Source: an uncultured beta proteobacterium (GTDB lineage: Bacteria; Pseudomonadota; Gammaproteobacteria; Burkholderiales; Burkholderiaceae_C). Taken from it: 64,000 nt of DNA. The DNA is taken from NCBI GenBank assembly GCA_903853895.1, contig CAINUX010000034.1:1-64000 (forward strand), in the 5' to 3' direction. The stretch's first letter is position 1; the number at the start of each line of letters is the position of its first letter. Under the pieces are notes generated by a model. The model was not told the origin of the DNA and did not search any database. It was given only the letters and a program-made list of their open reading frames with translations. This document shows positions 1-64,000 of the stretch, one piece after another. The position numbers were made by a program, and so were the translations under genes.

Positions 1-141
1 CGAGGGAAAACCAAATGAAAAGGAATCAGTAAAACCAGCAAACCGCTATAGTTATCCACAGTTGGCATTCAAGCTGCCAGCTTTAGCCCCTGGTCAGAAT
101 TCAATTGGCACAGGTGGCCAGTATTCGATTGGCGCCGACAC
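1..141. mobile_element. Probable right end of an IS21-type insertion sequence (partial)
   Basis: Positions 101-141 hold two degenerate direct repeats of about 20 bp (consensus GG[T/C]CAG[A/T]ATTC[A/G]ATTGGC), ending in GCCGACA. Read inward, the end starts TGTCGGCGCCAATCGAA. Several spaced terminal repeats behind a TGT end are typical of IS21-family elements. No istA or istB reading frame is visible because the window starts here. A frame open from position 2 to 163 has no recognisable product. The assignment is from pattern only. Confidence 0.4.
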
Positions 142-224
142 TCAAGCTCCGGATGCCTATTAAGGACTCACGTCGGTCCAACGTGACCACGCACAGTGAA
201 CCTTGGGCTATTTGTTGCACAATC

Positions 225-233
225 ACAGAAAAT
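225..233. repeat. Left copy of 9-bp target-site duplication (ACAGAAAAT)
   Basis: ACAGAAAAT directly precedes the left inverted repeat of the IS4-family element and recurs at 1563-1571. An intact duplication points to a fairly recent transposition at this spot. Confidence 0.85.
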
Positions 234-1562
234 CAGTAGTGTCCCAACGTTTTTCAGAGTAGAGCAAGCTGTTGAGGCTCGAAACTCGGATCTGAATTTG
301 TTGAGGGCGGCGTAAGTAGTTGATTTATTGGTGTTTGTTCAAACATGGTCAGGCTAAGGATTTGTAGGATTTCGTATAGGCTGTGGTGCTCAAGATGCAG
401 ACGTTTCTTTGCAATGGCGATCAGCACATAGGTGCACACCGCAATCCAGATTTGCGTCTTCACGGCGTTTTCGCTGGTGCCCAGAAACGCCTTGATGCGC
501 AAATGCTGTTTGATCCACTTGAAGAACAACTCGACTTTCCAGCGCTGACGATAAAGATCGGCGATGAGTTCGGGCCTCAATGCAAAGTTGTTGGTCAGAA
601 ATGTGATTCGCTTGCCGGCTTCGTCCTTGACCACGACACGTCGCAAGACCGCCGGATAGTCCTTGCTGGAATAGAACACCGTGAGCACGCCAGTTTGGTC
701 GCAGATCACCGATGTGGCGCTGCGGTCCACGGGGTTGGAATAGCGACGACGAAACTTGGTGTTGCTCTTGGCACGCGTCACGAAGAAGGCCTGCGCCTGG
801 TGAATGACATGAAGCCTGGTGAAGTCCAGATAGCCCCGGTCCATCAAGTAGAAGGCGCCTGCCTCGATCACCAGATCGTCCAGCACGTTGACCTCGTGGG
901 TCTTGCCGTCGGTGATATGAATGAAGCTGGGGATGGAGCCATGCAGGTCCAGCAACGTATGCAACTTGATGGCGGCTTTGGTGGAACGAAACGGTGCCCA
1001 TGGATGCAGTGACAAACAAAGATCGATGGTCGTAGCGTCGAACGCGTAGACGGTCGCATCCAGATCGATGCCCAAGGGTTCCTTGGCATACAGCGGTCTG
1101 GCCATGCCAATCAGATGTTGCGCGAAGTCGGCGTAGATTTGCCATGGACGGGTGGCGTTCGCATTGGCAAACGTGTTGCGAGAAATCGTCTGACAACGAA
1201 ACCCCATGTGGTACATCCGCTTGGCTTGCGCACGCAGGTTGACTTCGATGTCGCGCAAGGACTCCCGGTAGGTCAGTTGCGCAAACGCCATAGCAAAGAA
1301 CTGATCCAGGCACGAGAAGTCTTTGACCTTGTGATCGCCCCGGTGCCTGGCAACACATCTGCGAAAGGTGCTCATGGGCAGATAGGCCATGAGCTGAGAA
1401 AAAACGAGCTTGCCTTGATGCATACCGGCCCTTCGCGCTGTAGCGCAAAAGGTCATAAGTCTGACGCTCAACGTTCAAATCGAGACCAGACCGGAATTGC
1501 AAATTTGGCAAGTAAATCATTAACTTACGAAGCCCTGATGTGACAACGTTGGGACACTACTG
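234..1562 (-). mobile_element. Complete IS4-family insertion sequence, 1329 bp
   Basis: Perfect 18-bp inverted repeats (CAGTAGTGTCCCAACGTT) lie at 234-251 and, reverse-complemented, at 1545-1562. They enclose a single full-length DDE transposase gene. Flanking 9-bp direct repeats mark the target duplication. The element ends 35 bp before the start codon of the PAS chemoreceptor, so it separates that gene from whatever promoter lay upstream before insertion. Confidence 0.92.
254..1423 (-). CDS. IS4-family DDE transposase
   Basis: This transposase cuts and joins the ends of its own element. The C-terminal part shows the IS4 signature Y-x2-R-x3-E-x6-K (YRQRWKVELFFKWIK), which carries the catalytic Glu. 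Upstream there are Asp-centred blocks (DATTIDL and the later LMDRGY) expected for the other two catalytic acids. I start it at the ATG giving MHQGKLVFSQL (389 aa), because that matches the usual N-terminus of these transposases; a start 16 codons upstream is also open. It fills nearly all of the element and shows no frameshift, so it looks functional. Confidence 0.92.
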   Translation of the reverse strand: MHQGKLVFSQLMAYLPMSTFRRCVARHRGDHKVKDFSCLDQFFAMAFAQLTYRESLRDIEVNLRAQAKRMYHMGFRCQTISRNTFANANATRPWQIYADFAQHLIGMARPLYAKEPLGIDLDATVYAFDATTIDLCLSLHPWAPFRSTKAAIKLHTLLDLHGSIPSFIHITDGKTHEVNVLDDLVIEAGAFYLMDRGYLDFTRLHVIHQAQAFFVTRAKSNTKFRRRYSNPVDRSATSVICDQTGVLTVFYSSKDYPAVLRRVVVKDEAGKRITFLTNNFALRPELIADLYRQRWKVELFFKWIKQHLRIKAFLGTSENAVKTQIWIAVCTYVLIAIAKKRLHLEHHSLYEILQILSLTMFEQTPINQLLTPPSTNSDPSFEPQQLALL

Positions 1563-1571
1563 ACAGAAAAT
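1563..1571. repeat. Right copy of 9-bp target-site duplication (ACAGAAAAT)
   Basis: Exact direct repeat of 225-233, immediately outside the right inverted repeat of the IS4-family element. Confidence 0.85.
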
Positions 1572-1597
1572 AGATTAAAAAATCTAGCGGGGGTGGT

Positions 1598-3175
1598 ATG
1601 CGTGCGAATCTTCCTGTCACGGACACTGAAATTATTCTCAGTGACAATTTCTCAATTGTTTCTACTACAGACTTAAATGGCAACATCACCTATGCCAATC
1701 CGTACTTTGTAGAAGTTAGCGGATTTTCAGTGCAGGAACTCCTGGGTGCGCCGCAGAATATCTTGCGTCACCCAGATATGCCCGTAGAAGCATTTGCAGA
1801 CCTGTGGGCCACCATCAAAACTGGGCGCCCTTGGACGGGCATGGTGAAAAACCGGGCCAAATCAGGCGATTTTTATTGGGTGCTGGCCAACGTCACGCCG
1901 GTGTATGCCGATGGACTACCGGTGGGCTATATGTCTGTGCGCACCAAACCCAGCCGTGATCAAGTGCAGTTAGCAGACGCCGTATACAAAGAAATTCGCG
2001 AAGGAAATCCTCGCAGGTTGCTCGTCCAAGACGGAAGCATAGTCAGCAAAGGCCTACTGGTGGGGCTTGGCCGTATTGGGATAGGACGCAGGATTCAACT
2101 GAGTGTAGCGGTGGCGTTGCTGGCGTTTGTTTTACTAACGATGCGTACTCTTTGGCCTGATGCGATACCTGTGGCCAACGCGCTTGACTACTCTATCGTC
2201 AGCATAGGGATCTTGGCGATGATTTACATCGCCATCAGCGTGCAGCGCAATGTGCTAAATCCGTTGGTGAAAATCACTCATGCGGCCCGAATTATGGCGG
2301 GGGGCGACTTAACACATGATATTTTGGCTGCAGACCAATCTGAATTGGGGCAATTGCAAAACGCATTGCGTCAAAGCAATATCAATCTGCGCAGCATCAT
2401 TGGTGACGTGCGTAGCAATTTTGAGAATATCAAACTGGCCACCCATGAAATTGCCGCTGGCAATATGGATTTGTCTAATCGAACTGAATCTCAGGCAGCT
2501 AGCCTAGAGGAAACGTCGGCTAGCATGAACGAGCTGTCAGGTGCCGTGCAGCAAAGTGCAAGTAGTGCCGCGTATGCCGATGAAATGGCCCAAGGTGCAT
2601 CCACGGTGGTCAAGCAGAGTGGTTCAGTCGTTGGGGAAACGGTGCTGACCATGAAGGAGATCAACACGGCGTCACACAAAATTGTGGACATCATCGATCT
2701 GATCAATGGCATTGCATTTCAGACGAACATCTTGGCGTTAAACGCAGCCGTGGAGGCTGCCAGGGCAGGCGAGCAAGGCCGGGGATTTGCCGTGGTCGCA
2801 TCAGAAGTCCGCAGTCTTGCCGGGCGCAGTGCAACCGCCGCCAAAGATATCAAAGAACTGATTGATGCCTCGATTAGCAAAGTGGACGTCGGCATGAAAC
2901 TAACCACTGAAGCTGGACACTCCATGCAAATGGCAATTGAGTCTGTGGAAAAAGTGACTACCGTCATGGCAGAGATTACCCAGGCTACTTGCACCCAAGG
3001 CGCCAATATTGGCCAGATCAGTGAATCTATCAAGTTACTGGACGACGTAACACAGCAAAATGCAGCGCTTGTAGAGGAAGCTGCAGCGGCAGCCGGAAAT
3101 CTGTCAGAGCAAACCACCAGGCTGACAAATGCATTGGCAATTTTCAAGCTGCCGAATGCAGGTACCAAGTCGTAG
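1598..3175 (+). CDS. Aer-type PAS-containing methyl-accepting chemotaxis protein
   Basis: This is an energy- or redox-type chemoreceptor that would signal to CheA/CheW. Residues about 12-115 form a PAS domain (LRHPDMP and [12 protein letters not shown], as in Aer). Two hydrophobic stretches near 165-185 and 198-216 flank a very short gap, so there is no periplasmic sensor domain. HAMP follows at about 217-270, then the cytoplasmic signalling domain with the conserved tip [20 protein letters not shown]. There is no NWETF-type C-terminal tether. The start follows the purine-rich GCGGGGGTGGT. Its neighbours are all mobile DNA: an IS4 element 35 bp upstream and a Tn7-like end 385 bp downstream, so it may be transposon cargo. 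No other chemotaxis gene is in the window. Confidence 0.9.
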
Positions 3176-3209
3176 CTGCAGGATGATTTGATTAAAGGTA
3201 ACCTCTGAC

Positions 3210-3230
3210 GCCGAACGCGGTGTGTTCGGC
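3210..3230 (+). terminator. Hairpin after the chemoreceptor gene
   Basis: GCCGAAC and GTTCGGC form a perfect 7-bp stem around a 7-nt loop, 35 nt past the stop codon. The downstream tract ACATTTGC is only weakly T-rich, so this is a candidate terminator or transcript-stabilising hairpin. Confidence 0.45.
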
Positions 3231-3457
3231 ACATTTGCAAATTGCCTAGCGGAATTAGTGTTGCCTGGCTGATTTCTCGTGTGGCGTTGAGCGTCCGCTT
3301 TTCTCAAGCTCCGGGGGACAGGTTTGGGCACCGAAGAGTCGGTGATGTGCGGCAGGTATCCGGCAGCACCTTCATACCAAGTTCAGATTGGAGTTAGCTG
3401 CCATTCGCGAACGTCACCAGATGTCCCACAGCAGGTATCGCTGCCTGCAAAACAGGT

Positions 3458-3487
3458 AAAAAGTCGCACTGTTTACGACTTTTTTTG
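3458..3487 (+). terminator. Rho-independent-type terminator
   Basis: AAAAAGTCG and CGACTTTTT form a perfect 9-bp stem with a 9-nt loop, and the T run continues to 3486. The A/T-symmetric stem could act in both directions. No gene lies close upstream apart from the chemoreceptor. Confidence 0.55.
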
Positions 3488-3560
3488 TCCAGAATTAAAA
3501 CCAAGGTCTTCAACTGCACTTTGAGATCTGACTCACAAAGTCGATTGAAGGGAAAAAATG

Positions 3561-3623
3561 CGACGAACATTGCTCAAAATCGACGAACTATTTTCTCCGC
3601 GACGAACATTAATCACCCCAACA
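3561..3623 (-). mobile_element. Tn7-like transposon end at attTn7 downstream of glmS
   Basis: Read away from glmS, a TGT terminus begins exactly 25 nt after the glmS stop codon, which is the classical Tn7 insertion point. Within the next 63 nt the motif GTTCGTCG occurs three times (starting at 3607, 3588 and 3568), spaced 19-20 bp with A/T-rich flanks (AATGTTCGTCGC, TAGTTCGTCGAT, AATGTTCGTCGC). Spaced short repeats behind a TGT end are how TnsB-family transposases mark their ends. The element would extend left, towards position 1 and beyond the window. No tns gene is visible, so it may be the non-tns end or a remnant. Confidence 0.65.
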
Positions 3624-3647
3624 AAGAATTTTAAAGTATGAGCAACA

Positions 3648-5564
3648 TTACTCCACTGTGACCGACTTGGCCAAATTGCGTGGCTTATCGACGTCAGTCC
3701 CGCGCGCACAGGCGGCGTGGTAGGCCAATAGCTGCAAGGGCACCACGTGCAGCAGCGGTGACAACTCACCATAGTGTTCGGGCATACGGATCACATGCAT
3801 GCCTTCACCGCTCTCGATGCGCGTGTCGGCATCGGCCAGCACATACAGCACGCCACCGCGGGCGCGCACCTCGTGCAGGTTGCTCTTGAGCTTTTCCAAC
3901 AATGCGTCATTGGGTGCCACGGTGACCACCGGCATCTCGCTGGTGACCAGCGCCAGCGGGCCGTGCTTGAGCTCTCCGGCCGCATACGCTTCGGCGTGGA
4001 TGTAGGTGATCTCTTTGAGCTTCAAGGCGCCTTCCATGGCGATGGGGTAGTGCAGGCCGCGGCCCAGGAAAAGCGCGTTCTCTTTCTTTGCAAAGTCTTC
4101 AGACCAGCTGATGATTTGTGGCTCCAGCGCCAGCACGGCCTGCAGCGCAGCGGGCAGATGGCGCATGGCCTTGATGTGGCGTTGCTCCTCGCTCTCCGAC
4201 AAGCGCCCCTTGGCCTGTGCCAAGGCCAGCGTCAGCAGAAACAGCCCGGCCAATTGGGTGGTGAATGCCTTGGTGGATGCCACGCCAATCTCCACGCCCG
4301 CACGCGTCACGTAGGCCAGGCTGCACTCGCGCACCATGGCGCTGGTGGCCACGTTGCAGATGGTCAGTGTGTGGTGCATGCCCAGGCTTTTTGCGTGGCG
4401 CAGTGCGGCCAGCGTGTCGGCCGTCTCGCCCGATTGGGTGATAGTGACGACCAGGGTCTTGGGATTGGGCACCGATTCGCGGTAACGGTATTCACTGGCC
4501 ACTTCGACCTGAGTCGGTATTTTGGCAATGCTTTCGAGCCAGTATTTGGCAGTACAGCCACTGTAATAACTGGTGCCGCAGGCCAGGATGAGCACGGAGT
4601 CGATTTCGGCAAACACACGGGCCGCGTTGGCGCCCGGTGCGTGATTCATCTGCTGGTCAAACAGCTCGGGGACGATGCTTTCCACCCCTTCCAAGGTGTC
4701 GGCAATGGCACGCGGCTGCTCGAAAATTTCTTTCTGCATGTAGTGGCGATACGGCCCCAACTCGGCTGCACCGCTATGGGCCAGCACGGTTTTGACAGGC
4801 CGTTGCGCGGGGGCTACCGGCTTGCGGGTCTTGTCAATCAACCAGTACTTGCCCAACTGCACGTCGACCATATCGCCTTCGTCCAGGTACACGATCTGGT
4901 CTGTCACGCCAGCCAGTGCCATGGCATCGCTAGCCAAAAAGTGCTCTTGTCCATCTTTGCCAACGCCCAGAATCAACGGTGAACCAGCACGCGCGCCGAT
5001 CAGCCGATGGGGTTCGTCCTTGCAAAACACGGCAATCGCAAAGGCGCCATGCAGCTGGGTTACAGATTGCTGTACCGCTTCAAACAGATCGCCGTCATAG
5101 AGGCTGTCCACCAGATGGGCGATGACTTCGGTATCGGTCTGGCTGACGAACACATAGCCCTTGGCCTTGAGTGCGGCGCGCAGTTCGTCGTGGTTTTCAA
5201 TGATGCCGTTGTGCACCAGCGCAATGCGCCCTGCCCGCTCATGCGCATCCGTACCGGGACCATGGCTGAAGTGCGGGTGGGCGTTGCTGACCGAGGGTGC
5301 CCCATGGGTGGCCCAGCGCGTATGGGCAATGCCCAAATGACCGCCCAAGCCTCCGGTCTCTGATCCGGGTGCCACTTGCAACGCCAACTCTGCCACCCGC
5401 GAGGTGCTGCGGGCACGGCGCAATCCGCTGTGGGCTGCGTCTGTGCCCTGCGCGTAGACCGCAACGCCGCAGGAGTCATAGCCACGGTATTCCAGCCGCT
5501 CCAGCCCTTGCACCAAGACCGGAACAATATTGCGGTGGGACACCGCGCCGACGATTCCACACAT
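3648..5564 (-). CDS. glmS: Glutamine-fructose-6-phosphate aminotransferase (isomerizing)
   Basis: GlmS makes glucosamine-6-phosphate from fructose-6-phosphate and glutamine, the first step to UDP-GlcNAc for peptidoglycan and lipopolysaccharide. The start at ATG-TGT gives [12 protein letters not shown] with the catalytic Cys2 exposed after Met removal, and is preceded by AGGAGT. Residues 2 to about 225 are the class II glutaminase. Two SIS sugar-isomerase domains follow (ACGTSYYSG, then [18 protein letters not shown]). The C-terminus is the conserved AKSVTVE. At 638 aa it is slightly longer than E. coli GlmS (609). Its 3' end is the target recognised by Tn7 TnsD, and a Tn7-like end sits 25 nt downstream. 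glmU lies 13 kb away. Confidence 0.97.
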
Positions 5565-5646
5565 AGCAGTACTCCTATCCAATTCGAAGATGGGCGAATC
5601 GTATCTAGCATTCAATATACTTACTGATCTATTTGTTGTCTATTTT

Positions 5647-5661
5647 TGAAATTAAATTTCA
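5647..5661. promoter_or_regulatory. AT-rich palindrome in the glmS / Lrp-family divergent promoter region
   Basis: TGAAAT-TAA-ATTTCA is a perfect 15-bp palindrome between the divergent glmS and Lrp-family genes, about 35 bp before the regulator start. Its AT-rich dyad form resembles Lrp/AsnC operators, so autoregulation is plausible but untested. Confidence 0.4.
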
Positions 5662-5695
5662 CATGGTTGTGATTTTGGAATAACATTTCATTCAA

Positions 5696-6187
5696 ATGAA
5701 AATATTGAAATCAATCACGCTTGACAAGACTGATCTTGAATTGCTGGCACAACTGCAGCAGGATGCCAGTTTGAGCAATCAGGCGCTGGCCGAACACGTC
5801 CACACATCGGCCCCCACCTGCCTGCGACGCGTCAAACGTTTCCGCGACGCTGGCTTGATCGAACGCCAGATCGCCATCCTCAACCCGGAAAAACTGTCCG
5901 CCACTCTGGGATTTGGTCTGACAGCGATTGTTGAAATCACATTGGACCGGCAGGACGCACAGGCGCTCGACCACTTTGAAGCCCGTGTGGCCAATGACGC
6001 CGCTGTACAACAGTGCTACCGCGTCTCGCCAGGTCCAGACTTCGTGTTGGTGGTGCACGCTCTGAATATGCCAACCTACCAGGCAGTCACGCAGCGGCTA
6101 TTCACCAGTAATACCAACGTGCGCAATGTGAAGGCGTTCTTCAGTATCAAGCGCAGCAAGTTTGGCGCGGAGTTGCCACTGGGGTAA
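5696..6187 (+). CDS. Lrp/AsnC family transcriptional regulator
   Basis: This is a small DNA-binding regulator that usually senses an amino acid. Residues about 10-60 form the winged-helix DNA-binding domain (LDKTDLELLAQLQ, ALAEHVHTSAPTCLRRV). Residues about 70-150 form the RAM ligand-binding and oligomerisation domain (YRVSPGPDFVLVVHALNM). The length, 163 aa, is typical of the family. It lies divergent to glmS across 131 AT-rich bp containing a palindrome. No Shine-Dalgarno-like sequence precedes the ATG, so the exact start is uncertain. The effector and target genes are unknown. Confidence 0.9.
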   Translation: MKILKSITLDKTDLELLAQLQQDASLSNQALAEHVHTSAPTCLRRVKRFRDAGLIERQIAILNPEKLSATLGFGLTAIVEITLDRQDAQALDHFEARVANDAAVQQCYRVSPGPDFVLVVHALNMPTYQAVTQRLFTSNTNVRNVKAFFSIKRSKFGAELPLG

Positions 6188-6284
6188 CGAACTCTTCATG
6201 TCCCCGAACCGACAACTGGTGGGGTAGACTGCCCACACACAGAGTCAGCCCGATATGGGCTTTGCAACATAAGCAGGTGCAGAC

Positions 6285-9200
6285 TTGAATTTGGGCCCAG
6301 ATACCGACAAACTTTGCCAAACAGCGTGGCGGCTCTACGAGCAGGGCGAGTTGGACCAGGCCATCGCCATCGCACACGATGCAAGGGAGCGCGCGCAGCA
6401 ACCTTTGCAGGTATTGAATTGCTGCGCAGCACTGGGCTGGTTTCTCGTTGAAAAAGGCGATCTTATAGCGGCCGAAGATGTTTTGCTGCCAGCCCTCGCC
6501 AGCGCTCCGCACGAAGCCATACTGCAGTGGCGGGTGGGTGCTTTGCAGCACAAGAAAGGGAACCTTGACCAAGCCATACACCATCTCGAGCGCGCGCTTG
6601 CGATAGACCCAGCCCTGGATGAAGCCGCGGCGTCCTTGGCTTGGATGCTCCATGATCGGGGCAGACTCGCAGAAGCCTGCGTGTGGGTTCGGCACGCACT
6701 GGCGCGGCGTGCAACGCCCGAACGCCAGACACAGTTAGGGTGGTTTTTGCTGCTGCAGGACAAAGCGGCAGAGGCAATTCCTCTGTTTCAGGAGTCGTTG
6801 AACGGTGCTCCGCATATGGAGAATACCTATGTGCAATTAGGGCGAGCACTGAGCGAAGTGGGCATGAGAGCGCAGGCGCTTCAGGTTCTCACCGATGCGC
6901 TGGCCCGGTTTCCACAGTCGCCAGACCTGATGCTGGCCATTGCATGGCAGTACCGGGGTGTGCAAGACTTCCCAAAAGTACGGCCCATCGCCCAACAAGT
7001 GATCGCGTTGCAACCCCGTTGCGCCAACGCGTGGTTGCTGCTTGGCCTGGCCGAACAGGGCTTGGGCAACACCGACGTTGCAGCACAGCATTTTCGCCGT
7101 GCGTTAGAACTGGATGCATCTACCGTCCACGCAGCCATTCCCCTTGCAAGTTATCTGCGCGACCGGCGCCGCTTTGCACAAGCGCTTGCCGTCATTGGCG
7201 ACGTTTTGCACCACCACGGCGCCCACGCTGAATTGCACGAATTGCAGGCACAACTCGCTCTGGATATCGGCGACATTGCATTGGCACGCCGCCACATTCA
7301 TCAGCTGCTAGCCAAGGACCGACGGAATGGCCGTTTGTGGCATTTGTTGGCAATGACATTGCAGAAGCGCGACCGCATCTCGATTGCCACTGCTGCAGTA
7401 CACCGCGCACTCCGATACCTACCGTACAGCGCAGAGTCGTGGGAACTGGCGGCCTGGCTAGGCATAGCAGACGGACGCGTGGACCAGGCTCGTCTGGCAC
7501 TGAAGCAATTGGTGAAGCGATGCCCCGGCATGCCCGATCTGGACATCCATGCAGCGTTCATTCTGGCTGCCTGCGGCGACCTGTGCGAAGCTGCGACGCA
7601 TGCAGACGCTGCAGTGGCTCGTCAACCACAGTCGGCACAAGCTCTGCGCGCTTTGGGCCATGTGCGCCATCAACAAGGCCACCTTCACGAAGCCGAGCGT
7701 CTGACGCGACATGCTTTGGCTTGCGACCCGGAGTTTGCCGCCCCCTACTTGCGGCAATTGGGTTGGATTCAGCGCGCACGCGGGCAACTGACCGACGCGG
7801 CTGACACTTTTCAACAAGCGTGCGACTTGGATGATTTCGATGCGATTTGCGTTTGCGAGTGCGCAGAAACCCAGGCACTTGGGGGTAACCTTGAAAAAGC
7901 CATGGTTACCCTCCAGCGCGCACGCGAAATCCAGCCCTCAGAGCCCAAGGTTCAATTGCTCCATGCACAGCTTTTGCGCGACAGTGGTCCGACAAGCTGG
8001 AGTCAGGCTATTGTGGTTTGCGCCGAATTGTTGCGCAACCGCACACTGGTGCAAGGCGCGACCTTCGTCTTGATGGGCATCGCCGCGCAAGGCAATGCCC
8101 AGGCGCAACAGGCATTGTTGCAACTGAAGCGTTCTGAGCGACTCAAGCACTACCAAACGTGCCTGGAATCCAGTCAGGCTAGAGGTAGCAACTCAGAGTA
8201 TCTGGCCCTTGGTCGCTTGGCACTACGTGAGTTTCCAGACGATGTTTTTGTGAAGACGGCAGCGCTCTGCGCCCAAGGCACCTCAGATGCGACAGGTGCA
8301 TCTGAATTGGCGCGTCAAACCAGGGAATGGAGTCGCTATCTTGCAATGCGCGCTGGTACGTGCCAATACGACGCGCACCGACCTGACCCGCTAAACACCG
8401 GGCGCCTGCGCATTGCCTATGTAGCAGCCCACTTTCACCGATCACTACTCATGCGCGTTCTGACTGCGCACAATTTCGACGCTGTGGATGTGTTCCTCTA
8501 CTGTGACGTCCCGACTGAGAGTCTGGGCGAACTGGCGGAAAAGGTCTATCTTCAAGCCCTACACGGACAAGATCTTGCGGCCTCCATGCACGCAAACCAG
8601 ATCGATGTCGCCATTGATACGGTCGGTGTCGGCCCTTTTTTTGGTCAAGATGCAGTGTTGCTGCAATTTGCCCGCCGTGTAGCCCCGGTGCAATGCGCCT
8701 GGCTGGGTAGCTGGGCAAGCGGTGGTGGCGTTTTCGATTTTCTGCTCAGCGATACCCATGCCGCACCCGAGGCGAACGACTGGCTCTACGAAGAAGGCAT
8801 CGCCAGACTGGCGGGAGGGCAATGGTGTTGGGAGCCACCGGCCTGCGCTCCAGCTATTTCGCCCCCACCCCACCTCAAGGACAGTGTGGTGACCTTGGGC
8901 TGTGCGGTGCGGGCTTTTCGCATTTCCGCACGCGCCATCCAGGTCTGGGTTCGCCTGCTTTTGCGCCTGCCCAACACGCAACTGGTGCTCATGGGGCCGC
9001 ATGGCCAGAATGCGCAATTCCGCATGGAATTATTCACCGCAATGACAACCGCGGGACTTGAACCAGGACGTGTCGCCTTTCAGGCGCAGTGCGCCTACCA
9101 CGACTATCTGGCCAGCTACAGCGCGATTGACATTGCTCTGGACAGTTTTCCAGCCAACGGCGGGTTGTGCCTGCTTGATGCACTTTGGATGGGCGTACCG

Positions 9201-11501
9201 GTAGTCTCCTTGGCCGGGAACTCGCTGGGAGAACGACAAGGCCTGTCTATTCTGGGCTCCATTGGGCATACCGAGTGGGTCGCCACCGACGAGGACAGCT
9301 ATATCGACCTTGTCTGCGCACTCGCAAGCGACTCGCCAGGCTTGACGAACCTGCGCCAGCGTCTTCGCACCGACATGACAGCGTCTTCTCTGCTCAATGG
9401 ACGGCGGGTTGCGAGCGAAATCGAAGCCCATTGCCTGCAATGGAAAGAAGAGGCAAAGGCCGTCACAAGTGCCCCCACACCGAAGGAGCGCGTCCGTGCC
9501 GTGGCGCAACGCCAATTCGATGCATGGTTGAGCCGTGGCAGCCGGCTGGATTTGGCTCCACTTGCGGTCGACCACCAGGCAGTCATCGACGCATCGGTCG
9601 TGGTGGTTCTATTCAATCAGGCCGGCTTGACGCGGCAGGCGCTGTCGGCCTTGGCAGACCAGACGGGCGTTGTCTTTGAGACCATCGTGGTTGACAACGC
9701 GTCAGGTGCAGATACCAGCCAACTGCTGAGCCGCGTGGACGACGCCCGCGTCGTCCGCAATACGATCAACGCAGGTTTCTTGCAGGCAGCCAACCAGGGG
9801 GCAGCGCTCGCAAAGGGGCGCCACATCCTATTCCTCAACAGCGACGCTATTCTGCACACCCACGCACTGCACAATGCCGTGGGCCGACTGGACTCTGATC
9901 CGCACATTGGCGCCGTGGGCGGGCGCATCGTGTTGGCCGACGGTACTCTGCAGGAAGCCGGCTGCATCGCGTATGCGGGGGGCCCCACAGCAGGATACGG
10001 GCGTGGACATGATCCATACCTGCCCGAATTCAGTTTTGCGCGAGCAGTGGACTTTTGCTCCGGCGCATTTTTGATGGTTCGTCACAGTCTTTGGCTGAAG
10101 CTTGGCGGTTTTGATCCTGCATTCGCGCCCGCTTACTATGAAGACTCCGATCTTTGCCTGCGCATACAGGACGCGGGCTGCCAAGTGGTCTACGACCCAC
10201 AGATATGGGTCTCCCACTTTGAATGGGGCAGCGCCGTGTCGAACCACGACGCGATTGCGATGATGGAAAGAAATTCCCAGCGCTTCAGCACGCGACACGT
10301 GGAGCGTTTGGCAGAAAGGCCCGACCCAGCCCACGCCGCACCCTATTTAGACCGATGGAGGTCATTGCGCAAAACCCGCATCCTCATCATTGACAACGGC
10401 GTCCCGCACAGCGCAGCGGGTGGCGGGCTGCCCCGTGCCAAACTGGTCATCCAAGCGCTCTCAGATTGTGATCTGACGTTGTTTCCCATGTGGGACATCG
10501 ACGAAGTCTGGCGCGACGTCTATGCTTCAGTGCCTGATACGGTCGAGGTGATGCTGGGCATTGGCGCCGCGGGGCTAGAAACCTTCCTGGAACAACGGAC
10601 CGGGGTCTATGACTTCGCAATGGTCAGTCGACCACCCAACATGGCATTGGTCGACGCGTTGCGCACCAAGCGGCCCCTTCTGTTCAGCGGGATGCACGTC
10701 GTGTATGACGCTGAGGCCTTGTTTGCAATGCGAGAGATTGGCAAAGCGGCCCTGCGGGGCTCAGCGATGTCGGCGGAGAAGGCGAAGCAATTGCTGCAGG
10801 AGGAACTGGCGTTGGCCCAGCGCGCAGATGCGGTCATTAGCGTTTCAGACCGCGAAGCCCTCACCTTTCGCGCGGCAGGCGTTGCCCAGGTTCACATACT
10901 CTCGCACGCCATGGAAACCCGCGCGGACACCCCCGACTGGCCGCAACGCGAAAATCTTTTGTTTGTGGGCGCCATTCATCCCGATACGCCCAATGAGGAC
11001 AGTTTGCTTTGGTTTTGCAGGGAAATCATGCCCATCTTGCGCGACCAACACGCCCTGGATCTGTCGCTCGATGTCGTCGGTGACTGTTCGTCCGGGCCCG
11101 TCCATGGTCTAGCCAACAAGCACATCCGGATATTGGGACGTATCGATGATCTGGTGCAGTGCTACGACCAGCACCGGGTCTTCATCGCGCCGACACGCTT
11201 TGCGGCAGGCGTGCCAGCCAAGGTAATAGAAGCCGCATGCAACGGCATTCCGGTCGTGGCAACACCTCTGTTGGTGAGCCAGTTGGACTGGCAGGCGGGA
11301 CACGACATCCTGGCCGAAGATGATCCGCGAGCGTTTGCGGACGCCGTCGCAGCGCTGTACACAGACCCCGAGAAATGGCGCCAGTTGCGCACTGCGATTC
11401 AGGAAAGAACCCGTGCACAATATGCACCGGAGCAGTTCCTAAAAACCCTGCGCTGCATTTTTCGCGTTAATAAGGCACGGACAGGATACTTGGCAACGTG
11501 A
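6285..11501 (+). CDS. Giant TPR protein with three glycosyltransferase domains (GT41-like, GT2, GT4)
   Basis: This is a 1738-aa predicted cytoplasmic multi-enzyme. Residues 1 to about 690 are tandem TPR-like helices. About 705-1065 resemble the SPINDLY/OGT (GT41) catalytic region (VQCAWLGSWASGG, DSFPANGGLCLLDALWMGVP, SLGERQGLSILGSIG). About 1100-1335 are a GT2 rhamnosyltransferase-like domain (VVVDNASG-type motif, FLNSDA, EDSDLCLRI). About 1360-1738 are a GT4-like domain (LLFVGAIHPDTPNEDSLLW, FAAGVPAKVIEA). The start is TTG at 6285, behind GCAGGTG. It begins a one-strand run of six genes and overlaps the next by 4 nt. A role in O-glycosylating a surface protein or building a glycan is inference; the three-way fusion is unusual. 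Confidence 0.85.
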   Translation: MNLGPDTDKLCQTAWRLYEQGELDQAIAIAHDARERAQQPLQVLNCCAALGWFLVEKGDLIAAEDVLLPALASAPHEAILQWRVGALQHKKGNLDQAIHHLERALAIDPALDEAAASLAWMLHDRGRLAEACVWVRHALARRATPERQTQLGWFLLLQDKAAEAIPLFQESLNGAPHMENTYVQLGRALSEVGMRAQALQVLTDALARFPQSPDLMLAIAWQYRGVQDFPKVRPIAQQVIALQPRCANAWLLLGLAEQGLGNTDVAAQHFRRALELDASTVHAAIPLASYLRDRRRFAQALAVIGDVLHHHGAHAELHELQAQLALDIGDIALARRHIHQLLAKDRRNGRLWHLLAMTLQKRDRISIATAAVHRALRYLPYSAESWELAAWLGIADGRVDQARLALKQLVKRCPGMPDLDIHAAFILAACGDLCEAATHADAAVARQPQSAQALRALGHVRHQQGHLHEAERLTRHALACDPEFAAPYLRQLGWIQRARGQLTDAADTFQQACDLDDFDAICVCECAETQALGGNLEKAMVTLQRAREIQPSEPKVQLLHAQLLRDSGPTSWSQAIVVCAELLRNRTLVQGATFVLMGIAAQGNAQAQQALLQLKRSERLKHYQTCLESSQARGSNSEYLALGRLALREFPDDVFVKTAALCAQGTSDATGASELARQTREWSRYLAMRAGTCQYDAHRPDPLNTGRLRIAYVAAHFHRSLLMRVLTAHNFDAVDVFLYCDVPTESLGELAEKVYLQALHGQDLAASMHANQIDVAIDTVGVGPFFGQDAVLLQFARRVAPVQCAWLGSWASGGGVFDFLLSDTHAAPEANDWLYEEGIARLAGGQWCWEPPACAPAISPPPHLKDSVVTLGCAVRAFRISARAIQVWVRLLLRLPNTQLVLMGPHGQNAQFRMELFTAMTTAGLEPGRVAFQAQCAYHDYLASYSAIDIALDSFPANGGLCLLDALWMGVPVVSLAGNSLGERQGLSILGSIGHTEWVATDEDSYIDLVCALASDSPGLTNLRQRLRTDMTASSLLNGRRVASEIEAHCLQWKEEAKAVTSAPTPKERVRAVAQRQFDAWLSRGSRLDLAPLAVDHQAVIDASVVVVLFNQAGLTRQALSALADQTGVVFETIVVDNASGADTSQLLSRVDDARVVRNTINAGFLQAANQGAALAKGRHILFLNSDAILHTHALHNAVGRLDSDPHIGAVGGRIVLADGTLQEAGCIAYAGGPTAGYGRGHDPYLPEFSFARAVDFCSGAFLMVRHSLWLKLGGFDPAFAPAYYEDSDLCLRIQDAGCQVVYDPQIWVSHFEWGSAVSNHDAIAMMERNSQRFSTRHVERLAERPDPAHAAPYLDRWRSLRKTRILIIDNGVPHSAAGGGLPRAKLVIQALSDCDLTLFPMWDIDEVWRDVYASVPDTVEVMLGIGAAGLETFLEQRTGVYDFAMVSRPPNMALVDALRTKRPLLFSGMHVVYDAEALFAMREIGKAALRGSAMSAEKAKQLLQEELALAQRADAVISVSDREALTFRAAGVAQVHILSHAMETRADTPDWPQRENLLFVGAIHPDTPNEDSLLWFCREIMPILRDQHALDLSLDVVGDCSSGPVHGLANKHIRILGRIDDLVQCYDQHRVFIAPTRFAAGVPAKVIEAACNGIPVVATPLLVSQLDWQAGHDILAEDDPRAFADAVAALYTDPEKWRQLRTAIQERTRAQYAPEQFLKTLRCIFRVNKARTGYLAT

Positions 11502-12919
11502 CAACGCTCCGCACCACCGTTCAATCATTCGACCTGTTCGATACGCTCATTGCGCGCGCCTGTGTCAGTCCGGTCAACTTGTTCACCGAGGTAGGCTGCG
11601 CATTGGGTGTTGCGGATTTTGCAGCAGCGCGCATGCAGGCAGAGCAAAGCGTCTATGCCGCAAGCGACCAATTTGACCTGACGGCAATCTACCGGCAACT
11701 CTCGGCAATCGGCTACTGCGACGCTAGCCTAGCGGCCAGGCTAATGGCGGCAGAGGTTGAAGCCGAGTTTGACAACGCTATCCCTATCGCCGAAAACATT
11801 GCGTCCGTGCGTGACTTCGACCTTGTGGTCTCTGACATGTACTTGCCTTCCGCTACCCTGCGGGGCCTTCTGCAACATGTGGGGCTGCGTCGGTTTGTAC
11901 ACCTCTTCGTCAGCAATGTCGGCAAACATCAGGCCACCATCTGGCCACAACTCACCCAACGCTGGCTGATCCTTCGGCACATCGGAGACAACGCGCACGC
12001 TGACGTTGCCCAGCCACAGCAATTTGGCATCGCAACCAGCCACTACACCGGTGCAGCGCAAAACAGCACCGAACGGTATCTCGATGATATGGGGCTAACA
12101 CTCGTCAGTCGCATTGCCCGGCGCCTGCGGTTGGCCAACCCCTATGTTGCTGACACACTAGAGGCCGAACTGTGGAACAGCTTCGTCACGTTCAATGTTC
12201 CATTGCTATGTGTTTCCGCTGTCGCGGTCAAGCGCCAACGCACGGCGTGTGGAAAGAGAAAGGTCTTGTTTCTATCACGCGATTGCCATTTCCTGAGCGA
12301 AGTGTTTCTATCTCTCTATCCTGACGAACCCGCGGAGTTGGTCTATGTCTCCAGAAATGCATTGGCGGCAGACGTAGATGGGTTTGCGCGGTATTTGACA
12401 GGGCACAACGTGGCCGAATCGTTGGTTTGTGACATTGTCTCAACCGGTCTATCGTGGTGGCGGTTCAGCCAGTCAACCGCACAATCGATCGCGTTCTTTG
12501 CGTTGGTGCACATCGATAACCACCAGTACCAGGCATTCGACGCCAATGAACTCCTTCAGGACCCTCAGTATCAATTTCAGGCAGCAACACGGACCAGCGA
12601 AATCGACAAATGGAGTATTGCAATAGAGATGCTAAACACCGCCGATCATGGTGCGACTGTCGCACTGGACCCCGTTGGCAATGACTTTGTTCCGCGCTTT
12701 GAAGCCCGGCACGAACTGCCATCGAATTTGCTCAAGTGCTTGATTTTGGCGCAGGCGGCGGCGATGCAGAGTTTGCACACGCAACGACATACCGTTCGCC
12801 AGGAGCTTGCCGGTCTGTCCGACCCTGACGCCACGATTGCGACCCTGGTAAGCCGCCTGTGCGCCACGGATTGGATTAACCGTTTCGCAGATTTCTCCAT
12901 ATGCCAACCCACGAGCTGA
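11498..12919 (+). CDS. HAD-superfamily predicted hydrolase (COG5610-like)
   Basis: This 473-aa protein has HAD phosphohydrolase motifs: motif I SFDLFDTLIA near residues 9-18, VVSDMYLP near 110, and HIGDNAHADV near 162 with the acidic residues that bind Mg2+. The C-terminal half contains VLFLSRDCHFLSE, resembling the second half of COG5610 proteins often found among glycosyltransferases in capsule and O-antigen clusters. It starts with GTG overlapping the preceding stop (GTGA), so it is probably translationally coupled. Its 3' end overlaps the methyltransferase gene by 19 nt. The substrate is unknown. Confidence 0.75.
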   Translation: MTTLRTTVQSFDLFDTLIARACVSPVNLFTEVGCALGVADFAAARMQAEQSVYAASDQFDLTAIYRQLSAIGYCDASLAARLMAAEVEAEFDNAIPIAENIASVRDFDLVVSDMYLPSATLRGLLQHVGLRRFVHLFVSNVGKHQATIWPQLTQRWLILRHIGDNAHADVAQPQQFGIATSHYTGAAQNSTERYLDDMGLTLVSRIARRLRLANPYVADTLEAELWNSFVTFNVPLLCVSAVAVKRQRTACGKRKVLFLSRDCHFLSEVFLSLYPDEPAELVYVSRNALAADVDGFARYLTGHNVAESLVCDIVSTGLSWWRFSQSTAQSIAFFALVHIDNHQYQAFDANELLQDPQYQFQAATRTSEIDKWSIAIEMLNTADHGATVALDPVGNDFVPRFEARHELPSNLLKCLILAQAAAMQSLHTQRHTVRQELAGLSDPDATIATLVSRLCATDWINRFADFSICQPTS

Positions 12920-14286
12920 CCCGTCTGGCCAATCATTGCGGGAGTGACAAGGGCGATGCCGTGCTGTGCGCCCATGGTTACACACACGTGTACTCCGCCT
13001 TGCTGGAGCGTGCACGCAACCAGCCGATCCGCATCCTGGAAATCGGCCTGGTCCACGGCCAAACCCAAGAAACCATGCATGATCGCCTGGACGAAATCGG
13101 TTGCCCGAGCCTGCGGATGTGGGCCCAATACCTGCCTCTGGCTTCTGTTTTCGGTTTCGATATTGTCGATTTCCGCAGCCTGTCTGAGGCTCGAATCAGA
13201 ATTTTCCAAGGAGACCAGTCCAAGCCTGAAGATTTGGCAAACCTGGTAGCACAAGCTGGAGGCGCGTTCGATGTCATCATTGACGATGGCAGCCACGCAT
13301 CCCACCACCAGCAAATTGCACTTGCCTACCTGTTTGCGCACTTGGCACCGGGGGGCTTGTACTGCATCGAAGATCTCCACTACCAACCCACCGATCTGGA
13401 GCTACCCGGCATCTCCACCACACGAGAGTTTTTGCGCGACCTCCGGTTTGGCGGCTGCGGCGCCCGCCTTGCCATTGATCAACCCGGCCTCGCCGTGCTG
13501 CTAAGCCAAATAGATGCGGTCCATTGTTTCGACAGCCGATCCCATCGCTGGCCACTGGCCCAGCGCGAAGATGCCCTGGCTGTTCTGGTGAAACAAGGCA
13601 GACATGCGCTACTGGGTGACACTGTCAATCAGATCACCGACCAATCCGATCCGGTTTTCGCCCAAACCATACGGGACGAACGTATTGCGCAGTTACCGGC
13701 GTCTTTTTTTGGGCATACGGCTATTCATGGCCAACCCATTTACGGCGCCTACACTTCCGTGCAACTTGACCCTACGTATTTGGTGGTCACCGGAAACCGG
13801 CGCGGCCTACAACAAAGAGAAAAAGCACATCAGGAACCCGGGCACTACAGAGTAGGCGACGACATTGACTTCCGCCTGGGCGGCAACGCCCCTCTGTACC
13901 AGCGCCATGGATGGGATTTTTCGTCCGAAGGTGGCACTTGGACGATTGCGTCCAGTGCCCAACTGGTACTCAAGCTTGTAGGCAAACCTGCGGACGCAAA
14001 TAGCTTCCGGATCGAAGTGTTGGCGCAAGGGCTGGTTGGGCCCCAGCATCCAGTAACCCAAGCCGAACTTCTCATTAACGGTGTTGCAACGGGACCACTG
14101 GCTTTTGGACACCAGCACTTGTGTTCTGCAACTTTCCAGGCACCGCTTGAGGGATTGAATGACCAAAGCCTGACGCTGGATTTCAGGCCACTGAACCCGA
14201 TTTCACCCAAAATGCTGGGTTTTTCTGAAGATAAGCGGGAGCTGGGCTTGTTACTCGTGCGAATCCGCATCAGCTATGCGGTCTGA
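12901..14286 (+). CDS. Class I SAM-dependent methyltransferase with C-terminal beta-rich module
   Basis: Residues about 1-250 are a Rossmann methyltransferase of the type seen in sugar and macrolide O-methylation: RILEIGLVHGQ binds SAM, and FDVIIDDGSHASHHQQ is the post-motif acidic/His segment. Residues about 310-461 are a beta-rich module ending in NPISPKMLGFSEDKRELG, a motif seen at the ends of several polysaccharide-associated proteins. It overlaps the HAD gene by 19 nt and belongs to the same probable operon. It probably decorates the glycan made by the cluster; the acceptor is unknown. Confidence 0.75.
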   Translation: MPTHELTRLANHCGSDKGDAVLCAHGYTHVYSALLERARNQPIRILEIGLVHGQTQETMHDRLDEIGCPSLRMWAQYLPLASVFGFDIVDFRSLSEARIRIFQGDQSKPEDLANLVAQAGGAFDVIIDDGSHASHHQQIALAYLFAHLAPGGLYCIEDLHYQPTDLELPGISTTREFLRDLRFGGCGARLAIDQPGLAVLLSQIDAVHCFDSRSHRWPLAQREDALAVLVKQGRHALLGDTVNQITDQSDPVFAQTIRDERIAQLPASFFGHTAIHGQPIYGAYTSVQLDPTYLVVTGNRRGLQQREKAHQEPGHYRVGDDIDFRLGGNAPLYQRHGWDFSSEGGTWTIASSAQLVLKLVGKPADANSFRIEVLAQGLVGPQHPVTQAELLINGVATGPLAFGHQHLCSATFQAPLEGLNDQSLTLDFRPLNPISPKMLGFSEDKRELGLLLVRIRISYAV

Positions 14287-14383
14287 GAGTGGACTGTTAT
14301 GTTGCGTGCCTACTAGACAAATCGCGAGCTTTGGGAGCAAACTCTATCCCAACGCAGCGGCAGTCCTTTCGGGGATTAAGACA

Positions 14384-15760
14384 ATGACTGAAAAAAAGAC
14401 ACCCGTTTTGGCCAAGCACCAGGCGCTGCTTGCGTTTTGTCTCGGAACTCTGGCTGCTTCAGTGACGGCCCAGAATATCGCGCCACCCACGCCACCGGAA
14501 GTCGAACAGGCATTCCGCGAGGTCATCGCCAATGCCAATTCAGCGGATGCACGAACCAAATACGCAACACTTTTGGTTCGCGCAGGAAACTTTGAGGGTG
14601 GTATTGCAGCGCTCGAAGGCTTGTTACTCATGCCCGACGCTCCAGCGAGCATCCGTGTTGAACTGGGTGTGCTCTACTACCGGCTTGGCTCCTACGCCAT
14701 TTCAGAAAGCTACTTGCGGGCAGCCCTTGAAGACCCTCGTCTGGAACCCGCACTCAAGATACAGGCCGACTCGTTACTGCGTGACGTCGTTCAGCGCAAC
14801 AAGACAACCCAACTGTCCGGCAGTCTGATGATCGGTGTGCGGGGGCAGAGCAACCCAACCGGAGCCACCGACAACAACCAGGTCTACTATTTGGGCGTGC
14901 CCGTGGCGCGCGGTAAAGACGCAGGCCCGAAGTCCGATGTTGACACCCATGTGTGGGGCAAACTCGACCACGTTTTTGACTTGGACAAACAAAACGAAGC
15001 GGCTGTGGTGACGTCGCTGGTGGCTTATGCGAATCACTACAACTCGGTGGACAGCTACACCAAACAAGTAGGCTACTCCAAGCCGTTTGATCTGGCGATT
15101 CTGGCAGGCAGCACGGGCATTCGCTTCAAGCCGATGGCGCCCACCGAACTGACGATTCGACCGCACCTGATTTTTGGCGGCGCCCTGGCCAATGGCAGCG
15201 CTTACTTCACCAATACCGGCTTTGGCATCGACGGTGATTACCGTGTTTCTGAGTCCCTGGCATGGGGTGGCGCGTATGAAAATACAAAACTGTCGTTCTC
15301 CTCGCGTGAGGACATGGCCAATGTGACTCTGCAGGGCGGCACCCGCCAGGCGGTTCGCCTCAATGCTTCCGTTGAGGCCGCGCCAGGGCGATTCCTGCTG
15401 GCCGAGCTGGGTTACGCCGATCAGGACGGGAACGCCGTGTACACCGGATATCGAGGTCCCCAGTTGAGGGTCTCCTACCTGCTGAGCTATGGGGCGCCCT
15501 TCGGTTCGATGGGGCTCCCGTGGACTACCACACTGTCGGCTAGCACGTTGCGGCGGGATTACCGCGGCGCAGACCCATCCGTGGATTCACTCACCGTGCG
15601 CAACGACACGGAGTGGCGCACATCCCTGCTGAACTATATGCCTCTGACACGTGACCTTGCCCTGCAATTCCAGCTGGAATACAGCAACACGTCATCCAAT
15701 ATCTCGAATTTCAGCAACACCAACACATCCGGCTCGCTGGGTGTGATCTGGAAATACTGA
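14384..15760 (+). CDS. TPR and outer-membrane beta-barrel protein (Slam-like)
   Basis: I start this at ATG 14384 (MTEKKTPVLAK, 458 aa) because it places a signal peptide at residues 1-29, cleaved near VTA-QN; the frame is open further upstream without sense. Residues about 35-130 are helical TPR-like repeats. The remainder is alternating beta-strand sequence ending in an aromatic residue (GVIWKY), as outer-membrane barrels do. The domain order resembles surface lipoprotein assembly modulators, which move proteins to the cell surface. The next gene encodes a secreted FecR/glycine-rich protein that could be its client. That link is inferred from adjacency. Confidence 0.7.
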   Translation: MTEKKTPVLAKHQALLAFCLGTLAASVTAQNIAPPTPPEVEQAFREVIANANSADARTKYATLLVRAGNFEGGIAALEGLLLMPDAPASIRVELGVLYYRLGSYAISESYLRAALEDPRLEPALKIQADSLLRDVVQRNKTTQLSGSLMIGVRGQSNPTGATDNNQVYYLGVPVARGKDAGPKSDVDTHVWGKLDHVFDLDKQNEAAVVTSLVAYANHYNSVDSYTKQVGYSKPFDLAILAGSTGIRFKPMAPTELTIRPHLIFGGALANGSAYFTNTGFGIDGDYRVSESLAWGGAYENTKLSFSSREDMANVTLQGGTRQAVRLNASVEAAPGRFLLAELGYADQDGNAVYTGYRGPQLRVSYLLSYGAPFGSMGLPWTTTLSASTLRRDYRGADPSVDSLTVRNDTEWRTSLLNYMPLTRDLALQFQLEYSNTSSNISNFSNTNTSGSLGVIWKY

Positions 15761-15779
15761 GCACTGGCAGGAGAACTAC

Positions 15780-16988
15780 ATGCCCCCTATAGACATCAAT
15801 GAGTGGTGGTTGGCCGCTGCAGCGGCCGCGGCAGCCGGTATCGTGCCGGCGTCAGCAACCGCTGCCACAGAAATCGGCGCGCAGGTTGGCGTCGTCACCT
15901 CCGTACGCGCCGGAGTGGTCTCTGCAACCAACGAACGTGTTGTCTACATCGGCAATGCAGTGGCGTTTGGTGAACGATTCAGGACCGATAGCACCGGCAT
16001 CATCCACATTCTTTTCATGGACCAGTCGTCCATGACACTCGGGCCCAATTCCGAACTCGTCATTGACCAGTTTTCCTTTCAACCCAAAGAACAACGCGGC
16101 AATATTGCGGTCAATCTGATCAAGGGCTCCTTGCGGGTTGTTGGCGGATTCATCAGCAAACTGACCAGTCCCAAGGGCACCAATTCTGCGTTGATCCGCA
16201 CTGCGACGGCAACCATCGGCATCCGGGGTGGCATATCTGTCATTGATGCGCAGCCCGGTCAAACCCAGGGAACATTCCTGTTCGGCGAGCACATGGATGT
16301 GATGCCCCCGGATTCAACAGGCGGCGTTGGAGGTACTGGACTTCTTGGTGGTAATGGAGGCACTGGAGGCAGCGGAGGAGTTGCAGGAGCTGGAGGTCTT
16401 GGTGGTAATGGAGGCACTGGAGGCAGCGGAGGAGTTGCAGGAGCTGGAGGTCTTGGTGGTAGTGCAGGTACTGGAGGAGCTGGAGGTATTGGACTTCTTG
16501 GTGGAAATGGAGGCACTGGAGGCAGTGGAGGAGTTGCAGGAGCTGGAGGTCTTGGTGGTAGTGCAGGTACTGGAGGAGCTGGAGGTACTGGACTTCTTGG
16601 TGGTAATGGTGGTACTGGAGGAGTCGGAGGTACTGCAGGCGTAGTGGGTAGCGGGCCAGGAACTGACTCACCTTTTGGTGGCGGAGCACGTGTCACGCGC
16701 CCCGGGTTTTCGGTCATTGCCAACAACGGCGGCATTGGCAATCCGTTTAGGTTATCCCCGAATGATATGGCGGCCCTGACCGCCAGGTTCGAGAACCGCC
16801 AGGGCAACCGCACGCCGTCTGGTGGAAGCTTGATCAGTACCAATGATCGTCCCGGTGGATTGAACGCGCCCGGCACATTGATCGCTCCCAATCGCGTTCA
16901 GCATGTCTCTACAGATATTCAAAACCAGACGCCCGGCAGGTCCCTGCGCAATGTGATGGGAAGCGATTCGACCCAGGTCCAATCCTGA
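15780..16988 (+). CDS. Secreted FecR-domain protein with glycine-rich repeat tract
   Basis: It starts at ATG after a strong AGGAGA. Residues about 8-32 form an alanine-rich signal sequence. Residues about 35-140 are a FecR domain (VGVVTSVRAGVV, FRTDSTGIIHILFMDQSSM, GSLRVVGGFIS). Residues about 181-300 are Gly/Ala repeats with the unit GGNGGTGGSGGVAGAGGL. The tail of about 100 aa is Asn/Gly/Pro-rich and not recognised. There is no TonB receptor or sigma factor beside it, so it is unlikely to be a classical iron-signalling FecR. It looks like a structural or adhesive surface protein produced with the preceding barrel protein. Confidence 0.75.
   Translation: MPPIDINEWWLAAAAAAAAGIVPASATAATEIGAQVGVVTSVRAGVVSATNERVVYIGNAVAFGERFRTDSTGIIHILFMDQSSMTLGPNSELVIDQFSFQPKEQRGNIAVNLIKGSLRVVGGFISKLTSPKGTNSALIRTATATIGIRGGISVIDAQPGQTQGTFLFGEHMDVMPPDSTGGVGGTGLLGGNGGTGGSGGVAGAGGLGGNGGTGGSGGVAGAGGLGGSAGTGGAGGIGLLGGNGGTGGSGGVAGAGGLGGSAGTGGAGGTGLLGGNGGTGGVGGTAGVVGSGPGTDSPFGGGARVTRPGFSVIANNGGIGNPFRLSPNDMAALTARFENRQGNRTPSGGSLISTNDRPGGLNAPGTLIAPNRVQHVSTDIQNQTPGRSLRNVMGSDSTQVQS
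16320..16650 (+). repeat. Coding tandem repeats (54-bp unit) for a glycine-rich tract
   Basis: In-frame tandem repeats encode Gly-Gly-x triplets. A 54-bp unit (18 aa) recurs within larger modules that alternate GLLGGNGG and GGSAGTGGAGG blocks. Near-identical units could expand or contract by recombination. The opposite strand reads as a spurious proline-rich frame. Confidence 0.9.
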
Positions 16989-16998
16989 AACAGACTCC

Positions 16999-18036
16999 AT
17001 GCGGGTTCTTTTTGCGTCGGTCTACCCGCATCTCCCGGAAGTCATCGGGGGGTTGCAGACCACCACAGATGATTTGTGTTCAGCGCTGATTGCCGTCGGC
17101 GTGGAGGCTGCCGTGCTGTGCGGCCTGAAGGAGCATTCCGGTGCATTGTCGGATCGCCGTGCGCGCAAGGACGACGACTTGGGCTACCCGGTATTCCGTG
17201 TGGCGGACCCGATCCAGGATCTGGCCTTGCTTGTGGCTGCCTGGGAACCGTCGATCATCGTGGTGCAAAGCGGCACCACACTGTTGCCGATGGTGGTCGC
17301 CGCACTGGACACTGGCAAGCCCACCGCGGTTTATCTGCATAACGTCGAGACCCACCAGTTGGGCGGCACGCTGGTCCCCGATCCATCCATTCTCTATTTG
17401 TCGAATTCCGGGTTCACCGCGCAACGCTGGCGTGCCCTCTGCGGCATCGAGAGCACTGTTGTGCCTCCACTCGTGTTGCCGGAGCGCTACTTTGTCAGTG
17501 AAAAAGGCAACAACGTCCTGTTTGTCAACCCGACACCCATCAAGGGCGTGGAAATCATGTTCGGTTTGGCGGCAGCGTGCCCGGATATACCTTTTCTCGT
17601 ATCGGAGAGCTGGGGGCTGGACCCGCGTTGGCGCGCCGACTGCATGCAACGCGCCTCGCGATTGCCCAACATCGAGTGGTCGCAACCCACCCGCGACATG
17701 CGCGCCGTCTATGCTCGGTCGCGCACACTGCTAATGCCCAGCCTGTGGGAAGAGGCCTATGGCCGTACCGTGGTAGAGGCGCAAATCAACGCAATACCGG
17801 TCGTTGCCAGCAACCGTGGCGCACTGCCCGACACGGTTGGTGCTGGCGGGGTACTGGTAGATGCCCATGCGTCTATTGACCGCTGGGAACAGGCGCTGCG
17901 CGAGGGCTACATGCCATCGCCCCGGTTCAACCAATTGTCCGAGTTGGCACGCCACCAGGCGTTTCAGACGGCCGCTGCACCTGTCATACTGGGGCGATTC
18001 ATGTCCGCGTTGGCGGGGCATGCGGGCACCTTGTAA
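16999..18036 (+). CDS. GT4-family glycosyltransferase
   Basis: This 345-aa GT-B fold enzyme would transfer a sugar from a nucleotide donor to a growing glycan. The N-terminus MRVLFASVYPHLPEVIGG is the acceptor-domain start with its Gly-rich loop. LMPSLWEEAYGRTVVEA, near residue 245, carries the E-x7-E retaining-GT4 donor motif. It lies 10 nt after the FecR gene and ends the cluster. Donor and acceptor are unknown. Confidence 0.85.
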   Translation: MRVLFASVYPHLPEVIGGLQTTTDDLCSALIAVGVEAAVLCGLKEHSGALSDRRARKDDDLGYPVFRVADPIQDLALLVAAWEPSIIVVQSGTTLLPMVVAALDTGKPTAVYLHNVETHQLGGTLVPDPSILYLSNSGFTAQRWRALCGIESTVVPPLVLPERYFVSEKGNNVLFVNPTPIKGVEIMFGLAAACPDIPFLVSESWGLDPRWRADCMQRASRLPNIEWSQPTRDMRAVYARSRTLLMPSLWEEAYGRTVVEAQINAIPVVASNRGALPDTVGAGGVLVDAHASIDRWEQALREGYMPSPRFNQLSELARHQAFQTAAAPVILGRFMSALAGHAGTL

Positions 18037-18047
18037 CACCTCTCAAC

Positions 18048-18797
18048 TCAGGCGAGTTTGAACTGCATTTCGACGCAGCAGCCGGCGTCCATTGAGGCCT
18101 GTGCGGACACCGAGCCCCCCCACAGCGTCATCATCTTGCGCGTCATCGCCAGCCCCATGCCGATTCCCTCAAACTGCTTGGCACTGTGCAATCTACCAAA
18201 GACCTGGAACAACCGTGCCTGCTGCGCCGGGTTGTAACCCACGCCATTGTCCTGAACCTTCAGCACGACAAACCCCGGTGATGCACTTGGTTCTGCGGTG
18301 ATATCAATCTTGGCCAACTCCCGCGGTGCGGTGAATTTGACCGCGTTGCCCAGCACATGGGTCAGGGCTTGGTACAGCAAATCGGTGTCTGCCAGAACGG
18401 TCGGCAATCCATCGGCAATGTGCCATTCGATCGCACGCTGGGGATGCTTCTCTGTCAATTTTTCGCGCACCGTCTGCACCAGCGCTTGTAGCGAAACGGG
18501 GCAAACATCCATGGGCATTCCCCCGACACGCGACAAGGCGGTCAGCCCATCGAGCAACAAACCCATGTGGCGTGCCGCGTCGCTGATGGTGGACAAAAAC
18601 CCGAGTACTTCGGGCTCCAGCTGCGGCCCCGCATCCTCCTGTACCAACTGCACGTATGACACGATGTGGCGCAGCGGCGCCCGCAGGTCGTGGGACACGG
18701 TGGCCGTGAAATCCTGCATCTCGGCGCGTACCGCGGCCAGCTCAGCCTCTAGAGCGGCTACACGGGATTCGAGGGATTCAGGTGATTCATCCATCAT
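18048..18797 (-). CDS. Soluble sensor histidine kinase (no sensor domain visible)
   Basis: This 249-aa kinase has the H-box VSHDLRAPLRHI near residue 34, the N-box HVLGNAVKF, the G1 box DNGVGYNP and a GIGMGLAM G2 box. It resembles the kinase core of phytochrome-type proteins but lacks PAS, GAF and membrane segments; only a short coiled-coil precedes the H-box. The start is one of two adjacent ATGs (18797 or 18794); a TTG at 18815 overlapping the glmU stop is also open. It follows glmU on the same strand, so co-transcription is possible. No response regulator is adjacent. Confidence 0.85.
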   Translation of the reverse strand: MMDESPESLESRVAALEAELAAVRAEMQDFTATVSHDLRAPLRHIVSYVQLVQEDAGPQLEPEVLGFLSTISDAARHMGLLLDGLTALSRVGGMPMDVCPVSLQALVQTVREKLTEKHPQRAIEWHIADGLPTVLADTDLLYQALTHVLGNAVKFTAPRELAKIDITAEPSASPGFVVLKVQDNGVGYNPAQQARLFQVFGRLHSAKQFEGIGMGLAMTRKMMTLWGGSVSAQASMDAGCCVEMQFKLA

Positions 18798-18811
18798 GCG
18801 GGCGCCCGTCG

Positions 18812-20272
18812 TCAAGGCTTGGGGGCCTTTTTAGGACGACTCCACTGGGCAATGCTGGCCTGCTTGCCACGCGCAATGCTCAAGGCACCCGCCGCTGTAT
18901 CTTTGGTCAGCGTCGAGCCGCCTCCCACTGTGCCGCCCGCGCCCAGCGTGATAGGCGCTACCAAGACGCAGTTGCTACCCACATGCACATCGTCCTCAAT
19001 CACGGTGCGGTGCTTGTTGGCGCCGTCGTAATTCGCCGTAATGCTGCCCGCACCAAAGTTGACACGCTCGCCAACTGTGGCATCGCCCAGGTAGGCCAAG
19101 TGGTTGGCCTTGGCGCCCTTGGCCAAGGTTGAATTCTTGACCTCGACGAAATTGCCAATGTGCACTTCGGCCCCCAGGCGCGCGCCGGGGCGCAAACGTG
19201 CGAACGGGCCAATCAGGGCTCCGACACCGACCGTTACGCCAAGGTTTTCGCCATCGATATGGGTAAAAGGGTGGATCACAGCGCCGGCCTCGATGATGGC
19301 GTTGGCGATGACGCAGTTGGCCCCGATAGTAACCCCTTCGCCCAGATTCACGTGCCCCTCAAAAATGCAATTCACGTCGATGCTGACATCGCGGGCGCAG
19401 AGCAGATCGCCCCGCACGTCCAGACGGGCCGGGTCTGCCAAACGCACACCCTCTTCCATCAACCGGTGGGCCTGCTGCAGCTGGTAGGCACGCTCCAACT
19501 GCGCCAGTTGCACCGGGCTATTCACCCCGGCCACCTGCACGGCGTCGTCAATTTTGTATGCAACGACTGGCACGCCATCGGCCACGGCAAACTTCACGAT
19601 ATCGGTCAGGTAGTACTCGCCCTGTGCATTCTGGTTGTCCAGCCGCGCCAGCCAGCGCTTAAGGGCCGCAGCTGGCACCGCCATGATTCCGCTGTAAATT
19701 TCGGTGATGGCCAACTCCGCAGGCGCGGCATCCTTTTGCTCCACGATGGCCTGCACCGCACCATCGGCCTGGGCCCCGCTGCGCACAATACGCCCGTACC
19801 CCGTCGGGTTGGCCATCTCCAATGTCAGTAGCGCCAGCTTGTCACCCGCGCAGGCGGTGATCAGGTGGAACAGCGTCGCAGGCTGGGTCAGCGGCACATC
19901 GCCCGAGAGCACGACCACCACACCGTCATCGGCCAGCACGGGCACTGCCTGTTGCACCGCATGGCCGGTGCCAAATTGCGGTTCCTGGCGCACAAAGCGT
20001 ATGACAAATGGGTCTGTAGCCCCCGTATCCATTGCACATGCCGCTTCCACTTCGATAGCACCGTGCCCGGTGATGACCACCGCTTGCCGGGCCTGCAAGG
20101 CCTGCGCAGTGTCCAGCACATGCCGCAACAGGGGACGTCCGGCTAGGGGATGCAATACCTTGGGCAAAAGGCTCTTCATGCGTGTGCCTTTGCCCGCCGC
20201 CATAATGACCACATCAACGTTCTGATGTTCCAATGCCGCGTTTTGAACCTGTAATTCGGAAGTCACCTGCAT
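18812..20272 (-). CDS. glmU: Bifunctional UDP-GlcNAc pyrophosphorylase / GlcN-1-P acetyltransferase
   Basis: GlmU acetylates glucosamine-1-phosphate and then forms UDP-GlcNAc. The uridyltransferase half shows VVIMAAGKGTRMKS near residue 21. The C-terminal half is a left-handed beta-helix with hexapeptide repeats and the conserved NFVEVKNSTLAKGAKANHL. The ATG at 20272 has AAAGGGAC upstream and gives 486 aa, a little longer than E. coli (456). A start 24 codons upstream is open but would overlap the divergent lipoprotein gene further. The start codon overlaps that of the gene on the other strand. It acts downstream of GlmS, also in this window. Confidence 0.95.
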   Translation of the reverse strand: MQVTSELQVQNAALEHQNVDVVIMAAGKGTRMKSLLPKVLHPLAGRPLLRHVLDTAQALQARQAVVITGHGAIEVEAACAMDTGATDPFVIRFVRQEPQFGTGHAVQQAVPVLADDGVVVVLSGDVPLTQPATLFHLITACAGDKLALLTLEMANPTGYGRIVRSGAQADGAVQAIVEQKDAAPAELAITEIYSGIMAVPAAALKRWLARLDNQNAQGEYYLTDIVKFAVADGVPVVAYKIDDAVQVAGVNSPVQLAQLERAYQLQQAHRLMEEGVRLADPARLDVRGDLLCARDVSIDVNCIFEGHVNLGEGVTIGANCVIANAIIEAGAVIHPFTHIDGENLGVTVGVGALIGPFARLRPGARLGAEVHIGNFVEVKNSTLAKGAKANHLAYLGDATVGERVNFGAGSITANYDGANKHRTVIEDDVHVGSNCVLVAPITLGAGGTVGGGSTLTKDTAAGALSIARGKQASIAQWSRPKKAPKP

Positions 20273-21206
20273 GTCCCTTTCAATGTCTTCTGTGTCACGT
20301 TTTTCTGCAATGTCACGGTGCATTATCGGTGCGCTAGCGGCCACCCTGATCCTGGGCGGATGCAGTGCTGTGCGCCTGGGTTACAACACAAGCCCGACCC
20401 TGGCCTACTGGTGGCTCGACAGCTACTTCGATTTTGATGACGCACAAAGTCTGCGCGTGCGAAGCGACCTGCAGGCCGTGCAGGACTGGCACCGCAAGGC
20501 TGAACTGCCACTGTTGGTGCAGACGCTGAAGGACCTGCAAACCATGGCGCCCAAAACGGTCACCCCGGCGCAGGTATGCCAATTGGTGAGCGGCCTGCAA
20601 ACCCGCGTGCAGGCCACGCTGGATCGCGTCACCCCGACCATTGCGGCGATCGCACCCACGCTGCAGGCCGCCCAGTTGGAGCACATCTCGAAGGAGTTCG
20701 ACAAACGCAACCGCAAGTGGCGCGAAGAGTGGATAGAGGGCACACTGGCCGAGCGCGCCGACCGGCGCGTCAAACAGATCGTGGACCGCGCAGAATCCTT
20801 CTACGGAACGTTGGAGCCGCAACAGCTGGCCATCGTGCGCAGCCATGTGAACGCGTCCAGCTTCAACGGCCCGCGCCAGTACAAGGAGAAGCAACGGCGC
20901 CACCAGGATGCCATGCAGGTACTGAAAGAACTGGGCGTCACCCGGTTTTCCGCCAGCCAGGCCACAGCCGCCATTCGCGGCCTGCTGGAGCGCAGCATGA
21001 ATGCCCCTGACCCGGCGTACCGCCAGTACATGGACCGCCTGACCAATGAGAGCTGCGCCGCCATGGCAGCCCTGCACAACAGCAGCAGCGCGGACCAACG
21101 CGCCTATCTGGTGCAAACCCTGCGCGGCTACGAGGGCGACGCCCGCGCCCTGGCCAGCGAGAATATGGACGCCCCTCCACCCGAACCTTCCCCTACACCG
21201 TTCTAG
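20271..21206 (+). CDS. DUF6279-type lipoprotein
   Basis: This predicted lipoprotein has lipobox LILGGC near residue 30. The following segment (RLGYNTSPTLAYWWLDSYFDFDDAQ) is the family hallmark: a Tyr/Trp-rich block, then helical sequence, over about 300 aa. ATG 20271 is preceded by GGAAG, while internal ATGs (20283, 20310) would give shorter signal peptides. It is divergent from glmU with overlapping start codons. The function is unknown. It lies 6 nt before the TfoX gene. Confidence 0.75.
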   Translation: MSLSMSSVSRFSAMSRCIIGALAATLILGGCSAVRLGYNTSPTLAYWWLDSYFDFDDAQSLRVRSDLQAVQDWHRKAELPLLVQTLKDLQTMAPKTVTPAQVCQLVSGLQTRVQATLDRVTPTIAAIAPTLQAAQLEHISKEFDKRNRKWREEWIEGTLAERADRRVKQIVDRAESFYGTLEPQQLAIVRSHVNASSFNGPRQYKEKQRRHQDAMQVLKELGVTRFSASQATAAIRGLLERSMNAPDPAYRQYMDRLTNESCAAMAALHNSSSADQRAYLVQTLRGYEGDARALASENMDAPPPEPSPTPF

Positions 21207-21212
21207 CCCACC

Positions 21213-21653
21213 ATGGCTCCTGCCCACTCTGAATTCGCACAGTACTGCTGCGAGCTGCTGGCCAGCACCGGCGCCTGCACCGCCAAGCGCATGTTTGGCG
21301 GCTGGGGCATCAGTACCGATGGATTGACCATCGCCATCATTGCCGACCTGGGTAGCGGTGAGAAGCTGTGGCTCAAGGCCAGTGACGACAACCGCCCCCA
21401 ATGGGAGTCCGCGGGCTGCGAGCGCTTTACCTACGCCTCCACCAAGGATGGCGAGACCGTATCGCGCGGCATGAACTACTACAGCGCCCCGGAAGATGCC
21501 ATGGACTCCGCCCACGCCATGGCCCCTTGGGCGCGCCTGGCATTGCAGGCGGCCCTGAGCGCCAAAGCGGCCAAGCCGGTCCGGTCCGCCAAGCCCCGCA
21601 AAGCCGAGGCCAAACCCAAGTCCCTCAAACCCGGCAAATCGAAACCCCCTTAG
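21213..21653 (+). CDS. TfoX/Sxy N-terminal domain protein
   Basis: Residues about 8-110 match the TfoX N-terminal domain (RMFGGWGISTDG, LWLKA, MNYYSAPEDA). The C-terminal TfoX domain is absent, and residues about 115-146 are a Lys/Pro/Ala-rich tail (SAKPRKAEAKPKSLKPGK). Full-length TfoX/Sxy controls competence; single-domain versions have no established role. It is in a tight run with the lipoprotein upstream and the amidase-like gene downstream (4-nt gap). Confidence 0.8.
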   Translation: MAPAHSEFAQYCCELLASTGACTAKRMFGGWGISTDGLTIAIIADLGSGEKLWLKASDDNRPQWESAGCERFTYASTKDGETVSRGMNYYSAPEDAMDSAHAMAPWARLALQAALSAKAAKPVRSAKPRKAEAKPKSLKPGKSKPP

Positions 21654-21657
21654 CACC

Positions 21658-22098
21658 ATGCACTATCCCACGCATGATGCCCCGTGGATGGACGCCGCCT
21701 TTGCCGAAGTCGGCGTCAGCACCTACCCTCCGGGCAGCAGCAACCCCCGGATCACGCAATACCACGCCCACACCAACATCGCCGGATACGACGACAAGGC
21801 GTCGTGGTGCTCGTCGTTTGTCAACTGGTCGCTGGCGCAGACGGGTATTGTTGGCACAAAGTCCGCCTTGGCGCGGTCGTGGCTGGACTGGGGGGAAACA
21901 CTGAGCGAGCCGTTGCCCGGGTGCATTGCCGTGTTGTCACGCGAAGACCCAACGGGCTGGAAGGGGCATGTCGGCTTCTTCTTGCGAATGGATGCGCAAA
22001 GCATTTTCCTTCTGGGTGGTAACCAACTGGATCAAGTACGCGAGCACTTCTATCCTAAAGCGAACCTGTTGGGCTACCGTTGGCCAGCTACGGCATAG
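21658..22098 (+). CDS. TIGR02594-type NlpC/P60-CHAP-like protein
   Basis: This 146-aa protein has the papain-like arrangement of cell-wall peptidase/amidase folds: Cys in ASWCSSFVNWSL (about residue 45), His in GHVGFFL (about 102) and polar GGNQ. It matches the TIGR02594 pattern (MDAAFAEVGV at the N-terminus, YRWP at the end). No signal peptide is visible. Close homologues are often phage-related or standalone; a cell-wall target is inferred from the fold. Confidence 0.75.
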   Translation: MHYPTHDAPWMDAAFAEVGVSTYPPGSSNPRITQYHAHTNIAGYDDKASWCSSFVNWSLAQTGIVGTKSALARSWLDWGETLSEPLPGCIAVLSREDPTGWKGHVGFFLRMDAQSIFLLGGNQLDQVREHFYPKANLLGYRWPATA

Positions 22099-22198
22099 TG
22101 GCCGGGAACTGATCTTCGTCAAGTCTTCTGCCCACACCGGTGTCCACAATGGGATGCGCAAGGTCCAAACGTCCATCAAGTGCAGAGAGGCAAAAACC

Positions 22199-22732
22199 AT
22201 GAAAAATTTCAAAACCAATGCATTGCAACCAAAGAGCCGGCGCCCAATGGCTCTGCGGTGGAGTGCGCTGTGTGGCAGCGCGCTGGTATCCGCCTTGCTG
22301 CTGCCCGGTTGCAGCGTAGAGGTGCAGAACATTCAACCCGCCCAAGAGCTCAAACACCAGGCGCAGCCGGCCGGTTCGGTCTACACCGGCTGGCGCGTGT
22401 TTCAGGACAAGTGCGCCAGTTGCCACGGTCCGGCAGCTGCCGGCACACCGGGTGGGCCTGATCTGCTGCCCCGCGTGCGGGAGATGGGGTCGCGGCAATT
22501 TGTGGGACTGGTCCTCAAACGCTACGACTGGAATCTTGGCGCTGCCCAGCCAGGCAAAGACAGCCCTGCCTGGGACGCTCTGGTGGACGACATCGTGCAG
22601 CGCAAGGCCTACATGCTCACCATGCCGGCCTGGCAAGGTGAACCCCGCGTCAGCGCCCACATCGCTGACCTCTACGCCTACCTGTCGGCGCGTGCACAGG
22701 GCGCACAAGGGACGGATCGCCCCGCCCCATAG
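22199..22732 (+). CDS. c-type cytochrome lipoprotein
   Basis: This is a 177-aa mono-haem electron carrier. ATG 22199 is preceded by GAGAGGC. A signal peptide ends in lipobox LLLPGC, so it is probably anchored to a membrane facing the periplasm. The haem motif is CASCHG near residue 73; the axial Met is probably in YMLTMPAW. Its redox partners are not evident: no oxidase or dehydrogenase genes are adjacent, and ppk2 follows convergently 1 nt away. Confidence 0.85.
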   Translation: MKNFKTNALQPKSRRPMALRWSALCGSALVSALLLPGCSVEVQNIQPAQELKHQAQPAGSVYTGWRVFQDKCASCHGPAAAGTPGGPDLLPRVREMGSRQFVGLVLKRYDWNLGAAQPGKDSPAWDALVDDIVQRKAYMLTMPAWQGEPRVSAHIADLYAYLSARAQGAQGTDRPAP

Positions 22733-22733
22733 C

Positions 22734-23903
22734 CTACAAAAGCGCGTTCGGGCTCTCGCCGCGCTCGTACACCACGTGGGCGCGCCCCACGATCAACGGG
22801 TCGAGTTTGCCGATGTGGGCCAGGTCCTTGTTGGTGTAGGGCAGCTTGTGCAGCACGTAGCGCATGGCGTTGAGCCGCGCGCGCTTCTTGCAATCGCTCT
22901 TGATCACGGTCCACGGTGAATCGGCCGTGTCGGTTTCAAAGAACATGCCTTCTTTGGCACGGGTGTAGTCCTCCCACTTGTCCAGTGATGCCAGATCCAC
23001 CGGGCTCAGCTTCCACTGCTTTAGCGGGTGGTTTTCGCGCTCTTTGAAACGGCGGCGCTGCTCCTTGCGGCTGACGCTGAACCAGAACTTGATCAGGTGC
23101 ACGCCACTGCGCACCAGGTGGCGCTCAAACTCCGGCGTCTGGCGCATGAACTCGGCGTACTCTTCATTCGAGCAAAAACCCATGACCCGCTCCACCCCGG
23201 CACGGTTGTACCAGCTGCGGTCCAGCAGCACAATTTCGCCGCGCGTGGGCAGGTGTTGCACATAGCGCTGAAAGTACCATTGCCCGCGTTCCAGTTCACT
23301 GGGCTTTTCCAGCGCCACCACGCGGGCTCCTCGCGGATTCAGGTGTTCCATGAAACGCTTGATGGCACCGCCCTTGCCGGCTGCATCGCGCCCTTCAAAC
23401 AGAATCACCACCCGTTGACCGCTTTCTTTGACCCAGGCCTGCAATTTGAGCAACTCCACTTGAAGCTGGAATTTTTGCTGCTCGTAGCTGGAGCGGCGCA
23501 TCAGGTTACGGTACGGGTAACCTCCGTCGCGCCAGTCGTGCGCCAGTTCGTCGTCCGGGTTAATGCCTTTTTTGCCCGTATCGCCCTTGAGCCGGCCCAT
23601 CAGTGCTTCGCGCAGAACCCGTGCATCGTCTGCGGAGGCCCCTTCGAGCATCGCCCGCAGGCCCTTGGCCCGTTCACCGGCCGTGCCATTGGCGTTCGGG
23701 CGCACCAGCTCCAATGCGGCGGCTATCGCCTTGCCCTGTGCGGCGTCCACCGCTTGCGCCGCCACAAACTTGCCCAGCGCGCGTGCCTTGGTTGACGGGG
23801 CAATGTCGCCTTGAACAGCCTTGCGGGCGCGTGCAGGACTGGTCTTCTTTGCGGCGACGGGTTTGGTTGTCGTGGTGGCTGTCGTGAGGGGTTTTTCTGC
23901 CAT
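22734..23903 (-). CDS. ppk2: Polyphosphate kinase 2 family protein
   Basis: PPK2 enzymes move phosphate between polyphosphate and nucleotides. Walker A is GRDAAGKGG near residue 171, and LLDRSWYNRAG near 229 is the Walker B/lid region. The rest matches the PPK2 core (WYFQRYVQHLPTRGEI, WEDYTRAKEGMF). About 130 residues of low-complexity, basic, Ala-rich sequence precede the core. AGGAGAG lies upstream of the start. A near-perfect FNR/Anr box at 23987-24000 is placed as in a class II promoter, suggesting induction under low oxygen. ADP versus GDP preference cannot be read from the sequence. Confidence 0.93.
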   Translation of the reverse strand: MAEKPLTTATTTTKPVAAKKTSPARARKAVQGDIAPSTKARALGKFVAAQAVDAAQGKAIAAALELVRPNANGTAGERAKGLRAMLEGASADDARVLREALMGRLKGDTGKKGINPDDELAHDWRDGGYPYRNLMRRSSYEQQKFQLQVELLKLQAWVKESGQRVVILFEGRDAAGKGGAIKRFMEHLNPRGARVVALEKPSELERGQWYFQRYVQHLPTRGEIVLLDRSWYNRAGVERVMGFCSNEEYAEFMRQTPEFERHLVRSGVHLIKFWFSVSRKEQRRRFKERENHPLKQWKLSPVDLASLDKWEDYTRAKEGMFFETDTADSPWTVIKSDCKKRARLNAMRYVLHKLPYTNKDLAHIGKLDPLIVGRAHVVYERGESPNALL

Positions 23904-23958
23904 CGTGCATCTCTCCTATGTCATTTCGGGTTGCCGCTGTGGGTAGCGGCGGTCTTTC

Positions 23959-24000
23959 ATGCTACGGCGCACCCTGTGACAAGGCCTTGACCAAGATCAA
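23959..24000 (-). promoter_or_regulatory. FNR/Anr-type box and -10 element upstream of ppk2
   Basis: TTGAC-CAAG-ATCAA at 23987-24000 matches the FNR/Anr dyad TTGAT-N4-ATCAA with one change. Reading towards ppk2, TAGCAT at 23964-23959 lies 29 bp past the box centre. This spacing matches a class II activator centred at about -41.5 and predicts a transcript start near 23952. Confidence 0.6.
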
Positions 24001-24021
24001 ACGCCGATGCTGTTTCTGCTA

Positions 24022-24621
24022 CTACACGGGCCAGACCACACCGTGGTTGTTGAGGATGGCGTCCAGCGGCAGGTCGTGCGGTTCGGGTTCAAAGTCTTCG
24101 ACGAAACCCACGCCAAATCCCAGCCCCACCGTGAAGGGCTTGGGCTGCAACGACGCCATCATGCGGTCATAGAAGCCTCCGCCATAGCCCAGCCGGTAGC
24201 CGCCAGGCCCGTAGCCTACGCACGGCGCAAACAGCAGGGTTGGAACGATCACCTCGGTGTCCTTGGGCTTCGGAATCCCATAGGCATCCTCTTCCATCGG
24301 GCAACCGGGGTACCAGGCATGGAAGGTCATGGTCTTGTGCTCCTTGTTGACCACTGGCAGCCCAATACGGCGTAACTGGGGTTGGTCTAGCAGCTCGCCG
24401 TCTTCCTTCCAGCGGTGCAGGGCTGGCAGGGGGTCAAACTCGCCCTTGATGGGCCAATAGGCGCCAATGATGGTGTCGGGGCGGCCCACCAGCCAGATAC
24501 GCATGACCTGCTGCAACAGGTCAGCCTGCTGTAGCCGATCGGGCAGGTTCAAACGTTGTTCGAGGAGTGCCTTGCGCAGGGTTTTCTTGGCCGCTGCCTT
24601 TGAATCATCTGAGTTGTCCAT
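24022..24621 (-). CDS. 5-formyltetrahydrofolate cyclo-ligase
   Basis: This enzyme converts 5-formyl-THF to 5,10-methenyl-THF with ATP. The C-terminal substrate motif GPGGYRLGYGGGFYDR is intact, and the N-terminal KKTLRKALLEQR gives the usual start. I chose ATG 24621 (199 aa); a GTG at 24630 adds three residues and would touch the divergent transglycosylase start at 24631. In many proteobacteria this gene sits after 6S RNA, but no ssrS-like sequence was recognised here. Confidence 0.92.
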   Translation of the reverse strand: MDNSDDSKAAAKKTLRKALLEQRLNLPDRLQQADLLQQVMRIWLVGRPDTIIGAYWPIKGEFDPLPALHRWKEDGELLDQPQLRRIGLPVVNKEHKTMTFHAWYPGCPMEEDAYGIPKPKDTEVIVPTLLFAPCVGYGPGGYRLGYGGGFYDRMMASLQPKPFTVGLGFGVGFVEDFEPEPHDLPLDAILNNHGVVWPV

Positions 24622-24630
24622 AATCTCCAC

Positions 24631-26631
24631 ATGCAGTTTTCAGCCATTCTGACATCGATAGCGCTTATTGGCGCTTACATCGTGTCCATTCCCGCCCCCG
24701 CCAACGCCCAGACACGCGACCCGTCGCGTGCCGACAGCACCATCCTGGAGATGGCCCAGCTCTACAAACAGCGCGACCGCCGCCGCCTCAGCGCCCTGCT
24801 ACCGCAGGTCAGAGGCCACGCGCTGGAGCCATGGGCTGCCTACTGGGATTTGTCGGCACGGCTGGACGAAGCCGGCCCCACGGAAATCCAGGATTTCTTC
24901 ACCCGCTTTGCCGGCAGTTACCAGGAGGACCGTTTGCGCGCGGAACTGCTGCTGCAGATGGGGCGCAACCGCGATTGGGTCGGCTTCAACCGCGAATACC
25001 CGCTGTACCGCATGGGCGACGACAAATCGGTGCGCTGCTATGCCCTGCTGGCCGAACATCTGGCCAGCGGGGTCGACAACACCGCCCAGGTCAAGGACTT
25101 CTGGCTGGGCCTCAAGGAGGCCGATGAAGGCTGTTCTGCCGCGGCGGAGCAGCTGCGCAAAGACCACACCACCTCCAGCGCCATGGTGTGGCAGCGCGCC
25201 CGCCTGGGCATGGAAAACGACCGGCTGCGCGTGGTGACCCAGGCCGTGGGCATCGTCAGCCCCGGCTCGGTCCAGACGGTCAACAGCATTTACCTGAACC
25301 CGGGCAAGTACCTCAACGACAAGCTGACCGCCCTCCAGCCCAAGACCCGCGAGCTGGTGTCCCTGGCGCTGATCCGCCAGGCCTATCTGGACCCGGCCGA
25401 TGCAGTCGTTGAGATAGACAAACTGCGCTGGCGCACCCAGCTGACCCAGGAAGAACGGAGCTGGATCTGGGGAGTGATCGGCAAACGCGCCGCACAGAAG
25501 CTGTCCAATGACGCGCCAGACTATTTCGCCCGGGGCCAGGCCCCGGCCATGCACGAAGACCACCTGGCCTGGCAGGTGCGCGCGGCCTTGCGCGCCGGAC
25601 GCTGGTCCCAGGTGATGAGTGCCACGGGCGCCATGGCCGAGCCCCAGCGCAGCGACCCGGCCTGGACCTACTGGCGCGCCCGAGCGTTGCTGGCCCAAGG
25701 AACCAACGAAGGCGCACGCGCACAGGCCTTGCAACTGCTGGAGGGCATTGCCAGTGGGCGCGGATTCTATGAACAACTGGCGCTGGAGGAACTGGGCCAG
25801 CGCATCACGGCGCCTGCCAAGCCCGCGCCCCTGACACTGGAAGAAAAAGAAGCCGCCCGCCTGAACCCGGGCCTGAACCGCGCGCTGTATGCCATCAACC
25901 TGGGTCTGCGGGCCGAAGGCGTGCGCGAGTGGAACTACACCACCAATCTGCATGTGCGCGGCGGCATGGACGACCGCGCGCTGCTGGCCGCCGCCGACAT
26001 GGCCTGCCACCACGAGGTCTGGGACCGTTGCATCAACACCAGCGAGCGCACCCGGTCCGTGGTCGATGCCGAGCAGCGTTTCCCCATGCCGTTCAAGGCG
26101 GCAGTGGTGGTTCGAGCCAACCAGATCGGCCTGGACCCGGCCTATGTATACGGGCTGATCCGCCAGGAAAGCCGCTTCATCATGGACGCCAAGTCCGGTG
26201 TGGGCGCGTCGGGCCTGATGCAGGTCATGCCCGCCACCGCGAAATGGACGGCCAAGAAGATCGGCCTGAACAACTTCCAGCCCCACCAGATCACCGACCG
26301 CGACACCAACATCGCCATTGGCACCGGCTACCTGAAGCTGGTGCTCGACAGCTTTGACGGCTCCATGCCGCTGGCCGCCGCCGCCTACAACGCGGGCCCG
26401 GGCCGTCCGCGCAACTGGCGGGGCCAATCGGGTGGCCCGGTACTGGAGGCCGCCATCTGGGCCGAGAACGTGCCCTTCAACGAGACCCGCGACTACGTCA
26501 AGAAGGTGCTGTCCAACACCACCAACTACGCCGCCCTCATCACCGGTCAGCCGCAATCGCTGAAGGCCCGCCTGGGCAGTATCGGCCCCAAAGATGCCGC
26601 CATTCCCGAGACCGGGCTTGACTTGCCCTGA
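24631..26631 (+). CDS. slt: Soluble lytic murein transglycosylase (Slt70-like)
   Basis: This periplasmic enzyme cleaves the MurNAc-GlcNAc bond with formation of anhydroMurNAc. Residues 1 to about 27 form a signal peptide (cleavage near ANA-QT). About 30-480 form the alpha-helical superhelical U domain. The catalytic SLT domain starts near 500, with Glu in LIRQESRFIMDA, then GASGLMQVMPATA and AAYNAGPG. The length of 666 aa matches Slt70. It is divergent from the folate gene with almost no intergenic space. Confidence 0.94.
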   Translation: MQFSAILTSIALIGAYIVSIPAPANAQTRDPSRADSTILEMAQLYKQRDRRRLSALLPQVRGHALEPWAAYWDLSARLDEAGPTEIQDFFTRFAGSYQEDRLRAELLLQMGRNRDWVGFNREYPLYRMGDDKSVRCYALLAEHLASGVDNTAQVKDFWLGLKEADEGCSAAAEQLRKDHTTSSAMVWQRARLGMENDRLRVVTQAVGIVSPGSVQTVNSIYLNPGKYLNDKLTALQPKTRELVSLALIRQAYLDPADAVVEIDKLRWRTQLTQEERSWIWGVIGKRAAQKLSNDAPDYFARGQAPAMHEDHLAWQVRAALRAGRWSQVMSATGAMAEPQRSDPAWTYWRARALLAQGTNEGARAQALQLLEGIASGRGFYEQLALEELGQRITAPAKPAPLTLEEKEAARLNPGLNRALYAINLGLRAEGVREWNYTTNLHVRGGMDDRALLAAADMACHHEVWDRCINTSERTRSVVDAEQRFPMPFKAAVVVRANQIGLDPAYVYGLIRQESRFIMDAKSGVGASGLMQVMPATAKWTAKKIGLNNFQPHQITDRDTNIAIGTGYLKLVLDSFDGSMPLAAAAYNAGPGRPRNWRGQSGGPVLEAAIWAENVPFNETRDYVKKVLSNTTNYAALITGQPQSLKARLGSIGPKDAAIPETGLDLP

Positions 26632-26637
26632 GCATCA

Positions 26638-26718
26638 ATGGCGCAGGATTTCATCATCAATTCGGTGGCCATTGCCCCCTACCATCACGGACTCGACAAC
26701 AAGGTGACTCCATGCTGA
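26638..26718 (+). CDS. Possible 26-codon ORF overlapping the GST start
   Basis: An ATG 6 nt past the transglycosylase stop opens a 26-residue frame (MAQDFIINSVAIAPYHHG...) that ends 4 nt into the GST gene. It could couple translation of the downstream gene. There is no strong ribosome-binding site and no recognised homologue, so it may be chance. Confidence 0.15.
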   Translation: MAQDFIINSVAIAPYHHGLDNKVTPC

Positions 26719-27395
26719 AACTCTACATCGGTAACAAGAATTACTCCTCCTGGTCCATGCGGCCCTGGGTGCTGCTCACGCAAGCCGGCATCCCCTTTGA
26801 GGAAGTCATGGTGCGCTTCGACTCTTTCGACGCAGATTCCACTTTCAAGAAAACCCTGCAGGATGCAACCCCCACCGGCAAGGTACCGCTGCTGGTGGAC
26901 GGTGGCCTGGCCGTCTGGGACACGCTGGCCATTGCCGAATATGTGGCCGAACAGTACCCCGACAAACACCTGTGGCCGGCCGACAAGGCGGCGCGCGCCC
27001 GGGCTCGCAGCATTTGCGCCGAAATGCACAGTGGCTTTACCGCCCTGCGCGGCAACTGCCCCATGAACATCGAGGCCAGTCTGGCGGACACTGGCGCCCT
27101 GATCTGGCGCGACAAGCCCGCTGTACGCGCCGACGTGCAGCGCCTGGTGGACATGTGGAGCGCGCTGTTGCAAGAGCACGGCGGCCCGCTGCTGTTTGGC
27201 GCCTTCACAGTGGCCGACGCCTACTTTGCACCCGTGTGCATGCGACTCAAGACCTACGCTCTGCCCGTGCCGCACGCTATTGCTGCGTACGTGGAACGCG
27301 TCAGAATGCTGCCGGGTGTGCAAGCCTGGACCCAGCAAGCGCTGGCCGAAAAGGACTTCCTCGACTTTGAAGAGCCGTATCGCCTCAAACCCTGA
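26712..27395 (+). CDS. Glutathione S-transferase family protein
   Basis: This is a 227-aa cytosolic GST. The N-terminal thioredoxin-like domain begins MLKLYIGNKNYSSWSMRPW, where the Ser residues of SSWS occupy the catalytic position, followed by the cis-Pro GKVPLLVDGGLAVWDT. An all-helical C-terminal domain follows. AAGGTG precedes the ATG. The substrate is unknown. Confidence 0.9.
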   Translation: MLKLYIGNKNYSSWSMRPWVLLTQAGIPFEEVMVRFDSFDADSTFKKTLQDATPTGKVPLLVDGGLAVWDTLAIAEYVAEQYPDKHLWPADKAARARARSICAEMHSGFTALRGNCPMNIEASLADTGALIWRDKPAVRADVQRLVDMWSALLQEHGGPLLFGAFTVADAYFAPVCMRLKTYALPVPHAIAAYVERVRMLPGVQAWTQQALAEKDFLDFEEPYRLKP

Positions 27396-27416
27396 CCCTT
27401 TTCAACCCTGAAACCG

Positions 27417-28709
27417 ATGGAAACCTACCTGGTCGGCGGTGCGGTGCGCGATGCCCTGATGGGTTTGCCGGTGCAGGACCGCGACTGGGTGGTGGTGGGC
27501 GCCACGCCGCAGCAACTGATGGACCAGGGCTACCTGCCAGTGGGGCGGGACTTTCCGGTGTTTTTGCACCCGGTGTCCAAAGAGGAATATGCGCTGGCCC
27601 GCACCGAGCGCAACACGGCGCCGGGCTATCGGGGCTTCTCCGTCCACGCGGCACCCGATGTCACCCTGGAAGAGGATCTTGCCAGGCGCGACCTTACTAT
27701 CAATTCAATAGCTATACATGTAGATTCCACGAGGGCTATTGGCCAATTTTCTTCTGAAGATCGCACAACAAACCCATTTTGGGTAGAAAATGCTGATCTG
27801 GTGGACCCCTATGGCGGCCGGCAGGACATTGGCGACAAGGTGCTGCGCCATGTCACCCCGGCCTTTCGCGAAGACCCGGTGCGCATCCTGCGCCTGGCCC
27901 GCTTTGCCGCGCGCTTCACCGACTTCCACGTCGCCCCCGAAACACTGGCCCTGATGTGCCAGATGGTGGAGGACGGCGACGTCGACCACCTGGTGGCTGA
28001 ACGCGTCTGGCAGGAAATTTCCCGCGGGCTGATGGAGGCACAGCCATCCCGCATGTTTGCCGTGCTGCGCGACTGCGGTGCCCTGGCGCACCTTCTGCCT
28101 GAGCTGGACCGCCTGTGGGGTGTGCAGCAAAGCGTGGAGCACCACCCCGAGGTCGACACCGGTGTGCACGTGATGCTGGTGCTGGACCTGGCGGCCCGGC
28201 TACAAGCGCCGCTGACTGTGCGATTTGCCTGCCTGACCCATGACCTGGGAAAGGGCACCACGCCCGCCGATGAGCTGCCCCGCCACATTGCGCACGAGGA
28301 ACGCAGCGTGCGACTGCTCAAAGGCGTGTGCGAGCGCCTGCGCATTCCGGTGGAATGCAAGGAACTGGCCGAGGTGGTGGCGCGCGAACACGGCAACATC
28401 CACCGCAGCGAGTCACTGAACGCGGCGGCCGTGGTGCGCCTGCTGGAGCGCTGCGATGCCTTTCGCAAACCGGCGCGCTTTGCCGACATTCTGCTGGCCT
28501 GCGAGTGCGATGCACGGGGTCGCCTGGGAATGCATGACACGCCCTACCCGCAAGCCGCCCGGCTGGCGGCTGCGCTGACCCACGCGCAGTCGGTTGCTAC
28601 TGATTTGGTAGCTGCAAGCGCCCAGTTGGCGGGGGCTAGTGGTCCAAAAATCGGTGAATGGATTCACAAAGCGCGGGTCCAGGCGGTGGCGTCTGGCCCG
28701 TGGCGTTAG
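27417..28709 (+). CDS. cca: Multifunctional CCA tRNA nucleotidyltransferase
   Basis: This enzyme adds or repairs the CCA end of tRNAs. The nucleotidyltransferase head has YLVGGAVRDALMG and DRDWVVVG with catalytic acids. The C-terminal HD phosphohydrolase domain has CLTHDLGKG near residue 270, which makes this the multifunctional bacterial type. Two in-frame segments look like inserted dispersed repeats: an AT-rich stretch near residues 95-125, between DLTINSIAI and ADLVDPYGG, and a second near residues 393-410. Both keep the frame. At 430 aa it is somewhat longer than E. coli Cca (412). Confidence 0.94.
   Translation: METYLVGGAVRDALMGLPVQDRDWVVVGATPQQLMDQGYLPVGRDFPVFLHPVSKEEYALARTERNTAPGYRGFSVHAAPDVTLEEDLARRDLTINSIAIHVDSTRAIGQFSSEDRTTNPFWVENADLVDPYGGRQDIGDKVLRHVTPAFREDPVRILRLARFAARFTDFHVAPETLALMCQMVEDGDVDHLVAERVWQEISRGLMEAQPSRMFAVLRDCGALAHLLPELDRLWGVQQSVEHHPEVDTGVHVMLVLDLAARLQAPLTVRFACLTHDLGKGTTPADELPRHIAHEERSVRLLKGVCERLRIPVECKELAEVVAREHGNIHRSESLNAAAVVRLLERCDAFRKPARFADILLACECDARGRLGMHDTPYPQAARLAAALTHAQSVATDLVAASAQLAGASGPKIGEWIHKARVQAVASGPWR
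27706..27741 (+). repeat. In-frame dispersed repeat in cca (copy 1, AT-rich)
   Basis: CAATAGC and GCTATTG form a stem around a 22-nt loop ending ...CACGAGG. The same tagc-N22-gcta layout with related sequence occurs at 28607-28640 and 57164-57197. Local GC is far below that of the gene, suggesting insertion of a short element that kept the frame. Confidence 0.6.
28607..28640 (+). repeat. In-frame dispersed repeat in cca (copy 2)
   Basis: The TTGCTACTGATTTGGTAGC segment, then 22 nt, then GCTAG, matches the general form of the Comamonadaceae repeat and shares TAGCT.CAAG.GC and GGGCTA with the copy at 57164. It is GC-richer than copy 1 and encodes the ATDLVAASAQLAGAS region. Confidence 0.5.
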
Positions 28710-28725
28710 CGCCCGCACAGCTTGC

Positions 28726-29583
28726 TTACTTGCGCGCCAGGTAAACGCCCCACACGGTCAGCGCCATCCCAATCAGTGCCAAACCGGTGAACGCCTCGTC
28801 AAACAGCAACCACGCAACGAGTGCCGTGCACGGAGGGACAAGGTAGAACAGACTGGCAATGTTGACAGCATCGCTGTGGCGAATCAACCAATTCAGCAAA
28901 CTGATCGCACCGATCGACAGCACCAGTACCAGCCAGCCCAGCGCAAAGACAAATTCGCCGGTCCACTCGACCCGAAAAGTCTCGGTGAACAGGGCGAGCA
29001 GAAAAGTCGCTACCGTAGTTGGCAGGAACTGTGCAATGGCACCGGTTCGCCAGTCAAAGGGTGGGCAGAACCGCTTTTGGTACAGCGTGCCCGCTGTGAT
29101 GCCCATCAGGGCGGCGATGGCGGGCCATAGCGCCTCTACGCCAAACCCCGCTCCAATCTTGCCAAAGACCACCAGCCCGACGCCGACCAGGCCCAGAAGC
29201 AAACCCAGCCACTGGCGTCGTAGAACCGTCTCATGCAGCAACCACCCTGCACCCACTGCAGTGAGCAGGGGCTGCACACCCACCACCAGACTGGTAACTC
29301 CGGCAGGCAAGCCCTTGGAAATGGCAATGAACACTCCGCCCAGGTACACCCCGTGCAACAGCAATCCAGCGACACCGATGTGGAACCAAGCTTTGGGAGT
29401 AGCTGGCCATGGTGCGCGCATGATCCATGCGACCAGGGTCATGCAAGCCATCGCGGCGATGTAGCGGATGAGCAGAAAGGTCATCGGCTCCGCGTGTGGC
29501 AAGCCCAGCCTGGCACCAATGAAGCCGGTGGACCACAGCAGGACGAAGACAAGGGGAAAGGCGCGAGAGAAGCGTGCGGTCAT
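28726..29583 (-). CDS. DMT-superfamily (EamA) transporter
   Basis: This is a 285-aa inner-membrane protein with about ten hydrophobic helices in two EamA repeats (FVLLWSTGFIGARLGLPHAEP at the start; LLFDEAFTGLALIGMALTVWG at the end). The family exports amino acids or other metabolites; the substrate cannot be inferred. It converges with cca and diverges from the radical SAM gene. Confidence 0.88.
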   Translation of the reverse strand: MTARFSRAFPLVFVLLWSTGFIGARLGLPHAEPMTFLLIRYIAAMACMTLVAWIMRAPWPATPKAWFHIGVAGLLLHGVYLGGVFIAISKGLPAGVTSLVVGVQPLLTAVGAGWLLHETVLRRQWLGLLLGLVGVGLVVFGKIGAGFGVEALWPAIAALMGITAGTLYQKRFCPPFDWRTGAIAQFLPTTVATFLLALFTETFRVEWTGEFVFALGWLVLVLSIGAISLLNWLIRHSDAVNIASLFYLVPPCTALVAWLLFDEAFTGLALIGMALTVWGVYLARK

Positions 29584-29695
29584 TGATGTCTGAAACTAGA
29601 AGTATGGAGGGGCCACCGCAGGATTCTGCATTGCTACGGTGCTGATTCAGGCCTACGGAAATAAAATACCCTACCCTTTCCTGAACAGGTATCCC

Positions 29696-30595
29696 GTGAG
29701 CCAAACAATCCCCATTCGATACATCAGCCCGGTCTTTCGGCCACCCAGTGAAGCGCAGTCACTGATCCTGCCCGTCACCAACGGCTGCTCATGGAACAAG
29801 TGCACGTACTGCGAGATGTACACCGAGCCGCAAAAGAAGTTCCAGGTTCGTGAAGAACAGGAAACACTGGACTCCATTCGTCTCTGCGGGGAACAGTTTC
29901 CCCATCAGGTCCAAAGAGTCTTTCTGGGTGATGGCGATGCCATGGTGCTTTCGACCCGTCGACTCATGACACTGCTGGCAGCCATCAAGGAGCATTTGCC
30001 CGCTGTTCGCCGGATATCAACCTATTGTCTGCCGCGCAACGTGCGCAACAAATCTGTCGAAGAACTGAAGGCGTTGCGAGAAGCGGGTCTTTCGCTGGCC
30101 TACGTTGGCGCAGAGTCCGGCGATGACGAAGTCCTGCAGAAGGTCAACAAGGGTGAAACCTTTGAATCCACCCGGGACGCCCTGGACAAGTTGGGTGCTG
30201 CCGGCATCACGCGATCGGTCATGCTCCTCAACGGTTTGGGCGGGCGGGGTCTGTCGCAGCAGCACGCAGAGAACTCTGCGCGCCTTGCCAATCTGACCCA
30301 ACCCGAGTTCCTGGCAACCCTGGTCGTCAGTTTCCCGCAGGGTGAAGAGCGGTTCCGGCAAGGCTTTCCGACTTGGGAGCCACTCGATCAGCACGAAATG
30401 TTTCTGGAAATCGAGCTGCTGCTGAAAAACCTGGACCTCAAACGAACGGTCTTTCGCAGCGACCACGCGTCCAACTGGCTGGCACTCAAGGGCACACTGG
30501 GTGCAGAGAAGAGCCGATTGCTGGCAGAAGTACGAACAGCCATCGAACACCCCCAATCCGCAAAGCTGCGTAGCGACTGGGAACGGGCACTGTGA
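29696..30595 (+). CDS. Radical SAM protein (COG1032-like)
   Basis: The cluster-binding cysteines are in NGCSWNKCTYCEMY (C-x4-C-x2-C), a spacing seen in a subset of Elp3-like radical SAM proteins. VFLGDGDAM and YVGAESGDDEVL are further barrel motifs. I prefer GTG 29696 (299 aa), after AACAGG; a GTG at 29639 is open but adds a sequence without domain character. The substrate is unknown and nothing adjacent hints at one. Confidence 0.82.
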   Translation: MSQTIPIRYISPVFRPPSEAQSLILPVTNGCSWNKCTYCEMYTEPQKKFQVREEQETLDSIRLCGEQFPHQVQRVFLGDGDAMVLSTRRLMTLLAAIKEHLPAVRRISTYCLPRNVRNKSVEELKALREAGLSLAYVGAESGDDEVLQKVNKGETFESTRDALDKLGAAGITRSVMLLNGLGGRGLSQQHAENSARLANLTQPEFLATLVVSFPQGEERFRQGFPTWEPLDQHEMFLEIELLLKNLDLKRTVFRSDHASNWLALKGTLGAEKSRLLAEVRTAIEHPQSAKLRSDWERAL

Positions 30596-30720
30596 CGCTC
30601 TACCGCAATTACTCCGCCACAATTTTCCCCAGCAAGAACCGTTGAAGCGAAACCAGCGGTTGCAACGCAGACACCAACGGTGTGGCGGAAAAGTCCAAAG
30701 GGTATTCGGCAGTTCAGCGC

Positions 30721-31161
30721 CTACGCCGACAGATGTGTCCGGGTCCAGCGCACGATATCGGCCGCACCCATGGCACCCGCCTGTCGCGCCACTTCGCGCC
30801 CGCCCACAAACAGGGCCAGCGTGGGAATGCTGCGGATATTGAAGCGCGCACCCAGCGACTGCACCGCTTCGGTATCGACCTTGGCCACGCGAACGTGCGG
30901 CTCGAGTTGGGCCGTGGCCTGCTCCAGCCCCGGCGCCATCTGGCGGCACGGGCCGCACCAGGGCGCCCAGAAGTCCACCAGCACCGGGATCTGGTTGCGC
31001 GCGATGTGCTTGTCAAACGCGGCTTCGTCCAGCGCCGTGGTGTGGGCCGTGAACAGCGGTTTGTGGCAGCTGCCACAGTCGGGAGAATTGACCTGGTCAA
31101 CGGTCTTGACGCGGTTGGTGGTGTGGCAGTGCGGGCAAACGATGTGCAGTGATTCAGTCAT
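30721..31161 (-). CDS. trxC: Thioredoxin 2 (zinc-binding)
   Basis: TrxC is a cytosolic disulfide reductase with an extra N-terminal zinc finger. Two CxxC pairs (CPHC near residue 9, CGSC near 29) bind Zn. The redox site is WAPWCGPCRQM near residue 68, and SIPTLALF carries the cis-Pro. The 146-aa length is typical. It is divergent from the small membrane protein gene next to the ZnuD-like receptor. Confidence 0.95.
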   Translation of the reverse strand: MTESLHIVCPHCHTTNRVKTVDQVNSPDCGSCHKPLFTAHTTALDEAAFDKHIARNQIPVLVDFWAPWCGPCRQMAPGLEQATAQLEPHVRVAKVDTEAVQSLGARFNIRSIPTLALFVGGREVARQAGAMGAADIVRWTRTHLSA

Positions 31162-31242
31162 ATTCAGTCTTTAAGTGGCCTCTGTGTCAGAACACCTTGG
31201 GGCGAAGGCGCGCGGATTCAAGGGTGTGGCACACTCCTGCCC

Positions 31243-31647
31243 GTGCACCGTACCCGCCCTACCGTCGATTTGCAGCGTTCCCCCGGTACACGGGTGGCAT
31301 GGGCCAGCCTGCTGGTTCTGGCGCTGCTGTGGACGCAAAGCATGGGCTTGTGGCACCGCCTGGTGCACAGCAACACGGCCCACCCTGCCCAGCAGTGGAT
31401 CGTGCAGGCCAGTGCAGGAGACGCGGGCCAGGTGCCAAGCGTTTCAGGAAAGCCTTTCTCCAACCACCTTGCCGACACCGACTGCCAGCTCTTTGACCAA
31501 CTGAGCCACGCCGACGGGGTGGCCGCCAAGGCCGCAGTGGCTCTGGCGCAGGCAATACTGCCACAGGTGCTACGGACCAGTCACGCTCTGGCTGTTGCCC
31601 GCTGGCACGCGCTTTTCCAGGCGCGTGGTCCCCCACACCCCCGCTGA
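31243..31647 (+). CDS. Small hypothetical protein upstream of the TonB receptor (DUF2946-like)
   Basis: This 134-aa protein starts at GTG. A hydrophobic helix at about residues 18-36 (VAWASLLVLALLWTQSMGLWHRLVH) is followed by a mature part with a Cys-Asp context (ADTDCQLFDQLSHAD). Similar small proteins with His and Cys residues often precede metal-related TonB receptors, so a role in metal handling is possible. Specific function not recognised. Confidence 0.55.
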   Translation: MHRTRPTVDLQRSPGTRVAWASLLVLALLWTQSMGLWHRLVHSNTAHPAQQWIVQASAGDAGQVPSVSGKPFSNHLADTDCQLFDQLSHADGVAAKAAVALAQAILPQVLRTSHALAVARWHALFQARGPPHPR

Positions 31648-31726
31648 ATCCCCTGCCCTCAAATCTTCCCGCCGCCTGTATGGCCCGCGGGAGTGTTTTG
31701 CTTTTTCCTGATTCAACGGATTTCTC

Positions 31727-33865
31727 ATGACAACTACTTTTCACACAGCCACCGCGCGTGCGCGCCTCTTTCCATACCACCCGCTGGCCCTGGCCATCGC
31801 CGCCCTCGCAACACTGGGCGGCACATGCGCAAACGCGCAATCAGCACCCCGCACGGACGCCGCTCTGCCACCCGTCACAGTCACCGGCAATCCGCTGGGA
31901 ACTACTGATTTGATAGCGCCAACAGACAGTTACTCGGGGGCTGCCCTGCTATTGCGCTCCAAGAGCACACTGGGCGAAACGCTGGACGGAACGCCCGGTG
32001 TCAGCAGCAGCTACTTTGGTCCCAATGCCAGTCGCCCCATCATCCGCGGGCTGGACGGCGACCGTGTGCGCATCCTGCAAAACAGCGGCGCCAGCCTGGA
32101 TGCCTCGGGCTTGAGCAACGACCACGCCGTGCCCTCGGACCCGATTTCCATGGAGCGCATCGAAGTGCTGCGCGGCCCCGGTGCCCTGATGTACGGCGGT
32201 AGCGCTGTAGGCGGTGTAGTCAACGTGATTGACAACCGCATTCCCCAGGAGCGCCTGTTTGACGCCGCCGGTGGTGTGAGCGGAAAACTCCATCTGGGCG
32301 CGGCCACTGGCAACGCCGAGCGCTCGGGAGCTGCCTTGCTCGAAGCCGGGACCGACCGCTTTGCCCTGCACGCCGATGTGTTCAACCGCCAATCCGGCGA
32401 TGTGGCCGCGCCCATTGCGCTGCCTTGCAGCAAGCCAGGCTCGGCAGAGGTGGCCAACGCCATGTGCAACTCCAGCGCGCGCAGTAGTGGCGGCGCGGTG
32501 GGCGGTGCGCTGTTTTCTGACAAGAACCGACTGGGTCTGTCCGCCAGCACCTACCGCTCGAACTATGGCACTGTGGCCGAAGATGCAGTGACCATTGACA
32601 TGAAGTCAGACCGCGTGGCGCTGGAGTGGGACATGGATGACCTGGGTGGCTGGGTCCAAAGCCTCAAAGTGCGCGCCAGCCAGAGCAACTACCAGCACAC
32701 CGAATACGAAGATGGCGAGGCCGGCACCGTCTTCAAGAACAAGGGCCATGATTTGCGGCTGGTAGCCCGCCACGCCAGACTTGGCCCCTGGGCTGGTGTG
32801 CTGGGCGTGCAAAGTGAAACCGCACAATTTTCCGCCGACGGCACAGAAGCCTTTGCGCCCTATAGCCGCACCGTGCAGAACGCGCTGTTTGCCTTTGAAG
32901 AAATGCCTCTGTCATGGGGACGTGTGAGCCTGGGTGCGCGCGTCGAGTCTGTGCAGATCGACTCCAGTGGCAACCCGCTGGTGTCACGGTTTGTACCGGC
33001 GAGCCGCAGCTTCAATCCGCAAAGCTACGCCGCAGGCATGCTCTGGAATGCTGCGCCTAGCTGGCAGGTCACCAGCAACCTGGCCTACAGCGAGCGAGCG
33101 CCCAAAGACTACGAGCTGTTTGCCGATGGTCCCCACATCGCCACCCACGCGTATGAAGTGGGCAACCTGGGTGCCAAGCTGGAGAAATCCACCAATCTGG
33201 ATCTTGGCGTGAAGTGGAAGCAGGGTGCCAATACCTTTGGCCTCAGTGCGTTTGTGAATCAGTTCAACAACTACCTGTCGCAGCAAGCCACCGGCGTGCT
33301 GCGCGACGCTGAAGGCAATGGCGCGGGCGGCGTTGGTGTAACCGATGACGGCACGGGCAACTCCGTCGAGTCCAGCGGGGCTGCGGGGGTCTTGCCAGAG
33401 TACATCTACGCCCAGGTGCCGGCGCGCTTCACCGGGCTGGAGGCCAGCGGCAAATTGCGCCTGCTGGACGCTGGCCCTACTCTGGACCTGGAGTTGCGTG
33501 GCGACTGGGTGCGCGCGATCAACTCCAACACAGGAGAGGCGCTGCCGCGGATCGCACCGGCGCGCGTGGGCGCTTCTTTGGTGTGGGCGCAGGGCCTGTG
33601 GAGCGCACGACTGGATGCAAACCACAGCCGCGCCCAGACCGAGGGGCCGGCCGGACAATTGGCCAGCCAGGCCTACACGCTGGTGAATGCCGCGCTAAGC
33701 TACCGCAAACCCATGGGCGCCAGCACGGCGTTGTGGTTTGCGCGCCTGGACAACGCGGGCGATGTGTTGGCCTACTCCCCCACGTCCATCCTCAGCCAGA
33801 GCGCGCCGGGCAAGGCACCACTGCCAGGTCGTAGCCTGAAGCTGGGGCTACAGTTGGTTTTCTGA
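31727..33865 (+). CDS. TonB-dependent receptor, ZnuD-like
   Basis: This is a 712-aa outer-membrane importer. A signal peptide runs to about residue 37 (CANA-QS). The plug has PPVTVTGNPLG and RPIIRGLDGDRVRILQN. The barrel carries the Cys-bounded loop PCSKPGSAEVANAMC and the His-containing FADGPHIATHAYEVG typical of ZnuD zinc receptors. It ends in LGLQLVF with the terminal aromatic. Zinc is the most likely substrate, but copper or haem uptake cannot be excluded. No Zur box was recognised upstream. A diverged copy of its last 20 codons lies 1 kb downstream. Confidence 0.88.
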   Translation: MTTTFHTATARARLFPYHPLALAIAALATLGGTCANAQSAPRTDAALPPVTVTGNPLGTTDLIAPTDSYSGAALLLRSKSTLGETLDGTPGVSSSYFGPNASRPIIRGLDGDRVRILQNSGASLDASGLSNDHAVPSDPISMERIEVLRGPGALMYGGSAVGGVVNVIDNRIPQERLFDAAGGVSGKLHLGAATGNAERSGAALLEAGTDRFALHADVFNRQSGDVAAPIALPCSKPGSAEVANAMCNSSARSSGGAVGGALFSDKNRLGLSASTYRSNYGTVAEDAVTIDMKSDRVALEWDMDDLGGWVQSLKVRASQSNYQHTEYEDGEAGTVFKNKGHDLRLVARHARLGPWAGVLGVQSETAQFSADGTEAFAPYSRTVQNALFAFEEMPLSWGRVSLGARVESVQIDSSGNPLVSRFVPASRSFNPQSYAAGMLWNAAPSWQVTSNLAYSERAPKDYELFADGPHIATHAYEVGNLGAKLEKSTNLDLGVKWKQGANTFGLSAFVNQFNNYLSQQATGVLRDAEGNGAGGVGVTDDGTGNSVESSGAAGVLPEYIYAQVPARFTGLEASGKLRLLDAGPTLDLELRGDWVRAINSNTGEALPRIAPARVGASLVWAQGLWSARLDANHSRAQTEGPAGQLASQAYTLVNAALSYRKPMGASTALWFARLDNAGDVLAYSPTSILSQSAPGKAPLPGRSLKLGLQLVF

Positions 33866-33882
33866 ATCTAGCGAGGCCGCGC

Positions 33883-33896
33883 TTGATCGCGATCAA
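33883..33896 (+). promoter_or_regulatory. Perfect FNR/Anr box
   Basis: TTGAT-CGCG-ATCAA matches the FNR/Anr consensus exactly. A -10-like TATTAA at 33922-33927 lies about 33 bp past its centre, and the secreted-protein gene starts at 33955, so oxygen-responsive control of that gene is likely. Confidence 0.65.
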
Positions 33897-33954
33897 AGAA
33901 AAGCGCGCCTTTCTTGTCCACTATTAATGGGTGATCCACTGCGGAGAGACCATT

Positions 33955-34332
33955 GTGAAATCAACCCGTTTCCTGCTGTGCACCGGCGTTGCGCTGTGCC
34001 TGCTCACTTACTCGGGGATGCTGGTAGCGCAGCCCTTGGTGCGTGATGGCGCACTCACAGACGAGGCGGGCATGAGCCTCTACATCTGGGACAACGACGT
34101 GGCGAATTCTGGCAAAAGCCTGTGCCCCGGAGGGTGCAGCCTCAATTGGCCACCCTATGCCGCCAAAGAAGACGTCAAGCCGACAGGTGAATACGCTGTC
34201 ATCGTTCGCGAAGACGGCAGGAAGCAGTGGACCTACAAGGGAAAGCCGCTGTACCGGTGGTTTGGAGACAAAAAACCGGGCGACCGCGAGGGTGACGGCT
34301 TCCGTCAATTGTGGCATCTGGCTACACCCTGA
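33955..34332 (+). CDS. Secreted COG4315-type repeat protein
   Basis: The GTG start has GGAGAG at proper distance and gives 125 aa with a signal peptide (cleavage near VAQ-PL). The mature part has two copies of the family motif: LTDEAGMSLYIWDNDVANSG with CPGGCSLNWPPY, then REDGRKQWTYKGKPLYRWFGDKKPGD. Related proteins are small periplasmic or secreted proteins of unknown role. The perfect FNR box upstream suggests expression at low oxygen. Confidence 0.8.
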   Translation: MKSTRFLLCTGVALCLLTYSGMLVAQPLVRDGALTDEAGMSLYIWDNDVANSGKSLCPGGCSLNWPPYAAKEDVKPTGEYAVIVREDGRKQWTYKGKPLYRWFGDKKPGDREGDGFRQLWHLATP

Positions 34333-34350
34333 CGCCACCGGCCGCTGGCT

Positions 34351-34838
34351 GCTACAAACGATGCGTGCGGTCGCCGCAGACAAAGCCCATGGCCTCCCAA
34401 TAGGCGCCCTTGGTCAGCCCGATGACCTCGAAAAAATCACCCATCTCGTGCTCCAGGATGAGCTTTTGCGCCGCCACGCGGTCCGCAATGGAGGCGGCTT
34501 GCATGGCGTCCACCAGGCCGCAATTCATCAGAAAATGGGCCTGGCTGGTGTAACCTAAAACCTCCAGCCCCGCATCCTGCGCGGCCACCGCAATGCCAGT
34601 GAAATTCACGTGGACCGTGATGTCCTTGCTGCCCACCAGTACCAGCGGGTCACCATCGGCCTGGTGGGCGTGGTGGCACATCACCGTGCCCATGTGGCGT
34701 TGCGCGTGGTAGTACTCGCTCTCCGGGAAACCATAGTCCAGCAGAAACACGGCCCCAGCCTGCAAACGATCCGCCAGGGTGCGCACAAAGGCTTCGCCCT
34801 GCGGGTGGATTTCGGTCACCTAGTCGTGCGCGCCCGGC
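34351..34838. repeat. 488-bp direct repeat, left copy
   Basis: This aligns without gaps to 44778-45265, with about 25 mismatches by my count (roughly 95% identity). Both copies have the same orientation and lie 10.4 kb apart, bracketing the selD/arsS/msr region. Confidence 0.93.
34352..34838 (-). pseudogene. 3' fragment of a MidA/NDUFAF7-type methyltransferase gene
   Basis: It encodes only the last ~160 residues of the protein made in full by 44779-45951 (shared GRVFLLDYGFPESEYYHAQ-type block and the ending GDRTHRL). A TAG lies in frame near its 5' end where the intact gene has a Tyr codon, and there is no methyltransferase N-terminus. Upstream it breaks abruptly into a TonB-receptor tail remnant at a GC-rich microhomology. 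It is a non-functional duplicate. Confidence 0.88.
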
Positions 34839-34896
34839 GCCGGGCAAGGCACCGCTGCCGGGGCGCAGTGTCAAGCTGTGGGGGTACAACTGGTGT
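34836..34896 (+). pseudogene. Remnant of a TonB-receptor 3' end
   Basis: About 60 bp match the last 20 codons of the ZnuD-like gene (33805-33865) at roughly 80%: APGKAPLPGRSVKL is conserved, then small insertions shift the frame before the stop. It joins the methyltransferase fragment at a shared GCGCCCGGC. It marks an old rearrangement breakpoint. Confidence 0.65.
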
Positions 34897-34974
34897 TTTG
34901 ATAGCGGGCGCACGTTGGTACACGCGCAGGGACGGGCGAGATGCCATACTGGCAGCTGACATGCTCACCTCTCT

Positions 34975-37275
34975 ATGCAGTATTCCCCACAACCCATTGC
35001 CCGCGACATTGTCTTAATTGGTGGAGGCCACAGCCACGTGGGCGTGCTCAAACGCTTTGGTATGACGCCAGAGCCTGGGGTGCGCCTCACGCTCATTTGC
35101 TCGGACATGCACACACCCTATTCGGGCATGCTGCCGGGCTATGTGTCCGGCCACTACAGCTATGACGATGCCCATATTGACCTGAGCCGCCTGGCCGTTT
35201 TTGCCGGGGCCCGCTTGTTTCGCGATGATGTGATCGGCATCGACCGGGCCAACGCCCGGGTGATCTGCCGCAATCGCCCGCCCGTGCCTTATGACCGCCT
35301 GTCGATCAACATCGGATCGACGCCCCAACTGGACGGGGTCCCCGGCGCGGCTGAGTTTGCGACGCCGGTCAAGCCCATTACCCGCTTCAACACACGCTGG
35401 CTGGAACTGCTGGCCAAGGTACAGCAGTGGGAGCAGAGTGTGCTGCGCATTGCCGTCGTTGGCGCCGGCGCGGGCGGCGTCGAACTCGTGCTGTCCATGC
35501 AATACCGCCTGACCCAAGAACTGGCCGCCCGGGGCCGCAGTGCCGCCTTGCTGGAGTTTCACTTGCTGAGCGCGGGCGATGCCATTTTGCCCACGCACAA
35601 CAATCGTGTGCGCACCAAATTTGCAGCAGTACTGGCCGAGCGTGGCGTGCTGGTGCACGTGAATGCCGAGGTGACCCGCGTGACGGCGGGCCAGCTGCAT
35701 TGCAGGAGCGGCGCGGTGCACGCAGTGGACGAAGTCATGTGGGTCACACAGGCGGGGGGCGCATCGTGGCTGCAAGGCACCGGTTTGGCACGCAACGCCG
35801 GCGGGTTTGTCATGGTCAACGACCACTTGCAAACACTGACCGATCCGCACATTTTCGCCGCTGGTGACATTGCGGCCATGCAGAATTTTCCACTGGAAAA
35901 AGCGGGCGTATTTGCCGTTCGCATGGGCCTGCCGCTGGCCGACAACCTGCGCTTGAGTGTGCGGGGCCAGTCGTTGCGGGCTTACCGGCCACAGTCCAAG
36001 TGGTTGGCCCTGATCAGCACGGGGGACCGCTATGCCGTTGCCTCGCGCGGTAGCTTGGGGTTCTGGGGGGCCTGGGTATGGCGCTGGAAGGATCAGATCG
36101 ACCGGCGATTCATGGACAAATTCGCTACGTTTCCGGCCATGCCCGCAGCAGGGCCCGGCCCTGGCCAGCAGGCTGCCTCCCAGTTGGCACTTTCCAGCGA
36201 TGAGTCATTGCAAGCCATCTCTGCCATTGCCATGCGCTGTGGCGGCTGCGGGGCGAAGGTGGGTGCGACGGTGCTTTCACGCGCTCTGGGCCAGTTGAAC
36301 GTTTTGCAGCGTGATGATGTGCTCATTGGCCTGCACGACCCTGATGACGCCGCCGTAGTGCGCGTACCGCCCGGCAAGGCACTGGTGCATTCGGTCGACT
36401 TCTTCCGCGCGTTTGTCGACGATCCCTATCTGTTTGGCAAGGTGGCGGCCAACCACGCACTTGGAGACATTTTTGCCATGGGGGGCGACCCCCAAACCGC
36501 CACGGCCATCGCCACCGTGCCGCCGGGCCTGGAGGCCAAGGTGGAAGACCTGCTCTTTCAAATGATGACCGGGGCGGTGGAGGTGCTCAATGACGCCGGC
36601 TGTGCTTTGGTGGGCGGCCACACGGGCGAGGGGCGCGAGCTTGCCCTGGGCTTTGCCATCAACGGCCTGATCGATGAAAAACTGGCAGGTGTCACCCGCA
36701 AGGGCGGCATGCAGCCGGGCGATGTGTTGCTGCTGACCAAGCCCATAGGAACAGGCACCCTTTTTGCAGCGCACGCCCGTCTAGGTGCCAAGGGGCGCTG
36801 GATTGACGCCGCGTTGCAGTCCATGGTGGTGTCCAACCGCCTGGGTGCCCAGTGCCTGCGCGAGTTTGGGGCGACCGCCTGTACCGATTTGACGGGCTTC
36901 GGCTTGCTGGGCCACTTGGTGGAGATGACCAAACCGTCGGGGGTGGATGCACAAATTGCGCTATCGGCACTGCCAATACTCGATGGTGCGGTAGAGACGG
37001 TGGCCGCAGGCATAGTGAGCTCGCTGCAACCCGCCAATGTGCGCCTACGTCGCGCCCTGCGCAACCCGGAGGCCTTTGTGGGCCACCCGCACTACCCATT
37101 GCTCTTTGATCCACAAACTGCGGGGGGTTTGCTGGCCAGTGTGCCCGCGCACAAAGCCCAAGCCTGCGTGCTAGCCCTTCAAGCGCTGGGCTATTGCCAC
37201 ACGGCCATTATCGGCCGCATCGTGGCACAGGGCGATGCGATTGAGTCGATTGTCCTGATGGATGACGGGGTGTAA
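34975..37275 (+). CDS. selD: Fused pyridine-nucleotide oxidoreductase / selenide water dikinase
   Basis: The C-terminal half (from about residue 415) is SelD, which makes selenophosphate from selenide and ATP. Its active-site motif is RCGGCGAKVG, with Cys rather than selenocysteine; DDAAVV and GGHTGEGRELA are also typical. The N-terminal half (about 10-370) is a two-dinucleotide-binding FAD enzyme of the NDH-2/SQR type (IVLIGGGHSHVGVLKRFG, VGAGAGGVELVLSMQ). It may reduce selenium species for the kinase. This fusion is known in bacteria. No selA, selB or mnmH is in the window; the next gene is ArsS-like. Confidence 0.92.
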   Translation: MQYSPQPIARDIVLIGGGHSHVGVLKRFGMTPEPGVRLTLICSDMHTPYSGMLPGYVSGHYSYDDAHIDLSRLAVFAGARLFRDDVIGIDRANARVICRNRPPVPYDRLSINIGSTPQLDGVPGAAEFATPVKPITRFNTRWLELLAKVQQWEQSVLRIAVVGAGAGGVELVLSMQYRLTQELAARGRSAALLEFHLLSAGDAILPTHNNRVRTKFAAVLAERGVLVHVNAEVTRVTAGQLHCRSGAVHAVDEVMWVTQAGGASWLQGTGLARNAGGFVMVNDHLQTLTDPHIFAAGDIAAMQNFPLEKAGVFAVRMGLPLADNLRLSVRGQSLRAYRPQSKWLALISTGDRYAVASRGSLGFWGAWVWRWKDQIDRRFMDKFATFPAMPAAGPGPGQQAASQLALSSDESLQAISAIAMRCGGCGAKVGATVLSRALGQLNVLQRDDVLIGLHDPDDAAVVRVPPGKALVHSVDFFRAFVDDPYLFGKVAANHALGDIFAMGGDPQTATAIATVPPGLEAKVEDLLFQMMTGAVEVLNDAGCALVGGHTGEGRELALGFAINGLIDEKLAGVTRKGGMQPGDVLLLTKPIGTGTLFAAHARLGAKGRWIDAALQSMVVSNRLGAQCLREFGATACTDLTGFGLLGHLVEMTKPSGVDAQIALSALPILDGAVETVAAGIVSSLQPANVRLRRALRNPEAFVGHPHYPLLFDPQTAGGLLASVPAHKAQACVLALQALGYCHTAIIGRIVAQGDAIESIVLMDDGV

Positions 37276-37345
37276 GAAATGCCACCCTGCACCGACCAAG
37301 TGGCATGCCTATGATCTTTCCTGATTAAACATTCAGTTTTTCCCC

Positions 37346-38317
37346 ATGCACGCCACCCTTCCTTTGCTCGTTTCAACCGATTTCCCGCCGCTACGGCGCG
37401 CACAGGTCACCACTTTGCAGGTGAATCTGGGTTACCAGTGCAACCAAAGCTGCCTGCATTGCCATGTGGCAGCGGGGCCCCATCGCACGGAAATGATGGG
37501 TCTGGAGACCATAGAACAGGTGCTACAGGCCCTGGTGGTGCGCAACATCGACACCTTGGACCTGACCGGCGGCGCGCCAGAACTGAACGAGCACTTTCGC
37601 TACCTGGTCACCCGTGCGCGCCATTTGGGCGTGCGCGTCATCGACCGCTGCAACCTCACCATCCTGTCCGAGCCCGGTCAGGAGACGCTGGCCGTCTTTT
37701 TAGCGACGGCGGGGGTGGAGGTGGTGGCCTCGTTGCCTTGTTACTCGGTTACCAATGTCGACCGGCAGCGCGGCGATGGCGTCTTTGACCGCAGCATTGC
37801 CGGGCTGCAGGCACTGAACGCGTTGGGTTACGGGCAAGAAGGCTCCGGTCTGGTGCTCAACCTGGTCTACAACCCCCAAGGCGCCGTGTTACCGCCGCCG
37901 CAGGGACAGCTGGAGGCCGACTACAAGCGCGAACTGATGCAGCATTTCAACATTCGCTTCAATCGGCTCTATGCGCTGACCAACATGCCCATTCAGCGCT
38001 TTGGCAGCACCCTGGTGTCCAAAGGCACCTTTGGCGACTACATCCAACTGCTGAAAACCGCCTACCAACCGCACAACCTGCCAACCGTCATGTGCCGCAG
38101 CATGCTCAGTGTGGACTGGCAAGGCTCTTTGTATGACTGCGACTTCAACCAGATGCTTGGCTTGGCAACCCCTTTGGGACAAAAGACCCGGTCTCACCTC
38201 AAAGACCTGCTTGTGCACGACCCGGCTGGAGGTGCTATTCGGGTAGCCAACCATTGCTATGGCTGCACGGCCGGGCAAGGCAGCAGCTGTGGCGGTGCCA
38301 TCTCATCCGCCACGTAG
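37346..38317 (+). CDS. arsS: Radical SAM protein of the ArsS / rSAM-selenodomain type
   Basis: Family members attach 5'-deoxyadenosyl to dimethylarsenic on the way to arsenosugars. The [4Fe-4S] motif is CNQSCLHC near residue 31 (C-x3-C-x2-C), followed by LDLTGGAPEL. The C-terminal DUF3641 region has LYDCDFNQML and the Cys-rich HCYGCTAGQGSSCGGA. In some relatives a selenocysteine occupies this tail; here all positions are Cys codons. It sits between selD and two selenodomain-associated transferases. No arsM methyltransferase is in the window, so the arsenic role is not assured. Confidence 0.88.
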   Translation: MHATLPLLVSTDFPPLRRAQVTTLQVNLGYQCNQSCLHCHVAAGPHRTEMMGLETIEQVLQALVVRNIDTLDLTGGAPELNEHFRYLVTRARHLGVRVIDRCNLTILSEPGQETLAVFLATAGVEVVASLPCYSVTNVDRQRGDGVFDRSIAGLQALNALGYGQEGSGLVLNLVYNPQGAVLPPPQGQLEADYKRELMQHFNIRFNRLYALTNMPIQRFGSTLVSKGTFGDYIQLLKTAYQPHNLPTVMCRSMLSVDWQGSLYDCDFNQMLGLATPLGQKTRSHLKDLLVHDPAGGAIRVANHCYGCTAGQGSSCGGAISSAT

Positions 38318-38340
38318 ACACAGCGCAGCGCACTCAACCC

Positions 38341-39027
38341 ATGCAACTCGGCATGTTGCGGCTCGCCATGGTGGTTCCGGTTTTGCAGGAGTCGGCAGGT
38401 ATTGTTGCGTTTTTGCTCGCACTCCAGCCCCTGCGTGCACAAGGCCACCAGGTTATTGTGGTGGACGGGGGCAGCACCGACAACACGGCCGAACTGGCTG
38501 CACCGCTGTGCGACAGGCTGCTACGGGCACAGAGCGGGCGAGCCTCCCAAATGAACGCCGGTGCAGCGCGATGTGACGCCGATGTGCTGGTTTTTCTGCA
38601 CGCCGATACGCAGTTGCCCGCTACTGCAGTGGTAGATGTTCAGCGGGCAATCCAGGCCGGCGCACTATGGGGGCGCTTCGACGTCCGCATCATCGGGCAT
38701 TCGCTGTGGCTGCCGGTGGTGGCGCACTTCATGAACGCGCGCTCCCGTCTGTCTGGCATTGCCACGGGAGACCAGGCCATGTTTGTGCGCCGTGATACGT
38801 TTGAAAGTCTGGGTGGCTTTGCCGTTTTGCCGCTGATGGAAGACATCGAACTCTCCGCACGTTTGCGGCGTCTTGCGCGCCCTGCCTGCTTGACCAGCCG
38901 GGTACAAACATCGGGGCGGCGCTGGGATGTGCGTGGCCCGTGGCGCACCATTTTTTTGATGTGGCGCCTGCGCTGGCGGTACTGGCGCGGTGAGTCCGCC
39001 GCAAGCCTCGCCCGGGCGTACCGATGA
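38341..39027 (+). CDS. GT2-like transferase 2, rSAM/selenodomain-associated (TIGR04283 type)
   Basis: This 228-aa GT-A glycosyltransferase has MVVPVLQESAGI, VVDGGSTDNT, FLHADTQLP (the metal-binding acid motif) and ATGDQAMFVRRDTF. The family is defined by its association with radical SAM genes of the preceding type. I chose ATG 38341; ATG 38353 is also possible, and an upstream open stretch overlaps arsS without domain sense. Its stop overlaps the next start (ATGA). It probably glycosylates a product of the radical SAM pathway. Confidence 0.87.
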   Translation: MQLGMLRLAMVVPVLQESAGIVAFLLALQPLRAQGHQVIVVDGGSTDNTAELAAPLCDRLLRAQSGRASQMNAGAARCDADVLVFLHADTQLPATAVVDVQRAIQAGALWGRFDVRIIGHSLWLPVVAHFMNARSRLSGIATGDQAMFVRRDTFESLGGFAVLPLMEDIELSARLRRLARPACLTSRVQTSGRRWDVRGPWRTIFLMWRLRWRYWRGESAASLARAYR

Positions 39028-39653
39028 ACACCGCAGCCTGTATCGTGGTGTTTGCCAAGGCGCCAGTGGCCGGTCTCGTCAAGACCCGCCTTATTCCGGC
39101 GTTGGGTGCGCAAGGTGCCGCGAAGCTGGCACAGCGGCTGCTTGAACACGCGGTGGACCAGGCAGTACAAGTGCAGGGCGCTGCAGTGGAGTTGTGTATG
39201 ACTCCCGACCTGCATGACCCCATGCTGTTGGCCTTATCCCAGCAGTACGGCGTGACCCTCTCGCCGCAAGGCGACGGCGACTTGGGGAACCGCATGCACC
39301 GGGCATTCCAGCGGGTGCTGCAAACACACGGCGCTGCGATCCTCATCGGCACGGATGCGCCGGCGATGAATACCGCCATGCTGAAAGAAGCATTGGCCGC
39401 ATTGGCAACACACGATGCTGTTTTCATACCGGCTCTGGATGGTGGTTATGCGCTGGCAGGGCTGCGCCAACCGTGCGCTGCGTTGTTTGAGGGCATGGTC
39501 TGGAGCACGGCCACCGTGATGCAGGAAACACGTCGCCGTGCTACCCTGGCGCACATCCACTGGCATGAACTTCCGCCAGTGAACGACATTGACGAGCCCA
39601 CGGACCTGGTACACGTCCCCCCCGCTTGGCTACCCGCTCCTGTTGACTCCTGA
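39024..39653 (+). CDS. Transferase 1, rSAM/selenodomain-associated (TIGR04282, CofC/nucleotidyltransferase-like)
   Basis: This 209-aa protein has the nucleotidyltransferase-like start VVFAKAPVAGLVKTRL, then QGDGDLGNRMHRAF, ILIGTDAP and PALDGGYALAGL, matching TIGR04282. It overlaps the GT2-like gene by 4 nt. The pair co-occurs with selenodomain radical SAM genes in many bacteria. It may activate the sugar used by its partner; this is inference. Confidence 0.87.
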   Translation: MNTAACIVVFAKAPVAGLVKTRLIPALGAQGAAKLAQRLLEHAVDQAVQVQGAAVELCMTPDLHDPMLLALSQQYGVTLSPQGDGDLGNRMHRAFQRVLQTHGAAILIGTDAPAMNTAMLKEALAALATHDAVFIPALDGGYALAGLRQPCAALFEGMVWSTATVMQETRRRATLAHIHWHELPPVNDIDEPTDLVHVPPAWLPAPVDS

Positions 39654-39758
39654 AAGCACTGCAGACTATGAGCGATGCCCGTAGGTCCTACTTTGACCGA
39701 ATCACCCCGGGGGGCCGCCTGCGCGCTCACCACAACCATTGCATTGGAGACGTAAGCT

Positions 39759-40604
39759 ATGTTGGCAATCATCGGTGGCACCGGACTGTATGAACTCAAC
39801 GGCCTGGAGATTACAGCGCGCCACAGTGGGGAAACCCCCTTTGGCCAGGCCTCTGGCGAAGTGATCCAGGGCCAGTTGCACGGCACCCCCGTTCTGTTTT
39901 TGGCCCGCCATGGCAGTGGCCACCGGTTGCTGCCGCACGAAGTGAACTATCGCGCCAATGTCTTTGCGCTCAAACGCGCGGGTGCCACCCAATTGCTCGG
40001 GTTTTCTGCCGTGGGCAGTTTGCATATTGACGTGGCACCAGGTGATCTGGCAATGCCCGAGCAATACATCGACTGGACCCGTGGTTTGCGCGAGCGCAGC
40101 TTCTTTGGCCAAGGCGTGGCGGCCCATGTTTCAACCGCCAAGCCGGTCAGCCCGGGCTTGGTAGACGCAGTGTCACAAGCCGCGCACGCCTTGGGAATCA
40201 AGCTACACCGTGGACTGACCTATGGTTGTGTCGATGGCCCGCGTTTGGGCACCCAGGCCGAAAGCAACCTCTTGCGCCAAATGGGCTGCCAGCTGGTCGG
40301 TATGACCAACGCGCCCGAGGTCTTTCTGGCGCGAGAAGCCCAAATGGCCTATGCCACGATCGGCATCGTGACCGACTACGACTGCTGGCTGGACGACCCT
40401 GCGCAGCACGTCAGTGTTGCCGGCATCTTTGCGCTGTATGGCAAGAGTCTGGTGGCCGCCCAACGCGTGTTGGTTGGCGTGCTGCAGACCGGTGTGCCGC
40501 AACCGGATTCCCATGCGCGCACCGCCCTGTCGACGGCCATGCTCACGCCCCTCTCAGCACTCACCCCCGCGCAGCTGGACTGGATGCAGGTTTTGCAGCG
40601 ATGA
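39759..40604 (+). CDS. MTA/MTI-type purine nucleoside phosphorylase
   Basis: This 281-aa phosphorylase of the MtnP family has LAIIGGTGLY at the N-terminus for phosphate binding, FLARHGSGH, and GMTNAPEVFLAREAQ. It splits 5'-modified adenosines or inosines into base and 5-modified ribose-1-phosphate; MTA and 5'-methylthioinosine are the usual substrates. Next to an ArsS-like enzyme it could release adenine from an arsenic-bearing 5'-deoxyadenosine, feeding the adjacent transferases. That assignment is inferred from context. It overlaps the DUF3047 gene by 4 nt. Confidence 0.9.
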   Translation: MLAIIGGTGLYELNGLEITARHSGETPFGQASGEVIQGQLHGTPVLFLARHGSGHRLLPHEVNYRANVFALKRAGATQLLGFSAVGSLHIDVAPGDLAMPEQYIDWTRGLRERSFFGQGVAAHVSTAKPVSPGLVDAVSQAAHALGIKLHRGLTYGCVDGPRLGTQAESNLLRQMGCQLVGMTNAPEVFLAREAQMAYATIGIVTDYDCWLDDPAQHVSVAGIFALYGKSLVAAQRVLVGVLQTGVPQPDSHARTALSTAMLTPLSALTPAQLDWMQVLQR

Positions 40605-41326
40605 ACCGAAGCCTGATAAAGGCGTACCTCACTGCACTGGCCTTGGCGGCGTGTGGCACTGCGGCCGCCACCGACAGTGCTGATTTGAGTTTTCAATCGG
40701 TCGGCTCGGGCTGGCGTATTGCGACCTTCCCGCAACAACGCATGCCGCTCACAAGCTACACCGATACCGTGGAGACCGGTCGTACTGCGCTGCGCCTCGA
40801 AGCCAAACAGTCTTACAGCCCCCTGGTCAAAGCGTTCCATCCCCCGATAGCGTTGACACGCGTGGCGTGGTCGTGGGGGGTGGCGCAGCAAAGCGCCGCC
40901 ATTGATTTGCGCGCCAAGGCCGGGGATGACACTGCAGCCAAAGTGTGTGTGAGCCTGGCATGGCCGGATCAGTGGGTGCCGTTTGTAGAGCGCCAGCTGC
41001 TGCGCATTGCCCGCAGCCGCACAGACCAAGACCTTCCGGCTGCCACGCTCTGCTGGGCATGGGCCGGCAACGAGGCAACAGAAATGGTGATTGAGAACCC
41101 GTACACGCGCCGGGTTCGTAGCATCGTGCTGCGGGGTAGCACCCATGTAGGGGCTACCTGGCTCGACGAAAAACGAGATGTCCAAAAGGACCTGCGCTTG
41201 GCATTCGGTGATGAGTGGCCCGCCAATGCGCCAGCGCCACTGGTCACGGCCATTTTTGTAGCTGCTGATGCAGACAACACCCGCAGTCATTCGATCGCCT
41301 GGATTGCTGACTTGAAGTACGAGTAA
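40601..41326 (+). CDS. DUF3047 family protein, probably a lipoprotein
   Basis: The ATG overlaps the phosphorylase stop (ATGA), giving 241 aa. The N-terminus MNRSLIKAYLTALALAACG has a lipobox-like LAAC, so export and lipidation are likely. The rest matches DUF3047 (GWRIATFPQQR, VAWSWGV, VRSIVLRG, IAWIADLKYE). The function of the family is unknown. Translational coupling to the phosphorylase places it in the selenodomain/arsenosugar-like operon. Confidence 0.82.
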   Translation: MNRSLIKAYLTALALAACGTAAATDSADLSFQSVGSGWRIATFPQQRMPLTSYTDTVETGRTALRLEAKQSYSPLVKAFHPPIALTRVAWSWGVAQQSAAIDLRAKAGDDTAAKVCVSLAWPDQWVPFVERQLLRIARSRTDQDLPAATLCWAWAGNEATEMVIENPYTRRVRSIVLRGSTHVGATWLDEKRDVQKDLRLAFGDEWPANAPAPLVTAIFVAADADNTRSHSIAWIADLKYE

Positions 41327-41335
41327 GCCTAGAAG

Positions 41336-43522
41336 CTAAGCGCCCCGCCGCCACGCGTGGTATTTGCGCACCCATTGCAACAGGCGCTCGGGCTGGTGGG
41401 CCCGCTTCCACTCCCCGGCTGCATACTTATTGGCTTCCGCCATGGTGGGGTAGGTGTGAATGGTGCCCAGAATTTTGTTGAGCCCCAGGCCGTATTTCAT
41501 GGCAAGTACGTATTCCGCAAGCAGCTCTGCGGCGTGCGCGCCGACTATCGTGACACCCAGAATTTTGTCCTTGCCAGGCACGGTGAGCACCTTGACAAAA
41601 CCATGGGCCTCGCTGTCACAAATGGCACGGTCCAGGTCGTCGATGCCGTAACGGGTGACTTCGTAGGCGACACCTTGTTCCTTGGCGTCCAGCTCGTTGA
41701 GCCCGACCCGCGCCACCTCGGGGTCGATGAAGGTGGCCCAGGGAATGACGGAGTAGTCGACCTTGAAGCGTTTGAAATCGCCAAACAGCGCATTGACGGC
41801 GGCGTACCAGGCCTGGTGTGCGGCCGTGTGGGTGAACTGATAAGGGCCGGCCACGTCACCGGCAGCAAAGATGTTGGGGTAGATGGTTTGCAGGTACTCA
41901 TTGGTCTGCACGGTCTTGTGGGTGGGAATACCCAGGGCCTCCAGGCCATAACCGGTCAGGCGTGCACTGCGACCCACGGCGCACAGCAGCTGGTCGAACC
42001 CGATGCGCTTGACCTCTGCGCCGTTTTCTACCACCAGCACTTTCTCACCGTCCACCACTTCGCAGCGAATCGCCTGGTGGCCCACCAGGACCTGCACGCC
42101 ATCGGCTTGCAATGCGCGTGTTGCCAGCACCGAGACCTCTTCGTCTTCGCGGGCCATGATGCGGGTTGCCATCTCCACTTGCGTCACCTGGGAGCCCAAG
42201 CGGGCAAAGCTCTGCGCCAGCTCGCAACCAATCGGCCCGCCCCCCAGCACCACGAGCCGTTTGGGCACCGTATCGAGCTTGGAAAACGCGTCCCATAAGG
42301 TGTCGCTGGTGACATACCCCACAGCGTCCAGGCCCGGCAGGGGTGGCACAAACGGTCGGGCACCGGCCGCAATCACAATACTGCGCGTCGTCAGCCGCTG
42401 CGTGCCTCCGTCGCCAAGCGCAATCTCCACGGTCCAGGGGTTGACGATGGTGGCGTAGCCCTTCAACACCTCCACACCGAGCTGGGTATAGCGCTCCACA
42501 CTGTCATGCGGCTCGATAGCTGCGATCACCGCGTGAATACGCTGCATCACACTCTTAAATGAAAACTGCCTCTGGCCCCCGTCTTCTTTGCCAAGCAAGC
42601 TATCAAAACCATAGCGTTCAGCATGCCGGAACTGGTGTGCAACTTTGGCGCTTTTGATCAGTGCTTTGCTGGGGACGCAGCCGTAGTTGAGGCAGTCACC
42701 GCCCATTTTATGGGCCTCCACCAGCGTGACCTTGGCCTTTACCGCGGCAGCAATGTACGCCGACACCAGCCCGCCCGCCCCGCCACCGATCACGACCAGA
42801 TTGCGGTCAAACGTCTTGGGCTTCTGGTTCTTCCACCGCCCATACACTTGGCGCTTCTTGATGCCATCTACCGCCAATCGCGCAATCCAGGGAAACACGG
42901 CCAGCATCACAAACGATGCCAGCAAGGCTGGGCTGAGCAAACCACTCAAAGTGGTCACCTTGGAGATTTGGGTCCCTGCGTTCACGTAGACTGCTGTGCC
43001 AGCCAGCATGCCCACCTGGCTGACCAGGTAGAAGACACTGGTGCGCATCTGGGTCAAGCCCATCATCAGATTGATCACAAAAAATGGAACCAGAGGCACC
43101 AGGCGCAGGGTAAAGAGGTAAAACGCGCCGTCCTTGGCTACGCCTGCGTTGATATCCTTCAGGCGTTTCGCGAAGCGCGCCTCCATGGAATCGCGCAGAA
43201 CAAAGCGCGCCATCAGGAAGGCCAGCGTGGCCCCCAGAGTTGAAGCGAAGGACACCACCAACAGTCCCCCGCCCAGTCCAAAGATCGCCCCTCCTGCCAG
43301 TGTCAACACGGCAGCGCCGGGCACCGATAGTGCTGTCACCAGCACATAGACGGCGAAGAAGCTGAGCAGCACAACCGCCGGGCGGTCGGCGTACAACTGG
43401 GTAAAGCCCTGCTGGCTCTGCTTCAGGTAATCCAGACTCAGGTAGCGCCCCAAGTCCAGCGCCACAAAGGCGGCAAGCGCCACCAGCACCAATGCCGCAA
43501 TCACCCACTGTTTTGTTTTCAT
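41336..43522 (-). CDS. TVP38/TMEM64 membrane domain fused to a mercuric-reductase-like flavoprotein
   Basis: Residues about 1-225 are a TVP38/DedA-type membrane domain (six or so helices; GGGLLVVSFASTLGATLAFL, LRLVPLVPFFVINL). Residues about 240-728 are a pyridine nucleotide-disulfide oxidoreductase: VIGGGAGGLVSAY binds FAD, GGDCLNYGCVPSKALI holds the redox-active disulfide, and VVLGGGPIGCELAQ binds NAD(P)H. There is no MerA HMA domain or C-terminal vicinal Cys pair, so mercury reduction is unlikely. It is convergent with the DUF3047 gene by 9 nt. Membrane-tethered reduction of a thiol, selenium or arsenic species is a guess. Confidence 0.88.
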   Translation of the reverse strand: MKTKQWVIAALVLVALAAFVALDLGRYLSLDYLKQSQQGFTQLYADRPAVVLLSFFAVYVLVTALSVPGAAVLTLAGGAIFGLGGGLLVVSFASTLGATLAFLMARFVLRDSMEARFAKRLKDINAGVAKDGAFYLFTLRLVPLVPFFVINLMMGLTQMRTSVFYLVSQVGMLAGTAVYVNAGTQISKVTTLSGLLSPALLASFVMLAVFPWIARLAVDGIKKRQVYGRWKNQKPKTFDRNLVVIGGGAGGLVSAYIAAAVKAKVTLVEAHKMGGDCLNYGCVPSKALIKSAKVAHQFRHAERYGFDSLLGKEDGGQRQFSFKSVMQRIHAVIAAIEPHDSVERYTQLGVEVLKGYATIVNPWTVEIALGDGGTQRLTTRSIVIAAGARPFVPPLPGLDAVGYVTSDTLWDAFSKLDTVPKRLVVLGGGPIGCELAQSFARLGSQVTQVEMATRIMAREDEEVSVLATRALQADGVQVLVGHQAIRCEVVDGEKVLVVENGAEVKRIGFDQLLCAVGRSARLTGYGLEALGIPTHKTVQTNEYLQTIYPNIFAAGDVAGPYQFTHTAAHQAWYAAVNALFGDFKRFKVDYSVIPWATFIDPEVARVGLNELDAKEQGVAYEVTRYGIDDLDRAICDSEAHGFVKVLTVPGKDKILGVTIVGAHAAELLAEYVLAMKYGLGLNKILGTIHTYPTMAEANKYAAGEWKRAHQPERLLQWVRKYHAWRRGA

Positions 43523-43543
43523 CGTGTCGATCGCAAGCCTGTG

Positions 43544-44173
43544 CTACCGGCCGGCCTTGTCGCCCCACAGTTGCTGCAAACGCGCGTCGCGACCACAACT
43601 GGTGCGGTAGTACTTGTAGCGCAGCGGGTTCTTCTTGTAATAGTCTTGGTGGTACTCCTCCGCAGGGTAGAAGATTGCTGCCGGCAGAATTTCGGTCACG
43701 ATAGGCTCTTTGAACGGCTTGACCTTTTCCAGTGCTGCGCGCGAAGCCTGGGCAATTTTTAGCTGATCGGGTCCGTTGGCAAAGATTGCCGACCGGTAAG
43801 GGCTTCCACGGTCACAGAACTGCTGGTCTTTGACGGTCGGGTCAATGGTTCGCCAGAAGTACTCCACCAGTCGCTCATAGCTGACTTTGGAGGGGTCAAA
43901 CAACACCTCGACCACCTCGGCGTGGCCAGTGGAGAGCGCCGAGACTTGCTCATAGGTCGGGTTCGCTGTTCTGCCACCCGTGTACCCCGAGGTTGTGGAG
44001 ATGACACCCGGGATTTTGTCGAAGTCCGACTCCACACACCAGAAGCAGCCCCCAGCGAACACCGCCTTGGCGGCCACCGGAGCAGGCGGGGCAGCTTGCG
44101 CAAAGACTGAAGTCAACGCGAGGCTGCTTAGCACCAGCGCACCAACCCGAAGAGCGAGCCGGGCGGGGCTCAT
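43544..44173 (-). CDS. msrA: Exported peptide-methionine (S)-S-oxide reductase
   Basis: MsrA repairs S-sulfoxides of methionine. The active site is VFAGGCFWCVESDF near residue 43. An N-terminal signal peptide (SSLALTSVFAQA) predicts a periplasmic enzyme. EEYHQDYY is the conserved substrate region. At 209 aa it is longer than the minimal enzyme because of the leader. It overlaps msrB by 4 nt, forming an exported MsrB-MsrA pair for envelope protein repair. Confidence 0.95.
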   Translation of the reverse strand: MSPARLALRVGALVLSSLALTSVFAQAAPPAPVAAKAVFAGGCFWCVESDFDKIPGVISTTSGYTGGRTANPTYEQVSALSTGHAEVVEVLFDPSKVSYERLVEYFWRTIDPTVKDQQFCDRGSPYRSAIFANGPDQLKIAQASRAALEKVKPFKEPIVTEILPAAIFYPAEEYHQDYYKKNPLRYKYYRTSCGRDARLQQLWGDKAGR

Positions 44174-44661
44174 GCGGACACCACAAACTTGAGGGCCACG
44201 CCGTTGTTGCAGTAGCGAAGCCCGGTTGGCTTCGGACCATCATCAAACACATGGCCGTGGTGCCCGCCACAGCGGGCGCAGTGGTACTCCTTGCGAGGAT
44301 AGAAGGCCTTAAAGTCTGTTTTGGTGAGCAGCGCCCCCGGGATGAAATTGAAGAAACTTGGCCAGCCGGTGCCGCTGTCGAACTTCATCGACGCGTCGAA
44401 CAGGGGCAAGTCACACCCTGCACACTGATAGATTCCCTTACGCTTTTCGCTGTTGAAGGGGCTCGTGCCAGCACGTTCGGTGCCTTCCTCCCGCAACACT
44501 TGGAATTGCGCGGGGGTCAATCGGCTACGCCACTCACTTTCCGACAGACTCAGTGGCACGATGCCCTGCACAGACGGTGAACTGCCAGTTGCGCTTGAGC
44601 CTGCCGCAGCGCGACCCAGGCCCACTAGAGCGATGATGGAAGTGAATAAACGTCGTTTCAT
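44170..44661 (-). CDS. msrB: Exported peptide-methionine (R)-S-oxide reductase
   Basis: MsrB repairs R-sulfoxides of methionine. Zinc cysteines are in YQCAGCDLPL and YHCARCGGHHG. FDSGTGWPSFF is conserved, and the catalytic Cys is in GLRYCNNGVALKF near the C-terminus. MKRRLFTSIIALVGLG is an export signal, perhaps Tat-like. It is translated just before msrA. Confidence 0.94.
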   Translation of the reverse strand: MKRRLFTSIIALVGLGRAAAGSSATGSSPSVQGIVPLSLSESEWRSRLTPAQFQVLREEGTERAGTSPFNSEKRKGIYQCAGCDLPLFDASMKFDSGTGWPSFFNFIPGALLTKTDFKAFYPRKEYHCARCGGHHGHVFDDGPKPTGLRYCNNGVALKFVVSA

Positions 44662-44777
44662 ATATGTCCTTCAAGTTGGCTTGTACCTCGATTGGTCGGA
44701 GTCAACCGCAAAATCTTTCACAGCGCACAAGACCTTTCTCAGTGCGACCCAATTGCCCAAAGGCGCGTTGACCTGCA

Positions 44778-45265
44778 GCTACAAACGATGCGTGCGGTCG
44801 CCGCGGACAAAGCCCATGGCCTCCCAATAGGCGCCCTTGGTCAGCCCGATGACCTTGAAAAACTCACCCATCTCGTGCTCCAGGATGAGCTTTTGCGCCG
44901 CCACGCGGTCCGCAATGGAAGCCGCTTGCATGGCGTCCACCAGGCCGCAATTCATCAGAAAATGGGCCTGGCTGGTGTAGCCTAATACCTCCAGCCCCGC
45001 ATCCTGCGCGGCCACGGCAATGCCCGTGAAATTGACGTGGGCCGTGATGTCCTTGCTGCCCACCAGCACCAGTGGGTCACCATCGGCCTGGTGGGCATGG
45101 TGGCACATCACCGTGCCCATGTGGCGTTGCGCATGGTAGTACTCGCTCTCCGGGAAACCATAGTCCAACAGGAACACGGCACCGGCCTGCAAACGGTCAG
45201 CCAAAGTGCGCACAAAGGCTTCGCCCTGCAGGTGGATTTCGGTCACGTAGTCGTGCGCGCCCGGC
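44778..45265. repeat. 488-bp direct repeat, right copy
   Basis: This covers the last 488 bp of the intact MidA-type gene and matches 34351-34838 in the same orientation. Confidence 0.93.
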
Positions 45266-45951
45266 ACGTCATCTGGGGGCCGCAGATCAGTGGGCCGGTC
45301 TTGCCAGCAGATTGGCGCGGCGGTGTCGCCGCTCCATACCACGCCCCGTTCGTGCCACACGCCATCCACGCGGGCCAGCAGCTTTACCGGCATGGCGTCC
45401 AGCACCTCGTTGCCCACCACCACACCCCGCATGGCGTCGGGCAACGCGTCTGCCCACTGCACCGTGTCGGCATGGGCGCGCAGTGTGGCCTGCTGGCGCT
45501 CTTTTAGGGGTTGCGACAAATCGACAATGGTGTAACGACGCACTGTGACATCCAACGCATCGAGCGCGTCCAGAATCTGCAGCGCCAGGGCCCCGGTGCC
45601 TGCGCCAAACTCCCAGATCTCGTCCGTGCCCGTGGCCTGCAGGGCCTGCGCGATCTGGCGGGCCAGCGCCTGGCCAAACAGGGGTGTCATCTCGGGGGCG
45701 GTCACGAAGTCACTGCCCGCTCCTTTGAGCCCACCACCGGTCTCGCGCAAGCCTTGCGGCATGACGCCAAACACCGTGGAGCCGCGGCTGTAGTAGCCCA
45801 GGCCCGGTGCATAGAGGGCTTGCGCCATGAAGGTGTCAAAACCGATCCAGCCGCCGTGGGCGGCTATGGTGTGCTGCAGATGCGCCAGCATGGCATCTGA
45901 CGCGGATTCGGGCTGGCCCGGCAGGGAAGTGGCGTTGGTGGGTATCGTCAT
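44779..45951 (-). CDS. MidA/NDUFAF7-type SAM-dependent methyltransferase
   Basis: This 390-aa DUF185 protein belongs to the protein-arginine methyltransferase family related to NDUFAF7. Typical blocks are FMAQALYAPGLGYYSRG, FVTAPEMTPLFGQALARQI, WEFGAGTGALALQIL (the SAM-binding loop) and GNEVLDAMPVKLL. I start it at ATG 45951; an upstream open frame lacks family sequence. Its 3' end borders the 10.4-kb selD/arsS/msr block, and a truncated copy of that end lies at the far side of the block. Confidence 0.92.
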   Translation of the reverse strand: MTIPTNATSLPGQPESASDAMLAHLQHTIAAHGGWIGFDTFMAQALYAPGLGYYSRGSTVFGVMPQGLRETGGGLKGAGSDFVTAPEMTPLFGQALARQIAQALQATGTDEIWEFGAGTGALALQILDALDALDVTVRRYTIVDLSQPLKERQQATLRAHADTVQWADALPDAMRGVVVGNEVLDAMPVKLLARVDGVWHERGVVWSGDTAAPICWQDRPTDLRPPDDVPGAHDYVTEIHLQGEAFVRTLADRLQAGAVFLLDYGFPESEYYHAQRHMGTVMCHHAHQADGDPLVLVGSKDITAHVNFTGIAVAAQDAGLEVLGYTSQAHFLMNCGLVDAMQAASIADRVAAQKLILEHEMGEFFKVIGLTKGAYWEAMGFVRGDRTHRL

Positions 45952-46030
45952 GTCAGGTTGAATTGTCTCCCAAGCAGGACACCCGCTGGCCGTATCATGG
46001 GCGCGATTCCCTAACAACGATGATCAAGAC

Positions 46031-46369
46031 ATGTCCAGTGAACTACCCGTGCAGCGCCAGCTGGACGCCTACAACGCCCGTGACTTGCACCGCTTCATCG
46101 CGGAGTACACCGACGATGTGCAAGTCTTTCGTCCGCCCGCCACGCATCCGGTGCTGTCCGGCAAGGCAGCCATGGCAGAACACTATGCCGCGCATCGATT
46201 CAATCTACCGGGTCTGCATGCAGAACTGGTGAGCCGTATGGTCTTGGGCTACAAGGTGATCGACCATGAACGCATTGTCGGAGTCGGTGAGGGCACCATG
46301 GACGCCGCTGCGGTCTATGAGGTCCGCGACGGCCTGATCTGCACGGTGTGGTTCTTCAACGCTCAATAG
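46031..46369 (+). CDS. SnoaL/NTF2-like protein
   Basis: This 112-aa protein has the cone-like NTF2 fold pattern: QLDAYNARDLHRFIAEYTDDVQV at the N-terminus and VYEVRDGLICTVWFF at the end. It resembles ketosteroid-isomerase-like proteins of unknown substrate. It is divergent from the MidA-type gene by 79 bp. Confidence 0.82.
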   Translation: MSSELPVQRQLDAYNARDLHRFIAEYTDDVQVFRPPATHPVLSGKAAMAEHYAAHRFNLPGLHAELVSRMVLGYKVIDHERIVGVGEGTMDAAAVYEVRDGLICTVWFFNAQ

Positions 46370-46513
46370 CATCGCACGCAGCGCGTGTTGCATATGGCAC
46401 ACAGACACCGGCTGCATGGATTGACAGCGCTGGGCACGTTCCTCACAATCACGACTCGCGAAGCATCTCGCCTAGCGGCAACCATTCTCAACCCACTTTG
46501 AAGGAGTGCTTCC

Positions 46514-46555
46514 ATGATTGTTCACACACCCACTCCCTTCTCGCTGGCCGCCTGA
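46514..46555 (+). CDS. Candidate 13-aa leader peptide
   Basis: AAGGAG at 46501-46506 lies 7 nt before ATG, an excellent ribosome-binding site, for MIVHTPTPFSLAA and a TGA stop. The PTP run could slow ribosomes. It is followed by two hairpins and then rsgA 190 nt later. Such an arrangement suggests attenuation-type control, but the signal is unknown. Confidence 0.4.
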   Translation: MIVHTPTPFSLAA

Positions 46556-46686
46556 GAGCTGAGTTTGCCGACCCACGCATGTTGAAGTAGCGTTGGGTCA
46601 TTGCCCTGTTGCACAGGGCTTGTGTCTTCTCTGTCTTTGTCGGGCCGCCCGTTGGCCCTATTCATTCCATTTTGGCCCTTGCGCCC

Positions 46687-46713
46687 CGTGGCGTGCTGTC
46701 TGTGCACGCCACG
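46687..46713 (+). promoter_or_regulatory. Perfect hairpin in the rsgA leader
   Basis: CGTGGCGTGC and GCACGCCACG form a 10-bp perfect stem with loop TGTCTGT, ending 34 nt before the rsgA start codon. No T run follows, so it is not a standard terminator. It may affect translation or mRNA folding. Confidence 0.45.
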
Positions 46714-46747
46714 AGCCAAAGGTCTTACAAAGACATTGCTAGACACC

Positions 46748-47848
46748 ATGATCGATTTTTCTTTTGAGACACTGCGCCGCCTGGGACTCACACCCGCCAT
46801 GGCGCAAACGCTGGCAACCGTTGATGCCGCTACCAACACGCCAACCGATAGCACGCCACCGCAGTGGATGCGCGCGACTGCCGTGCACCGTGAAACAGTC
46901 GACGTGCACGATGGCACGCGGCAGCACAGCGCACGGTGCACCACACGGCTGACCCGGGAACTCGTAGACCTAGGCAGCACGCTGGCGGTCGGCGACTGGG
47001 TGCTGTGCACCGAGGACGAACACCAGCAATGGTGGGTTGCCCAGCGCGTTGCGCCATTGAGCCAGATCGTACGCCGCGATGCCGACGGCACCCGCCACAC
47101 CGTGGTCAGCAACGTGGACACCGCGCTGCTGGTCATGGGGCTGGACCTGGACTTCAACCTGCAACGGCTGGAGCGTTATCTGGCCCTGGTGGGCAGCAGC
47201 AACGTGCTGCCGGTCGTGGTGCTGACCAAGGCCGACATCTCGCAACACACAGCGCCCGATGCCGTGGAGCAGCGCGTGCAGCAGGTGCGCGCGCGGGTGG
47301 GGCACCACGTGGACGTGGTGGCCGTGGACGCACGCAATGAAGCGGCCGCCAACGCATTGCGCCCCTACCTGGGCATGGGTCAAACCCTGGTGCTGCTGGG
47401 CTCATCGGGAGCGGGCAAAAGCACGCTGACCAATAGCCTGCTAGGCAGCAGCACGCAGGACACGGGCGCAGTACGTGAGCATGACAGCCGCGGCAAACAC
47501 ACCACCACCGCACGCTCTCTGCACCTGCTGCCCACAGGAGCCTGTGTCATCGACACGCCGGGCGTGCGCACGCTGCGCCCCGACGTGGACGCGCACACCC
47601 TGGGGCAGTTGTTTGAAGACATCAGCACCCTGGCTGACCAATGCCGCTTTCGCAACTGCAGCCACCAGGATGAACCCGGCTGCGCGGTGCGTGCGCACGT
47701 AGACCCGCTGCGCCTGAAAAACTACCACAAGCTGCTGCGCGAAACACGCCGGGACAGCATGGGTCCGCTCGAGCGGCAGAGCCAGCTGGCGCAATGGAAG
47801 TCACGCACCAAGGCGGGCCGGCAGCGCCGGGCCTTAGAGCGGGAGTGA
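46748..47848 (+). CDS. rsgA: Ribosome small-subunit-dependent GTPase
   Basis: RsgA checks late 30S ribosome maturation. An OB-like N-terminal domain precedes a circularly permuted GTPase: VVLTKAD (G4) comes before GSSGAGKSTLTNSLLG (G1) and DTPGVRTLRP (G3). The zinc-binding finger CRFRNCSHQDEPGC follows. ATG 46748 gives 366 aa, normal for the family; an upstream open stretch is not family-like. A structured leader with a short ORF precedes it. Confidence 0.95.
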   Translation: MIDFSFETLRRLGLTPAMAQTLATVDAATNTPTDSTPPQWMRATAVHRETVDVHDGTRQHSARCTTRLTRELVDLGSTLAVGDWVLCTEDEHQQWWVAQRVAPLSQIVRRDADGTRHTVVSNVDTALLVMGLDLDFNLQRLERYLALVGSSNVLPVVVLTKADISQHTAPDAVEQRVQQVRARVGHHVDVVAVDARNEAAANALRPYLGMGQTLVLLGSSGAGKSTLTNSLLGSSTQDTGAVREHDSRGKHTTTARSLHLLPTGACVIDTPGVRTLRPDVDAHTLGQLFEDISTLADQCRFRNCSHQDEPGCAVRAHVDPLRLKNYHKLLRETRRDSMGPLERQSQLAQWKSRTKAGRQRRALERE

Positions 47849-47874
47849 ATAGCTATCATCAGGCCAGACCACCC

Positions 47875-48366
47875 ATGAACGCAAATCCTCCACACCCGCA
47901 CCGCGAATACATGCTCGCCGCTCTGTCACAAGCCAGATTGGCGCTTGATGCGGGAAACATGCCGATTGTCGCGGTCATTGTTCACAACGGCACCATCATC
48001 GCGGTTGGGCGCAATGCCATTGACCACCCCGCCAACGATACGCACCACGCGGAGCTCTCGGCCATCCAAAGTGTGGCGTCATTTTTGGCGGAACACAAAC
48101 GCCAGTGCACGATCTACACAACCCTGGAACCCTGCATGATGTGCCTCGGGGCGATCATCAATGTTGGCATTCAAACTATCGTCACTGGTGCGGCGGCCCC
48201 CCTCGTGGGAGCGATCGGTTTGCTCCCGCACAATGACTACTACAAGCGCAAGGAGAGCGCGCTTCAGCTCGTGTCCGGTTTCATGGCAGAAGAGAGCCAG
48301 GCACTGCTGAACGACTATGTGCTTAAAACGGGGTTGCGCGCACACCTCGCCACACAGGCGACCTAA
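47875..48366 (+). CDS. Nucleoside/cytidine deaminase-family protein (TadA-like)
   Basis: This 163-aa zinc hydrolase has HAELSAI with the proton-shuttling Glu, and LEPCMMCLGAI with the two Zn-binding Cys. The order and spacing match the tRNA-adenosine/guanine/cytosine deaminase superfamily. It lacks some TadA N-terminal features and may be a guanine or other nucleoside deaminase. ATG 47875 is preferred over an upstream start that overlaps rsgA. Confidence 0.85.
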   Translation: MNANPPHPHREYMLAALSQARLALDAGNMPIVAVIVHNGTIIAVGRNAIDHPANDTHHAELSAIQSVASFLAEHKRQCTIYTTLEPCMMCLGAIINVGIQTIVTGAAAPLVGAIGLLPHNDYYKRKESALQLVSGFMAEESQALLNDYVLKTGLRAHLATQAT

Positions 48367-48399
48367 TTCCGCAGGCAGGCCCGCAACACGGCATCACCG

Positions 48400-49216
48400 T
48401 CAAACTCGCTGAAGTTCCAGTCTGATTCCATAGGACTGGAAAATCTTCCTGTATCCATCGACTTTTCGGAAGGCTTTCATGCGGACATTGAACTCCGGCA
48501 GCATGCCCAGGTACGCAGACTTTTTACTCACCAATAGATCAAAACGGGTCGCAGCATAGATATGGGGCAGACATGACAATGTCTTCGGAATTCGATCTGC
48601 CCAAGTCATCTTTGTGCGACGCGAGCCAATTCTTCACATTGGACTCGCCATCGATCATGATGTCCGCCCGGCGGGCCAGCAGCATCCGCATCACGGTCTC
48701 AAAATTCCCCACGAGATTGAGTTCAATGCCAGCCAAATTATTGGCTGACCAGCCCGAGCCCAGGTAGCTGATGGCTTTGGGGTTGAGCGCTGCCAAGCCA
48801 TCAATGGCACTGACTTTCCTCAGGTCTGGCAGCAACCTGTTGTCTTTGTGAACAAATAGGTGAAAGTTATTGATCAGCACGGATTCATCAGACGCAACCG
48901 TATATGTCAGCCTGTTGGGATTTGCAATCGTGCACAGTGCGTCATAGCCCGACTTCTCCACCATGAACTGTGCTCTGGCCCATGGGTAGGCTTCAAACTC
49001 TATGGGTATCCCCATTTGCTTCCCAATGACTTCGCTGAGTATGTCAATGACGATTCCGCGAGCGCGCCCATTCTCAACAAGGTAAAAGGGTGCGTAGTTG
49101 TCGGAAACCGCCATACGAAATGGCATTTTTGGCGTCTGCGCCAAGCCAAACGGAGAAGCCGCGAGGCCGCCCAACCACCCGAGAGTGATTCTTCTATGGA
49201 GAAGAGGCAATGCCAT
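48400..49216 (-). pseudogene. Periplasmic solute-binding protein (SBP_bac_3-like), frameshifted
   Basis: It starts at ATG after GGAGGT. A signal peptide (LGWLGGLAASPFGLAQ) and an amino-acid-type binding domain follow (FRMAVSDNYAPFYLVENGRARGI, then FETVMRMLLARRADIMID). At about 48555-48565 the frame shifts by one. The upstream part ends YLCCDPF-stop, while the overlapping frame continues with ATRFDLLVSKKSAYLG to a natural C-terminus. The two parts make one full-length family member. It is either a pseudogene or an assembly indel. No permease or ATPase is adjacent. Confidence 0.8.
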
Positions 49217-49316
49217 GTTGACCTCCGACATCGCTGCATGGATTGAAAATTCAACCCTGTCGGCTGCAGTATGGCACCTTGAACCAGCAACATCAATGCC
49301 AGCTTTCTTAAACCAC

Positions 49317-51572
49317 TCAATCCACCGTCGCGTCGTCCAATCCCAACGTCTTCACACCGGCATCGCTGTCAAATTCGCTGAAATTCCAACGGCCATCGAC
49401 AAAATAGATCTGCTCCGGCACGGCGCGCTCAACCGCCACGGTGCCCACCAGCGCCTGGCGCATGGCGTCGATCCAGATCGGCAGCGCCAGGGTTGAGCCA
49501 AACTCGCGCGTGCCCAGCGAGCGCGGTTCGTCGTAGCCCATCCAGGCCACCGACACGATGTTGTTGGCGTAGCCGGCAAACCAGCCGTCCACGGCGTCGC
49601 TGGTGGTGCCGGTTTTGCCGGCCAGGTCACGGCGCTCCAGCTTCTGGCTGGCCGATGCGCCGGTGCCCGAGCGCGTCACTTCGCGCAGCATGCTGTCGGT
49701 GACAAAGGCGTTGCGCGCATCGATGGCGCGCGCGTCTTCGGGCGGCGTGGCGGGCTTGTCGGATTCAAACAGCACTTTGCCCTTGGCGTCGCTGACACGC
49801 TGAATCAGCCATGGGCTCACACGGTAGCCGCCGTTGGCGAACACACCATAGGCGCTGGCCAGTTGCACCGGCGTGACCGAGCCGGTGCCCAGCGCCATGG
49901 TCAGATTGGAGGGGTGCTTGTCAGCGTCAAACCCAAAGCGGGACAGATAGTCGCGCGCATACTCCACGCCAATCGCCTTCAGGATGCGCACCGAGACCAC
50001 GTTCTTGGACTGTGCCAGCGCATCCTGCATGCGGATGGGGCCGTCGTACTTGCCATCGTCATTGCGCGGGTCCCACTTCAGGCTCTCGGTGGTGGTGCTT
50101 GAGAGTTGCACATCGTTGATCAGCGTGGCCGGGGCAAAGCCGCGCTCCAACGCCGCCGAGTAAACGAAGGGCTTGATGCTTGATCCTGGCTGGCGCCAGG
50201 CGCTGGTGGCGTGGTTGAAGTTCTTGCGCCGAAAATCAAAGCCGCCCACCAACGCGCGGTAGGCGCCACTCTGGGCATTGAGCGAGACATACGCGGCGTC
50301 CACCTCGGGCAGCTGGGAGATGGCCCACTTCATGTTGCGGGTTTGCACGACGCGAATCAGCGCACCGGGACGAATGCGCACAGCCTTGGCCGCATTCGGT
50401 TGCAGCGCACCGGCGGCAAAACCCAGACCCTCGGCTGTGATCTGCATGGATTCCCCAGAGGCCAGGTCGGCCTTGAGGGTCTTGCCCACCACAGCCGTCA
50501 CCACGGCCGGCAGCAGACCGTCACTGGCCGGGTGTTTTTGCAACAGCGCGTCGATGGCATCGTCGCGCGCATCCTCGTCAGCCGGCAGATCGATCAGCGC
50601 TTCCGGCCCGCGGTAACCGTGGCGCTGGTCGTAGGCCAGCACGTTGCGTCGCACCGATTCATACGCCGCCAGTTGTTCGGCCTGGCTGATGGTGGTCACC
50701 ACCTTGAGGCCCATGGTGTAGGCCGCCTCCTGGTACTCCGCCACCATGCTCTGGCGCACCATCTCGGCCACATACGTACCATGGGCTTCAACGTTGGGAC
50801 TGGTTTTTACCAGGATGGGCTCGGTACTGGCCTTGTCGAACTGCGCCTGCGTGATGTAACTGTTGCGCAGCATGCTCCTGAGCACCTGCAACTGGCGCTG
50901 CTTGGCGCGCTCCAGATTGACCGCCGGGTTGTGCCGGACCGGATTCTTTGGCACCCCGGCCAGCATGGCCGCCTGGGCGACGCTCAACTCCGCCAAGGAC
51001 TTTCCGAAGTAGGTGCGCGCCGCGCTGGAGAAGCCATAGCTGCGCTGCCCCAGGTAGATCTGGTTCATGTACAGCTCCAGGATCTGGTCTTTGTTCAGGG
51101 CGCCTTCTATGCGGTAGGTCAGGATGGCCTCCTTGAGCTTGCGCGTTGCCGTGCGCTCCTGCGTCAGGTAGAAGTTGCGTGCCACCTGCATGGTGATGGT
51201 GGAAGCCCCCTCCTGCAAGCCGCCGCTCAAGGCGCGTGCCAGACCAATGAAATCCACCCCGCTGTGCGTGTAAAAGCGCGCGTCTTCGATGGATAGCAAG
51301 GCGTTCTTCATCAAGTCGGGGATATCCGCAATGGCCACAAAGTCGCGGTGCTCCTGGCCAAATTCGCCAATCAGCACGTTGTCGGCCGTGTACACGCGCA
51401 GCGGCAGCTTGGGCCGGTAGTCGGTCACCGCCTCCAGCGTGGGCAGGCTGGGGACCAACACCAGCAGCACGTAGGCGGCCAGCAGCACGCCTGCCAGAGC
51501 CATCAGCGCGGCCAGCCGCGCCAACCATTGAAGAAGGGTCTGGCGATTTGCGTAAGACGAGAGCGGTTGCAC
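49317..51572 (-). CDS. mrcA: Penicillin-binding protein 1A
   Basis: This bifunctional peptidoglycan synthase has one N-terminal membrane helix (LAALMALAGVLLAAYVLLVL). The GT51 glycosyltransferase domain has EDARFYTHSGVDFIGLARAL and GASTITMQVARNFYL. The transpeptidase has SSIKPF (SxxK), SKN and KTGTT. The start is uncertain: GTG 51572 (751 aa) leaves room for divergent promoters, while a GTG at 51677 (786 aa) would nearly abut folM. It uses the UDP-GlcNAc-derived precursors made by GlmS and GlmU. Confidence 0.94.
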   Translation of the reverse strand: MQPLSSYANRQTLLQWLARLAALMALAGVLLAAYVLLVLVPSLPTLEAVTDYRPKLPLRVYTADNVLIGEFGQEHRDFVAIADIPDLMKNALLSIEDARFYTHSGVDFIGLARALSGGLQEGASTITMQVARNFYLTQERTATRKLKEAILTYRIEGALNKDQILELYMNQIYLGQRSYGFSSAARTYFGKSLAELSVAQAAMLAGVPKNPVRHNPAVNLERAKQRQLQVLRSMLRNSYITQAQFDKASTEPILVKTSPNVEAHGTYVAEMVRQSMVAEYQEAAYTMGLKVVTTISQAEQLAAYESVRRNVLAYDQRHGYRGPEALIDLPADEDARDDAIDALLQKHPASDGLLPAVVTAVVGKTLKADLASGESMQITAEGLGFAAGALQPNAAKAVRIRPGALIRVVQTRNMKWAISQLPEVDAAYVSLNAQSGAYRALVGGFDFRRKNFNHATSAWRQPGSSIKPFVYSAALERGFAPATLINDVQLSSTTTESLKWDPRNDDGKYDGPIRMQDALAQSKNVVSVRILKAIGVEYARDYLSRFGFDADKHPSNLTMALGTGSVTPVQLASAYGVFANGGYRVSPWLIQRVSDAKGKVLFESDKPATPPEDARAIDARNAFVTDSMLREVTRSGTGASASQKLERRDLAGKTGTTSDAVDGWFAGYANNIVSVAWMGYDEPRSLGTREFGSTLALPIWIDAMRQALVGTVAVERAVPEQIYFVDGRWNFSEFDSDAGVKTLGLDDATVD

Positions 51573-51691
51573 GGGTGGGGTGTTGCGGGTAAGAATGGGG
51601 TAGGAGTGCCAAGCTGGCGCGCGTATTGTGGCCGAGGATGGGCAGGTCGGTAAAATCAGCGGCTTAACACCCCACACCGGATTTCTGCTCC

Positions 51692-52546
51692 ATGCCCCTT
51701 ACCCCCCCTACTGGCGTCGCCGTGCCCACCGTTTTGGTGACGGGTGCGGCCAGACGTCTGGGCCGTGAAATAGCGCTGGCGCTAGCCGCTGCGGGTTGGC
51801 GGGTGGCAGTGCACTACCGGAGTTCGCTCGACGACGCTACACAAACAGTAGCGGATTGTGCCCAATTGACGAGGGGTGCAGCCGGATTTTGTGCAAACCT
51901 CGACGACGAGATGGCAGTCCATGGCTTGTTGCCCACGGTGGTGCAGGCCATGGGCCATGTGGACGCCGTGGTCAACAGCGCCTCCACTTTTGAGCACGAC
52001 ACCAACGCCAGCTTCAGCTTTGCCGCCATGGAAAAGCACATGCGCAGCAATGCCGGTGCCGCCATTGTGCTGGCGCAGGCACTGCACACGCATATCACCT
52101 CGCGCGGAGAATTGCCCGCCGGGCCGCCCCAAGGGCAATTAGCCCCCGCGGGGGGCAGCGACCCGCGCAGCGGCGGAGCGTGGGGGCGTGGTGTGGTGGT
52201 CAACCTGCTGGACCAGAAGCTGTGGAACCAGAACCCCGATTTTTTCAGCTATACGTTGTCCAAGGCCGCGCTGGAAGCCGCCAACACCATGCTGGCGCTG
52301 GCGCTGAGCCCGCTGGTGCGGGTGGTGGGCGTGGCGCCGGGGCTCACGCTGACCAGCCATTTGCTGAGCGACACCAAGTTCGAGGCCCTGCACAAGCTCT
52401 CTCCGCTAGGGCGCTCGTCCACGCCGCAGGATGTGGCGTCCACCGTACTCTTTGCGCTGCAAAACCAATCTATCACCGGCACCACGCTGCTGGTGGACGG
52501 TGGCCAGCATCTGATGCGCTTTGAGCGCGATTTTTCCCTGATGTGA
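51692..52546 (+). CDS. folM: Short-chain dehydrogenase, FolM/pteridine-reductase-like
   Basis: The NAD(P)-binding motif is VTGAARRLGREIAL, then NSAST, and YTLSKAAL with the catalytic Tyr-x3-Lys. It ends with VDGGQHL. It resembles dihydromonapterin/pteridine reductases, and folB follows directly, supporting a pterin role. Residues about 140-166 (ELPAGPPQGQLAPAGGSDP...) are a GC-rich in-frame insertion before VVVNLLDQKLW that looks like a dispersed repeat. Confidence 0.88.
   Translation: MPLTPPTGVAVPTVLVTGAARRLGREIALALAAAGWRVAVHYRSSLDDATQTVADCAQLTRGAAGFCANLDDEMAVHGLLPTVVQAMGHVDAVVNSASTFEHDTNASFSFAAMEKHMRSNAGAAIVLAQALHTHITSRGELPAGPPQGQLAPAGGSDPRSGGAWGRGVVVNLLDQKLWNQNPDFFSYTLSKAALEAANTMLALALSPLVRVVGVAPGLTLTSHLLSDTKFEALHKLSPLGRSSTPQDVASTVLFALQNQSITGTTLLVDGGQHLMRFERDFSLM
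52110..52190 (+). repeat. GC-rich dispersed repeat inserted in frame in folM
   Basis: The segment contains TTGCCC...GGGCAA and GCCCCCGCGGGGGGC stems followed by GCAGCGACCCGCGCAGCGG. This resembles GC-rich intergenic repeats I know from Comamonadaceae. It adds about 26 residues to the SDR protein without breaking the frame. Confidence 0.55.
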
Positions 52547-52560
52547 GCCCAAACCATCCT

Positions 52561-52932
52561 ATGCAACACACCACGGGAAACCAGATTTTGACCCTCACCG
52601 GGCTGCGTTTTGATGCCAGTCTGGGCATTCTGGAGTCGGAAAAGATCGCACCGCAGCCCATTCAGGTGGACGCAGAACTGAGCCTGGGGCCACAGCCTTT
52701 GCTGCCGCACGACGACGACATCCACCATGTGCTGGACTACCGCAAGGTACGCCAGATCATCATCAACGAGTGCACGGCCGAGCATGTGAACCTGCTGGAA
52801 AGCCTGATCGGCAAGCTGGCCCACCGGCTGATGCAACTGCCCGGTGTGCTGGGTGTGCGGGTGAAGATTGCCAAGCTGGAGATTTTTGACGACTGTGAAG
52901 TGGCAATTCGAGTTGAAGCCGGCCAGTGGTGA
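52561..52932 (+). CDS. folB: Dihydroneopterin aldolase
   Basis: FolB cleaves dihydroneopterin in folate synthesis. LTLTGLRFDASLGILESEK and VLDYRKVRQII match the family, and ECTAEHVNLLESL carries the conserved acidic residue and nearby Leu-rich helix. The length is 123 aa from ATG 52561; a GTG at 52543 overlapping the folM stop is an alternative. It is probably co-transcribed with folM. Confidence 0.93.
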   Translation: MQHTTGNQILTLTGLRFDASLGILESEKIAPQPIQVDAELSLGPQPLLPHDDDIHHVLDYRKVRQIIINECTAEHVNLLESLIGKLAHRLMQLPGVLGVRVKIAKLEIFDDCEVAIRVEAGQW

Positions 52933-52934
52933 CG

Positions 52935-53036
52935 CAAGGGAATTGGGGTCGGGGAATTGGGGTCGTATCCCCATTCTGGACAATCGCTTTGTCGGAAAAT
53001 GAAACCTTGAACGAAATGGGGCTCTGACCCCAATTT
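52935..53036. repeat. REP-like repeats between folB and ttcA
   Basis: GGAATTGGGGTC occurs twice head to tail (52940-52968). An inverted copy, ATGGGGCTCTGACCCCAATTT, lies near 53015-53036. This AATTGGGGTC...GACCCCAATT pattern is like REP sequences mobilised by IS200-like (RAYT) transposases in betaproteobacteria. No such transposase gene is present here. Confidence 0.65.
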
Positions 53037-53063
53037 CCGCTGTATTCGGAGAAAGATGAATTT

Positions 53064-54017
53064 ATGAGCGCAGTCTGGACAGACAACGAAGTAATAGCCC
53101 CCGAAGCCAAAGAGGCCAAGACCGAACGCGACGCCGAGCAACGCGCTGCGTATGAGTTCCACAAACTCGAAAAGCGCCTGTGCCGCCAGGTCGGCCAAGC
53201 CATCATCGACTTCAACATGATTGAAGAAGGCGACCGCGTGATGGTCTGCATGTCGGGCGGCAAGGACAGCTACGGCATGCTCGACATCCTGCTCAAGATG
53301 CAGCAGCGCGCGCCCATCAGTTTCGAGATTGTGGCCGTGAACCTGGACCAGAAGCAGCCCGGCTTTCCCGACCACATCCTGCCCGAGTACTTGAAAGGGC
53401 TGGGCGTCGAATACCACATCGAGACGCAGGACACCTATTCCATCGTCAAGCGCAACATCCCCGAAGGCAAGACCATGTGCAGCCTGTGCAGCCGCCTGCG
53501 CCGGGGCATTCTGTACAGCGTGGCGCGGCGCCTGAAGTGCAACAAGCTGGCGCTGGGCCACCACCGCGACGACATGTTGCAGACCTTCTTTCTGAACATG
53601 TTCTTCGGCGGCAAGCTCAAGGGCATGCCGCCCAAGCTGACCAGCGACAACGGCGAGTTCATCGTCATCCGGCCACTGGCCTATGTGGCCGAGAAGGACC
53701 TGATCCGCTGGGCCGCGCACCGCGCCTACCCCATCATCCCGTGCTCGCTGTGCGGTAGCCAGACCAACCTGCAGCGCGTGCAGATCGGCAACATGCTGCG
53801 CGACTGGGAAAAGCAGTACCCCGGCCGCGCCGAGACGATGTTCACGGCCCTGCAAAACGTGGTGCCCTCGCACCTGATGGACCACAAGCGCCATGACTTC
53901 AAGGCCATCAAAGCCACAGGCATACCCGATGCGGATGGGGACACTGCGTTTGACGCGGAAGAAATCACACCGCCTGCGTTGACTGGGCTGCCCGGTCTGC
54001 AGGTGGTGATGGCGTAG
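53064..54017 (+). CDS. ttcA: tRNA 2-thiocytidine(32) synthetase
   Basis: TtcA thiolates C32 of certain tRNAs with an Fe-S cluster. The PP-loop is [12 protein letters not shown] near residue 63. Two CxxC motifs, [11 protein letters not shown] and [10 protein letters not shown], supply cluster ligands. The 317-aa length is usual. It has its own spacing behind REP-like repeats and is followed 7 nt later by a phosphatase gene. Confidence 0.96.
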
Positions 54018-54024
54018 GCGGGCC

Positions 54025-54675
54025 ATGAGCGCCACCCGCATCATTGCCATTCGCCACGGCGAAACCGCCTGGAACGTGGACACGCGCCTGCAAGGCCATC
54101 TGGACATAGCCCTGAACGCACGCGGCCAGTGGCAGGCCCAGCGCGCAGCACTGGCCCTGGCCGATGAGGACATCGCGGCCATCTACACCAGCGACCTGTC
54201 ACGCGCCCGCGCCACGGCCCAGGCCATTGCCGACCTGAACGTCAGCCCGGCCGCGCGCCAGGTGCATCCGCACACCGGCCTGCGAGAGCGGGGTTTCGGT
54301 ATTTTTGAAGGCCAGACCTATGCCCAGATCAACCTGGACTGGCCCGAAGAATCGCGCCGCTGGCGCCAGCGCGATCCGCACTTCGCGCCCCAAGGCGGCG
54401 AGACCCTGACCGAACTGCGAGAGCGCGTTACCAACACGGTCAACACCCTGGCCGGCCAACATGTGGGCCAGCAAATCGTTCTGGTAGCACATGGCGGAGT
54501 GATGGATGCGCTGTACCGACTCGCCACCCATGTATCAATAGAAGCTCCCCGCTCGTGGGACCTGGGCAACGCGGCCATCAACCGTCTGCTATGGACACCC
54601 GAGGGGCTGACTCTCGTGGGCTGGTCCGACACGCGGCATCTGGACGACGCCACGCTGGACGAAGAAACCGCCTGA
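54025..54675 (+). CDS. Histidine phosphatase family protein
   Basis: This 216-aa phosphoglycerate-mutase-fold protein has the phospho-His motif IRHGETAWN near residue 8, YTSDLSRARATAQAI, and the second His in VAHGGVMDAL. It could be a GpmB-like or CobC-like phosphatase; nothing nearby decides this. It lies 7 nt after ttcA. Confidence 0.9.
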   Translation: MSATRIIAIRHGETAWNVDTRLQGHLDIALNARGQWQAQRAALALADEDIAAIYTSDLSRARATAQAIADLNVSPAARQVHPHTGLRERGFGIFEGQTYAQINLDWPEESRRWRQRDPHFAPQGGETLTELRERVTNTVNTLAGQHVGQQIVLVAHGGVMDALYRLATHVSIEAPRSWDLGNAAINRLLWTPEGLTLVGWSDTRHLDDATLDEETA

Positions 54676-55851
54676 TCAATACACAGCAGACTTTTGCGGC
54701 GCCAGGGCGCTGAACTTCTTGCTCAGCGTGGCAACACCCGGGTCAAGGTTGTTGATGGCGCTGAGTGTGGCGAGCTGTTTGCGGGCCGCCTCCCACTGGC
54801 CATCGCGCCAGTAGGCAAGTCCCAGGTAATAGTGAACTTCCTCAAAGCCCGTCGTCAACGCGGCGGCCCGCTCCAGCGCACGAATGGCGGGCCTGTATTG
54901 GCCGTCCCGCATGGCGGCCATTCCCAGACCCAGCCAGTGGTAAGGGTCATCGTCCTCCCGTTTCGCCAGCAACGTGGCATAGCTTTGTGCTTCTGCGTGA
55001 CGACCCTGTGCAACCAGCAACTGGCGCATGCTGCGCAGCGGTCCATACGACGGGCCATCCAGTGCAATGGCATGCGCCAGGAGTTTTTCGGCGCCAGATA
55101 AAAGCCCGCGGCGCACATACAACTGGGCTAGATTGGCAAAGGCGGGCGCGTAATCCGGTTCGGCGGCAATCGCAGCACGGTAGTAAGCGTAGGCCCGCTC
55201 GTAGTCCTTTTCTACCAAGTATTCGGCGGCACGGTTGTTGTAGAAGCGCGCAAGAATGGCCTGTTCCGTCAGCCAGTGACCCGAACGGCGGGAGCCCACT
55301 TGCGGCTCAAAGTCAATGATGAAGTTCCCCATGCCAAAGGACTGGCCATTGAGCATGATCTCCGAGTTACTCCGCACCGTCACGTTGACGTGCCCGCTGA
55401 TGAAGTCATATCCGCCACGGCGATCAAACGCCAGAGGAACCTGCACCTCCTGCATGTGCGCATTGACGCCCAAAAAGCGCGCCGACGCATAGGCCAGAAT
55501 GGTCAGCGAAAGGCAATCGCCGCGCTGGTTGCGCCAGGTCTCGGACGCGCCGGTGGTGTGGCCACTGGTGTACGACAGGCGAATGCCCGTGGGGCCATAC
55601 AGACGTGCAACCAACAGTTCCAGGCGCCGGTCGGTCGAGCGCCCAGCCCCGACATCCGTCAGCAGGATTTGCGCCAGCGCAGGATCAAGGGCAAACAGCG
55701 TGTCGCGGGTTTCGGTCACCAGCGTGCTTTGGTAGTTGAAGGCCTGGTCCTGCCACAGCGTGTCGGGTGGCGCGCCGGCCATTCGGGGCGCCGCGCAGCC
55801 GCCCAATCCGAGAACCACAATGAGAACGCTCCACAGGTATCGGCTACACAT
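54676..55851 (-). CDS. TPR lipoprotein with transglutaminase-like domain
   Basis: ATG 55851 after GAGGTGG gives 391 aa, with lipobox VLGLGGC near residue 20. Residues about 90-190 resemble a transglutaminase core: the catalytic Cys is in NQRGDCLSLTILAYASA, His in ISGHVNV, and acids follow in FIIDFEP. Residues about 210-370 are TPR repeats (AYYRAAIAAEPDYAPAFANLAQLY). It is probably an envelope protein acting on proteins or peptides. It converges with the phosphatase gene. Confidence 0.82.
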   Translation of the reverse strand: MCSRYLWSVLIVVLGLGGCAAPRMAGAPPDTLWQDQAFNYQSTLVTETRDTLFALDPALAQILLTDVGAGRSTDRRLELLVARLYGPTGIRLSYTSGHTTGASETWRNQRGDCLSLTILAYASARFLGVNAHMQEVQVPLAFDRRGGYDFISGHVNVTVRSNSEIMLNGQSFGMGNFIIDFEPQVGSRRSGHWLTEQAILARFYNNRAAEYLVEKDYERAYAYYRAAIAAEPDYAPAFANLAQLYVRRGLLSGAEKLLAHAIALDGPSYGPLRSMRQLLVAQGRHAEAQSYATLLAKREDDDPYHWLGLGMAAMRDGQYRPAIRALERAAALTTGFEEVHYYLGLAYWRDGQWEAARKQLATLSAINNLDPGVATLSKKFSALAPQKSAVY

Positions 55852-55967
55852 GGCACCACCTCGCAAGAATTTGTTGAATCGCCAGTAAAAGTATGAACCT
55901 GCGCCGCGCAAACGTCCATAGGGTTGCCCCGCATTTCACAAAGCACCTGCTCGGCGAAAATGCCCGC

Positions 55968-57695
55968 ATGAGCAAAGTTATCGTTTTCGCCGCGCCGGTG
56001 TTCTTCCTGTTGATCGCACTCGAATTCGCGTGGAGTCGCCGGTCCGCCAGCCGCACCGCCGGGCAAACGCCCTACCGGCTGAGTGACAGCATCAACAGCA
56101 TCAGTTTGGGCATGCTCAGCCAACTGTTGGGGGTCCTGGGCAAAGTGCTCATCGTGGGCATTTATGCGGCGGTATTTGATGCGCTGGCGTTGTATCCGCG
56201 GCCGGATTTCTGGGGTACGTGGTACGGCGTGCTGCTGGCGCTGATTTTTTATGACCTGTGCTATTACTGGTACCACCGCGCCGGCCATGTGGTGGCGCTG
56301 TTTTGGGCGGCGCACGTGGTGCACCACCAGAGCCAGCACTACAACCTGTCCACCGCGTTGCGCCAGACCTCCAGCGGCATGCTGTTCGGGTGGATGTTCT
56401 ACCTGCCCATGGCCGTGACCGGCGTGCCGCCCACGGTGTTTGGCATCGTGCTGCTGATCGACCTGCTCTACCAGTTCTGGGTACACACCGAGCAGGTCGG
56501 CAAGCTGGGCTGGTTTGACCGCGTGTTTTGCTCGCCCAGCAACCACCGCGTACACCACGCCGTCAACGACGCCTACATCGACAAGAACTATGGCGGCATC
56601 CTGATCCTGTGGGACCGCCTGTTTGGCAGCTTCCAGGAAGAGAAAGACGACGTGCCCTGCGTCTATGGCACGCGCGGCCCGCTCAACAGCTGGGACCCGC
56701 TGTGGGCCAACCTGGAGGTGTATGCGACGCTGGCGCAAGAGTCCTGGCGTGCGCCTGACTGGGGTGACAAACTGCGCATCTGGTTCAAACCACCGGGCTG
56801 GCAAAGCGCGGCCATGGCTCGGGCCCACCCCAAGCCTGCCTTCACGCTGGCCTCGGTGACCCCGTTCAACCCACCATTGCAACCCGCGCAGCAGTGGTTT
56901 GCCAAGCTGCAATTCGTGCTGACCATGGGCGCGGTGCTGGTCTTTTTGTGGCATGCGGATGGCATGGGTTTTGCCGATGCCGCCATCTGGAGCGCAGCAA
57001 TCGTCGCCGGTCTGTGGGCTACCGGGCGCTACCTCCAAGGCGCACTGGGCATGCTGGAGGTGCTGACGATAGAATGCGCCGCCCTGGCCACCGTCAGCGC
57101 GCTGGGCATGCTGGATGGTTACATGGTGTTCAAACCCTTGACCATGGTTTTTGCTATTATTTTTGTAGCTACAAGAGCATATTCTACGAGGGCTACAGGT
57201 CGATTTAATGCATTGCTCTTGGCTGCGCTGGTGTTTTCGCTGGCGGGTGATGTGTTCCTGATGCTGCCCGGCAACTACTTCATCCCCGGCCTGGCGTCCT
57301 TCCTGGTGGCGCATATTTTCTACATCGCGCTGTTTCGCCAGGGCCAGGGCTGGTTCCCCAGCAAGCGGGCCTTGGCGGCGGTGCTGGTGGTGGGCGCCAC
57401 CATGTATGCCATCGTCTGGGGCGGGCTGGGTGACCCGGTGCTGAAGATCGCCGTGGCGGCCTATGTGTCCGTGATTTCGCTGATGGCGGCGCAGGCCATT
57501 GGGCGCGCAACTGTCCAAGGTGACGCCGCTGCGCGCTGGGTGGCATTGGGCGCCTGCATTTTCATGGTCAGCGACTCGCTGATTGCCATCAACAAGTTTG
57601 TGACGCCGGTGGCGCTGTCGTCGCTGTGGATTCTGGCGACCTACTATTGCGCACAGATGCTGATCGTGCACAACACGCGCAGCCCAGAGGGCTGA
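55968..57695 (+). CDS. Sterol desaturase-family oxidase fused to a YhhN/lysoplasmalogenase-like domain
   Basis: Residues about 1-300 are a fatty-acid-hydroxylase membrane di-iron enzyme with all three His boxes: YHRAGH, HVVHHQS and NHRVHH. Residues about 370-575 are a multi-helix YhhN/TMEM86-like domain (LAGDVFLMLPGNYFIPGLASFLVAHIFYIALF). The first family includes alkylglycerol monooxygenase and the second lysoplasmalogenase, both ether-lipid-degrading enzymes. ATG 55968 is chosen over an earlier ATG that overlaps the divergent lipoprotein gene. A dispersed repeat is inserted in frame near residues 395-415. Confidence 0.88.
   Translation: MSKVIVFAAPVFFLLIALEFAWSRRSASRTAGQTPYRLSDSINSISLGMLSQLLGVLGKVLIVGIYAAVFDALALYPRPDFWGTWYGVLLALIFYDLCYYWYHRAGHVVALFWAAHVVHHQSQHYNLSTALRQTSSGMLFGWMFYLPMAVTGVPPTVFGIVLLIDLLYQFWVHTEQVGKLGWFDRVFCSPSNHRVHHAVNDAYIDKNYGGILILWDRLFGSFQEEKDDVPCVYGTRGPLNSWDPLWANLEVYATLAQESWRAPDWGDKLRIWFKPPGWQSAAMARAHPKPAFTLASVTPFNPPLQPAQQWFAKLQFVLTMGAVLVFLWHADGMGFADAAIWSAAIVAGLWATGRYLQGALGMLEVLTIECAALATVSALGMLDGYMVFKPLTMVFAIIFVATRAYSTRATGRFNALLLAALVFSLAGDVFLMLPGNYFIPGLASFLVAHIFYIALFRQGQGWFPSKRALAAVLVVGATMYAIVWGGLGDPVLKIAVAAYVSVISLMAAQAIGRATVQGDAAARWVALGACIFMVSDSLIAINKFVTPVALSSLWILATYYCAQMLIVHNTRSPEG
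57164..57197 (+). repeat. In-frame dispersed repeat in the YhhN-like domain
   Basis: TGTAGC and GCTACA flank a 22-nt loop ending TACGAGG, closely matching the copy at 27706-27741 (shared TAGCTA, ATTC.ACGAGGGCTA, GG.C). The tract is AT-rich against a GC-rich gene and encodes AIIFVATRAYSTRATG. Confidence 0.6.
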
Positions 57696-57849
57696 GTGCA
57701 GCCAGGTGTTATTTTTCACCCCAGCGCCAAGTGGTTGGAGCACCTTTGGCAACACAGACGGCAAGCAAGGCCGCGCCAGCGCGACTGCCAACGTTGCCCA
57801 GCCCCAACATTAGGTCTTTGCCGGGAACGCCCACCCTTGCAAACCACAC

Positions 57850-58796
57850 TTATTGCCAGGTAGTACGCAGCTTGACGCCAAACTGCTGAAAGGTGTTGTC
57901 GTAGAGAGCGATGGATGAGACGCTGCGGACTTCGCTGTATTCCACCCGAACTGTGGTCCGATTGGACAGTTCGTGCTCCGCGGCGAGTTCGATCCCGACG
58001 GCACGGTCCATTCGCAGTGGCTCTGCGACAAATGCAGTTCCGTCGAATCGCACCTGCTGCAGCGACGCACCCGTGGACCACATGATGTTTTGCCACCGCC
58101 ATTGAATACTCGTCGACACCATGGCACTGGTGTGCGACAGCTCTACAAAGTCCCTTTCATTGCGCTCGCGGGCCAGGAAAGCAGAGATGTCCAGTCCTTC
58201 GAAGCCGGAGAGTGGCCGTGCCACATGGCGCTGAACGGTCAGGGATGCAGTCGAGGAATCCAGCTCCGAAAACTCTTCGCCGTGCCGATTGCTTCCCACG
58301 TCGGCAATAGCCATCCAGAGGTTTCCATCTTGCAGGGGCAGCGTCCACGTCATCTGCGCTCCGCGGACTTCGCGAAAAGCACGCCCCGCGACGTCGATGC
58401 GCTGCAAGGTAGCTCCCCATCCCACGCTCCCAGTCCCCACCGCCATATGCACGCTGGGCTGAATCGACAAGATGCCAAAGTCGAAATCTGGCGCAGCGGG
58501 TGACTTCTTCTGACTGAAATCGGCAGCCAGGGACGCGCCCCAGCTACTACCCAACTGCCAGTTCGCAAAGGTCTGCAAGCCGACACGTAAACTGGAGCCA
58601 CCGAGGCGCTGCAGTCCATCCAGGCTCATGAGCTCACCCTGCGTTGAGAGCCGTATCAGTGGGGATGTTTGCGATTCATACCCAACGCCCGTTTCGGTAC
58701 TGATTTGGGGGGACCTTCGGTCTGTGCTGACGCGCACAAACCAGTCAACGCCGCCCACGCGACGCAGCAGGTCTTGATGCCGCCAACTAGACGCAT
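57850..58796 (-). pseudogene. Outer-membrane beta-barrel-like protein, out of frame at a C6 tract
   Basis: ATG 58796 opens MRLVGGIKTCCVAWAALTG with a clear signal peptide (cleavage near ASA-QT), but this frame stops after about 46 codons. Just past the signal, a run of six C (58707-58712) precedes a second frame that continues QISTETGVGYESQTSPLIRL to the end at 57850 with beta-strand-rich sequence. One extra C would join them into a barrel protein of roughly 315 aa. It is 12 nt after the small peptide gene, so both probably share the sigma54-type promoter. It may be a pseudogene, a phase-variable gene or a sequencing indel. Confidence 0.65.
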
Positions 58797-58808
58797 ACGT
58801 ACCTGGAA

Positions 58809-59015
58809 TCAGGCACCGCCCTTGCGGCACACCCGCGTATACACGTTGCTGCCGGTCGCAGGATTTGAGGACACCAGCACCCAATAGCATTTGACGCCGC
58901 CGCCCTGGCTGACGGTGTTGCCAGCGAGTGCCGCTTGGGGTGCAATGAAGAGGGTGCTGGCTACAACAGCAATGGATGCACAGGCAAGCGAGCGGTCAAA
59001 GAGGGATTTCATCAT
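58809..59015 (-). CDS. Small secreted two-cysteine peptide, paralogue 1
   Basis: This 68-aa precursor has a signal peptide (FDRSLACASIAVVASTLF, cleavage near ALA-GN) and a mature part of about 37 residues containing GGGVKCY and YTRVCRKGG. The two Cys are 20 residues apart and could close a beta-hairpin. The gene at 62805 encodes a relative with the same pattern, G-[VI]-K-C-Y ... Y-x-R-[VI]-C-x-K-G. The start is one of two adjacent ATGs. Its upstream region has a -24/-12 promoter, IHF site and candidate activator repeats. I know of no described family; function is unknown. Confidence 0.72.
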   Translation of the reverse strand: MMKSLFDRSLACASIAVVASTLFIAPQAALAGNTVSQGGGVKCYWVLVSSNPATGSNVYTRVCRKGGA

Positions 59016-59084
59016 GGCTTTTATCCAATGGATCGGTTGGTTGCAAAGACGTCGCCGGCCAGGCCGACACGACACTACAACTAC

Positions 59085-59100
59085 CGCATGGAACATGCCA
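59085..59100 (-). promoter_or_regulatory. Sigma54-type -24/-12 promoter of peptide gene 1
   Basis: TGGCATGTTCCATGCG carries GG and GC with the required 10-bp spacing and matches TGGCAC-N5-TTGC at most positions. The predicted start is near 59074, leaving a leader of about 59 nt. Confidence 0.7.
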
Positions 59101-59117
59101 AATACACGAGCTAATGA

Positions 59118-59130
59118 AATCAAGGACTTA
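59118..59130 (-). promoter_or_regulatory. IHF consensus site upstream of peptide gene 1
   Basis: AATCAAGGACTTA (plus strand) fits WATCAA-N4-TTR exactly and is centred near -50. In gene orientation it reads TAAGTCCTTGATT, 11 of 13 identical to the site before peptide gene 2. Confidence 0.65.
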
Positions 59131-59160
59131 GCGCTCCCCGATACCTTCACCCCGTGAATC

Positions 59161-59208
59161 TGGGTCAAGTGCCCCAGTTGCGTTGGGTCAATTCCCCACC
59201 CATTGCGA
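59161..59208. promoter_or_regulatory. Candidate activator-binding repeats (UAS) of peptide gene 1
   Basis: Two direct repeats begin TGGGTCAA at 59161 and 59184 (23 bp apart), each followed by CCCCA and TTGCG. They lie about 87-134 bp upstream of the predicted start, where NtrC-type enhancers sit. Inside is TGCCCC-N9-GGGTCA (59170-59190), similar to the palindrome before peptide gene 2. Confidence 0.5.
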
Positions 59209-59215
59209 CCCAGGC

Positions 59216-60592
59216 TTACCTTTGCATGCCGTGCCGTTCCATGCGGTAGCGCAAGGTGTCACGGCTGATACCCAGAAGGGTCGCGGCCTTGCTGACGTTG
59301 CGACTACTGGCATCGAGCGCACGCTGGATTTGCCCGCGCTCGCTGGCATCGAGAGACATCGCTCCAGGGGTATCCGCACTGCGCGGGCTTGGTATGCTGC
59401 GGCGATGGGATGGGCCGAGGTTAAGACTGGCGTCCGAAAGGCTGCCCGTTCGCTGCAGCAAGACGGCGCGCTCCAGAACATTGCGCAGCTCTCTGACGTT
59501 GCCTGGCCAATCGTGCCCGACCAGGGCCGCAATGGCACTGTCATCCAATGAGAGTTGCGTGCGTCCATAGCGCTTTGCCAGTTGTCTCAGGAAGTGGTGG
59601 GCTAATGTAGGGACATCTTCGCTTCGTTCGCGCAATGGCGGAATCTGGACTTGAAAGACCTTCAAACGGTACATCAGATCCGCGCGAAATCGGCCCTCCC
59701 GCACATGCTCGTCCAGATCGCGATTGGTTGCGGCCACAATGCGTACGTTCACCTGTCGGTCCGACAAGGCACCCAGGCGTCGCACCCTGTAGTTTTCGAG
59801 CACGCGCAGCAGCTTGGCTTGCAGGCCCAGATCGAGTTCGCCTATCTCGTCCAGAAATAGTGTCCCGCCATCGGCAGCCTCAATCAGGCCTATCTTGCGG
59901 GCGTGGGCATCGGTAAAAGCGCCCTTTTCGAAACCAAACAACTCTCCTTCAATGAGATGCGCCGGTAGTGCAGCACAGTTGACTTCGATAAAGGGCGCTT
60001 TGGCGCGGGAGCCGCTTTGGTGGCAGGCGCGCGCTACCAACTCCTTGCCGGTACCCGTTTCTCCCAGAATCAGTACGGGAGCCGCCGGTGACTGGTCGGT
60101 TGGCTCGATGGAGGCAATGGTGCGAACCAGGTTGCGCAAGTTCTCCATGGCAGCCGAACTTCCAACCAATGCATCAAGGCTGGCTTGCTGCGCGTCGCGC
60201 TGACGGTAATAGTCCAGCGCCCTGCGCTCACCGCGCTCGGACAGTGCACGCTCCACCACGTCTTTCAGACTTTGCAGGGTCACGGGCTTGGTCAGCAAGT
60301 CCATGGAGCCGGCCTTCATGGCTTCAACCGCCAGATTGACGCTCGCGTGGCCCGTGACCATGATGATGCGAGGCGGGTCGTCATTCGCCCGCAGAGCACG
60401 GATGACCTCCAGACCATCCATGCCTGGCAACTGGAAGTCCACAATCACGACATCGGGTTGAACGCGGGCGGCGGCCTGCAGACCGAGCAATCCATCGTGT
60501 GCCACCTCCACCAGATGCCCTGATTTTTCGAAAAACTTTGCAATATTCTTCGCCAGCACCAACTCATCCTCAATGACCAACAGTGTTGCCAC
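59216..60592 (-). CDS. Sigma54-dependent response regulator (NtrC family)
   Basis: Receiver domain (residues 1-120): acidic pocket EDE, phospho-Asp in VIVDFQLPGMDG, VTGHAS and TKPVT. The AAA+ domain (about 145-375) has Walker A GETGTGKE and Walker B GTLFLDEIGEL; the sigma54-contact loop reads GAFTDA rather than GAFTGA, a known variant. A Fis-type helix-turn-helix closes the protein (KAATLLGISRDTLRYRM). It is 7 nt after the kinase gene. The two -24/-12 promoters at the peptide genes on either side are its likely targets. Confidence 0.95.
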   Translation of the reverse strand: MATLLVIEDELVLAKNIAKFFEKSGHLVEVAHDGLLGLQAAARVQPDVVIVDFQLPGMDGLEVIRALRANDDPPRIIMVTGHASVNLAVEAMKAGSMDLLTKPVTLQSLKDVVERALSERGERRALDYYRQRDAQQASLDALVGSSAAMENLRNLVRTIASIEPTDQSPAAPVLILGETGTGKELVARACHQSGSRAKAPFIEVNCAALPAHLIEGELFGFEKGAFTDAHARKIGLIEAADGGTLFLDEIGELDLGLQAKLLRVLENYRVRRLGALSDRQVNVRIVAATNRDLDEHVREGRFRADLMYRLKVFQVQIPPLRERSEDVPTLAHHFLRQLAKRYGRTQLSLDDSAIAALVGHDWPGNVRELRNVLERAVLLQRTGSLSDASLNLGPSHRRSIPSPRSADTPGAMSLDASERGQIQRALDASSRNVSKAATLLGISRDTLRYRMERHGMQR

Positions 60593-60599
60593 GCAGGGG

Positions 60600-61979
60600 T
60601 TACTCCTTCATATGTATTGCAATGGCAGCCAGCGGCAAGGTGAGTTGCACGCAGGTTCCCTTGACAGGCGCACGGCTCAGGCTCACTTCTCCCGACCATT
60701 GTTCGACCATGCGCTTCACCAGTGCAAGGCCAATGCCCAAGCCACCGCTCTTGGTGCTGAAAAAGGGACGAAATAGCGCCTGGCGGACGTCTTCCCGGAT
60801 GCCGGGTCCGCTATCCACAATTTTCAGCAGGAGCCTATCGTCCGTGCGCGACCAGGTCACCGCAATGTCGCCGCCATCGGGCATGGCATCCGTGGCGTTG
60901 GCCACTATGCTGATCAATATCTGGCGAAGCATTGCCGTATGGGCCTGAATCGCTGGCGCTTCCTCTGTAGGCACCGTCCACCGGATACCCCTGCGATTCA
61001 TTTCGGGTGCCATCTCGTTCAGACACTCCATGATCACTTTGGAGGGCCATACCACTTCGGACTGAAGCTGGGGAGCTTGCGATACGCGTACCAGCTCCGT
61101 AATCCACCGGTCGGCACGGTCTACAGACGCGGTGATATCGACACAGTGTTCCGAAATGTCGGCAGTAGCAACATCGCTGGCCTGCAGCATTTCGGCGGAA
61201 ACACGAATCGATGCCAACGGATTGCGCAAATTGTGGGCCACTGCACGCGCCAATTCGACCGCAGTGGACAGGGTTTGGCTCTCGGTCAGCTTTGCGTGCT
61301 GATCCCGCATGATGCGATCCGCACGGGCCACCGTCCAGTACAGCGCAACAAACAGTCCCACCGCGCTGGCAGCACAGGCCAGCCACAGCTGTATCAGCGC
61401 GTCCTGAATGGCCGCATTGAGCTGGACTGGCACTTTGTACAACTCCATGACACCGAGCACTGTTCGGGTTTTGGGTTCGAATATAGGAATGTAGCTCTCA
61501 ACGAAAAAACTGGTGTACTGCGCCAGTCCGACGTGCTCACCTTTGTCAAGATCGCCCGCGCGCAACTGCCCGCTGTGGACAACCAGTTTTCCGCCCAAGG
61601 CTTCGTCCAACTCGTCGTTGGCCGGGTAATGGCGCCCTACCAGCGCACGATCGGTCGACCAAATGACGGTTCCATCGGTCTGGTAGGCGTTCGCGCGAAC
61701 GGGCTCCGTCATGGACGCAATATGGGCCATCGACCCCAAAAACCGTGCGCGAAGCTCTGGATCATTGGGGTTTGAGAGGTATCGCGCGGACTGGTCAGTC
61801 AGCAATAGATTCTGAATGAAGTCCATGCTGACCTCTCCCTCGCGCTGCAGCATGCGTTGTGTCAGCATATGTGACATCAACCATCCCAAGCCCAGCGCAA
61901 TGATCGTGATCACGCCGAGGCTGATCACCGCAAAACGGCGGCGCAGATTCAGTGGGGAAGCCGGAGCCGATATTGGCAT
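60600..61979 (-). CDS. Membrane sensor histidine kinase
   Basis: Two membrane helices (about 16-36 and 196-218) bracket a periplasmic sensor of about 160 residues containing RYLSNPNDPELRARFL and WSTDRALVGRHYP. The H-box is VAHNLRNPLASIR near residue 250, followed by an ATPase domain with N-box SIVANATDAM, DSGPGIR and FSTKSGGLGIGLAL, typical of NtrB-like kinases that pair with sigma54 activators. It forms an operon with the regulator. The sensed signal is unknown. Confidence 0.93.
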   Translation of the reverse strand: MPISAPASPLNLRRRFAVISLGVITIIALGLGWLMSHMLTQRMLQREGEVSMDFIQNLLLTDQSARYLSNPNDPELRARFLGSMAHIASMTEPVRANAYQTDGTVIWSTDRALVGRHYPANDELDEALGGKLVVHSGQLRAGDLDKGEHVGLAQYTSFFVESYIPIFEPKTRTVLGVMELYKVPVQLNAAIQDALIQLWLACAASAVGLFVALYWTVARADRIMRDQHAKLTESQTLSTAVELARAVAHNLRNPLASIRVSAEMLQASDVATADISEHCVDITASVDRADRWITELVRVSQAPQLQSEVVWPSKVIMECLNEMAPEMNRRGIRWTVPTEEAPAIQAHTAMLRQILISIVANATDAMPDGGDIAVTWSRTDDRLLLKIVDSGPGIREDVRQALFRPFFSTKSGGLGIGLALVKRMVEQWSGEVSLSRAPVKGTCVQLTLPLAAIAIHMKE

Positions 61980-62014
61980 GAGTGGGTACTAAATACGCGT
62001 TACAAAATGGATCG

Positions 62015-62449
62015 CTACCAACCGAGGACTTTATACCAAGGGCGCGCCGTGGCAATCGTTGGAACATTCTTCTGCTGCGTGGCGTGAGTCTGGTAATTGG
62101 TGTCATCGAAGTCTACGTTCCCGCCAACATCTTCGACGTCATCCCCAAACTGCGTGGCCACGAATGCGCGCATGAACCATTTGAGCGGGTTATCGGCAAC
62201 GGTTGGCGTATGCGGCCACTGCTCACCGAACCACTCTAGCAGGGTGTCTTCAATGGCATACCAGTTTTCGGAAACGATGACGCCGGCATGCGACCAATCA
62301 TTGGCGGGGTTGTAGTTGTGGCGATGCCAGAAGCTGCTGTCAAGCGATTCGCTGTGGCCCAACCCGGCCGCGTCGCTCAAGTGGATATGACCGGTTGACT
62401 TGGCGATCCAAAAATTCAACATGCGACCATCAAGACGCTTGACATTCAT
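62015..62449 (-). CDS. DUF2591-like (phage NinX-type) hypothetical protein
   Basis: This 144-aa protein follows the DUF2591 layout: LNFWIAKSTG, then YNPANDWSHAGVIVSENWYAI, and the C-terminal WFMRAFVATQFGDDVEDV. Such proteins are common in phages and scattered in Burkholderiales genomes. No other phage gene is near. It lies 35 nt upstream of the sensor kinase on the same strand and divergent to peptide gene 2, so it may belong to the same transcript. Function unknown. Confidence 0.65.
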   Translation of the reverse strand: MNVKRLDGRMLNFWIAKSTGHIHLSDAAGLGHSESLDSSFWHRHNYNPANDWSHAGVIVSENWYAIEDTLLEWFGEQWPHTPTVADNPLKWFMRAFVATQFGDDVEDVGGNVDFDDTNYQTHATQQKNVPTIATARPWYKVLGW

Positions 62450-62601
62450 GTGTAGGCACTCCTCTGAGTGTTGTTCGTTGAGAGCGTCCTCTTTCGCATA
62501 CTGCGTGCCACCTCAACGGCGCCGACAGTCATCTTTAAGTCATTGATTTATAAGGGTATTTTTTAAGCCCCTCACCAACGGGTAGCGTAATCGCATTCCA
62601 T

Positions 62602-62639
62602 TGGGGGATTTGCCCCGCGGCAATGGGGCATATCCCCCA
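62602..62639. promoter_or_regulatory. Nested GC-rich palindrome, candidate activator site of peptide gene 2
   Basis: The outer arms TGGGGGAT and ATCCCCCA pair over 8 bp. After a T-T mismatch, the inner arms TGCCCC and GGGGCA pair over 6 bp around an 8-nt loop. It lies about 100-137 bp upstream of the predicted start. No T run follows. The inner part resembles the TGCCCC...GGGTCA motif before peptide gene 1. Confidence 0.6.
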
Positions 62640-62671
62640 GCCACATCCATAAATTCCCGGCGCAATTGTCG

Positions 62672-62684
62672 TAAGTTGTTGATT
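62672..62684 (+). promoter_or_regulatory. IHF consensus site upstream of peptide gene 2
   Basis: TAAGTTGTTGATT is the reverse complement of AATCAACAACTTA, an exact WATCAA-N4-TTR match, centred near -61. It has the same orientation relative to the gene as the site before peptide gene 1. Confidence 0.65.
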
Positions 62685-62712
62685 TGCATTGACAAATAGC
62701 TGTGCGAAGAAC

Positions 62713-62728
62713 TGGCACGGTTTGCGCA
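62713..62728 (+). promoter_or_regulatory. Sigma54-type -24/-12 promoter of peptide gene 2
   Basis: TGGCACGGTTTGCGCA has a perfect -24 block and GC at -12 with 10-bp spacing; TT of the -12 block is replaced by GC. The predicted start near 62739 leaves a leader of about 66 nt. Confidence 0.7.
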
Positions 62729-62804
62729 TGTGAAGGAATGACATTCCCATAACGGGTGTGACATTCGACAACACTTTCAATTTCAATTTCAAAGGATATT
62801 CACC

Positions 62805-62990
62805 ATGCGTAGAGCAGGAATCTCCCTCGTGCTCACATCAACAGTCCTGGTGGCCGCATTGGCGCCTGTGGTTGCATCAGCCCGTGAAGGCGCGCAGTCG
62901 ATTGGTCATGGCATCAAGTGCTACACCGCCGCAGTTCTGCAAGCGGACGGAACCGTCAAATACCAACGGATTTGCTACAAAGGCGTCTGA
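62805..62990 (+). CDS. Small secreted two-cysteine peptide, paralogue 2
   Basis: This 61-aa precursor starts at ATG after AAAGGA. It has a signal peptide (ISLVLTSTVLVAALAPVVA, cleavage near ASA-RE) and a mature part of about 35 residues with GHGIKCY and YQRICYKGV. The Cys are 18 residues apart. It shares the spacing and flanking residues of the peptide at 58809 but is well diverged, so the pair is old or under changing selection. Its end overlaps the convergent cbpM gene by 16 nt. Function unknown; probably activated by the adjacent response regulator. Confidence 0.72.
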   Translation: MRRAGISLVLTSTVLVAALAPVVASAREGAQSIGHGIKCYTAAVLQADGTVKYQRICYKGV

Positions 62991-63307
62991 CACTGCAACG
63001 CCGCCTTGAGCCGCCGTACCTCGTGCTGCAGATCCAGGATCAGCGCCGCAGCCTCCAGCCCCACGCCAAAGTCGCGCTCCAGGCGGCGCGCCTCCAGTGC
63101 GCTTTGCAGGTCGGCGCTGAAGAAGCGCCAGTCGTCAGGCGGGGCGCTAGCAGGTGCCGCGTTGACGATACCGACCTCCACCAGTTGCGCCACCCAAGCC
63201 AGATCAGCCCCACAGGCATGTGCCAGTTGGTGAGCGGCAATCGGGTTCTCTCTGTCGATGACGACCACAGCCTCTACGGTCACAGCGGAATAGCTGGACT
63301 GGATCAT
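62975..63307 (-). CDS. cbpM: Chaperone modulator CbpM
   Basis: This 110-aa MerR-like helical protein inhibits CbpA. IAAHQLAHACGADLAWVAQLVEVGI is the helix-turn-helix-like part and LILDLQHEVRRLKAAL the C-terminal helix. It follows cbpA with a 4-nt overlap (ATGA), the usual arrangement. Confidence 0.9.
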   Translation of the reverse strand: MIQSSYSAVTVEAVVVIDRENPIAAHQLAHACGADLAWVAQLVEVGIVNAAPASAPPDDWRFFSADLQSALEARRLERDFGVGLEAAALILDLQHEVRRLKAALQCQTPL

Positions 63308-64000
63308 GATGTTCCCCCCACGCTCAAATGGCGTCTTGGATTGAACGGTGCGACCTGGGCCAGTTGTTCATAGGCTTTGCGGGCGGCTTCGGTGTCGGCC
63401 GGTGGCAGCGCAATCTCCAGCAACAGGTACAAATGCCCCGGCGGCTTGCCGGGCAGGCCACGGTCCTTGAGGCGCAGTTTGAGGCCAGCGCGCGCGTTGG
63501 GCGGCACCGTCACCTCCACCACGCCTCCGCTGGGCGTGGGCACCTGCACTTGGGCGCCCAACGCCGCCTCGGTTGGCGTGACCGGCAGCGTCAGGTACAG
63601 GTCGCGCCCCTCGACACGGTACAGCGAGTGCAGCGCAATGCGCACCTCCAGGTACAGGTCACCGGCAGGTTCACCCCCGTGGCCCGGCATACCATGGCCG
63701 GTGAGGCGAATGAACTGGCCGGGGTGCACGCCGGCCGGAATCTTCACGCTCAGCGTGCGGTTGACAAAGGTGGGCTGGCCCTGGGCATCCATTTCCAGTG
63801 CGCGCAGCGTGATCTCGCGCTGCACGCCGTGGATGGCGTCTTCCACCGAGATTTCGATGGCAGCGTGGTGATCTTCCCCCCGTGAGCGCGTAGTGCGGCC
63901 CTGCGCCGCACGCTGTTCGCCCCTGCCGAAGACCGACGAAAAGAACTCGCTGAAGTCGGCATGGTCAGCCGGACCCTGACCCGCGCCACGGTGGAACTCA
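63304..64000 (-). CDS. cbpA: DnaJ-type co-chaperone CbpA (partial, N-terminus outside window)
   Basis: This is the C-terminal part of a type II J-protein that works with DnaK. The visible part has a Gly/Phe-type linker (DFSEFFSSVFGRG), then the two beta-barrel substrate-binding domains (VSVKIPAGVHPGQFIRLTGHG-type block near 63720, DLYLTLPVTPTEAALGA, LKLRLKDRGLPGK). There is no zinc-finger region, which separates it from DnaJ. The J domain lies beyond position 64000. Confidence 0.93.
   Translation of the reverse strand, partial: EFHRGAGQGPADHADFSEFFSSVFGRGEQRAAQGRTTRSRGEDHHAAIEISVEDAIHGVQREITLRALEMDAQGQPTFVNRTLSVKIPAGVHPGQFIRLTGHGMPGHGGEPAGDLYLEVRIALHSLYRVEGRDLYLTLPVTPTEAALGAQVQVPTPSGGVVEVTVPPNARAGLKLRLKDRGLPGKPPGHLYLLLEIALPPADTEAARKAYEQLAQVAPFNPRRHLSVGGTS

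Follow-up and report, generated by a model that had tools for sequence, protein, structure and literature searches.

The question raised by this locus is whether the short repeats that follow glmS form the end of a Tn7-like transposon and, if so, what became of the element to which they belonged. The window, that is, the whole 64-kb stretch of DNA analyzed here, belongs to a draft genome designated G000. Throughout, element A denotes the putative Tn7-like element with GTTCGTCG sites, and B-type denotes Tn7-like ends of the AAAGTCGTAAACA type.

The terminus and repeat array beside glmS

The following features lie at the junction between glmS and the array.

3648..5615, minus strand: glmS, the gene that bears attTn7; SIS and glutamine amidotransferase domains, protein ending in NLAKSVTVE
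3624..3647, minus strand: spacer of 24 nt from the glmS stop to the terminus; AAGAA at 3624-3628 is a candidate copy of a 5-bp target duplication
3616..3623, minus strand: element A terminus, 8 bp, TGTTGGGG (exact sequence), in the TGT/ACA 8-bp style that PMC11406308 gives for Tn7-like ends
3600..3607, minus strand: putative TnsB site 1, exact copy of the core GTTCGTCG
3581..3588, minus strand: putative TnsB site 2, exact copy of GTTCGTCG, 19 bp from site 1
3561..3568, minus strand: putative TnsB site 3, exact copy of GTTCGTCG, 20 bp from site 2

The initial annotation had placed a TGT terminus 25 nt past the glmS stop, with three GTTCGTCG-type repeats spaced 19-20 bp behind it. The copies proved exact, and the distance is correct if the terminus base is counted as the 25th, with 24 nt lying between; the corresponding distance for Tn7R in E. 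coli NZ_CP033762 is 25 nt, and both agree with the roughly 25 bp expected of Tn7. As a sequence pattern, a TGT/ACA 8-bp terminus is accompanied by an array of putative TnsB sites about 20 bp apart. GTTCGTCG itself occurs six times in the 64-kb window against 1.89 expected, a count reached in 1 of 100 shuffles, and the array is the sole instance in the 64 kb of an 8-mer repeated three times at 17-24 bp steps. When the 250 nt after glmS were dinucleotide-shuffled 20,000 times, triple 8-mer arrays never appeared, and two or more pairs appeared in 218 shuffles.

According to PMC11406308, Tn7-like termini are 8 bp long and typically TGT/ACA, and closely spaced or overlapping TnsB sites tend to mark the att-facing end. 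The site, the TGT terminus, and the regular array all fit a TnsB-type end at attTn7, as had been proposed, and Tn7-type ends occupy the same place in relatives. Judged from its sequence and position, the array is very probably the glmS-proximal end of a Tn7-like transposon. By analogy with the Tn7 family, a TnsD-type protein would have bound the conserved 3' end of glmS and, via TnsC, would have steered TnsA/TnsB to insert about 25 bp past the stop; TnsB would recognize the three GTTCGTCG sites and cut at the TGT terminus.

Insertion sequences of the IS21 and IS481 types may likewise carry TGT termini and contain internal sites in repeated copies. The array could accordingly be read as the end of such an insertion sequence, its place by glmS being coincidental. 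An IS21-looking repeat at the contig start, a pair of GTGTCAGC repeats after glmS in genome G022 that could be such an insertion sequence, and the TGT ends that PMC11406308 describes as common also to IS481-type elements lend this reading some credit. Nevertheless, it is improbable: the terminus lies at the Tn7 insertion distance (24 vs 25 nt), the array is single-copy in the G000 draft, and no insertion-sequence ORF lies behind it. In an IS21 element, istA and istB would adjoin the end, whereas here the first ORF encountered inward encodes a chemoreceptor.

Arrays and Tn7-type ends in related genomes

The initial annotation had proposed a search for the same repeats beside glmS in uninserted relatives. 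The GTTCGTCG array was found within 300 nt after glmS at none of the 29 loci read in 28 congeneric genomes, which leaves the Tn7-like end standing. These loci comprise the best 30 glmS matches (85 of 101 genomes matched) and a second copy in G044, with locus L028 left out because its contig stops short of the glmS stop. At four loci (G058, G033, G007, and G059), one and the same gene comes next after glmS; we take it to be MobB-like, and its recurrence suggests that the site is unoccupied there. The three repeats might instead serve the host, in regulation or as a terminator downstream of glmS. For the 62 nt that follow the array, a hairpin can be drawn (-15.1 kcal/mol), with a stability equaled by 17 of 200 shuffles; a host feature of this kind is nevertheless highly improbable, as the array is absent from all 29 loci, in which glmS is conserved.

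An exact spaced GTTCGTCG pair is present in 3 of 103 genus genomes and adjoins glmS only in that of the window; the pairs of G003 and G015 lie inside open frames, and the glmS matches of those two genomes are on different contigs. Spaced GTTCGTCG pairs alone are at chance level, as a reversed control pattern gave 12 matches, by our count, against 4 in the 103 genus genomes. The standout feature is the triple at its place by glmS, not the spaced pairs. Lone GTTCGTCG words 429-579 nt after glmS in G022, G046, and G031 were taken as chance. Separately, G022 (L040, after position 7846) carries a third repeat type, GTGTCAGC, in two copies 20 bp apart and about 40 nt after glmS.

A GTDB-wide scan for the triple pattern returned at least 118 loci. 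Among the matches listed, 97 of 118 were inside an open frame and 21 outside, and tblastn placed glmS near the triple in 1 of 118, a spirochaete locus (L174). It was rejected as a parallel case: what follows glmS there, at a distance of about 300 nt, is a palindromic tandem repeat of 21 bp and no Tn7-type end, and similar repeats occur on another contig. The repeats concerned, AAAACGTTCGTCGCGACGAAC and variants, lie at 5800-6140 of L174 and in L139, on the other contig of the spirochaete.

Ends of a different type were found at the same place in congeners. Tandem AAAGTCGTAAACA pairs are present in 4 of 103 genus genomes (G009, G053, G114, and G040), every one of them beside glmS, and the control pattern gave none. 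In G053, G114, and G040, a third AAAGTCGTAAACA copy lies 68-69 bp beyond the 20-bp pair. Single copies lie near glmS in G003 and, as a partial match, in G044. Read from the sequences, the B-type terminus follows the glmS stop by 21 nt in G009, 24 nt in G053, and 23 nt in G114 and G040; the distances in G003 and G044 are 31 and 27 nt. Only the G053 terminus starts with TGT; those of G009, G114, and G040 start with TAT.

The G114 end leads through a segment of about 18 kb to a TnsD (PF15978) gene and a TniQ gene, and this arrangement links the B-type end by position to a Tn7-type targeting protein. The segment encodes defense-like proteins (PIN domain, UvrD helicase, AbiTii, SLOG/TIR, and ThsB-like TIR) and a tyrosine recombinase. 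The search for TnsB gave no match in G114, which lies outside the 11 of 103 genus genomes that were positive, some weakly. In G040, a contig other than that of the B-type end carries tnsA and the beginning of a tnsB-like gene. As an observation in its own right, L059 (G114:C9, 966-19999) and L061 show defense-rich cargo (AbiTii, UvrD/IrrE-like, SLOG/TIR, and ThsB-like) ahead of tnsD and tniQ.

DNA behind the array and the fate of the element

The DNA to the left of the array contains the following features.

3469..3498, minus strand: probable relic terminus plus first site, AAAGTCGTAAACAG-type (B-type); exact 14-mer, with 25 of 30 nt as in the glmS-proximal termini of G114 and G040
1598..3175, plus strand: chemoreceptor gene with PAS, HAMP, and MCPsignal domain matches, possible cargo
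234..1562, minus strand: IS4-type insertion sequence, ends read by eye, with a 9-bp target duplication ACAGAAAAT at 225-233 and 1563-1571
1..141, no strand assigned: repeat end where the contig stops, identical to G000:C35:1-141 and G000:C175:1-140

The probable relic lies about 125 bp inside the TGTTGGGG terminus and 62 bp past site 3. AAAGTCGTAAACAG has one exact copy in the window (3469-3482), and a copy with at most two mismatches arose in 12 of 100 window shuffles. The 16 nt preceding it agree with the G114 and G040 termini at 11 positions, a score that 0.03% of positions reach in the 3.6 kb examined, although these match figures are somewhat selected because the motif was noticed by comparing the same loci. 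Agreement with G053 (10), G044 (11), and G009 (9 of 16) is also above that of most positions; for G003 (7) and E. coli Tn7 (4), the same 16 nt are nothing outstanding among positions in the 3.6 kb. On balance, this comparison favors a reading of 3469-3498 as the relic of an older B-type element, with two Tn7-like families stacked at one attTn7. Since the probable B-type relic lies behind the array, one attTn7 apparently served two element families whose TnsB sites differ; the B-type element would have inserted before element A, which would later have lost its body.

This affects what can be said of the DNA further left. The neighborhood described by the initial annotation, namely a chemoreceptor, an IS4-type element, and an IS21-type repeat, is present as claimed, the last of these labels being our assumption from the style of its end. 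This DNA may be cargo of element A, but the probable B-type relic separates the array from the chemoreceptor, so the left-hand DNA may instead come from the host or from an older element. The initial proposal is thus supported in part, for the end at attTn7; the DNA to its left is only possible cargo. A chemoreceptor about 0.9 kb from glmS in G047 was rejected as an ortholog: identity is 49% over residues 200-520, but its orientation relative to glmS is opposite. The IS4-type element, whose transposase ORF spans 254-1471, came in later, on the upstream side of the chemoreceptor gene. With its clean 9-bp duplication (225-1571) just upstream of that gene, it may affect chemoreceptor expression.

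The arrangement beyond the array was compared with G051, whose glmS is 92% identical over its 3' part and in which an M20 peptidase gene converges on glmS with 142 nt between the two. In G000, the M20 peptidase region (87% identity to G051) is on contig C178, apart from the glmS contig. Synteny on C178 breaks about 50 nt past the M20 gene; from there to its end the contig consists of unrelated DNA that includes a gene for a GNAT acetyltransferase, and no Tn7-type end was recognized on this tail. The location of glmS and the M20 gene on separate contigs fits an insertion between them, the far boundary of which lies beyond view.

The search of G000 for transposition genes covered TnsD, TnsB, TniQ, and Mu-transpos_C. 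TnsD had no match in G000 (4 of 103 genus genomes were positive, 3 of them above the cut-off), nor had TnsB (11 of 103 positive, some weakly), and the positives among congeners indicate that both searches work. TniQ and Mu-transpos_C likewise gave no match in the draft, and 14 control genomes were equally silent. A second GTTCGTCG end was not found in the G000 draft, in which the contig breaks off 3.6 kb from the array, well short of the roughly 150 kb over which the initial annotation proposed to look for it. GTTCGT pairs gave four matches in G000, two of which are the array itself, and the control pattern gave five; the pairs on C228 and C199 were rejected as a second end, both being inside open frames, and the GTTCGTCG pairs of G003 and G015 were rejected as second ends on the same ground. 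The triple occurs in 2 of 399 order genomes, G000 and G459, and that of G459 was discarded as a second end, being an 18-bp GC-rich repeat. In no genome searched were GTTCGTCG sites joined to a tns gene. Plasmids gave no match to the 163-bp end; compared with the G114 TnsD, they gave 61 records, all below 60% identity. As neither tns genes nor a second end were found, element A appears incomplete or decayed.

A variant of the Tn7 reading is that element A is intact, with its tns genes and second end in unassembled DNA. The draft consists of 292 contigs and is 93.55% complete, and one repeat is common to the starts of contigs C34, C35, and C175, such that the contig of the window ends inside it, 3.6 kb from the array. 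Still, an intact element seems unlikely: not one of TnsD, TnsB, TniQ, and the second end was found in the draft, and with the probable B-type terminus only 62 bp past site 3, the body of element A has no room at that point unless it includes the relic. The element is probably incomplete, and what lies behind its end is likely a fossil of another Tn7-type element.

We tentatively propose, with slightly less than even confidence, that the GTTCGTCG-type and AAAGTCGTAAACA-type families share the glmS site in one genus and that their stacked ends erode into layered fossils; the families could stack because their TnsB sites differ and neither would recognize the ends of the other. A limited literature search gave no obvious report of Tn7-like ends stacked at glmS or surviving there as relics. 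The locus adds a Tn7-type end at the classical attTn7 with a site sequence tied to no transposase found, and it suggests that the post-glmS DNA in one genus retains short termini left by earlier insertions. Solo ends of this kind could provide a tally of insertions into a safe chromosomal site. This kind of mobile DNA is well known and ordinary, and the basic understanding of Tn7 is unchanged.

Comparison with known systems

A close likeness is to the right end of Tn7, which shares the TGT terminus, the closely spaced sites, the distance of 24-25 nt after the glmS stop, and the side on which it lies. The core differs, being AATAAAGTCTTAAACT in Tn7 and GTTCGTCG here, and PMC11406308 reports four TnsB sites for Tn7R, whereas three are seen here. 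In the Tn7 of E. coli NZ_CP033762, tnsA starts 134 bp inside the terminus; the window instead has a chemoreceptor gene and no tns gene.

A comM-associated Tn7-like element of the Tn6022 type in G102 has TnsA, TnsB, TnsC, and TniQ genes. Unlike element A, it uses another target site, presumably ComM as judged from the flanking ORF, and G102 has no spaced GTTCGTCG pair. The TnsA-TnsB-TnsC-TniQ cluster lies in L186/L187 (G102:C1, about 4.571-4.578 Mb) and adjoins an apparent comM fragment.

The B-type ends of G114, G053, G009, and G040 differ from element A in their site core and in that three of the four termini begin with TAT, not TGT. They nonetheless occupy the same place after glmS, and in G114 such an end leads to cargo, tnsD, and tniQ.
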